Assembly (NCBI RefSeq): GCF_900162825.1 | Contig: NZ_FUGE01000065.1 | Span: 1 to 34,733 of the forward strand | Length of the DNA stretch: 34,733 nt | Origin: Psychrobacter piechaudii | GTDB lineage: Bacteria; Pseudomonadota; Gammaproteobacteria; Pseudomonadales; Moraxellaceae | Direction: 5' to 3' | Shown: positions 1 to 34,733 of the stretch, piece by piece | How the letters are laid out: every line of letters begins with the position of its first letter | How positions within the stretch are numbered: position 1 is the first letter of the stretch | The notes under the pieces: generated by a model | Seen by the model: the letters and a program-made list of their open reading frames with translations, nothing else | Told to the model about the DNA's origin: nothing | Database searches by the model: none | Program-made: the position numbers and the translations under genes

Positions 1-88
1 CACATGGCATGATAGAGATATCAATGCTGCTAAGAACATCCTTGCGGTCGGGCTTGACCGTCTAGCTGTAGGAATCCCCTCGGTTTAG
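1..88 (+). CDS. tnpB: TnpB (C-terminal fragment, copy 1)
   Basis: The reading frame runs from the window edge to TAG at 86-88 and encodes the last 28 residues of a TnpB protein, starting TWHDRDINAAKN and ending GIPSV. These residues equal the C-terminus of the complete TnpB at 24717-25823 and include the RuvC-III aspartate motif (HDRDINAA). The gene is cut only by the window boundary, so whether the rest is intact is unknown. TnpB proteins are RNA-guided DNA nucleases that help their element persist; no transposase (TnpA) accompanies it here. Confidence 0.85.
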   Translation, partial: TWHDRDINAAKNILAVGLDRLAVGIPSV

Positions 89-105
89 CGAGGGGAGGAA
101 GTCAA
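1..105 (+). mobile_element. Right end of tnpB-only IS200/IS605-type element (copy 1, partial)
   Basis: This is the terminal 105 bp of an element whose rest lies left of the window. It matches the right ends of the copies at 24700 and 34451 almost base for base. A perfect hairpin, CCCCTCG/CGAGGGG with a 6-nt loop, lies at 77-96 and carries the tnpB stop codon in its loop. Similarity between copies stops right after TCAA (102-105), which I take as the right cleavage end; IS608 also ends in TCAA. No tnpA is visible. The bases after 105 would be the guide of this copy's omega RNA. Confidence 0.85.
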
Positions 106-125
106 GTCTTAAGCTTGAAAGCCAA
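50..125 (+). ncRNA. Predicted omega RNA 3' end with guide (copy 1)
   Basis: In characterised TnpB systems the omega RNA covers the 3' end of tnpB and the element's right end, then continues about 16-20 nt into flanking DNA, which acts as guide. Applied here, the scaffold includes the 77-96 hairpin and the guide begins at 106 with GTCTTAAGCTTGAAAGCC. The 5' limit given is arbitrary. The prediction is by analogy and no RNA evidence is available. Confidence 0.4.
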
Positions 126-182
126 TAGGTTATGAGGCTGGCGCATTGTTCACGTGCTTTTAAAGCCTGAAATCTATTGCTA

Positions 183-1697
183 TTATTTCAGTTTATTAAG
201 CTCAGAGTTTTTAGCAATATCAGGTTTGCCGACGGTAACTATAATAAACTTATCTGGTGTTAACGTCTCTTGCAGCGCTGCATTGACTTGTTTTACACTG
301 CTGTTCTCAACACGGTCGATATAATTGGTGAGGTAGCTGTCGGGTAGCTTGTTGAAGTTGAGCGCACCTAGCATCCCATTAATGCCAGCATTACTAGAAA
401 AGCCCATCGGATAACTATTGATTAAGCTTTCTTGAGTCAATTTGAACTCATCGGCAGTGACCCCTTGTTTTAAAGTCTCTTCTACGGTTTGCAAAGTGGC
501 TTTAATCGCCTCATCTGCTTTTTCGTTACGGGTAGAGAAATTGATAGTATAAGGACCGGGGACTTGCATGGCTGTCATACTGCCATAAATGCCATAGGTG
601 TAACCCATCTCTTTACGAATTTTACCCATCAAGCGTGAGTTAAAGCCACTACCTGCCAAGATTTCATTGCCAATACTAAAGTCGCTCCGGCGCTGAAGCT
701 GTGTAGGATCGACACTAACGCTATGACCTTGTTGACCGATAACTACTGAGGTTTGGTCGCTGTCGTAATCTACATGGACCCATTTTCTGCTTTTAATGGG
801 AGTCGGTTGGGGCAGTTTAGGAGCAGGCTTACCCTGATTTAGCTGTCGGGTTATGGTCTCAGCCGCTTGTTTGGCTTGCTCTAAGGTTAAGTCACCGGTG
901 AGACTTAAACTGGCGTTTTGGGCCACCAGATAAGTATCATGGAAACGCTGTAAATCCTTAATCTCAATATTTGGAATACTATCTATGGTGCCATAAGAGG
1001 AGTGGGCATAGGGATGAGAGCCGTACAGCGTTTTATTAAAGGTAATATTGGCAAGATAAGAGGGGTTTTGCATCATCTGCTTTAGCCCTAAAATTTGCTG
1101 AGCCTTGCTACGCTCTAAAACTTTTGCCTCATATCTAGGCTCATTTAGCACTTCACTTAACAGCTTTAAAGCGGGGTCTAGCTTGTCACTTTCAGACAAG
1201 CTGCGAAGATTAATCACAAACTGATCTTTATAAGCGGCACTGCCAAGCTCAATACCCAATTGCTCGGTGGCTTCTGCAAAGGCAGTCTCATCTAATTGCT
1301 TGGTGCCTTTGGTCAATAGGTCTGCCACCATGCTGGCAAGACCAAAACCGTCTTTACGAATGCTTTCATCACGAGCACTGCCAGCGTTAAATCTTAAGTC
1401 AACATCAACAATAGGCAACTGATTGGTTTGGAAGAAAATGACCGGAACCCCATTGCTGGTGGTAAAGTGCTGAAATTTAGGAATAGAGAAGTCTAATTTT
1501 TTCTCATTTTTTAAGCTAGATAGATTATCAAGCGCCTTGATAGGCTGGGTAATATCAACGTCTTTGGTAGCATGCTCACCACTGGGCAAGTCAGGTGCAG
1601 CCTGGGCACTAAGCGTAGTTAATCCCACTGAAAAAATGAGAGAGCTGGCCACAATAAGCGGCTTAAGAGAGTAAGAGGGGCGTAAGTGTGAGTTCAT
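183..1697 (-). CDS. M16-family peptidase-like protein, non-catalytic subunit
   Basis: A 504-residue protein with an N-terminal signal peptide (hydrophobic stretch about residues 13-30, probable cleavage after AQA, residue 33), so periplasmic. It has the two-lobed M16 (pitrilysin/insulinase) fold. Where active members have HxxEH, this protein has ASMVA (about residues 121-125), so it cannot bind the catalytic zinc. It keeps the second-lobe substrate-binding signature with an Arg and a GYTYG segment. It lies 91 bp downstream of the catalytic M16 gene on the same strand, the usual layout for heterodimeric M16B peptidases in which the inactive subunit supplies the R/Y motif. A role in periplasmic protein or peptide turnover is inferred; the substrate is unknown. 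Confidence 0.85.
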   Translation of the reverse strand: MNSHLRPSYSLKPLIVASSLIFSVGLTTLSAQAAPDLPSGEHATKDVDITQPIKALDNLSSLKNEKKLDFSIPKFQHFTTSNGVPVIFFQTNQLPIVDVDLRFNAGSARDESIRKDGFGLASMVADLLTKGTKQLDETAFAEATEQLGIELGSAAYKDQFVINLRSLSESDKLDPALKLLSEVLNEPRYEAKVLERSKAQQILGLKQMMQNPSYLANITFNKTLYGSHPYAHSSYGTIDSIPNIEIKDLQRFHDTYLVAQNASLSLTGDLTLEQAKQAAETITRQLNQGKPAPKLPQPTPIKSRKWVHVDYDSDQTSVVIGQQGHSVSVDPTQLQRRSDFSIGNEILAGSGFNSRLMGKIRKEMGYTYGIYGSMTAMQVPGPYTINFSTRNEKADEAIKATLQTVEETLKQGVTADEFKLTQESLINSYPMGFSSNAGINGMLGALNFNKLPDSYLTNYIDRVENSSVKQVNAALQETLTPDKFIIVTVGKPDIAKNSELNKLK

Positions 1698-1788
1698 ATC
1701 AAATCCGTATTTGAGTGTTATAGCTTTTAATTTTAATAGCTGTCTTTTAAGTTTATGGCTGCAATAAATAAAGATTAGGGGAGTGGCT

Positions 1789-3306
1789 TTATTTATTAGT
1801 CGATTTTGAAGCAGTAACTGGCTCTACATACATCACGGTTAGGTTGTCTTTTACCAAGTATTTATTGGCCGCTTCATTGATGTCTTTACTACTGACTTTT
1901 GCCACCTCTTTAGGAAGAGTATGAATTAGGCGATCGTCTAAACCACGAGATTGAAGATTACCAATCATATAGGCTTGACCTGCCATACTGTCTTGGGCGA
2001 AAACGAAACCTTTTACAGCATTGTTACGGGCACGCTCCAGCTCTTTTTCACTGATGGTTTCAGTTTTAAATTTATCTACTTGCTCTAAAATGGCCTGCTG
2101 TGCTTGAGCCAAAGTTACCCCTTCACGAGGTGTAGCTTGAATCATAAATAAGCCGTCACCACGCTCGTATGAATCGTAGTAAGAAACTACTGATGCCAAT
2201 AACCCTTGCTCACGAACCAGGCTCTTCTCAAAACGGGCTGCATAACCGCCATCCATAATGAACTGCATCATGAGTAGGTCATAAACTTCTTTTTTAGGAA
2301 GATCAGTTGCCATAGCACTATGTAAAGTGGGCACGTTAAAAGCCATAAGTAAGGTCGGCACGTTGACCGTTTCTTTTATGGTTTGTTGTTGATAACCACG
2401 CCAGCCTTTTTGCAGTACTGACGGACGTTCAGGAATTTGCTTACTGGGGATAGCGCCAAAATATTGTTCAACTTTTTTTAGGGTTTGTTGCGGGTCAACA
2501 TCGCCCACGATTACCAGGGTGGCATTATTTGGGGCATACCAAGTTTTGTACCATTGTTCTAAATCTTCAATATTGGTGTTAGCAATTTCCTGCATAGGAC
2601 CAATAATCGACTCACCTTTAGGACTATCAGGTAACACCAATTTTCGGAACTTCTCAAAAGCTCTGGCCAGTGGATTATCATCGGTACGTTGGCGACGCTC
2701 TTCCATTACCACGTTGCGTTCTTGCTCAAATTCTTGGACGAACTCATCACTATCAAAGCGTAAGTTGGTCATACGGTCAGCTTCTAATTCTAAAGCCAAA
2801 TCCAAACGGTTTACAAGGAACATTTCATAATAGCCAGTGTAGTCGTAGCTGGTAAAAGCATTATGCTCACCGCCAAACTTGGCAATCAGTCTATCAAAAT
2901 CAGCCCCGGAGACTTTTTCAGTCCCCTTAAACATCATGTGTTCTAATAAATGGGAAATACCACCTTTGTCCTCCGGCTCATCTGTCGATCCTACGGAATA
3001 CCAAATTTGGGTCATAGCCACTGGGGCCCTGTGGTCCTCTTTGATAATAACCTTTAGCCCATTGTCCAATTTATACTCATGACGGCTGCCATCGGCTGGA
3101 TACTGCGTATTCTCATTATTAGCAACCGTATGACTGACAGCAGATTTGTTTGAGGAAGCACTAGAGTCATAAGGCATGCTGTTACAAGCTGTTAGGGCCG
3201 TTGCAGTGATGCTAGCCAATAATAAGGTTTTAATTGCGCTACTAGCAGGGTTATTAGTAGGGGAGTTAGCAAGGGAATTAGAGTTTGTTGTTATAAAGGG
3301 TTTCAT
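1789..3306 (-). CDS. M16-family zinc metallopeptidase, catalytic subunit (lipoprotein)
   Basis: 505 residues. The zinc motif HLLEH is at residues 119-123, and the third ligand is probably a glutamate in VVMEERR about 79 residues on. A long polar N-terminus precedes a hydrophobic segment ending in the lipobox LTAC (Cys41), so it should be a lipoprotein on the periplasmic side. A Ser/Asn-rich linker (about 42-70) separates the anchor from the peptidase domain. It is first in a two-gene leftward unit with the inactive M16 homologue, and the two probably form an active heterodimer. Start ATG at 3304-3306. It resembles PqqL- and processing-protease-like bacterial M16 enzymes; the natural substrate cannot be told from sequence. 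Confidence 0.88.
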   Translation of the reverse strand: MKPFITTNSNSLANSPTNNPASSAIKTLLLASITATALTACNSMPYDSSASSNKSAVSHTVANNENTQYPADGSRHEYKLDNGLKVIIKEDHRAPVAMTQIWYSVGSTDEPEDKGGISHLLEHMMFKGTEKVSGADFDRLIAKFGGEHNAFTSYDYTGYYEMFLVNRLDLALELEADRMTNLRFDSDEFVQEFEQERNVVMEERRQRTDDNPLARAFEKFRKLVLPDSPKGESIIGPMQEIANTNIEDLEQWYKTWYAPNNATLVIVGDVDPQQTLKKVEQYFGAIPSKQIPERPSVLQKGWRGYQQQTIKETVNVPTLLMAFNVPTLHSAMATDLPKKEVYDLLMMQFIMDGGYAARFEKSLVREQGLLASVVSYYDSYERGDGLFMIQATPREGVTLAQAQQAILEQVDKFKTETISEKELERARNNAVKGFVFAQDSMAGQAYMIGNLQSRGLDDRLIHTLPKEVAKVSSKDINEAANKYLVKDNLTVMYVEPVTASKSTNK

Positions 3307-3771
3307 GCAGTCCTCAGGATATCAGTGATAAAAATGATAAGGATAAAAAATAATAAGTAGTAAGTGCTAAAAAGGGTACGCAGAGTCAAAATAACCAGTT
3401 CTAAAAAATAGCATTAAGTAGATACAGGTCAATAAATAAACAAATAAGTAAATACAGATACGAGGCTAAGCGTACCGCTAATATTGATTAGGTTATAGAC
3501 CTTCAATGTGAAATTTTATTACCCATTATTTCAAGTTCTAATGAGGTTACGCAACTTTTCTGCCAGGGAGGCTGTAAATAGATAAGCTTGACTAGGTTCA
3601 ATAGGTAATTTTATTAATCAATCGGCGCTTATAACCTTAATAATTATAAGGGTTTATTGATGAAATATTGACTACAGAAGGATAGCGAATTTTGTTATAA
3701 TTATCTGTTACTCTACTTTTGAGTGACTATCCCATTCAGTAATTGCTGAAAACAGCAGGCGAGGCGTCTTT
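3307..3771. other. Divergent intergenic region, M16 pair / mnmG (465 bp)
   Basis: An A+T-rich gene-free stretch between the leftward M16 genes and rightward mnmG. It should hold both promoters. I see an extended -10 for mnmG near 3693-3701 and no convincing ORF, tRNA or riboswitch. A short imperfect inverted repeat (CCTTA/TAAGG) lies around 3636-3652. Confidence 0.6.
3693..3701 (+). promoter_or_regulatory. Putative mnmG promoter, extended -10
   Basis: TGTTATAAT is a perfect extended -10 (TGn-TATAAT), 70 bp upstream of the mnmG ATG. No good -35 lies at 17 bp; a TTGACT at 3668-3673 is 22 bp away and probably too far. An extended -10 can work without a strong -35. Confidence 0.5.
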
Positions 3772-5700
3772 ATGTCATCAACTACCCCATCAAATACCTC
3801 TGGTATTACTTATCCTAAATCGTATGACGTTATTGTCATCGGTGGCGGGCATGCCGGTACCGAAGCAGCACTAGCGGCAGCGCGTATGGGCGCACAGACG
3901 TTATTGTTGACACACAATATTGAAACCTTAGGCCAGATGAGCTGTAACCCTGCCATTGGGGGAATTGGTAAGTCGCATTTGGTCCGTGAGATTGATGCCT
4001 TAGGTGGTGCTATGGCCTTGGCTACCGATAAAGCGGGCATTCAGTTTCGAGTATTAAACAGTCGTAAAGGCGCAGCAGTACGAGCCACTCGCGCGCAGGC
4101 TGACCGTATTTTATATAAAGCGGCCATTCGTCATACGCTAGAAAATCAGCCTAACTTGGACTTATTCCAACAAGGTGCGGATGACATCTTGGTGGAAAAC
4201 GGCAAAGCTTGTGCTGTGGTGACCTCAACTGGCATTATTTTCCGCACCAAGACCGTGGTCCTAACCTCAGGTACCTTCCTAGGCGGCGTGATTCACATTG
4301 GTTTAGATAATTCAAAAGGGGGGCGTGCCGGTGACCAGCCTTCTATTAAGTTGGCTGAGCGTTTACGTGAATTAAAACTGCCGGTGGGCCGTCTAAAAAC
4401 AGGAACGCCCGCGCGAATTGATGCTAGAACAGTAAACTTTTGTGTAATGAAAGAGCAGCCAGGCGATACCCCGCTGCCGGTGATGAGCTTTATGGGCGAT
4501 GTATCTATGCACCCCGAGCAAGTTAATTGCTTCATCACTTATACCAATGAGAAAACTCACGATATTATTCGTAGAAACTTGGACCGCTCGCCTTTATTCT
4601 CAGGCAATATTGAAGGGGTAGGGCCACGCTATTGTCCGTCAATTGAAGACAAAATCCACCGCTTCGCTGATAAAGACAGCCATCAGATTTTCATCGAGCC
4701 AGAAGGGTTGACCACCCATGAATTGTATCCCAATGGGATTTCTACCAGTTTACCCTTTGATGTACAGTTAGAATTTATTCGTACCATGGCGGGTCTAGAG
4801 AACGCTCATATTATCCGTCCGGGTTATGCCATTGAGTATGATTACTTTAACCCCCAAAGCCTAAAACCAACTTTAGAAACCAAGTCTATTGATAGCCTAT
4901 ATTTCGCCGGTCAAATTAACGGTACCACAGGTTATGAAGAGGCTGGGGTGCAAGGGCTGTTAGCGGGTGTGAACGCCGCTTTATCTACCCAAGATAACCC
5001 AGTGATGGACAGCTGGACGCCACGCCGTGACCAAGCTTATTTGGGTGTGTTGGTAGATGACCTAATTACCCATGGTACCAAAGAGCCATACCGTATGTTC
5101 ACCAGCCGTGCTGAATATCGCCTATTATTGCGTGAAGACAATGCCGATCAACGCTTGACTGAAATTGGCCGTACCTTAGGCCTAGTCGATGATGCCCGCT
5201 GGGAGGCTTATCAAAATAAAATGGAGTCGGTTGCTACTGAATCAGGTCGTCTAAAAGAGTTGTGGGCCACACCAAATAATGAGCTGGGTAAAAAATTCTC
5301 TGAACGTACTGGTGAAAGCTTATCAAAAGAGTCGACCGCTTATGATTTGTTAAAACGTCCTAATGTAGGCTTTGAGGATATTGCAGCGATAACGGGCGCG
5401 GATGTGGCAGCAGATGTCGGTGAGCAGATTGAAATCTCAGTGAAATATGCAGGCTATATCAATCGTCAACAAGAAGACATTGATCAAATGAAGCGTTTAG
5501 AAAATACGCAGCTGCCAATGGACTTTGACTACAGTGTGGTGTCAGGGTTGTCTAATGAAATTGTCCAAAAGCTACAAGAGATTCGTCCTGCTACCTTAGC
5601 TCAAGCCAGTCGCATCAGTGGGGTAACTCCAGCCGCCATACAGCTTCTAGGCATGACGTTAAAAAAACAGAAAAAAGCGAAGGCGACTTTAGACAGCTAA
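3772..5700 (+). CDS. mnmG: tRNA uridine-5-carboxymethylaminomethyl modification enzyme MnmG (GidA)
   Basis: A 642-residue FAD protein, slightly longer than the E. coli enzyme (629). The Rossmann motif GGGHAG is at residues 24-29, followed by the family signatures [12 protein letters not shown] and GTFLGG, and a C-terminal helical domain that contacts tRNA and MnmE. With MnmE it installs the cmnm5/mnm5 group on wobble U34 of several tRNAs, using FAD, NADH and methylene-tetrahydrofolate. The first 12 residues are a Ser/Thr-rich extension; a purine-rich GAGGCG lies just upstream of the ATG. mnmE is not in the window. The 3' flank holds slipped TAAACTAAGC-type repeats instead of a clear terminator. 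Confidence 0.97.
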
Positions 5701-5800
5701 GCTGTAAACTAAGCTGATTCTAAACTAAGCGGACTTAGTAATGATTGCTAACCTGACAGCCTAAGGCGATAGCACCGCCCCAAATCCAGATGAGATAGCA

Positions 5801-6790
5801 ATGATTGATGCCATTCTTTTTGCTCTAAATATTGTACTGCCCAACCTCGTGCTTATGGGGTTGGGTTTTTTTATGCGAAAAAAAGGACAGATCAGTAAGG
5901 CGTTTATTGATCAGGCCTCTAAACTAGTATTTAACTATGCTTTGCCCTGTTTACTTTTTTTTAGTGTTATTGAAAGTCAGGTCAACTTCAGAGAACAATT
6001 GAATCTGCTGGGTGCTGGATTTGCAGTGACCCTGCTGCTCTACTTCGGTGCAGAGCTATACGCCAAGCTTTTTATTGCAAGACCTGAAGATAAAGGGGTC
6101 TTTGTCCAAGGCGTCTTTCGCAGTAATATGGCCATTATTGGTCTAGCGACTGTTGCTAATGCCTACGGGGCAGAGGGGCTAAGTATTGGCGCGGTCTATA
6201 TGGGCGTTATTACTTTGGTATTTAACATTTTGGCAGTGATTACTTTAAGTCGTACCGCCATAAGTCCAGATGCCGATCAAAAACAGATTGCAAGGCGTGA
6301 AAGTTACGCTATGATGTTAACTAAGAAGTTATTCACCAATCCTTTGATTCTCTCCTTGATTGCAGCATTTGGTTTCAAATTGCTTGCTTCGACGTTGGCC
6401 TTGCCAGCGCTCCCCAATGTCATTACCCAAACCGGGACTTTGCTCTCAGCACTGTCTTTGCCACTGGCATTAATTTGTGCCGGTGCCACCATCGATGTAC
6501 GCTCTATGCTGACCTTATCAGGCTTATCCATGCAGGCCAGTATAGGACGCATTCTGATTGCACCTATAGTAGCCGTGGTAGTCGGACTGGCCTTTGGTTT
6601 AACTGGGGTGCATATGGGCGTGCTGTTCCTAATGGTGGCCTCTCCAACAGCCGCAGCCAGTTATGTGATGGCCAAAGCAATGGGCGGTAACGATGTATTA
6701 GCGGCCAATATCTTAGCGTTTACCACAGTGGTGTCTTTATTTGGTATGGCGATAGGAGCAGCAGCCTTGAGAGCGCTAGGCTGGATGTAG
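5801..6790 (+). CDS. AEC-family (auxin efflux carrier-like) transporter
   Basis: A 329-residue, very hydrophobic inner-membrane protein with about ten predicted helices in two halves separated by a hydrophilic loop near residues 150-170. It belongs to the AEC/bile-acid-arsenite-riboflavin superfamily. The N-terminal helix (NIVLPNLVLMGLGFFMRKKG) and the central PLALICAGATID stretch with conserved small residues are typical of bacterial members such as malonate or malate transporters. The substrate cannot be assigned. It follows mnmG by 100 bp and no strong ribosome-binding site precedes the ATG. Its 5' coding region contains a terminator-like hairpin plus T7 (5840-5872). Confidence 0.85.
   Translation: MIDAILFALNIVLPNLVLMGLGFFMRKKGQISKAFIDQASKLVFNYALPCLLFFSVIESQVNFREQLNLLGAGFAVTLLLYFGAELYAKLFIARPEDKGVFVQGVFRSNMAIIGLATVANAYGAEGLSIGAVYMGVITLVFNILAVITLSRTAISPDADQKQIARRESYAMMLTKKLFTNPLILSLIAAFGFKLLASTLALPALPNVITQTGTLLSALSLPLALICAGATIDVRSMLTLSGLSMQASIGRILIAPIVAVVVGLAFGLTGVHMGVLFLMVASPTAAASYVMAKAMGGNDVLAANILAFTTVVSLFGMAIGAAALRALGWM
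5840..5872 (+). terminator. Terminator-like hairpin inside the AEC gene
   Basis: CCCAACC (5840-5846) pairs perfectly with GGTTGGG (5859-5865), followed directly by seven T (5866-5872). The shape is that of an intrinsic terminator, but it lies within codons 14-24 of an open reading frame. It may attenuate transcription coming from mnmG, or simply be a by-product of coding a hydrophobic helix. Confidence 0.4.
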
Positions 6791-6872
6791 GCTCCTATCA
6801 AACTGTCTTTGTTAAAAATGTATTTAGGGTAAAAGACGTACTTTTCAAATCCAAAAAGGTAATATCTAAATT

Positions 6873-7220
6873 ATGTCAAAAAAAAGCTGCATTCAGCTGT
6901 GTTGCGCCAGTATTGCCTCGTTAGCATGTTTAAATGCTCAGGCCATGCCAACCAGTGAGGTGATATTTGAAAAGGGCAGTAATTGTGGTCACTATCAGGG
7001 GGATTTAACCTCAGGTGAGCTGTTTTCATTAGAAATGAGTGCCGAGCAAGAGCTGGTGATTAGTACAGATGGTCATGTACAGACGGTCACAGATAATAAG
7101 GGGCAAGTCTTGGAGGATAAGGGTGGCGCTAATTATCGCTATAATGCTATCCGTACCGGTACCCATATTATCAAGATGGTGGGCCGAGTCGATAGTGCGG
7201 TCGAATTCTGTGTTTATTAG
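6873..7220 (+). CDS. Small secreted protein of unknown function (paralogue 1)
   Basis: 115 residues with a clear signal peptide (cleavage probably after AQA near residue 24), so periplasmic or secreted. The mature part has two cysteines, one in SNCGHY near its start and one in the final FCVY, which could form a disulphide joining the two ends. The core has short beta-like stretches and the segment ISTDGHVQTVTDNKG. The next gene (7379) is a close paralogue sharing PTSxVxFxKGSxCGxYxGDL and the STDGHVQ/NTDGHVQ segment. I do not recognise the family. An A+T-rich leader precedes the ATG; a possible AAAAAGG ribosome-binding site lies about 16 bp upstream. Confidence 0.7.
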   Translation: MSKKSCIQLCCASIASLACLNAQAMPTSEVIFEKGSNCGHYQGDLTSGELFSLEMSAEQELVISTDGHVQTVTDNKGQVLEDKGGANYRYNAIRTGTHIIKMVGRVDSAVEFCVY

Positions 7221-7378
7221 GGTTTAATAGTGTTTAATGATGATATGTTGATATTTAAATCTCTCTAATGGTTCAATCATATTGTAAGCCGGTGAATACA
7301 GTGATATATTGATTTGAGAAGGTGGTTTATTTACCACGCCTTTAATCGCTATTTAGTCTATTACACTGAGGATTCGTT

Positions 7379-7724
7379 ATGAAATCTAAAGTTATAAAAG
7401 CCGGTCTTGTTGGTGTGATAATGTCCCTTTCTTTGACCGCACAAGCGTTACCCACGAGCCAAGTAGTGTTCGCAAAAGGCAGCTACTGCGGCAGTTATAC
7501 CGGTGACCTCAGTAAAGGACGGGTATTTAAAATCTGGCTAGGTTACAATCAAGAACTGGTTATTAATACGGATGGCCATGTACAATCAGTAAGAGATAGT
7601 AAAGGCAGACGACTGGCCGATCATGGTGACTATTGATTATAGGTATTATATTCGCTCAAAAGGCGAACATCGAATTACGATGGTAGGCTCAGGATTTAGT
7701 ACTGCTGAATTTTGTGCGTATTAA
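7379..7724 (+). pseudogene. Frameshifted paralogue of the secreted protein (paralogue 2)
   Basis: Starts with ATG at 7379, has a signal peptide ending AQA, and follows paralogue 1 closely. The first frame stops at TGA 7634-7636 after HGDY. The missing C-terminal third is found immediately downstream in the +1 frame, from 7635 to TAA at 7722-7724. It reads DYRYYIRSKGEHRITMVG and ends AEFCAY, equivalent to NYRYNAIRTGTHIIKMVG and VEFCVY in paralogue 1. One extra base near 7631-7634 explains this. As it stands the product is 85 residues and lacks the second cysteine, so it is probably non-functional unless the shift is a sequencing error or is bypassed. Confidence 0.8.
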
Positions 7725-7790
7725 ATTTAAATTTATCGGCCAATTACTCATTAATAAATCACTTAACTGTCTGTCAACAAGACATTCGAT

Positions 7791-7825
7791 AAAAAAAGCC
7801 GATATCAATTGATATCGGCTTTTTT
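7791..7825. terminator. Bidirectional intrinsic terminator
   Basis: A 22-bp perfect palindrome (7798-7819, GCCGATATCAA and its complement) is flanked by A7 on the left and T6 on the right. It can end transcription both from the secreted-protein genes (+) and from the flavin oxidoreductase gene (-), 67 and 50 bp beyond the respective ends. Confidence 0.9.
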
Positions 7826-7874
7826 GTATCTTCAGCTTTAAAATTATAAATTTAAAAGCTGGGTGCAATAATAC

Positions 7875-8876
7875 TTAGGGTTGTAGATCAAATACGCCCA
7901 GCTCAGGCACCAACTCAAGAGAACGCAAACGGGCCTGTTGGTCATAAATATTAGCGGTAACCATCAACTCATCAGGCTTATGCTCTTCAATAAAGTGCTC
8001 TAATAGAGGACGGACGCGTCCGACACTACCAACGAATGAAACTGCTAACGCATCTTCAACCATAGCTTGCTCTGGTGCATTCCAGATACCTTCCATAGTT
8101 TCTACAGGAGCAGGTACCTGTCCTCGACCACCACGACGTAAACGAACGAAGCTCTGCTGCGCAGAGGTAAAGTGATAGCGGGCGGTTTGTTCATCGTCAG
8201 CCAATAACATATTCGCGGCTAACATCACATAAGGCTTGTCCAAGTATTGTGAAGGCTCAAAGTTCTCACGATAAGTGGCAATAGCCTGAGTCATCATACG
8301 TGGCGCAAAATGCGAGGCAAAAGAATACGGTAGACCTAGTTTCGCCGCTAAGGTTGCGCCAAATAATGAAGAGCCTAGAATCCAAATAGGTACATTACTG
8401 TGAGCCCCTGGGAAAGCTTGAACCGGACTATTGTCTGAATCTTTGCCTAGGAAAAACATAAGCTCCTGTACATCCTGCGGGAAGCGATCAGCATCATGCA
8501 TCTGACGGCGCAGCGCTCTAAAGGTAGCACCATCGGTACCGGGTGCACGACCCAAACCTAAATCAATACGGTCACCATACAAAGCCTGCAAGGTACCAAA
8601 TTGTTCAGCAATCACCAAAGGCGCATGGTTAGGTAGCATTACGCCCCCTGAGCCGATACGGATTTTATGGGTCTTAGCACCGATATGCGATAGCAATACT
8701 GAAGTTGCGGCACTGGCGATACCTGGCATATTGTGATGCTCAGCCATCCAGAAGCGATTCATACCGATGGCTTCCGCTTTTTGGGCCATATCAACGGTAT
8801 AGGCCACACCTTGTGCGGTGGTTTGACCTTCTGGAACTGGGGCTAAGTCTAAAAAAGATAAAGGAATTGCAGTCAT
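7875..8876 (-). CDS. Luciferase-like (LLM class) flavin-dependent oxidoreductase
   Basis: 333 residues, the bacterial-luciferase TIM-barrel fold of FMN-dependent monooxygenases, closest in appearance to E. coli YhbW (luciferase family group 1). Diagnostic segments are LDLAPVPEG at the N-terminus, [31 protein letters not shown] (flavin-phosphate region) and [11 protein letters not shown]. The protein is cytosolic and probably uses reduced FMN from a partner reductase; the substrate is unknown. The gene is transcribed alone, away from the terminator at 7791. The ATG at 8874-8876 is the family's usual start. Confidence 0.88.
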
Positions 8877-9081
8877 AGGTAATCCATTAGCAGAGTTAAT
8901 AAAGCCTTAATGGGTATCAAAAAGACTCATCAGCTGCTTAGTTAATTAAAATATTATTTGTTTTGTGTTACCTATTGATATGTGACTTATCTGCATGAGT
9001 TTCAAGTAAACCGGTTGAATATTAATAAATCATAACAATCGGATAAAAAAAGGGCTATCTGATAAATTAAGAGTCAAAAGC

Positions 9082-9106
9082 AAAAAAGGTGCCAATGGGC
9101 ACCTTT
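9082..9106 (-). terminator. Intrinsic terminator of the CysB-like regulator gene
   Basis: On the minus strand a 9-bp stem AAAGGTGCC/GGCACCTTT with a 4-nt loop runs into T6. It lies 40 bp beyond the stop codon of the regulator gene. Confidence 0.85.
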
Positions 9107-9145
9107 CTGAGTAAGTTGAATAATATTTTATTTCTAATTTTAGGT

Positions 9146-10075
9146 CTAGTTGCCGAATTGTTGTTGGCAAAGTTTAATAAAGGCTTTCCCAAAGTGACGA
9201 ATTTCAGCATCATCACGCACTGCAATCCAACTGGTAAAGCGGCCGAAATGATCGACAGGTATGGCAGTTAGGTTCTGGTAGTGACCCTGTTCAAAGGCCA
9301 TTTCGGCAATAATACCCACGCCCAGACCAGCACCAACATAAGTGCTAATTACATCCGCATCCAATGCTGCCAATACGATTTCAGGCTCTAACCCCGCTTC
9401 GTGGAAGGTCTGGTCAATAGCGCCACGACCAGTGAATCCGCCGTGATAAGTGACCAAAGGATAACTGGCTAGGGTAGGTAAATCGATAGTTTCAAGCTCA
9501 GCCAATTCATGGTCTTTAGGTACAATGACTCGGTGCGACCAATCATAATAACGGTAGCAGCGTAGATAAGAGTTTTGTAATAAAGCTTCGGTCGCAATAC
9601 CAATATCGGCTTGTCCACGGATGACCATATTGGCAATGGTCTGTGGGTCTGCTTGTTGTAGTACCAGCTGCACTTTAGGATATTGTTCTTTGAATTTCTT
9701 AATTATGTCAGGTAGCACATAGCGCGCCTGAGTATGCGTGGTCGCTAGGGTCAAGGTGCCGGTATGTGGGTTGTTGTAATCGAGGCTAATATTTTCGATG
9801 GTCCGAATTTCAGTAAAAATAGACTCAATATGCGGTAGCAGTGCTTCGCCCACGGGGGTTAAACCAGTAAGACGTTTGCCCTGACGCACGAAGACTTCGG
9901 CTTTGAGTTGGTTTTCTAGTGCGGAGATATGTTTGGATAAGCTTGATTGGCTGGTATGCAATACTTGAGCGGCTTGGCTTAGATTGTAGCCATTAATCAC
10001 AGTATGCCAAACGGTCTCTAACTGCTTAAGTTGAATTTGTAAATGTCTTTGGTTAACGACGACATCAATTGCCAT
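9146..10075 (-). CDS. cysB: LysR-family transcriptional regulator, CysB type
   Basis: About 309 residues: an N-terminal winged helix-turn-helix (SQAAQVLHTSQSSLSKHISALE) and a periplasmic-binding-protein-like effector domain. CysB-specific segments are present: ATTHTQARYVLP, IGIATEAL, YPLVTYHGGFTGR and DADVISTYVGAGLGVG. CysB activates sulfate assimilation and cysteine synthesis genes in response to N-acetylserine or O-acetylserine. A longer frame starts at GTG 10093. I chose ATG 10073-10075 because AGGA sits 7 bp before it, while the GTG has no good site. Whether it is CysB proper or a Cbl-like paralogue cannot be decided; no cys genes are nearby. Confidence 0.88.
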   Translation of the reverse strand: MAIDVVVNQRHLQIQLKQLETVWHTVINGYNLSQAAQVLHTSQSSLSKHISALENQLKAEVFVRQGKRLTGLTPVGEALLPHIESIFTEIRTIENISLDYNNPHTGTLTLATTHTQARYVLPDIIKKFKEQYPKVQLVLQQADPQTIANMVIRGQADIGIATEALLQNSYLRCYRYYDWSHRVIVPKDHELAELETIDLPTLASYPLVTYHGGFTGRGAIDQTFHEAGLEPEIVLAALDADVISTYVGAGLGVGIIAEMAFEQGHYQNLTAIPVDHFGRFTSWIAVRDDAEIRHFGKAFIKLCQQQFGN

Positions 10076-10354
10076 AAATATATCCTGTGTCACTTTTGCT
10101 CAATATCTACTAAATAATATAGGCTTACCTAAAATATAAGCTTATTATCAAGCAGGAAGAGGGGTGATAAGCGGGTCGAGATCAATAGATCGGACGAGTT
10201 ATCCAAACATTATACCGTTATTTAGTGAGATATCACTATTTTCAACAGTAATGCAAACTTAGTGAATGGTATGCTTGATACGATACCGCTAGTCAAGTGC
10301 TTCATTCTAAAGTAACATAACGGTTTTTACGATATTTTTAACGATAGGTCTACT

Positions 10355-12232
10355 ATGTCTGTATCGACCCCAACTGATCAAAATAGCTCAAAATCTGAGC
10401 TAATTGCCCCTCCCAAAAAATCATGGTCTGACGCGGCCAAAGCTTATTTGGACTCTCGTGTCATAATCATGTTGTTTTTGGGCTTCTCGGCCGGTATTCC
10501 GATTCTATTGATTTTCTCAAGCTTATCGTTGTGGTTACGAGAAGCGGGTATCGATAGAAGCGTGGTAACCATGTTTAGTTGGGCAGCCTTGGGCTATTCT
10601 TTCAAATTCATTTGGGCTCCTTTAATTGATGCTTTGCCTGTGCCATTTTTGACCAAATGGTTAGGACGACGTCGTGGCTGGATGGTCGTGTCTCAGCTAT
10701 TAGTGATATTGGCCATTGTATTAATGGCTCGAGTCAATCCCATTGAAGAGCATGTCTTAGTTTATATGGCGGCAGCGGCAGTGCTGTTGGGTTTCTCTTC
10801 AGCCACTCAAGATATTGTTATTGATGCTTATCGTATTGAGCTGGCCCCGCCTGCTATGCAGTCTATCCTGTCTTCGATCTATGTATCAGGATATCGCATT
10901 GGTATGATTGTTGCCGGTGCCGGCGCGCTCTATTTGGCAGATTATTTTGGCTCTACAGAGACCTTGTATAGTTATGAAGCGTGGCGTAATACTTATTACA
11001 TCATGGCAGCGGTTATGACCTTAGGCTTGCTGACAACCTTTGCCAGTTATGAGCCGACCGCTGAAACTCTACAAAAAAATAAGCAGCAGTTAAATCTAAA
11101 AGTCTTCTTGAGTTACTCAGCTTTATTGTTAGTCCCTGGATTGCTATTTGGCCTTATTTATCTCATTAATATTGTGGTAAATGAGATCTTTAATTCTGCG
11201 GTTGAATTGATTCCTTTGGCGTGGCTACCTGGCATTAAGCTATATTTCATGGTGTTAATTGCTGCAGCGCCTGTGCTACTGCTATTTTTTATCATTAACC
11301 AATCGAAGATTATTAATAAAGCGCCTTTAGTGGCGGAAACTCGAAGTGATTATGTGCGCCTAGTGCTGTTGTTTGTGGCCGCTGTTTTCTCCTTCATTGC
11401 GTGCTACGTACTAATGGGCAAAGTGTTACCAGAAACCGAAGCGGTGTTTATCGGATTCATATTAGAAACCTTGCATCTATTGACCAGTTTAGCTGCAGCA
11501 GTAGCTGCAGGATATGTTTTAGTCCAAGTGGGATTGGTGCGTAAAGAAGTGGCCATGGCGACTTGGATTGACCCTATCCTCGATTTTTTCCGCCGCTATG
11601 GCAAAAAAGCCTTGTTGTTGTTGGCCTTAATCGGTTTATACCGCATTTCAGACATTGTGGCGGGAGTTATCTCCAACGTCTTCTATCAAGATATGGGCTT
11701 CAGTAAAACTGATATTGCCAACGCCGTGAAGCTTGTGGGCGTTATCATGAGTATCGGTGGTGGCTTCTTAGGCGGCTTGCTGGCTCAGCGTTTCCGTATT
11801 ATGCAAGCGATGATGGTGGGGGCAATCTTGGCCAGTGCCACCAACTTGCTGTTTGTTATTTTGACCTACAATCCAGGCAACTTGCCCATAATGTATATGG
11901 CCGTTATCTTTGATAACTTGGCGGCAGGTCTTGCCAGTGCCGTATTTATTGCCTTCTTATCAGCACTAACTTCTATTAGATTTACTGCGGTACAGTATGC
12001 TATTTTCTCCTCACTTATGACCTTGATGCCAAAAGTGTTAGGCGGTTATTCTGGAACCATCGTAGATAATATGGGCTATCCGTTCTTCTTTATCTTCACC
12101 TTTGCTATTGGACTACCGATTTTGTACCTAATTTATGTGGTCGATAAAAAGATTGTCATTGGTGAAAATGATGATCCAGTGGCTGATTTAACGGACTCAA
12201 GTCCTAGCAGCACAGCTAAAGATAAGAGGTGA
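10355..12232 (+). CDS. ampG: AmpG-like MFS permease (muropeptide transporter family)
   Basis: A 625-residue inner-membrane protein of the major facilitator superfamily. The N-terminal half has the AmpG signature: RVIIMLFLGFSAGIPILL, then SLWLREAGI, FKFIWAPLIDALP and LGRRRGWM, with SATQDIVIDAYRIE further on. AmpG imports GlcNAc-anhydro-MurNAc peptides for murein recycling, and through them influences AmpC induction where ampR/ampC exist. It is longer than E. coli AmpG (491), with extra hydrophobic segments in the middle (about 250-400), as in other long AmpG relatives; a related saccharide or peptide substrate is possible. prmC follows after 29 bp, so the two are probably cotranscribed. Confidence 0.85.
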   Translation: MSVSTPTDQNSSKSELIAPPKKSWSDAAKAYLDSRVIIMLFLGFSAGIPILLIFSSLSLWLREAGIDRSVVTMFSWAALGYSFKFIWAPLIDALPVPFLTKWLGRRRGWMVVSQLLVILAIVLMARVNPIEEHVLVYMAAAAVLLGFSSATQDIVIDAYRIELAPPAMQSILSSIYVSGYRIGMIVAGAGALYLADYFGSTETLYSYEAWRNTYYIMAAVMTLGLLTTFASYEPTAETLQKNKQQLNLKVFLSYSALLLVPGLLFGLIYLINIVVNEIFNSAVELIPLAWLPGIKLYFMVLIAAAPVLLLFFIINQSKIINKAPLVAETRSDYVRLVLLFVAAVFSFIACYVLMGKVLPETEAVFIGFILETLHLLTSLAAAVAAGYVLVQVGLVRKEVAMATWIDPILDFFRRYGKKALLLLALIGLYRISDIVAGVISNVFYQDMGFSKTDIANAVKLVGVIMSIGGGFLGGLLAQRFRIMQAMMVGAILASATNLLFVILTYNPGNLPIMYMAVIFDNLAAGLASAVFIAFLSALTSIRFTAVQYAIFSSLMTLMPKVLGGYSGTIVDNMGYPFFFIFTFAIGLPILYLIYVVDKKIVIGENDDPVADLTDSSPSSTAKDKR

Positions 12233-12261
12233 ATAAAGATAACAATAAAGACGATACTTAA

Positions 12262-13152
12262 ATGACTAATCTAAGTTTACGCCCGTCAATAACTGCCTTA
12301 AAAAAGGCCAACTATTCGAACGTTCCCAGCCACTGGGTAACAGATTGGTTGTTGTATGTATTGCAAAAGTCAGCGTCGTTTTTGATTACCGATGGTGATT
12401 ATCAGTTAACTGAGTCTGAACAAATACAGTTTGAGACTGGTATTGCTCAGATGCAATCTGGTACACCACTGGCTTATCTGACCGGTAAGCAAGCCTTTTG
12501 GTCGCTAGAGTTTGAGGTCAATGAACATACCTTGATACCCAGACCTGATACGGAAGTTTTGGTGGAACGGGTATTGGGCTGGATTGATAATCATGTTCAG
12601 AGTGATGATAGAAATAATTCATCTAAACGATTGTTAGATTTGGGCACGGGTTCAGGCTGTATTGCCATCAGCTTAGCGCATGAGTTACAAATCTTAGCCC
12701 CCAACCGCTGGCAAGTCACTGCCATTGATTACTCCCAGCCTGCCTTAGAGGTGGCAAAGCGCAATGCTAATTTAAATGACGTGAGTCATATTGAGTTTAA
12801 GCAAAGTGATTGGTTTTCAGTATTAAAGGATTCTGAAGCTACTGAAAGACCACTATTCGATGTTATCGTCTCTAACCCGCCTTATATCGTCAATAATGAT
12901 CAACACCTCGATAAGCTTAAAGCTGAGCCACTATCAGCCTTAGTTGCACCAGACAATGGGTTAGGGGATATCAAGCAGATAGCCGATCAAGCTAGGGATT
13001 ATCTAATCCATGGCGGCTTATTAGCGGTTGAGCATGGCTATGATCAAGGTGAATTAGTACGTCAAATATTTATTGATTTTGGCTACGATCAAGTGGAGAC
13101 CATAAAAGATTATGGGGGTAATGATCGAGTGACTTGGGGTGTTTATGGCTAA
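12262..13152 (+). CDS. prmC: Peptide chain release factor N5-glutamine methyltransferase PrmC
   Basis: 296 residues. It methylates the glutamine of the GGQ motif in release factors RF1 and RF2, using S-adenosylmethionine. Visible features are the N-terminal helical release-factor-binding domain, RPDTE (94-98), the SAM loop LDLGTGSG (125-132) and the catalytic NPPY (205-208), all normal for the family. The gene sits 29 bp behind the AmpG-like gene and ends before a strong terminator. The partner gene prfA, its neighbour in many Gammaproteobacteria, is absent here. Confidence 0.95.
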   Translation: MTNLSLRPSITALKKANYSNVPSHWVTDWLLYVLQKSASFLITDGDYQLTESEQIQFETGIAQMQSGTPLAYLTGKQAFWSLEFEVNEHTLIPRPDTEVLVERVLGWIDNHVQSDDRNNSSKRLLDLGTGSGCIAISLAHELQILAPNRWQVTAIDYSQPALEVAKRNANLNDVSHIEFKQSDWFSVLKDSEATERPLFDVIVSNPPYIVNNDQHLDKLKAEPLSALVAPDNGLGDIKQIADQARDYLIHGGLLAVEHGYDQGELVRQIFIDFGYDQVETIKDYGGNDRVTWGVYG

Positions 13153-13240
13153 GCTGTTTATTGATAAGTTAAATTGCTATATCTCACTGCATATAGCCAA
13201 GAAAAGGCTAAATAATTGAGTCTACATTAAACCCAGAACA

Positions 13241-13274
13241 AAAAGCCCCGCTAGATTACCTAGCGGGGCTTTTA
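13241..13274. terminator. Bidirectional intrinsic terminator, prmC / rlmKL
   Basis: A perfect 14-bp stem (AAAAGCCCCGCTAG, 13241-13254, with its complement at 13260-13273) and a 5-nt loop. A and T runs on either side let it serve both convergent genes. Confidence 0.92.
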
Positions 13275-13301
13275 TTTTTAAATATTAGAACAAATAACTG
13301 C

Positions 13302-15728
13302 TTAAAGCTTATGACGAATCTCAAAGCTTTGGTGAATCGGCTTTTTCGGATTGAAGTCAAAGCCAATAGTTTCATTGGTAATCTCAACAACATCATAGCG
13401 CTCATACAGCTCTTCATCCAACTCAAACCTAGTAAAGTTATTTGAGAAGTAAATGACGCCACCATTGGCCAAACGGTTCATCGCTCGGTTGATAAGGGCT
13501 GTGTGGTCACGCTGGACATCAAAAGTGCCTTGGAATTTCTTAGAGTTTGAAAACGTTGGCGGATCAATAAAGATAACGTCAAATTGATCGGTATTGTCTT
13601 TAATCCAATCAAAGATATCCGAGGCAATAAACTGATAGCGGCTGGTAGTCACATCTAGGCCGTTTAGCGCAAAGTTTTGCTTGCCCCAATCTAAGTAGTT
13701 TTGAGATAAGTCGACACTGGTCACCGATTTTGCACCGCCCAATGCAGCGTGCACACTGGCAGTACAAGTATAGGCGAACAAATTCAACACATCGGCACCA
13801 CGACTGGCCGAGCGAATCATGCTGCGCATATTACGGTGGTCAATAAATAGACCGGTGTCTAAATAATCGGTAAAGTTGACATAGAAATAAGCGCCGTCCT
13901 CTTGTACCACATGCATCTTACGTTTTTTCTGGGCCAGACGCTGCGCTTCTTGACGTTTGGCTTCTTCACGCGCCTGCTGGAACTTGTTACCTTTGTAGCG
14001 ATTGCGGTTGTCTTTTTTCGGTTCGGGAGCGTCTTTACTAGCTTTAGTATCTTTAGAGGGGCTTTCTGGGTTGCCGTACTGAGTATTACCGACCTGACGC
14101 GCACGGGTTTTGATAAAGATTCGTTCACGGTTAATACCAAACACTTCACGAATACCCATCAACGCTAAGTTAAAGCGTTTGCGAGCCGTCTCTGGTGGAA
14201 TGGTCTTTGGTGGTGCCCACTCTTGTACATGGACGTAGTCGCCATACACATCGATAGCCACTTTATAATCAGGCAAATCGGCATCATAAACACGCAAGTT
14301 GGTCACGTCTTCTTTGGTAGCCAGTTTTTTTAGATGGGCCACGTTTTTTTGCAGGCGATTGACAAAGTCTTGTGCTTCCTCGACCTCAATCTTTTGGCGC
14401 TCAAAGCGATCGATTAAGCTTTCACCTTCTTTACGTAGCAACTGACCATATCTGAAATAGACAGTGATGGCTCCGTTATGGCAGCGTAGGGTTTGTGGCT
14501 CATCCAAAGGTAGCACATCGGCTTGCTCAACGTGGGCGGCCAATAGCCCTAGCATGGGCTGGTATTTTTGTTTAGCAAATATATCTTGTAAGGTTAGCCC
14601 TAGGCCTTGGTATAAAGGTTTGATAAAGTCGCTATCACCTAGACGTTCACCATACGGGGGGTTGGTAATAATAAGAGGGCGTTTAAGTTTTCGATCTAAT
14701 AGGGGCTTGGTCAAAGCAATCTTCAATTGAGACAGGGGACGCTGTTCTAAAGTTAAATGCGGAATAAGCTCGATCAGACCGGCAGCAATTAAGTTTTTAT
14801 GTACTGCTTTAATGGCGCCTGCATCGGCATCAAAGCCCATAATAGTGGGCAGTTTACCGGCTGCGGCTTTTTCTAACCCATTATGAAAGCGCTCTTGGGC
14901 ATCCACCACACATTGCTGCCATAGCTCGCTATCATGCTCTTGCCAGTTATAAAAACCAAATTGTGACTCAGCTTTATCAATACCGACCGCATAATCACAA
15001 TGCATCAATAGGGCTTCGATAATAAAGGTACCTGAACCACACATAGGGTCAATTAAGGCACTGTAGCTGTTTTTCTTTTTATGCCAATCGACAGTGTACA
15101 GCAGGCCAGCGGCTAAGTTTTCTTTCAGCGGCGCATCGGTCATGGCCACACGGTAGCCACGACGGTGCAAACTGGTTCCTGATAAATCTAAGAAAATCTC
15201 AGCCTGTTTTTCATTAACAGTGGCATAAATAGGAAAGTCTGGGTTGCTACTGTCGACATCAGGACGGGCATCTAACTTTTCGCTAAAGGTATCGGCGATG
15301 GCATCTTTAATACGTAGCATGGCAAACTGTTGACTAACTTGAACTCTTTTATCGACACTCATTCGAATGGCGAAAGTATTGTCTAAGCCAAACCACTGGG
15401 TCCAATCTACGGTACTGGCCAGGCCATTTAGCTGCTCAGCCACATCATAGTCTTTATTGATATTACGTTTTTTGATGGGCAATAAGACGCGTGAGGCCAC
15501 CCGTGACCACAGGCAAATTTTATAAATCTGTTCTAAAGTGGCGTTGACAGCAATACGGCCTGTGCCTTTTAACTCACAGTCAATCTCCATGCTGGCCAGT
15601 TCAGTTTGCAGTGGCGCTTCTAAGCCATCGGCGCAGGTAACGAGGATGTCATAGCGTTTATTTGAGACTGTAGGTTGGGTGTTTAGGTTGTTGCTGTTAG
15701 AGATGTTTTCTGTTGTGGGGGTGGACAT
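13302..15728 (-). CDS. rlmKL: Bifunctional 23S rRNA methyltransferase RlmKL (G2445-N2 / G2069-N7)
   Basis: An 808-residue fusion of two methyltransferases, longer than the E. coli enzyme (702). The N-terminal half has a THUMP domain (about 30-180), a SAM site with DPMCGSG (227-233) and the N2-guanine motif NPPYGER (356-362). The C-terminal half is RlmK-like, with a second SAM domain (DVLNLFAYTCTASVHAA) and FIDPPTFSNSKKF near residue 735. Between them, about residues 550-605, is a low-complexity Lys/Glu/Arg/Gln-rich insert that accounts for much of the extra length and may be a flexible RNA-contacting linker. It modifies G2445 and G2069 of 23S rRNA. Confidence 0.95.
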   Translation of the reverse strand: MSTPTTENISNSNNLNTQPTVSNKRYDILVTCADGLEAPLQTELASMEIDCELKGTGRIAVNATLEQIYKICLWSRVASRVLLPIKKRNINKDYDVAEQLNGLASTVDWTQWFGLDNTFAIRMSVDKRVQVSQQFAMLRIKDAIADTFSEKLDARPDVDSSNPDFPIYATVNEKQAEIFLDLSGTSLHRRGYRVAMTDAPLKENLAAGLLYTVDWHKKKNSYSALIDPMCGSGTFIIEALLMHCDYAVGIDKAESQFGFYNWQEHDSELWQQCVVDAQERFHNGLEKAAAGKLPTIMGFDADAGAIKAVHKNLIAAGLIELIPHLTLEQRPLSQLKIALTKPLLDRKLKRPLIITNPPYGERLGDSDFIKPLYQGLGLTLQDIFAKQKYQPMLGLLAAHVEQADVLPLDEPQTLRCHNGAITVYFRYGQLLRKEGESLIDRFERQKIEVEEAQDFVNRLQKNVAHLKKLATKEDVTNLRVYDADLPDYKVAIDVYGDYVHVQEWAPPKTIPPETARKRFNLALMGIREVFGINRERIFIKTRARQVGNTQYGNPESPSKDTKASKDAPEPKKDNRNRYKGNKFQQAREEAKRQEAQRLAQKKRKMHVVQEDGAYFYVNFTDYLDTGLFIDHRNMRSMIRSASRGADVLNLFAYTCTASVHAALGGAKSVTSVDLSQNYLDWGKQNFALNGLDVTTSRYQFIASDIFDWIKDNTDQFDVIFIDPPTFSNSKKFQGTFDVQRDHTALINRAMNRLANGGVIYFSNNFTRFELDEELYERYDVVEITNETIGFDFNPKKPIHQSFEIRHKL

Positions 15729-16018
15729 AGTTGGCCTTTACGTTATATTTATTTATTCAAATTTACTAATTCAATCTTCGGGCAGCTAAGCTAAATAGCA
15801 GAGGCTGACTAATGCAAGTATTGAGTGTTAACTGTGTTATAAAAAAGATGGTTGATAGTGATAAGTAGGCTGCTAAATAAGCCAATAGGTGGGAGTGTTG
15901 CTTTATTACTAGTGATTTTACCACACTCATCTACCAGGAGATAACCAGGCCCTACAAATAAGCGAAATTTTGAGCCATTTATCGGCTACTATTAAAAAAA
16001 GTCGTTGGTGGCTATAGA

Positions 16019-17209
16019 TTATTTATTAGTCTCTGGCGGATTATTTTCAGAAGACGGGGGCAAGGGTTGTAACTGGGCCTCAATATCAGCAGCTTTTGTA
16101 TCGACAGGCATGACCAGTTTCATGTGAGGGTAGGGAATGTTAATGCCCTCTTTTTCAAAGCCTGCTTTAATTTTTTCTTGTAGGGTTTCTTTGAGAATAG
16201 GCATACGCGCCACAGCAGCAGGTCTTACCCAATAGCGAATAATAAATACAGTTCCAAAGTCGCTTATATGGTCAACAGTGGCCAAAGGCTCGGGACGCTT
16301 TAGGATATTCTCAGTATCATCAAGCACCTGCATAATGACTTTTCTGGCTTGCTCAATATCAGCTTCTAGAGCAATACGCGCTTTGATATCGAAGCGAATA
16401 AAGTTTTTTGAAGTTAGGTTGATGACCTCTGATGAGGCGACGGTAGCATTAGGAATAATGACCGTGATGTTGTCTCGGGTTAAGATGCGGGTAGTGCGTA
16501 ACGAGATGAGAATAACCCGGCCTTCATTCTCACCAATACTAATCCAGTCGCCCACCTTAAAGGACTGCTCTAGCAAAATAGTAATACCTGAGATGAAGTT
16601 AGCAATGGTGGACTGTGCGGCAAAACCCACTGCCAAACCTAAAATACCCAGACCGGCTACTAACGAGACGATATCGAAGCCAAACTGAGCCATAACACTG
16701 GCCAGTCCCAGCACTATAATTAATACTGAAAATACGTTTTTTAGCAGCTGCTCTATTGAAGCATTGAGTCCATAATGCTTTAAAACTCGGTTGATAACCT
16801 GTTCAGATGAGGTCCATAGAACGTAATAAATACCGGCCCATATACTGGCTTTGGCGGTTGCAGAGACGGTGCTAGGTTCGACATTTATTTGGCTCATTAT
16901 CGCCAGTACACAGCTGACTACCCATATGTAACGTAGTACGGAGCGAATGATACCTAAGCGTCTGTCTGATAGCTTTAATTGCTCTTGATAACGCTTAGTG
17001 ACATAGGTAAGTAGCCAATAGAAGAACCCGACAATCATCAATAGGATAATAATCTTTATGGTGGTGCTGGCAAGTTCCACCCCACGAGAAGCCCAGTCTC
17101 GACTCTCTTCTTCTAAATCACCGCCAATCGCAAGATATAAGCTCGAATATAAATCGTGCAAGATATCTTGAAAAAATGCGCTAATTTTTGAGCCAGTCTC
17201 TCTTGCCAT
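16019..17209 (-). CDS. Mechanosensitive ion channel, MscS family
   Basis: 396 residues. A soluble N-terminus is followed by membrane helices at about 47-70, 88-107, 122-142 and 157-176. The pore helix with the MscS signature (AGLGILGLAVGFAAQS) is at about 185-200, then TIANFISGITILLEQSFKVGDWI. The beta and alpha/beta cytoplasmic domains end near residue 370, followed by a Pro/Glu-rich tail. It should release solutes during hypo-osmotic shock. It has more N-terminal helices than E. coli MscS (286 residues, three helices). Its promoter region, between 17210 and 17316, lies just beside a MITE-like element. Confidence 0.9.
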   Translation of the reverse strand: MARETGSKISAFFQDILHDLYSSLYLAIGGDLEEESRDWASRGVELASTTIKIIILLMIVGFFYWLLTYVTKRYQEQLKLSDRRLGIIRSVLRYIWVVSCVLAIMSQINVEPSTVSATAKASIWAGIYYVLWTSSEQVINRVLKHYGLNASIEQLLKNVFSVLIIVLGLASVMAQFGFDIVSLVAGLGILGLAVGFAAQSTIANFISGITILLEQSFKVGDWISIGENEGRVILISLRTTRILTRDNITVIIPNATVASSEVINLTSKNFIRFDIKARIALEADIEQARKVIMQVLDDTENILKRPEPLATVDHISDFGTVFIIRYWVRPAAVARMPILKETLQEKIKAGFEKEGINIPYPHMKLVMPVDTKAADIEAQLQPLPPSSENNPPETNK

Positions 17210-17306
17210 TGGTCATCCTATAATGGGTCATTGCCTAAGGGAATTGGTGTTAACTGCGTCAATAGTCTTAATATACAACAAAATTAGCTAAAGTTGAGCC
17301 CGCCTT

Positions 17307-17316
17307 ATTGGTAGCT
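17307..17316 (+). repeat. Target site duplication, left copy
   Basis: ATTGGTAGCT directly abuts the left inverted repeat and is repeated perfectly at 17520-17529 against the right one. This is the signature of a transposition event. Confidence 0.75.
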
Positions 17317-17519
17317 CAGGGCAATCGCACTATAGAAAATAGCCGCTTTAAATTAGATTATCTAAATAAAAGGTGTTAAATAGTTAGAAACTATAACTAA
17401 AATATTTTTATATATCTCGTGTTTTTGTTATTTGCGACCGAAAATTGGTGATAACATCTGTAAAAGGTCAATAATTAATTAAAATGTAGCTAAAATCGAT
17501 TTGTAGTGCGATTGCCCTG
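17317..17519. mobile_element. 203-bp MITE-like non-autonomous element
   Basis: The ends are perfect 16-bp inverted repeats: CAGGGCAATCGCACTA at 17317-17332 and its reverse complement at 17504-17519. The interior (about 170 bp) is A+T-rich and codes for nothing. A perfect 10-bp duplication of ATTGGTAGCT flanks both ends. Size, inverted ends, target duplication and lack of genes fit a miniature inverted-repeat element moved in trans by some DDE transposase. The parent family is not identified; a target duplication of about 10 bp would suit IS4-like relatives, which is only a guess. No second copy was seen in the window. Confidence 0.75.
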
Positions 17520-17529
17520 ATTGGTAGCT
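17520..17529 (+). repeat. Target site duplication, right copy
   Basis: ATTGGTAGCT immediately follows the right inverted repeat and matches 17307-17316 exactly. Confidence 0.75.
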
Positions 17530-17574
17530 GCCTTGTTTACTGTAAATTAGTTTCTAAACAAGCTCACCTATTAT

Positions 17575-17606
17575 AAAAAAACCCTGCAGCATGATGGCAG
17601 GGTTTT
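17575..17606 (-). terminator. Intrinsic terminator of the dihydrolipoamide-dehydrogenase-like gene
   Basis: On the minus strand a perfect 10-bp stem AAAACCCTGC/GCAGGGTTTT is followed by a T-run. It starts about 20 bp after the stop codon. Confidence 0.88.
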
Positions 17607-17625
17607 CTATGATAAGAGAAATAAT

Positions 17626-19173
17626 TTACGACTTATAGTTGTTGATCTTGCCTATGGTATCACGTAGGGCAGTGCGCAGCCCCTCAAGAATAGTCGGATG
17701 GTAGAAGGGACTGGCCAATAAGCCGTCGATATCTACTTCATTGGTAATGGCTGTGGCCAAGATGTGTGCAATATACTCGGCATCTGGGCCTACCATGCTG
17801 GCTCCTAATATCAATCCAGATTTCGGGCAAGCATAAATGCGTAATAGGCCACAGTTGACGCCCATTACACGGCTACGCCCTTGATTGTCGAAGCTCACCT
17901 CACCAATGACGTAGGGGCGTCCTTCTTCTTTAATCTCTGATAAAGACTGACCCACATTCATAATTTGTGGCTCACTGAATATTATTGACATAGAAGTGGT
18001 GGCCGTTTGCGACTTATCAGGCGACATGTCGTTCAGAATGTCACTTTCATCAGAGCAGTCTGGATCTTTGGCAATGGCGTCGCTCATACTGATTTGATCA
18101 GCCAGACCCGCTATCTTTAAAGCCACTTCTTTGCCAGATAAATAGCCTTCATTACTGGAGACATGCAGTAACGGCATATAGGCATTGGCATCTCCAACAA
18201 TATAGACATTGGTGCCTTCAATTTTACCTGTTATTTTATCCAGCTTTAAGGGACGGTTTTTATCATCTAATTGCACACCCAGATGCTCAAGCCCTAGGGT
18301 ACGTAACGAGTTGCGGCGTCCAGTAGCTGCCAGTACTTTCTCACCACGCCAAGTATGTGAATTACCTTCAGCGTCAGTATAATGGATAACTGCTAGGCTT
18401 TTACTATCAACCTCTTCTCGAGACACCTTGTCAATTTTGGTGTTTAGACGTAAATCTAGCTCATTCGAAAAACAGGCAATGGCTTTTTGGTTGATGGCTT
18501 CATCTTTTAAGCCCCCCACATTTTCAGCACGGTTGAAGATAGCAACCTCAACACCCAGTCTATTCATGGCTTGAGCCAATTCAAGGCCGATAGCCCCTGC
18601 ACCGACTACCGCCATAGATTTAGGTAAGTCCGGCAACTCAAAAATAGTATCAGAAGTAATTAGAGCATCGCCTAGTGCTAACTTCCAACCTTCAGGCACA
18701 AAGGGTTTTGATCCAGTGGCGATAATCACATGATCGGCTTGAATATACTCGATATCTCCCTCTGCAGTATGGGCTTCGATTAATCCGGATTCTGAAAAAA
18801 CAGCGCGACCATGTATTTTATTATTATCGTCCCAGCTATCTACATTTTTTAGGGCGAAACTAGCAAAACGATCTCGCTCATCTTGTACCCGTTTCATTAC
18901 TTGCTTACCATTAATGGTGGCGTTACCTTCTACCCCAAATTCGTCAGAATGGTTAGCATGATAGGCACGGTCGGCGGCTGCAATTAATAATTTACTCGGC
19001 ATACAGCCCATGGTGGTACAAGTAGTAGACCAGATACCTTCGTTGATGATAACCCCATTGTCTGTGACTTTACTGATTTGACGATAAGCGTTATGACCGG
19101 CAGTCCCAGCACCGATGACAGCGGCATCAACGTGACGAATAGATTTTTCAGACGAGGATTGAGGTTTTATCAT
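17626..19173 (-). CDS. Dihydrolipoamide dehydrogenase-like pyridine nucleotide-disulphide oxidoreductase
   Basis: A 515-residue FAD/NAD(P)-linked flavoprotein. It has the FAD motif GAGTAG (21-26), the redox pair in CTTMGC (Cys52 and Cys57), a second Rossmann motif VVGAGAIGLELA and IVGDANAY. The C-terminal dimerisation domain has the catalytic His-Glu pair HPTILE (His492, Glu497). All catalytic parts of a working disulphide reductase are therefore present. An acidic Asp/Ser-rich insert (about 362-392) before the dimer domain is unusual. It stands alone, without E1/E2 dehydrogenase genes, so it may be a free-standing E3 or a reductase for another disulphide. The ATG at 19171-19173 has a short A-rich leader. 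Confidence 0.88.
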   Translation of the reverse strand: MIKPQSSSEKSIRHVDAAVIGAGTAGHNAYRQISKVTDNGVIINEGIWSTTCTTMGCMPSKLLIAAADRAYHANHSDEFGVEGNATINGKQVMKRVQDERDRFASFALKNVDSWDDNNKIHGRAVFSESGLIEAHTAEGDIEYIQADHVIIATGSKPFVPEGWKLALGDALITSDTIFELPDLPKSMAVVGAGAIGLELAQAMNRLGVEVAIFNRAENVGGLKDEAINQKAIACFSNELDLRLNTKIDKVSREEVDSKSLAVIHYTDAEGNSHTWRGEKVLAATGRRNSLRTLGLEHLGVQLDDKNRPLKLDKITGKIEGTNVYIVGDANAYMPLLHVSSNEGYLSGKEVALKIAGLADQISMSDAIAKDPDCSDESDILNDMSPDKSQTATTSMSIIFSEPQIMNVGQSLSEIKEEGRPYVIGEVSFDNQGRSRVMGVNCGLLRIYACPKSGLILGASMVGPDAEYIAHILATAITNEVDIDGLLASPFYHPTILEGLRTALRDTIGKINNYKS

Positions 19174-19270
19174 TAAGTTTTCCTAAAAAATTAGTCTAGT
19201 TAATGTTTTTAATTGTTGATGCTGCTAGGAGAAATATCAGAGTGACTTGTTAACTCTAGATAGACTGAGT

Positions 19271-19765
19271 TTATGCTAATGTTTTAAGCAATCTATCTGC
19301 ATAGTCTTTGGCTCTTAAATTACGCTGAGCATGGGTTAGCTTGCCATCTTTATCAAATACGAAAGTGGAACGTACTAAGCCCATTGTTTTTTTGCCATAC
19401 ATATTTTTTTCTTTGATCACGTCAAAGTATTGGCAAAGTTTCTCATCGGCATCGCTAATTAAAGGTATTTGCAGCTGTTTATTTTCAATAAACTTCTTAT
19501 GCGACTCGATACTGTCTCTAGACACGCCGATAATGTTGTAGCCTAGGGCATCAAATTCAGACAGTTTCTCAGTAAAGTCGACTGCTTGAGTGATACAGCC
19601 GGGAGTATTGTCGCGAGGATAGAAATAAAGAATTAAGCCCTTGTCCATATTTTCAACAAACTGATCAAGCACTATTTCACTTTCCACCATTTCATCGTCT
19701 ATCTTTTGCACGAGAGGCATTAGGAACTCAGGTAGGGCAATAATTTCATCAGTTGGTTTGGCCAT
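19271..19765 (-). CDS. Peroxiredoxin, Bcp/PrxQ type
   Basis: A 164-residue thioredoxin-fold peroxidase. The peroxidatic cysteine is Cys57 in YPRDNTPGCITQA. In standard Bcp a resolving cysteine lies five residues later; here that place is valine (QAV). The only other cysteine is Cys111 (EKLCQYF), which could act as an atypical resolving residue; otherwise the enzyme is 1-Cys. The N-terminal 40 residues diverge from typical Bcp. The start is supported by AAAGGA 7-8 bp before the ATG. It reduces hydroperoxides, probably with thioredoxin. It lies upstream of the disulphide reductase gene on the same strand (97 bp gap), a possible redox pairing. Confidence 0.87.
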   Translation of the reverse strand: MAKPTDEIIALPEFLMPLVQKIDDEMVESEIVLDQFVENMDKGLILYFYPRDNTPGCITQAVDFTEKLSEFDALGYNIIGVSRDSIESHKKFIENKQLQIPLISDADEKLCQYFDVIKEKNMYGKKTMGLVRSTFVFDKDGKLTHAQRNLRAKDYADRLLKTLA

Positions 19766-19911
19766 GTTGTTTTCCTTTTTTATTTAAAATAACTTATCAA
19801 CCTAGAGGGCTGTTATTCTTTTTATAACAGTTTACCTAAGAATGAGCAATGACTCAAAGCGTAGCGTGTAAACGTCAAATAACACTTAAGTCATGAAGAA
19901 TTGAGGACAAT

Positions 19912-19936
19912 AAAAAAGGCTGACAATCGCCAGCCT
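19912..19936 (-). terminator. Intrinsic terminator downstream of the 20014 gene
   Basis: On the minus strand GGCTG and CAGCC form a short stem with an 8-nt loop, followed by T6. It lies 78 bp beyond the stop of the small secreted-protein gene. Confidence 0.7.
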
Positions 19937-20013
19937 AATCTAATCAAATCATTAACAGCATAACTTAAAGCACAGTACCTAAAGTATCGCACTTCAAACA
20001 TCATACAAATAAG

Positions 20014-20376
20014 TTACGCTTTAGGTTTTTGTGGTGAATTAAGTTTTAGACCGTTACCACATTGTTGTAAATCTTTTTGCATGGTTTTGGCATAAGGTAA
20101 GGTTGAAGGGTCTTTACCACTTTGGGCATAGCTTTCAATTTCCCACATTTGACCTAAAGTCATTTTACTGCGAACGTTTACAGTACAGCCACAAAATTTC
20201 TTAGCAGTGGCATTATCGGCCACTTTAAGCTTAACGGCAGTGGCCACACAGTTATTAACCTGATCTTGTTTGATATCCAGCGCTTGAGCAGAAGTTGCCA
20301 TCATAATGGCAGATGTGCCTAAGGCAACAAGTGGCAATAATTTATTAGATAAAAAGCTTTTCGAAATAAAGTTCAT
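20014..20376 (-). CDS. Small secreted cysteine-containing protein, unknown function
   Basis: About 120 residues with a signal peptide (cleavage probably after SAQA near residue 32). The mature part has four cysteines: NNCV, the pair in FCGC, and QQCG near the C-terminus. Two disulphides in the periplasm, or metal or haem binding, are possible. FCGC is not a CxxCH haem motif. The spacing resembles small periplasmic proteins common in Acinetobacter and Psychrobacter, but I cannot name the family. A longer frame begins at TTG 20385. I prefer ATG 20374-20376 because AAAGGA lies 9 bp upstream. Monocistronic, with its own terminator at 19912. Confidence 0.75.
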   Translation of the reverse strand: MNFISKSFLSNKLLPLVALGTSAIMMATSAQALDIKQDQVNNCVATAVKLKVADNATAKKFCGCTVNVRSKMTLGQMWEIESYAQSGKDPSTLPYAKTMQKDLQQCGNGLKLNSPQKPKA

Positions 20377-20642
20377 GAACAACAATCCTTTAGAGGCTTA
20401 CGATATTATATTTACAGTTAACCGTTGGCTTATCATTGATTAAAATGTATGAGCACTGGTTAAAATGCACGGGTTGAAAATAACCTAGAGCATTTAACTT
20501 AGCGATGGGCTTAGTTAATCTAATCGCATACCTTATCAAGCTAATAAACAGATTAGTAATGAATTTTGCTATTTAGTTGCAATTTATTGTTGCTATTCAG
20601 TTACAAATCGCAGAAAAATAAGCTGTAAAATCAAAGCCAATC

Positions 20643-21410
20643 CTAGTTAGCCGAATAACGAGTAGGGTCGGCTAATCCCCCATCACTAAAGCCTCTTTTA
20701 CGCAAGGTGCAGCTGTCGCAGATACCGCAAGCTCGGCCTTCACTGTCGGCCTTGTAGCAAGAGATGGTTTGAGAATAATCTACGCCAAGCGAATTGCCCA
20801 GTTGGATGGTTTGTGCCTTACTTAATTGTTGTAGGGGAGTTTGGATATGCAGCTTATGCCCAGTTACTCCAGCCTTGGTGGCCAGATTGGCCATAACTTC
20901 AAAGGCATTAATATATTCAGGGCGGCAGTCAGGATAACCTGAGTAGTCCACTGAGCTGACTCCAATCACGATATGGTTGGCTTCAGTTACTTCTGCCACA
21001 GCTAACGCATAGGATAAAAAGATGGTGTTGCGCGCGGGCACGTAAGTATTGGGAATGGCGTCATTATCTATATTGTCGGTATGGGTCGGGAATTTGTCCG
21101 CATCGCCATCTGGGATGGTCATATCATGGTCAGTTAACGAGGAGCCGCCCAATTGTGCGATATCAATATCGATGATCTTGTGATCAACGCCGGCTTGATT
21201 GGCGATGTTTTTGGCAGCGACCAGCTCACTGTTATGACGTTGACCATAATTAAAGCTAACGGCAGTGACTTTAGCATAGCGGTCTTTTGCCCAATATAAA
21301 CAGGTAACGGAGTCTAGCCCGCCTGAGAGTAATACTACGGCGTTTTCATTAGAGGAATCTGACGCAGTGTGAGTGGTTGAGGGAGTGGGTGAGGTTAAAG
21401 CATCAGTCAT
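20643..21410 (-). CDS. queC: 7-cyano-7-deazaguanine synthase QueC
   Basis: 255 residues. The PP-loop ATP-binding motif SGGLDS is at 29-34, and the C-terminal zinc site has four cysteines (Cys218, 228, 231, 234; CGICDSC). The enzyme converts 7-carboxy-7-deazaguanine to preQ0 with ATP and ammonia, in the queuosine pathway. The first 20 residues are a Ser/Thr-rich extension. The other queuosine genes (queD, queE, folE) are not adjacent, and I saw no preQ1 riboswitch upstream. Confidence 0.95.
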
Positions 21411-21539
21411 AACAAATCCTAAAGGCTTATAAAAATCAGAAAAAAGGTGATTATTAAAAAAATCAAAAAGGGCAGTAAAAAAACCGTCTATTTTAACAAA
21501 AATGACTTGGCTGTGGGGGTATGGATGGTCTGTTAAAGA

Positions 21540-22424
21540 CTAATCAAAGCGGTATACATCCATGCCTAAGCTGTGGTGGGCCATGCTTTCATGAATTACT
21601 GAAACCCGCTGACCGCAGCCTAGCGCAAAAAACAGCGGTAATAAATGCTCAGAGCTTGGGTGAACCTGCTCTACCTCAGAGAATTGCTGCCAGTCTAATG
21701 CAGCGGGAATGTCCGTTTTTAGTTGATGTAATAGCCAGGTTTTAAAAGCTTTTGCAGTGGGTTCTTCACTGTCAGCATTCCAATTTAATGCCGCTAAGTT
21801 ATGGGTAATACCGCCTGAGCCCATAACTAGGATTTGTTCATGGCGTAGCTGGGAGAATAAGCTGCCCAGTTGATAACAAGCATAAGCATCGAAGTGTTTA
21901 GGCAATGACAATTGAACAATGGGCACATCTGCTTCAGGGTATAGATGAATTAACGGCGCCCAGACGCCATGATCTAAAGGGCGCAGTGGGTTAAGACTGT
22001 TAATTACCCCCATCTTATTAAGTTGATCGGACAGCGACTCTGCCAGCTGTGGATGACCCAAAGCAGGGTATTCAATGCTATTGAGCTTTTGACTAAAGCC
22101 TGAAAAATCATGCCAAGTTTGTGGCGTAGGATTACTGGCTATCTCTAAAGTTTGAGTTACCCAGTGTGCCGACATGATCACAATGGCTTTGGGCTTAGGT
22201 AGGTTTTGCCCGGTACGTGCTAAAGCATTGGTAGTGGCATTTTTTTCAAGCGCAAAAGTGGGCGCCCCATGAGAAACAAATAGCGCCGGCAATGTGGCCA
22301 GCGCTTGCATAGAGCGAACTTTTTGCTTGCGAGTCGGAGTCATCACCGGCTCGAAGCTAGTGAGCGGAGTCAATGAAACCGGTACGCTAAAGGTTGAACT
22401 GTGGGTATTCTTTGTATATTTCAT
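21540..22424 (-). CDS. ygiD: 4,5-DOPA dioxygenase extradiol-type protein (YgiD/DODA family)
   Basis: 294 residues, class III extradiol ring-cleavage dioxygenase fold. Conserved histidines are visible: FVSHGAP (His52), MSAHW (His87), LDHGVWAPL (His152) and SSEHLLPLFFALG (His260). The first two and the last would bind the metal and the third acts in catalysis. Typical members have about 260 residues; the extra 35-40 N-terminal residues may be untranslated, since no good ribosome-binding site precedes ATG 22424. In-frame ATGs at residues 28 and 39 are alternatives. The natural substrate is unknown; the E. coli homologue cleaves L-DOPA in vitro. Confidence 0.88.
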   Translation of the reverse strand: MKYTKNTHSSTFSVPVSLTPLTSFEPVMTPTRKQKVRSMQALATLPALFVSHGAPTFALEKNATTNALARTGQNLPKPKAIVIMSAHWVTQTLEIASNPTPQTWHDFSGFSQKLNSIEYPALGHPQLAESLSDQLNKMGVINSLNPLRPLDHGVWAPLIHLYPEADVPIVQLSLPKHFDAYACYQLGSLFSQLRHEQILVMGSGGITHNLAALNWNADSEEPTAKAFKTWLLHQLKTDIPAALDWQQFSEVEQVHPSSEHLLPLFFALGCGQRVSVIHESMAHHSLGMDVYRFD

Positions 22425-22604
22425 AAGTTAATTATGGGGGCTAGGCGCCATTTTTTAAAGCAGAGTATTTTTAAAGTGAGGTTTACGCGCTCGAGTTCAT
22501 AACAAACAGCAACAGCGAAATAGCTAGATTAAGCAGACATTCACACAGCTGCTACCACGGCAGGCATTTTGCTATCTCTTCTATCCTAATTACACCTCTC
22601 AATC

Positions 22605-23093
22605 CTAATTACCGCGATGATAAGGGTGGTTATTATTAATACTCATCGCTCGATATAACTGCTCCATCAATACCACACGCACTAGGGGATGAGGCAGAGT
22701 AAGGGGTGACAATGACCATTTAAAGTCAGCTGCTGCCAGTACTTCAGGCGATACGCCATCTGCACCGCCAATGACTAGTGCCACATCATCACCAATTTGC
22801 ATCGCTTCACTGAGCTTGTCAGCCAATTGCTCGGTGGATAGCATCTTGCCTTTGACATCGAGTACCCACAGCTTTTCACGGGAGTTACTTTGATGGGTAG
22901 CCAAAATAGCTTTGCCTTCTTGCTCACGATATTGTGCCAAATTAGCATCTGACGGGTTTTTGGCACGTTTAGCAGCGGCTAAGTCGATAATTTCAGCAGT
23001 GAGCATGGGCTGAATGCGTTTGTGATACTCATCAAATCCGCTATCAATCCACTTAGGCATCTTACTGCCGACACTTAAAATGCGTAATTTCAT
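22605..23093 (-). CDS. rlmH: 23S rRNA pseudouridine(1915) N3-methyltransferase RlmH
   Basis: 162 residues, a small SPOUT-class methyltransferase that methylates pseudouridine 1915 in helix 69 of 23S rRNA on assembled 70S ribosomes. Diagnostic features are the N-terminal MKLRILSVGSKMPKW, the SAM-binding IGGADG and the C-terminal LPHPLVRVVLMEQLYRAMSI knot region ending in YHRGN. Full length for the family (E. coli 155). Its upstream side faces the DnaA-box region at 23094-23699. rsfS, a frequent neighbour elsewhere, is absent. Confidence 0.95.
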   Translation of the reverse strand: MKLRILSVGSKMPKWIDSGFDEYHKRIQPMLTAEIIDLAAAKRAKNPSDANLAQYREQEGKAILATHQSNSREKLWVLDVKGKMLSTEQLADKLSEAMQIGDDVALVIGGADGVSPEVLAAADFKWSLSPLTLPHPLVRVVLMEQLYRAMSINNNHPYHRGN

Positions 23094-23171
23094 AAAAGAA
23101 AAAACCTTTTGGTTTAATTAATAGAACTGCTAAAGCTAAAATGTCAACCTTTTGGTGCGTGATTTTCAAAC

Positions 23172-23180
23172 TTATCCACA
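23172..23180 (+). promoter_or_regulatory. DnaA box (perfect TTATCCACA)
   Basis: An exact match to the consensus DnaA-binding 9-mer, 79 bp upstream of the rlmH start codon, on the left side of the A+T-rich tract. Confidence 0.65.
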
Positions 23181-23380
23181 GCTAATTTGAGACTCTTGAG
23201 TCAAGCTGTGAAACATTTGAAGCAATACCACAATCACTGATAAATTATTTATAATAGCTATTAATTTTAAGCATTAGCTATATAAGATATTGATTTTATT
23301 AGTAAAAATAATTGTACAAAAAATGAGCAATTTTATTCAAAGCCGTATGCTGTCTAGGGTATAACTTGTCAAGCGTGGGG

Positions 23381-23401
23381 TTATCCACAGAGTTATCCAC
23401 A
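23381..23401 (+). promoter_or_regulatory. Two DnaA boxes in tandem (12-bp period)
   Basis: Two exact TTATCCACA boxes at 23381-23389 and 23393-23401 are separated by 3 bp. A weaker related sequence (TTATGGGGA) follows at about 23404. They lie just right of the A+T-rich tract. Confidence 0.7.
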
Positions 23402-23476
23402 GCTTATGGGGAAAACTCTTAATCGCCTTGCTAGTCATGCGTTTGGCAGGAGTAGTGGATTTGGATGAACAAAAGT

Positions 23477-23555
23477 AAAGAGCCGTTATTAGTAACAGAT
23501 TCAAGGCAAGTCAAGCCAAAAATCGTAAAATACTCAATAATAAAGGCTCTTTTTT
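23477..23555 (+). ncRNA. Long-loop hairpin with T-run; possible small RNA or terminator
   Basis: AAAGAGCC (23477-23484) pairs with GGCTCTTT (23545-23552). After one mismatch, TTATTA pairs with TAATAA, leaving a loop of about 46 nt, and T5 follows. No plus-strand gene precedes it, so it would end a short untranslated transcript from the DnaA-box region. On the minus strand it could serve as a weak trmB terminator. No promoter was identified. Confidence 0.35.
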
Positions 23556-23570
23556 GGCTTAGTTGTCAAA

Positions 23571-23582
23571 TGTTCCACGTGG
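23571..23582. promoter_or_regulatory. parS-like ParB-binding site
   Basis: TGTTCCACGTGG matches the first 12 positions of the 16-bp parS sequence used by Pseudomonas-type ParB (TGTTCCACGTGGAACC), including the CCACGTGG palindromic core. The last four bases (TAAG) differ. Such sites cluster near chromosome origins, which strengthens the oriC reading of this region. Confidence 0.45.
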
Positions 23583-23699
23583 TAAGTTTTATGTTGATCA
23601 TCAGCTACTGGCTTTGAAATCTAAGTAGGCCACAATAAGTCAAGATAAACTAACCTAGATAAACCACTAACAGCTAGGATGAGTCTAGGTTTATAACGG

Positions 23700-24572
23700 C
23701 TAGTCTTTGCTATAAATTAAATCCCAAACTCCGTGGCCGCGATCGATGCCTCTTTTTTCAAATTTAGTCATAGGTCGGAAGTCTGGACGCGGTGTGAAAT
23801 TACCTTGGCCTGCGGTATTGGTTAAGCCTTCAAAATTATCTAGCACATCCAGCATCCAAAATGCATAATGTTCCCAGTCCGTTGCTGCATGGAACCAGCC
23901 CCCATTTTTGATAACACGGGTCACAATTTCCATACGTTTTGGGCTGACAAAACGGCGCTTATAATGACGCTTTTTTTGCCAAGGATCAGGGAAGTACAGC
24001 TGGATACGGTCAATATGGTTCTCAGGCAGTTGCTGCATTAAAGCAATGGCATCCCCATTGATAATCTTTAGGTTGGTCAGGCCCTCTTCGTTGGCCATAA
24101 AGGCGCACTTGCCAATACCCGGCTCATGCACTTCAATACCTACGAAGTTGCGGCTAGGATCGGCTTTGGCCATCTCGATCAATGAGCTTCCCATACCAAA
24201 ACCAATCTCAAAGGTTAACGGGGCATCAGGGCCATTGGACGTCTGCTCAGTATCTGCAAACAAGGCGCGCAAATCTGTGATGTCATCGATAATGCCTTGG
24301 CCTCTATCGTCCATAGTATTGACGATGTATTTGGCATAAACAGGGTCCGTTAGCGCTTGCTCGGCATTTTTGTTAAGGTGGGTACGGCGCTTCATAAAAG
24401 TTTTGATTAAGCGTGGGAACGCAGTATCAGCGGCCTCAGATTCAGCTTGATCGTTATTTTGGTCAACGCTACCTTCTGCTTTAGGATCGATAGCCTCGTC
24501 CTTCATGTCAGTAGTTTCAGAATTTGGTAAGCTATCTGTGGTAGGGGTGTTTGGAGTATTCTCAGCGCTCAT
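23700..24572 (-). CDS. trmB: tRNA (guanine(46)-N7)-methyltransferase TrmB
   Basis: About 290 residues. It forms m7G46 in the variable loop of tRNAs. The core has the SAM motif [27 protein letters not shown] and the signature [16 protein letters not shown], ending in the family's TKFEKRG and GVWDL. The first 65 or so residues are an acidic, Asn/Thr-rich extension not needed for the fold. The longer frame begins with TTG at 24605. I prefer ATG 24570-24572, although its ribosome-binding site (GGA) is weak. A TATAAT at 24680-24685 on the minus strand is a likely -10; a tnpB element ends 14 bp further upstream. Confidence 0.93.
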
Positions 24573-24679
24573 ATTAAAAAAATCGTCCACTATTGAGGTT
24601 ATCAAGTTGAAGGTATTGTGAGGTTAATTAAGCCTATTAAAAAAAGCGTTAAGGCTAAAAAATAAAGTAAGATGGGCGT

Positions 24680-24685
24680 ATTATA
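24680..24685 (-). promoter_or_regulatory. Putative trmB -10 box next to the element end
   Basis: On the minus strand this reads TATAAT. The tnpB element's right end is at 24700, so a -35 hexamer at normal spacing would lie inside the element, where the sequence (GGAGGT) is not -35-like. The insertion may therefore have replaced the native -35. Confidence 0.4.
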
Positions 24686-24850
24686 ACGCTAATCCACCTT
24701 TGACCTCCTCCCCTCGCTAAACCGAGGGGATTCCTACAGCTAGACGGTCAAGCCCGACCGCAAGGATGTTCTTAGCAGCATTGATATCTCTATCATGCCA
24801 TGTGCCACACTTAGCACAAGTCCATCCTCTTATTCCAAGTCCTGCTCTAC
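24680..24850 (-). ncRNA. Predicted omega RNA with guide (copy 2)
   Basis: By analogy with TnpB systems, an RNA from the 3' end of tnpB passes the right-end hairpin (24709-24728) and continues into flanking DNA. The guide would begin at 24699 on the minus strand with AGGTGGATTAGCGTTATA. This guide overlaps the presumed trmB -10. The 5' boundary is arbitrary. Confidence 0.4.
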
Positions 24851-25936
24851 CTTTCGGACTACTGTCACTTATTTTAAGGCAGCACGAGCAGGTCTGGGTA
24901 GTGTAACTCTCATTTACGATCTCAAGCTGACAACCTGCATACTTGCATTTATATTCCAGTTGTCTTTTAAGTTCAAACCATCCTGCATCGTATGTTGATT
25001 TAGCCAGTTTGGTCATCGAATTGGTAAATGAGCGTGATTTAACATCACCAACCACAATCAAGGCATTACTCTGCACTAGCTTGGTGGTGAATTTATGAAT
25101 TAGGTCTAATCTTGTATTTTTTATTTTGGCATGAATTGCTTTGACATGTTTTTTATTCTTAGCACGCTGGGCTACTGCTAATTTATTCGCCCACTTTTTC
25201 GTTTGCTTAATAGTTAGCGTGTCGCCATTTGATGTGGTTGCAGACTCTTTTAAGCCCAAATCAATTCCAACGCTGCCCTTACCACTTACTTGCTTAGGAA
25301 AGTCTTTAACGGTGATACAGGCATACCAACGATTACGACTGTCTTGTACAATCTCTAAGGTGTTAATTTGATATAGACTGAGGTTGTAGCTATCGAATAC
25401 ATCGATGAGGAGCTTTTGACCTTTAGATAGGGATAGCTGTAGGGTTGATTTCAGTGCCTTCTTACCTGTCTGCCTTGTTTGCAAATACTTGATAGCAGAT
25501 TTTTTAAAAGGTATCCATCCCAATGATTTACGCTTGGCATCAGGACGATTGGTACGCCAGTTAAGCTTGGCTTTTTTAAATTGTTTTCTGGCCTTGGCGT
25601 GAGTCTCATTGATAGCTTGTAAGGTTTGACTATGTAATCCTAAATACTCACCGCTACCTTTGGTATACTCACTTAGATCATAAGCACTAAAAAACCTACC
25701 GGTACGTTTTAGATGCTCAAAGCAAAGTGCATTAATATAGTTCCACACGAAGTTTACTGAACCGCTTAGACGATTAAGCTCTTTTATGTGTTTGTCTTTA
25801 ATGCGTAGCTTGAGTGTTTTCATATGCTTAGTATCGCAAGATTAATTTTAGCTTACAACCCTTTAACGACTTCTTACGACAGTGTGTGTCGCCTTATATC
25901 CACCCCCTGAAGTGGGTGGTTTTACGGCGACCGGTG
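24700..25936 (-). mobile_element. Complete tnpB-only IS200/IS605-type element (IS1341-like, copy 2)
   Basis: About 1.24 kb. The right end (24700) is fixed by comparison with copies 1 and 3: similarity stops at TCAA, after the hairpin CCCCTCG/CGAGGGG. The left end is inferred. A hairpin CCACCC/GGGTGG at 25900-25919 resembles the subterminal hairpins of this family. The bases TTTAT just outside (25937-25941 on the minus strand) are a plausible target-adjacent motif, which would put the left end at 25936. A second small hairpin (CGACA/TGTCG, about 25869-25885) precedes tnpB. There is no tnpA and no target duplication, as expected for single-strand transposition. Mobility would need TnpA in trans. 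Confidence 0.8.
24717..25823 (-). CDS. tnpB: TnpB RNA-guided nuclease, variant RuvC-II site
   Basis: 368 residues and full length. An N-terminal wedge and helical region comes first, then a split RuvC domain with a zinc finger. RuvC-I aspartate is Asp188 in GIDLGLKE. At RuvC-II, where most TnpBs have IVxED, this reads IVVGDV, so Gly259 replaces the catalytic glutamate. A glutamate in VNESYTTQTCS (Glu305) may substitute. The zinc finger has CSCC (312-315) and CAKC (336-339). RuvC-III is HDRDINAA (343-350). The stop codon lies in the right-end hairpin loop. Nicking activity is likely but unproven for this variant. It stands between trmB and a truncated gene. Confidence 0.9.
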   Translation of the reverse strand: MKTLKLRIKDKHIKELNRLSGSVNFVWNYINALCFEHLKRTGRFFSAYDLSEYTKGSGEYLGLHSQTLQAINETHAKARKQFKKAKLNWRTNRPDAKRKSLGWIPFKKSAIKYLQTRQTGKKALKSTLQLSLSKGQKLLIDVFDSYNLSLYQINTLEIVQDSRNRWYACITVKDFPKQVSGKGSVGIDLGLKESATTSNGDTLTIKQTKKWANKLAVAQRAKNKKHVKAIHAKIKNTRLDLIHKFTTKLVQSNALIVVGDVKSRSFTNSMTKLAKSTYDAGWFELKRQLEYKCKYAGCQLEIVNESYTTQTCSCCLKISDSSPKGRAGLGIRGWTCAKCGTWHDRDINAAKNILAVGLDRLAVGIPSV

Positions 25937-26046
25937 ATAAAACCAAAGAAACTTACGGCATTGGTGTAAGCTGAGAGACGACTGGCATCGTCAATTAACT
26001 TAGCAGACTCTTCACTTGAATAGTTTTTGTAGTCGAACATTCCCAT
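25894..26046 (-). pseudogene. 5' fragment of an unrecognised gene cut by the tnpB element
   Basis: A start codon at 26044-26046 with AAGGA 9 bp upstream opens a frame MGMFDYKNYSSEESAKLIDD, continuing RLSAYTNAVSFFGF. About 36 codons come from the host. The frame then enters the presumed left end of the element (from 25936) and stops at 25894-25896, adding 14 foreign residues. Good initiation signals suggest a real gene. Its remaining part is not found on the other side of the element, where trmB begins, apart from a few possible codons. I do not recognise the family. Either the gene was very short, or a deletion accompanied the insertion. Confidence 0.6.
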
Positions 26047-26362
26047 ACACTTATATCCTTATAACCTGGGGTTTATTGAATGACAGTCCAGTACTTCATC
26101 CTTGAGTAATCTAGCCCAAAAATTATGTTATACATTAAAGCAATTAGCAAGAGACAAGTTAGGAATTAATGACAATTTATCTATACCCCTCTATATATAA
26201 CTGATAACTGCCCTGTTAAAGCCAATAAAACAGACCGTTACTGTGGTCTATTGGTGACTATAAGGCTAAAAAACAGTGATTATTTGTTATACTGAGCCGA
26301 TACAATAAATTTTGTTATCCTAATAACCTTTACAACAACCTGTTTTAAAAGTTGAGTGATTT
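26047..26362. other. Divergent intergenic region, truncated gene / trpS (316 bp)
   Basis: An A+T-rich gap with the trpS promoter near 26285-26293 and, on the other strand, the upstream region of the truncated gene. A short hairpin AGACC/GGTCT lies at about 26232-26249. Nothing else was recognised. Confidence 0.55.
26285..26293 (+). promoter_or_regulatory. Putative trpS promoter, extended -10
   Basis: TGTTATACT is an extended -10 (TGn-TATACT), 69 bp upstream of the trpS ATG. No good -35 is visible at the usual distance. The form is like the putative mnmG promoter. Confidence 0.5.
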
Positions 26363-27451
26363 ATGAGCGCATCAGAGACCCATCCAAATCAAACAGAAAC
26401 CAATCAGCCAAGACGTACTCTTACCGGGGTTACCACCACAGGTATTCCCCATTTAGGCAACTACGTGGGCGCCATTCGTCCTGCTATTCAGTCTTCACAA
26501 AATAGCACCAACGAAGAGGACAAGTCGTTTTTCTTCTTGGCCGACTACCACAGTATTATCAAATGCTCAGACCCCAAACAGGTTCATGAGTCTACCAAGG
26601 CCATTGCAGCAACTTGGCTGGCTTGTGGCTTAGATCCTGAAAAAGTGGTGTTCTATCGTCAATCTGATGTGCCTGAAATTCCTGAGCTGGCTTGGATTTT
26701 AAACTGCTCATGCGCTAAGGGCCTAATGAACCGCGCCCATGCTTATAAAGCTGCGGTAGATGCCAATAATGAAAAGGCCGATGTCGATCCTGATCACGGT
26801 ATTACCATGGGTCTGTTTGGTTACCCAGTATTAATGGCTGCCGACATCTTAATGTTTAATGCCACCCACGTACCTGTCGGTCGTGACCAAATTCAACACG
26901 TTGAGATGGCCCGTGATATCGCTGGTACTTTTAACCATAAGTACAAGCCTTTATTCACTCAGCCTTCTGCAGTATTTGATGACAACGTGGCGCTGCTAAC
27001 AGGTCTTGATGGCCGTAAAATGAGTAAGAGTTATGGCAACACCATTCCTCTATTTGGTGAGTATAACCCTCAAGTTGACCCAGAAAAACAGCTGCGCAAA
27101 GCGATCATGCAAATTGTGACCAACTCACAAGCCCCTGAAGAGCCTAAAGACGCTGATGACTCAGTGATTTTTGAAATCTATAAAGCCTTCGCAACACCAG
27201 ATGAACTTGCTGACTTACGTTCACAGTTTGAAGCCGGTATTGCTTGGGGTGATGCCAAGCAGATTTTATTTGAGAAGATCAATAGCGAGATTGCTCCCTT
27301 CCGTGAGCGCTACTTTGAGCTAATGGCCAATCCAAAAGAGTTAGAAGAAATCCTGATGATGGGTGCTGAAAAAGCTCGCCGTCATAGCCGCAAGCAGCTG
27401 GATAAAACCCGCCGTGCTATTGGTATCAAACCACTTGCGAAACTAAAGTAA
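26363..27451 (+). CDS. trpS: Tryptophan-tRNA ligase
   Basis: A 362-residue class I aminoacyl-tRNA synthetase. The HIGH-type motif is HLGN (30-33) in [11 protein letters not shown], and KMSKS is at 219-223. The stretch [15 protein letters not shown] is typical of TrpS. The N-terminal 17 residues are a polar extension; the E. coli enzyme has 334 residues. scpA follows after 12 bp, so they are cotranscribed. The trpS-scpA-scpB-rluB linkage is common in Gammaproteobacteria. No trp-leader or T-box was seen upstream. Confidence 0.96.
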
Positions 27452-27463
27452 GGGCATTAGCTT

Positions 27464-28330
27464 TTGGATAGCACAGCTACTTATACCCAAGCAGATTCTG
27501 ATGCTGGTGTTAATGCCAGTATTAGAATCTATACCACGCCAGTTCAAGCACTGCCTGAGGATTTATATGTACCGCCTCAGGCTTTTGCTATTTGGTTAGA
27601 GCAGTTTGAAGGGCCCCTCGATTTTTTATTGTATCTGGTCAAAAAGAACAACTTTGATATCACCGATACCGCTATTCTGCCCATTACTGAGCAGTATCTG
27701 GCCTATATTGACGAGCTCGATGCAGACCACTTCGAGTTGGCAGGTGATTATCTGCTGATGGCGTCTACTTTGATTGCTATTAAGACAGAACTACTGCTGC
27801 CTCTGCCTGAGAAAGTAGAAGATGAGCGGGATCCAAAAGCGGAGCTGATAGCACGCTTGGAGGACTACGCTCAAATCAAAGAGGCAGCTCGCCGTTTGGA
27901 CAACTTGATCCGTCTAGAGCGTGATGTGTTTTTGGCAATGGCTAGCCTGCCTGATCCTGAGGTTATGGCCGCTGAGTTACCCAGCTATCCTGCAACCATG
28001 CTAGTAGAAAGCTTGCTGAAGATGCAGCTGAAACCTGATTATCAAATGCATAATGTTAAGGTTGATCCCATCCCCTTATCAGATCGCATTGCCAGTATCA
28101 GTCGTCAGCTGAGTGAGCGAGGTGAAGGGACTTTTATTGAACTGCTGGATCAAAGCCAAGGCCGACTCGGGGTAGTGGTCAGTTTCGTTGCGGTTCTAGA
28201 ATTAATAAAGCGACAAATCATTGATGTTATAGAAGCTGAGAATAATCAATCACAGCCCGTCGATGAGATGCCTCAAGACCTGCAACCTACTTACAGTTTA
28301 TCAAGCCTAAAGCTGCGCTGGGTGGCTTAA
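27464..28330 (+). CDS. scpA: Segregation and condensation protein A (kleisin)
   Basis: 288 residues. ScpA is the kleisin subunit that bridges SMC ATPase heads and recruits ScpB for chromosome compaction. The family start is clear in FEGPLDFLLYLVKKN, followed by ITEQYLAYI and LAGDYLLMASTLIAIKTELLLP. The C-terminal winged helix ends in SSLKLRWVA. The start is TTG at 27464, with AGGG 9 bp upstream, because no in-frame ATG exists before the conserved domain. smc itself is not here. Translation is probably coupled to trpS, which ends 12 bp before. Confidence 0.93.
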   Translation: MDSTATYTQADSDAGVNASIRIYTTPVQALPEDLYVPPQAFAIWLEQFEGPLDFLLYLVKKNNFDITDTAILPITEQYLAYIDELDADHFELAGDYLLMASTLIAIKTELLLPLPEKVEDERDPKAELIARLEDYAQIKEAARRLDNLIRLERDVFLAMASLPDPEVMAAELPSYPATMLVESLLKMQLKPDYQMHNVKVDPIPLSDRIASISRQLSERGEGTFIELLDQSQGRLGVVVSFVAVLELIKRQIIDVIEAENNQSQPVDEMPQDLQPTYSLSSLKLRWVA

Positions 28331-28490
28331 TTTAACCTTAGTTACTAAAAATTAGTTACTAAAAACCAGCTGCTAAAAAACCAGTTTATATGGCTTTTTC
28401 TAAGTAGCTTTATCTAAGTAACTCTATAGAAGTAACTATATATAAGTATTAGTTACTGTTTCTCCCTATTTTAAAATTTAGCGAATTTCC
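28331..28490 (+). repeat. Degenerate short repeats between scpA and scpB
   Basis: A 160-bp spacer made largely of slipped short repeats: TTAGTTACTAAAAA twice in tandem near the left, then several AAGTAACT/AAGTAGCT units, which are inverse to the first set. It can fold in many ways. It looks like slippage, not a defined element. Confidence 0.5.
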
Positions 28491-29165
28491 ATGGCAAAAC
28501 AAACCGATGACTCGTTGTTAGTAGATTCCCAGTTAGCTGACAATCATGTAGCTAACAATGAGACTTCTATAACTACTGACTCTGCTGTTGAGCAAAAAGA
28601 GACTATTAACTCCGACCTAAGCGCCTTTAATCGCTATGACTTATTAAGTCGTAGAATTGAAGTGCTATTACACGCGTCAGAATCGCCTTTAACAGGCAGT
28701 CAACTGAGAAGGTATTTATCTTTATCTAAACAGGAACTAGAGACAGCCATGGTTATATTGCAACAGAGATTGACTACCGGTGTGCTCAGTCTGAGTGAAT
28801 CAGCCAGTGGCTATCGACTGCAAATTCGCAGTGAATATAGTAGTCTCATTCAAGAGGTCTTTCCGCAGCGTTTGGAGAATTTAAGCCAAGCTTTGCTGGA
28901 AACGTTAAGTGTGATTGCCTATAAACAGCCGGTGACTCGCAGTGACATCGAGCAAGTGCGCGGGGTAACTGTGTCGAGTAATATCCTACGTCAGCTGTTT
29001 GATAAAGGCTGGATTATGGAAAAAGGTTACCGGGAGACTTTGGGTCGCCCTGCACTTTTGCACACCACACCAGAATTTTTAGATGCTTTTGGGCTTGAGA
29101 GTCTAGAGCAGCTACCCCCGCTACCTGATTTGAATTTGGACAATAGTAAAGCCCAGAATGATTAA
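28491..29165 (+). CDS. scpB: Segregation and condensation protein B
   Basis: 224 residues. Two winged-helix domains bind the ScpA kleisin. Recognisable are RIEVLLHASESPLTGSQLRRYL, LSQALLETLSVIAYKQPVTRSDIEQVRGV and the ending GRPALLHTTPEFLDAFGLESLEQLPPL. The first 45 residues are a polar, Asn/Thr/Ser-rich extension. No convincing ribosome-binding site precedes ATG 28491, so a later start is possible. It works with ScpA (160 bp upstream) and SMC in chromosome condensation. Confidence 0.93.
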   Translation: MAKQTDDSLLVDSQLADNHVANNETSITTDSAVEQKETINSDLSAFNRYDLLSRRIEVLLHASESPLTGSQLRRYLSLSKQELETAMVILQQRLTTGVLSLSESASGYRLQIRSEYSSLIQEVFPQRLENLSQALLETLSVIAYKQPVTRSDIEQVRGVTVSSNILRQLFDKGWIMEKGYRETLGRPALLHTTPEFLDAFGLESLEQLPPLPDLNLDNSKAQND

Positions 29166-29194
29166 ATTAGGACAGTTCGGATATAGATGCAGCT

Positions 29195-30025
29195 ATGAAT
29201 AAAACAACGTTTAAAATATCGAAGATGGATTGTCCTTCGGAGGAAAACCTAATCCGAATGAAATTAGAGGGCGACTCGGATATTCAACATCTTGAGTTCG
29301 ACATTCCTAACCGTAAATTAACTGTGTTTCATCATGGCAATGTAGAAGGGATAGAGACGACTATTCATGACCTAAATTTAGGTGACACCCTACTCTCGAC
29401 CGAAACCATTGACCCCTCTGATCCCAACAATAATTTTAAAACTGATACTGACTCTAGTCACAAAAAAGATGCTGAGCAAAGAAAGCTACTATGGATAGTG
29501 CTCGTCATTAACTTTGCTTTCTTTATTATTGAAATGAGCACGGGACTGATTTCTCGTTCAATGGGGTTGGTCGCCGACAGCTTAGATATGTTAGCAGATA
29601 GCTTCGTATACGGAATTAGCTTATTTGCGGTCGGTGGAACGGTTATAAAGAAAAAACGGATTGCTAAAATTGCCGGATATTTTCAAATTACGCTAGCGAT
29701 TCTTGGTTTTTTAGAAGTACTAAGACGTTTCTTTGGCAATGAGCAGTTACCTGACTTTTCTACCATGATTGTTATATCGATTCTTGCGCTAATTGCAAAC
29801 TCGATTTGCCTGTATTTACTGCAAAAATCGAAAAGCAAAGAAGAAGCCCATATGCAAGCCAGTATGATTTTTACTTCAAACGATGTGATTATCAATTTAG
29901 GGGTAATTGTTGCAGGGATTTTAGTTAATTGGTTACACTCTAGTACGCCTGATTTAATTATTGGTAGCATCGTATTTGCTTTAGTTATTCAAGGCGCCTT
30001 TAGAATATTGAAGTTGAGTAAGTAG
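29195..30025 (+). CDS. Cation diffusion facilitator-type transporter with N-terminal HMA-like domain
   Basis: 276 residues. The first 70 resemble a heavy-metal-associated fold, but with MDCPSEEN (one cysteine, residues 11-18) in place of CxxC. A polar linker (72-95) leads to a CDF membrane domain of about five or six helices. The transmembrane-2 metal site is complete (DMLAD in ADSLDMLADS). In the second site the usual HxxxD reads FTSND, so a histidine is missing. Probably an inner-membrane divalent metal exporter; the metal is unknown. It starts 29 bp after scpB yet has no functional link to it, which suggests insertion into the scpB-rluB neighbourhood. Confidence 0.8.
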   Translation: MNKTTFKISKMDCPSEENLIRMKLEGDSDIQHLEFDIPNRKLTVFHHGNVEGIETTIHDLNLGDTLLSTETIDPSDPNNNFKTDTDSSHKKDAEQRKLLWIVLVINFAFFIIEMSTGLISRSMGLVADSLDMLADSFVYGISLFAVGGTVIKKKRIAKIAGYFQITLAILGFLEVLRRFFGNEQLPDFSTMIVISILALIANSICLYLLQKSKSKEEAHMQASMIFTSNDVIINLGVIVAGILVNWLHSSTPDLIIGSIVFALVIQGAFRILKLSK

Positions 30026-30124
30026 CCAAGCCTAATAGCTGAAGCAAATAGCTCAAGTAAGTAGCTTAATTAAACCGCTAAGTGTAAAGTAGCTGGGTTT
30101 GAAGCAAATAAACATCATAAGGAT

Positions 30125-31108
30125 ATGAGACCTCAAGCAATGATTGAACAAACTTTAAATCTAGTCACCACGAAAGACCATCAACAAGTTGCCGTTTGGC
30201 GAATAATCGATGATGAGGCTTTTGATAAGGATCTTAATAGCCCTAACGCTGCTGATAAAAAACAAAATCTTTTGTTTCTGCATGGCGCCTTTTCGGACAA
30301 GACTGTCTGTTTGGGCATCGTCAGTTATTTTGCCTCATTGGGCCATCAATGCTTTATTATGGAGTGGCGCGGTCATGGCAGCAGCAGTCAACCGCAAACC
30401 AACTATCATTTAGAAGACATCGCATTTTACGATGTTAAAGCCACTTTTGATTATTTATTGGATGAGCTTAAACTTGATGCACTACACTGCATTACTCACA
30501 GTGGTGGCGGTATTTGTTTGACCCTATGTTTGACCCGTTATCCCGAATTTATGGATAAGATAAACAGCATCTGTATGGTAGCTTGCCAAGTCTTTGCTGG
30601 CACATCCACCCCTTCAAGCTACGCAAAATTACTATTTCTCAAAGTAGTGACCCGTCAGCTGGGTTATGTAGAAGGTAAGCGATTGAAGTTGGGCACTATG
30701 AATGAGAGCTACTATTTGCTCTCGCAGTGGATGGACTGGAACCTTAATCAGAACTTCAGTAGCTATTTACCGACACCCATACGACAACAATTACTTAGAC
30801 AAGCAGGGCTACGCCTAAGCAGGAAGTCGCAAACCGTAACTACCCCACAACCGCTCGATTATCGTACGCTGATGCCCAATATTACCGTACCGATTTACTC
30901 TATTTGCGCCGCCGGGGATTGGGTTGCTCCGCCCCAAGGTACTTTAAAGTACTTACAGGCTTTTAAAAACTCAAACAATAAATGGCGTGAGTTCTCTATC
31001 GCTAATGGCGACTTGGAAGATTATAACCATACCCGTATTTTCCTAAGCCGTAACGCTTCTAAAGAGGTTTGGCCTACTGTGCTGGATTGGGTGCAACAGC
31101 ACAGCTAA
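30125..31108 (+). CDS. Alpha/beta-hydrolase family protein
   Basis: 327 residues, cytosolic, no signal peptide. The oxyanion segment is LFLHGAF (about 50-56), the nucleophile elbow THSGG (Ser126; Thr replaces the usual first Gly of GxSxG), acid Asp265 (AAGDWVAPP) and base His302 (YNHTRIF). EWRGHGSS is typical of esterase/lipase-like members. A complete catalytic triad implies activity on an ester or thioester; the substrate is unknown. ATG 30125 lies only 1 bp after AAGGAT, so ATG 30140 may be the true start. It lies between the CDF gene and rluB. Confidence 0.82.
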   Translation: MRPQAMIEQTLNLVTTKDHQQVAVWRIIDDEAFDKDLNSPNAADKKQNLLFLHGAFSDKTVCLGIVSYFASLGHQCFIMEWRGHGSSSQPQTNYHLEDIAFYDVKATFDYLLDELKLDALHCITHSGGGICLTLCLTRYPEFMDKINSICMVACQVFAGTSTPSSYAKLLFLKVVTRQLGYVEGKRLKLGTMNESYYLLSQWMDWNLNQNFSSYLPTPIRQQLLRQAGLRLSRKSQTVTTPQPLDYRTLMPNITVPIYSICAAGDWVAPPQGTLKYLQAFKNSNNKWREFSIANGDLEDYNHTRIFLSRNASKEVWPTVLDWVQQHS

Positions 31109-31278
31109 AACCCTTCTTTTTAAACCAGTTAAGTAAAGAAAAAACAGAAAGTTGTAAGCACATAGCGATAATCGAGATAAATTGACGTATAATAGTCATC
31201 CAAAATCAGCTCTGCCTGATTAAAAAAACTTCTCTACATTGTGAAATGTAGCCACTCACCGATTCAAGGATGCATAAC

Positions 31279-32316
31279 ATGCCTCAATCAAATCACCCTA
31301 ATTCGTCAAATCAACCTGATATTACTCAAGAAAGCGATGTCTATACCGATCACAACGGTGACTATCAATTCGCCTCTTCAACCACTCAAGCCAGCACTGC
31401 CGGTACCGAAAAACTGCAAAAAGCTTTAGCCCGTATGGGCCTAGGCTCACGCCGTCAAATGGAAGAAGTAATTAAAGCAGGCCGTGTCTCTATCAACCAA
31501 AAGCCTGCTACCATTGGTGACCGTGTTGAGCAAGGTGATGAGATCCGTGTTGACGGACGTTTAATCAAATACAAATCAGAACGTGAAAAACGTCGCCGTG
31601 TCTTGGCCTACTATAAGCCAGAAGGTGAGATTTGTTCTGCCAATGATCCTGAAGGTCGTACCACCGTATTTGAGCGTTTACCGAAGCTAACTCATGATCG
31701 CTGGATTATGGTGGGTCGTCTAGATATCAACTCGACTGGCCTTTTATTATTCACTAACGATGGTGAATTGGCTCACCGCTTAATGCACCCCTCTAATGAG
31801 ATTGTTCGTGAATATGCGGTACGCGTATTGGGCGAGCTAACCCCTGAGATGATGAAAAACTTAACCGATGGGGTCATGCTAGAAGATGGCCTAGCTAAGT
31901 TTGAAGACATCAAACAAGGCGGCGGTGAAGGCGTAAACAAATGGTATCACGTTAAGCTGAAAGAAGGTCGTAACCGTGAAGTTCGCCGTCTGATCGAATC
32001 TCAAGGTCTTAAAGTAAGCCGTCTACTGCGCACCAGCTATGGTTCAGTAGATTTGCCGAAAGAGCTACGCACTGGCCGCTTTATTGAATTAGATCGTAAA
32101 GAAATTCACCGTCTGATTGATCTAGTGGGTATCCGTCCTCGTGAGGATATGGGCGTCCATGGCAAGGCAAAAGAGAAAAAAGAACGTTTCCAGAAAAAAC
32201 CAATGAAAGCCCGTACCATCCGTACCAGCTCTAGAAGTGGCCGAGCCAATACTGCCGGTAGAAGCTCTAGCAATACCCGTGGTAGAGATACTGGCAACAG
32301 AGGTTCTAAACGTTAA
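31279..32316 (+). CDS. rluB: 23S rRNA pseudouridine(2605) synthase RluB
   Basis: About 345 residues. An S4 RNA-binding domain (about 46-93; KALARMGLGSRRQMEEVI) is followed by the RsuA/RluB-type catalytic domain with Asp149 in GRLDINSTGLLLFTNDG. The basic C-terminal tail (from about 300) is rich in Arg, Ser, Gly and Asn. It makes pseudouridine 2605 in 23S rRNA. An upstream ATG at 31270 overlaps the AAGGA ribosome-binding site; the ATG at 31279 has that site 8 bp before it and is therefore the start I use. The enzyme could be RluE/F-like, but neighbours and length favour RluB. Confidence 0.92.
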   Translation: MPQSNHPNSSNQPDITQESDVYTDHNGDYQFASSTTQASTAGTEKLQKALARMGLGSRRQMEEVIKAGRVSINQKPATIGDRVEQGDEIRVDGRLIKYKSEREKRRRVLAYYKPEGEICSANDPEGRTTVFERLPKLTHDRWIMVGRLDINSTGLLLFTNDGELAHRLMHPSNEIVREYAVRVLGELTPEMMKNLTDGVMLEDGLAKFEDIKQGGGEGVNKWYHVKLKEGRNREVRRLIESQGLKVSRLLRTSYGSVDLPKELRTGRFIELDRKEIHRLIDLVGIRPREDMGVHGKAKEKKERFQKKPMKARTIRTSSRSGRANTAGRSSSNTRGRDTGNRGSKR

Positions 32317-32354
32317 TTGGCGTCTAGAGTCTAGAATAGCTTACCCAAAAATCA

Positions 32355-32387
32355 AAAAAGCCCTTAGTGAATAACTAAGGGCTTTTT
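32355..32387. terminator. Bidirectional intrinsic terminator, rluB / membrane paralogues
   Basis: A perfect 14-bp stem (AAAAAGCCCTTAGT with its complement at 32374-32387) and a 5-nt loop lie between two convergent genes, 38 bp after rluB and 21 bp after the leftward gene. Confidence 0.92.
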
Positions 32388-32408
32388 AGTTTGTAGTGCC
32401 AAATCATA

Positions 32409-33008
32409 TTAACGCTGATCTAGATAGCGCTGCATCACCTGCATCTGCTGTAAGGCTTCACTTTGACAACCTTCGAGCAAGCTATCCAGCTTGGTTTCAA
32501 TTTTTATTAATACTTCTAACAGCAGGCCAAGCGCTTGGGCTTTAGTTTCACTAATCTGCTCTTCACTGCTAACTTGCCTATTATTGTAAGCGGCTGTCGA
32601 CGCTCTATCAGTCGCTTGTTGCAGTAGATCCTCATGACGGGCAATACGCTGATAGTTTTCAATGAGCTCTGGTAGCCGGCTCTGTAATAGCTTACTTATC
32701 ATAAACTCATCTTCAGAGACCATCGGGGTTTGACCCGCTTTAATCGCGTCATTACGCCACTGCTGGAAGATATCGGCCTTACCATCAATACGTAATAGCT
32801 GCTCTACAATAGCTGGAGGCAATCCTTTTATTTGATCACTAACTAAAGTCAGCTGCAGCATCGGCGGTGGGGGCAACTGCGAGGGCTCAACATATTTAAG
32901 AGTGCCAGGAGTAATACCAACAGCGCGATGAAAAGCCAGCCAACCCTTACGGCCCACATAGCCTGCTACCAGTACGGCTACAGCACCTACTCCAATTAAC
33001 ACACTCAT
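32409..33008 (-). CDS. Membrane-anchored protein of unknown function (paralogue A)
   Basis: 199 residues. One N-terminal transmembrane helix (about 3-18) is followed by RKGWLAFHR, so the C-terminal part is probably cytoplasmic. After a proline-rich stretch (PSQLPPPP) comes a helical domain with LPPAIVEQLLRIDGKAD, LQSRLPELIENYQRIARHEDLL and a C-terminal ALGLLLEVLIKIETKLDSLLEG helix. The layout and several segments match the next gene (33054-33644), so the two are tandem paralogues 45 bp apart, probably cotranscribed with this one second. It lacks the EF-hand-like loop of its partner. No family was recognised. Confidence 0.7.
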   Translation of the reverse strand: MSVLIGVGAVAVLVAGYVGRKGWLAFHRAVGITPGTLKYVEPSQLPPPPMLQLTLVSDQIKGLPPAIVEQLLRIDGKADIFQQWRNDAIKAGQTPMVSEDEFMISKLLQSRLPELIENYQRIARHEDLLQQATDRASTAAYNNRQVSSEEQISETKAQALGLLLEVLIKIETKLDSLLEGCQSEALQQMQVMQRYLDQR

Positions 33009-33053
33009 TTATGACACCTACCTCCTAGTTAAACCTGCCTCAGTGATTGATTT

Positions 33054-33644
33054 TTACTTCTCAAAACGTTGCTGCAAATAACGGTTGGTTGCCAAAAGCT
33101 TTTGACCATCTTGATGGTAAGCAGCATCTAACAAGTCATCAAATTGAGTCTCTACTGTATTCAGCACTTCTAATAAAGCTTCTCTACCCGTCATATCTGA
33201 GTTTTTAATCTTCGTGGTATCCGCCCGACTAGACTCGGCACTGCTTTTCTCAGCTGAGATAACCACTGTTTTATTTGGGGCGCTGTCTAAGTCATGTAAC
33301 CGGCGATAGTCTGCAACGGCTTCAGGAATATGGGTATCCATCACATTCTTAATCATAATATAAGTCTCAGTGACGGCATCTGAATCATCAATAATCCCAT
33401 CATTGTTGGTATCCCCATAAAGCATTTTAAGCTTTTCACCTTTATCATTGATGCTATCAAGCTTTTGCTTCACTTCTGGTGGCAAACTCTTCTCTGGAAT
33501 AAAACCCAACTGCGGCATGGCTTTGTACTCTAACATTTTGGGTTGAGTCAGTTTTTTAATGCCTCGATAACCTAAATATATCCCTGCAGCTGGCAATAAA
33601 CCGTACATGATAAACATCAGTACTATTGCAGTGGCTTGCGTCAT
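33054..33644 (-). CDS. Membrane-anchored protein with EF-hand-like loop, unknown function (paralogue B)
   Basis: 196 residues. An N-terminal transmembrane helix (about 5-25) is followed by RGIKKLTQPK, placing the rest in the cytoplasm by the positive-inside rule. Residues 78-89 read DTNNDGIIDDSD, a textbook EF-hand or dockerin-type calcium loop with ligands at 1, 3, 5, 9 and 12 and Gly at 6. Then follow IPEAVADYRRLHDLD, a Ser/Lys-rich linker and LLEVLNTVETQFDDLLDAA, ending YLQQRFEK. It shares this architecture with the downstream paralogue. First gene of the pair; the ATG is preceded by AAAGGA about 8 bp upstream. Calcium binding is an inference from the motif. Confidence 0.72.
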   Translation of the reverse strand: MTQATAIVLMFIMYGLLPAAGIYLGYRGIKKLTQPKMLEYKAMPQLGFIPEKSLPPEVKQKLDSINDKGEKLKMLYGDTNNDGIIDDSDAVTETYIMIKNVMDTHIPEAVADYRRLHDLDSAPNKTVVISAEKSSAESSRADTTKIKNSDMTGREALLEVLNTVETQFDDLLDAAYHQDGQKLLATNRYLQQRFEK

Positions 33645-33734
33645 ATATCCATCCTTTGTTGTTTTTTATTATTAAAATACGGAAGTCTTAATATTTCAGT
33701 GTGAAAGTTCACGCTTATGTCAGCCTCAATACTT

Positions 33735-33740
33735 TATAAT
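33735..33740 (+). promoter_or_regulatory. Putative -10 box for the lysE-type gene
   Basis: TATAAT, 127 bp upstream of the exporter's ATG. No clear -35 lies at 16-18 bp, so support is modest. Confidence 0.3.
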
Positions 33741-33867
33741 TAGCCCGTATAAACTAGACGTAATAGTTAATATCTATAGTGTCTTATATGCGGTCAGTTA
33801 CGCAATTTTTATAGTAATAAAGGCTTAGCCTACCCTCTATTTTAATAAATTACCCTGAGATAACTAG

Positions 33868-34494
33868 ATGGATTATGTATCAGGTTTTGCTTTAGGCTTA
33901 TCGCTAATATTTGCGATAGGCTCACAAAACGCTTTTATTCTAAAACAAGGGATAAAAAAACAGCATGTTTTTGCCATCTGTCTCTTTTGTGCGCTATCAG
34001 ATGCTTTATTAATCTCCGCTGGGGTCGCTGGTTTTGGCGCAGTGACTGCTAAATACCCGAATATTGTCTCCCTTGCAAAAATTGCTGGCGCTTTATTCTT
34101 GTTGGGGTATGGGTTACAAAGCTTATATGCCAGTGTTAGCAAATCGCATGCTTTGACACAAGATAATCAACAGGTCAGTAGCCTTAAAAAATCATTGCTG
34201 TTATGTTTTGGCTTTACCTGGCTTAACCCTCATGTCTATTTAGACACTTTGGTGCTGGTAGGTATGGTTTCGACGGGAGCCGATAGTAAGGTGCAGTTCG
34301 GATTGGGGGCAATAAGTGCCTCATTCGTGTTCTTTTTTAGCTTAGGCTATGGCGCCCGATTGTTATCGCCATTATTTGCTAAACCCAAAGCCTGGAGTAT
34401 CTTGGATGCCCTGGTTGGTATATTGATGATTTATTTGGCTTGGTATTTATTTGACTTCCTCCCCTCGCTAAACCGAGGGGATTCCTACAGCTAG
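33868..34494 (+). CDS. LysE/ArgO-family amino acid exporter with element-encoded C-terminus
   Basis: 208 residues, six-helix inner-membrane exporter for basic amino acids. Signatures are GLSLIFAIGSQNAFILKQGI at the N-terminus and FTWLNPHVYLDTLVLVG in the middle, both typical of ArgO/LysE. The last helix ends in LMIYLAWYLF; the final 13 residues (DFLPSLNRGDSYS) and the stop codon are encoded by the right end of tnpB copy 3, which begins at 34451. The native tail, perhaps 10-15 residues as in E. coli ArgO (211), was replaced. All six helices appear complete, so function may survive. No LysG/ArgP-type regulator is adjacent. Confidence 0.87.
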   Translation: MDYVSGFALGLSLIFAIGSQNAFILKQGIKKQHVFAICLFCALSDALLISAGVAGFGAVTAKYPNIVSLAKIAGALFLLGYGLQSLYASVSKSHALTQDNQQVSSLKKSLLLCFGFTWLNPHVYLDTLVLVGMVSTGADSKVQFGLGAISASFVFFFSLGYGARLLSPLFAKPKAWSILDALVGILMIYLAWYLFDFLPSLNRGDSYS

Positions 34495-34600
34495 ACGGTC
34501 AAGCCCGACCGCAAGGATGTTCTTAGCAGCATTGATATCTCTATCATGCCATGTGCCACACTCAGCACACCTCCATCCTCTTATTCCAAGTCCTGCTCTA
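34431..34600 (-). ncRNA. Predicted omega RNA with guide (copy 3)
   Basis: Predicted as for the other copies. The guide would begin at 34450 on the minus strand with ATAAATACCAAGCCAAAT, antisense to the 3' end of the exporter gene. The 5' limit is arbitrary. Confidence 0.4.
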
Positions 34601-34733
34601 CCTTTCGGACTACTGTCACTTATTTTGTGGCAGCACGAGCAGGTCTGGGTAGTGTAACTCTCATTTACGATCTCAAGCTGACAACCTGCATACTTGCATT
34701 TATATTCCAGTTGTCGTTTAAGCTCAAACCATC
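34451..34733 (-). mobile_element. Right part of tnpB-only IS200/IS605-type element (copy 3, partial)
   Basis: The right end is at 34451 (TCAA on the minus strand), with the hairpin at 34460-34479. The remaining 5' part lies beyond the window. It differs from copy 2 at a handful of positions over about 280 bp (roughly 97 % identical by eye), several of them inside the zinc-finger codons, so these are separate, diverged copies. The insertion lies in the 3' end of the exporter gene. Confidence 0.85.
34468..34733 (-). CDS. tnpB: TnpB (C-terminal fragment, copy 3)
   Basis: About 88 C-terminal residues are visible, from WFELKRQLEYK to GIPSV, with the stop at 34468-34470. They contain VNESYTTQTCS, the zinc finger (CSCC and CAEC) and HDRDINAA. 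Compared with copy 2, the finger reads WRCAEC instead of WTCAKC and CCHK instead of CCLK. Cut by the window edge only; the intact state of the rest is unknown. It overlaps the exporter gene's stop codon on the opposite strand. Confidence 0.87.
   Translation of the reverse strand, partial: WFELKRQLEYKCKYAGCQLEIVNESYTTQTCSCCHKISDSSPKGRAGLGIRGWRCAECGTWHDRDINAAKNILAVGLDRLAVGIPSV

Follow-up and report, generated by a model that had tools for sequence, protein, structure and literature searches.

Organization of the intergenic region

The window, i.e. the whole stretch of 34,733 nt from Psychrobacter piechaudii that was analysed, is contig C87 of an assembly comprising 2.82 Mb in 300 contigs. Among the 80 rlmH loci that were kept for comparison, the nearest named RlmH relatives are those of Psychrobacter pasteurii (96% identical) and P. 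phenylpyruvicus (95% identical). The region of interest is located between rlmH and trmB and was rightly regarded as gene-free in the preliminary description, as its 606 bp (23094-23699) are without any ORF of at least 80 amino acids. The region and its two flanking genes have the following features, with distances given from the end of the core of DnaA boxes I to III:

22605-23093, minus strand: rlmH, at the place that is usually taken by recA in the genus
23172-23180, plus strand: additional perfect DnaA box, 200 nt from the core end
23280-23420, minus strand: whole element, match to profile R1 (E 7.3e-32)
23283-23295, minus strand: IHF-type site AATCAATATCTTA, consensus match, 85 nt past the core
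23314-23328, minus strand: Fis-type site GCTCATTTTTTGTAC, consensus match, 52 nt past the core
23367-23372, minus strand: conserved TTGACA right after the core
23381-23389, plus strand: DnaA box III, TTATCCACA, with genus-wide variation at the free position of TTATNCACA
23393-23401, plus strand: DnaA box II, TTATCCACA, exact
23407-23415, minus strand: DnaA box I, TTTTCCCCA, one mismatch to TTWTNCACA, in the opposite direction to boxes II and III
23477-23552, minus strand: hairpin between the trmB stop and the core, fold z-score -3.87, unflagged by the terminator scan
23700-24605, minus strand: trmB, the gene that remains adjacent to the element

On the minus strand, the core reads TTTTCCCCA-taagc-TGTGGATAA-ctc-TGTGGATAA, and together with the Fis-type and the IHF-type site it spans about 135 bp. 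The three perfect DnaA boxes that had been described earlier are present as exact copies of TTATCCACA at 23172, 23381, and 23393, all on the plus strand and within 230 bp, and a scan of the whole window revealed no further exact match. The inverted weak box at 23407-23415, the Fis-type site, and the IHF-type site had been overlooked. An A+T-rich tract had also been pointed out, and the G+C content of 23221-23340 is indeed 19.2% compared to 42.7% for the window; values as low as this are found in 9 of 34,613 windows of 120 bp. The Fis consensus used in the scans is degenerate, and the weight of this site lies in its fixed offset and not in the match itself.

The genes had been said to diverge from about here, but the flanking genes rlmH and trmB are both directed leftward. 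The switch in direction is located further to the right, at about 25.8-26.4 kb, between leftward tnpB and rightward trpS. This TnpB-family gene (24720-25823, between trmB and trpS; NF040570, 252.9 bits) has close copies at the start of contigs C66, C98, and C62 of the same genome.

An Rfam gathering search of the window resulted in no matches, and the terminator scan was not above shuffles, with no terminator found. The hairpin at 23477-23552 may act as a shield of the element against transcription of trmB, by analogy with the DARS sites of E. coli, for which transcription is described as harmful (PMC5010248).

Position relative to the replication origin

From the boxes and the A+T-rich tract, the preliminary description had considered an origin separated from dnaA, as dnaA, dnaN, and rpmH are absent near the element. 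This absence is correct, and the genes are encoded on contig C242, where three exact boxes are located between dnaA and rpmH, the latter being recognised by eye. The idea of an origin away from dnaA did not hold, because the genome has this box cluster of its own upstream of dnaA and because the GC skew of a relative turns at dnaA and not at the element. In this relative (G044), which is represented by a 3.13-Mb contig starting at dnaA, the skew was determined in 20 spaced samples and turns at dnaA and near 1.5 Mb. Between 0 and 1.42 Mb, it is positive in 9 of 10 samples, with a negative value at 0.313 Mb, and from 1.565 Mb to the end it is negative in all 10. The element of this relative is located at 2.258 Mb, between samples with skews of -0.046 and -0.056, i.e. 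without a turning point. Thus, although DnaA boxes beside an A+T-rich tract would also suit a chromosomal or secondary replication origin, such a role is highly improbable.

A further box cluster was noticed on contig C93 of the same genome (locus L084, 6475-6730), where three exact DnaA boxes are interleaved with the parS-like palindrome GGTTCCACGTGGAACT and near copies of it. This cluster is located between ribD and ribE (names assigned by eye), about 6 kb from the rnpA end of the contig, and is probably a partition region in the vicinity of oriC.

The distance of the element from dnaA amounts to 18.2-21.2% in five relatives that do not belong to the clade of the window and to 27.5-27.9% in three that do. 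Genomes G001 and G055 have the element on the opposite side of dnaA and on the opposite strand.

Arrangement of the DnaA boxes

The boxes of the window have the offsets 0/14/26, with box I being inverted relative to boxes II and III, and this is the same arrangement as in the cores of DARS1 and DARS2. DARS sites, which are known from E. coli, reload ADP-DnaA with ATP. In the respective stretches of E. coli MG1655, boxes are located at 160(+), 174(-), and 186(-) for DARS1 and at 158(+), 172(-), and 184(-) for DARS2. The 35-nt core pattern TTNTNCNCNNNNNNTGTGGATANNNNTGTGNANNA has one match in the DARS1 stretch and one in the DARS2 stretch. It has no match in the E. coli datA stretch, and none with up to three mismatches in contigs C242 and C93 of the window's genome. 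The inverted box I and the common spacing are also named as shared properties of DARS1 and DARS2 in the account of a review (PMC5742627).

Conservation in Psychrobacter

The box pair II/III was detected in 96 of 105 Psychrobacter genomes when one mismatch was allowed. Profile R1 detected the element in 103 of these 105 genomes with E-values from 8.7e-17 to 1.6e-33, which are favoured for the genus because the 23 elements from which the profile was built are members of it. The two genomes missed, G081 and G086, are 77% and 92% complete, respectively. This conservation refuted a chance clustering of boxes, which has a negligible probability. The exact box sequence is frequent in the genome (35 copies compared to 12 for the reversed control); however, three boxes were reached in one of 100 dinucleotide-shuffled versions of the window, and three boxes within 230 bp occurred in none of 300 Markov resamples of the window.

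When the window was aligned with the four named relatives in which the box pair occurs (L003, L004, L005, and L054), a conserved block around the pair became apparent. The box at 23172 is shared with L003, L004, and L005, but not with L054, and by this alignment lies outside the conserved unit. Accordingly, the conservation of the boxes in relatives, which had been named earlier as a check, applies to the pair but not to this lone box. The sequence TGTTCCACGTGG at 23571-23582, which equals the first 12 letters of a 16-nt parS palindrome, was also considered as a part of the element and rejected, as L003 has it unchanged and L004 with one change, and L005 and L054 lack it.

Within the 103 elements, box II is TGTGGATAA in 102 cases. 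Box III occurs as TGTG[G/T/C/A]ATAA in 40/34/28/1 elements and thus varies at no position other than the free one of TTATNCACA. Box I deviates from the consensus by one or two positions throughout and occurs as TTCTCCCCA (74), TTTTCCCCA (22), TTCTCCACA (6), and TTTCCCCCA (1). A TTGACA motif is found within the first 25 nt past the core in 99 of the 103 elements. An exact match to the Fis consensus is located at offset 52 in 101 of 103 elements, compared to 3 of 11,433 other offsets (0.03%). For IHF, matches with at most one mismatch are located at offset 85 or 86 in 101 of 103 elements (77 of them exact), compared to 32 of 11,433 other offsets (0.28%). The diverged elements of G006 and G062 have Fis sites with other letters at the same place, as is expected if the binding site and not the sequence is kept.

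The element is flanked by trmB and recA in 90 of the 103 genomes and by trmB and rlmH in 8, including the window. In the other five, there is only trmB (G073) or only recA (G095), both at contig ends, or none of the three genes (G062, G077, G078). In the genome of the window, recA is located on another contig, C153. The distance from dnaA in three relatives with the rlmH arrangement is 17.4-18.0% for recA and 27.5-27.9% for the element. Judged by these gene orders, the element stayed with trmB when it was parted from recA. A feature restricted to the clade of the window had initially been considered, because rlmH was used as the anchor gene and the box pair was found near rlmH in 4 of 80 kept loci; this was rejected when the genus search showed that the element follows trmB.

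A second, weaker copy of the element is present on contig C66 of the window's genome (8809-8946, minus strand) and in the relatives G038, G039, G044, G046, and G055. Its neighbours were checked in four of these six genomes (the window's genome, G038, G046, and G055) and are one gene resembling sugar kinases and one resembling phosphatases. Box I has two mismatches in all six copies, a Fis site is located at 52 in five, the copy of the window's genome being without an exact Fis match, and the IHF site is exact in five. In G044, G046, and G055, this copy is located 23.5-24.0% from dnaA.

Distribution in other Gammaproteobacteria

The numbers of matching genomes outside the genus are minimum counts, because strict patterns were used that missed 349 of 390 genomes of the order, 311 of 369 of the class, and 118 of 126 of genus g15. 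At the level of the family, the core pattern was found in at least 133 of 299 genomes from 8 of 16 genera, with no match for the reversed control. These comprise 101 of 105 Psychrobacter genomes and 32 of 194 others, with 8 of 126 in genus g15. At the level of the order, it was found in at least 41 of 390 genomes, 27 of them outside the family. From 20 of these 27 genomes, 20 loci chosen by the core alone were analysed, 11 of which are from one family. Of these loci, 16 have an exact Fis match at 50-52, 18 have an IHF match at 84-88 with no more than one mismatch, and 15 have both, while 0.65% for Fis and 0.42% for IHF per locus would be expected from control offsets. Counted by family, at least one site is present in 8 of 8 families and both sites in one locus in 6 of 8.

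Among 30 loci from the family of Psychrobacter but outside the genus, 21 have Fis at 50-52 and 16 have IHF at 84-88, and slt, a lytic transglycosylase gene, adjoins the element in 13. In genus g10, the copies beside recA (L173, L175, L177, L179, L180, L183) are without Fis at 50-52 and have IHF at 96, and seven other g10 loci keep Fis at 51. The copies beside recA are a real exception to the geometry, and the two forms might perhaps reflect a division of labour like that of DARS1 and DARS2.

A search of the class with boxes II and III, Fis, and IHF, but without box I, resulted in matches in 58 of 369 sampled gammaproteobacterial genomes from 48 of 272 genera, with no match for the reversed control. 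In 30 loci from 30 of these 58 genomes, some of which are close relatives, box I is present at exactly -14 with a perfect match in 21, one mismatch in 8, and two mismatches in 1, although it was absent from the query. With at most one mismatch, box I was found at 0.3% of 5400 control offsets. Its presence at the predicted place in 29 of 30 loci means that the DARS core is predicted by the rest of the unit. The replication-restart helicase gene priA adjoins the element in 9 of the 30 class loci (L307, L311, L314-L317, L321, L322, L327). One genome, G917, has three core-Fis-IHF matches on one contig (C1:13055, 1131457, and 4403886).

These neighbourhoods also bear on whether the region is a DnaA-controlled promoter region of recA, rlmH, or trmB. 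The position upstream of recA in 90 of 103 genomes of the genus and the conserved TTGACA would agree with such a role. However, the element is still present in the 8 of 103 genomes in which rlmH takes the place of recA, its stay with trmB argues against a function as recA promoter, and in other lineages it adjoins slt (13/30) or priA (9/30). Moreover, the promoter scan was not above shuffles, and a promoter region is very unlikely.

Proposed function

Taken together, the region is in all likelihood a DARS2-like DnaA-reactivating sequence with a variant layout, as far as can be judged from its sequence. A titration or a reactivation site had been suggested earlier, and it is the latter that is favoured by the DARS core geometry, the fixed Fis and IHF offsets, and the presence in 103 of 105 genomes, while titration is kept as a rival explanation. 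The reading as a DARS-like site is based on the orientation and spacing of the three boxes, which match DARS1 and DARS2 but not datA, on the retention of the element where rlmH replaces recA, and on the distance of 18.2-21.2% from dnaA in five relatives, which is near the 0.21 of DARS2. It is further based on the presence of genes for DnaA, Hda, Fis, and the two subunits of IHF in the genome. Apart from the dnaA gene, proteins over curated cut-offs were found for Hda (200.1 bits), Fis (102.3), IHF alpha (134, NF001401), and IHF beta (117.1, NF001222), while the cut-offs of TIGR00987 and TIGR00988 were not reached. Points that count against a DARS-like site are the order of Fis and IHF, which is reversed compared to DARS2, the deviation of box I from the consensus by one or two positions, and the distance of 27.5-27.9% in three relatives of the clade. 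The weaker second copies, the exceptions in g10, and the genomes missed by the strict patterns also count against it.

In E. coli, the ADP-DnaA molecules of boxes I and II meet head to head and lose their ADP, and DARS2 requires IHF and Fis for its activation, according to the accounts in PMC5742627, PMC8682772, and PMC4245941. By analogy, ADP-DnaA on box I of the element would face the ADP-DnaA of box II in a head-to-head manner. Binding of Fis and IHF on the side of box III would bend the DNA and switch the complex on. Subsequently, ADP would leave, and the freed DnaA would be reloaded with ATP before the next initiation at oriC. If the element works in this way, recharging of DnaA controls the timing of replication far beyond E. 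coli, and natural variants such as different spacings, the Fis-less form, and duplicated copies could be used to test which DNA geometry is needed.

DARS-like sequences have been described in E. coli-like species (PMC5010248, PMC8682772, PMC4245941), in Vibrio cholerae (PMC6090056), and, without names in the passage concerned, in "a number of Gammaproteobacteria" (PMC4451416, citing Fujimitsu 2009). In the portion of the open-licence literature that was consulted, no report on DARS in Psychrobacter, Moraxellaceae, or Pseudomonas was found. The same literature yielded no published account of the order core-Fis-IHF, which may still have been reported elsewhere.

With somewhat less than even confidence, it can be proposed that DARS of the compact core-Fis-IHF form are old and widely distributed in Gammaproteobacteria, swapping their neighbours (recA, rlmH, slt, priA) and keeping their geometry, and that E. 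coli DARS2 has its IHF-Fis order as the result of a local rearrangement. If this is true, DnaA would generally be recharged at dedicated sites throughout the class, and Fis between the core and IHF would constitute a differently built bending switch.

Comparison with known DnaA-binding sites

The element resembles oriC in having DnaA boxes and an A+T-rich tract, but it does not adjoin dnaA and is without a turn of the skew.

Like datA, the element is non-coding and has DnaA boxes and an IHF site. High-affinity boxes and an IHF-type site are parts of datA as described in the review PMC5742627, and they would also be compatible with a site for DnaA titration, or with a datA-like one that promotes hydrolysis of ATP-DnaA. 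However, the essential boxes of datA are described in the same review as having one direction and a wide spacing, with IHF between them, whereas box I of the element is inverted and IHF is located outside the boxes. In addition, the core pattern is found in DARS1 and DARS2 but has no match in the stretch with datA, and a titration or datA-like function is therefore considered unlikely.

The core geometry of the element is the same as that of DARS1, which is located between bioD and uvrB, and the 35-nt pattern is exact in both. Unlike DARS1, the element has an IHF-type site, as no IHF match with up to one mismatch was found in the DARS1 intergenic stretch.

With DARS2, the element shares the orientation and spacing of core boxes I to III and has predicted Fis-type and IHF-type sites on the side of box III. 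The relative distance of E. coli DARS2 to oriC is given as 0.21 in PMC5010248, where it is also described as still working at this distance on the other arm; this compares with 0.182-0.212 for the element in five relatives and 0.275-0.279 in three of the window's clade. The locus is different, with trmB/rlmH in the window and trmB/recA in most of the genus compared to rppH/mutH for DARS2, which is described as a 455-bp site with further boxes (PMC5742627). DARS2 has two IHF-type matches, at 58 and 74, followed by a Fis-type match at 110, whereas the element has Fis at 52 and IHF at 85. Thus, the order is core, IHF, Fis in DARS2 but core, Fis, IHF in the element, and because of this reversed layout the element is called a DARS2-like variant and not a DARS2.
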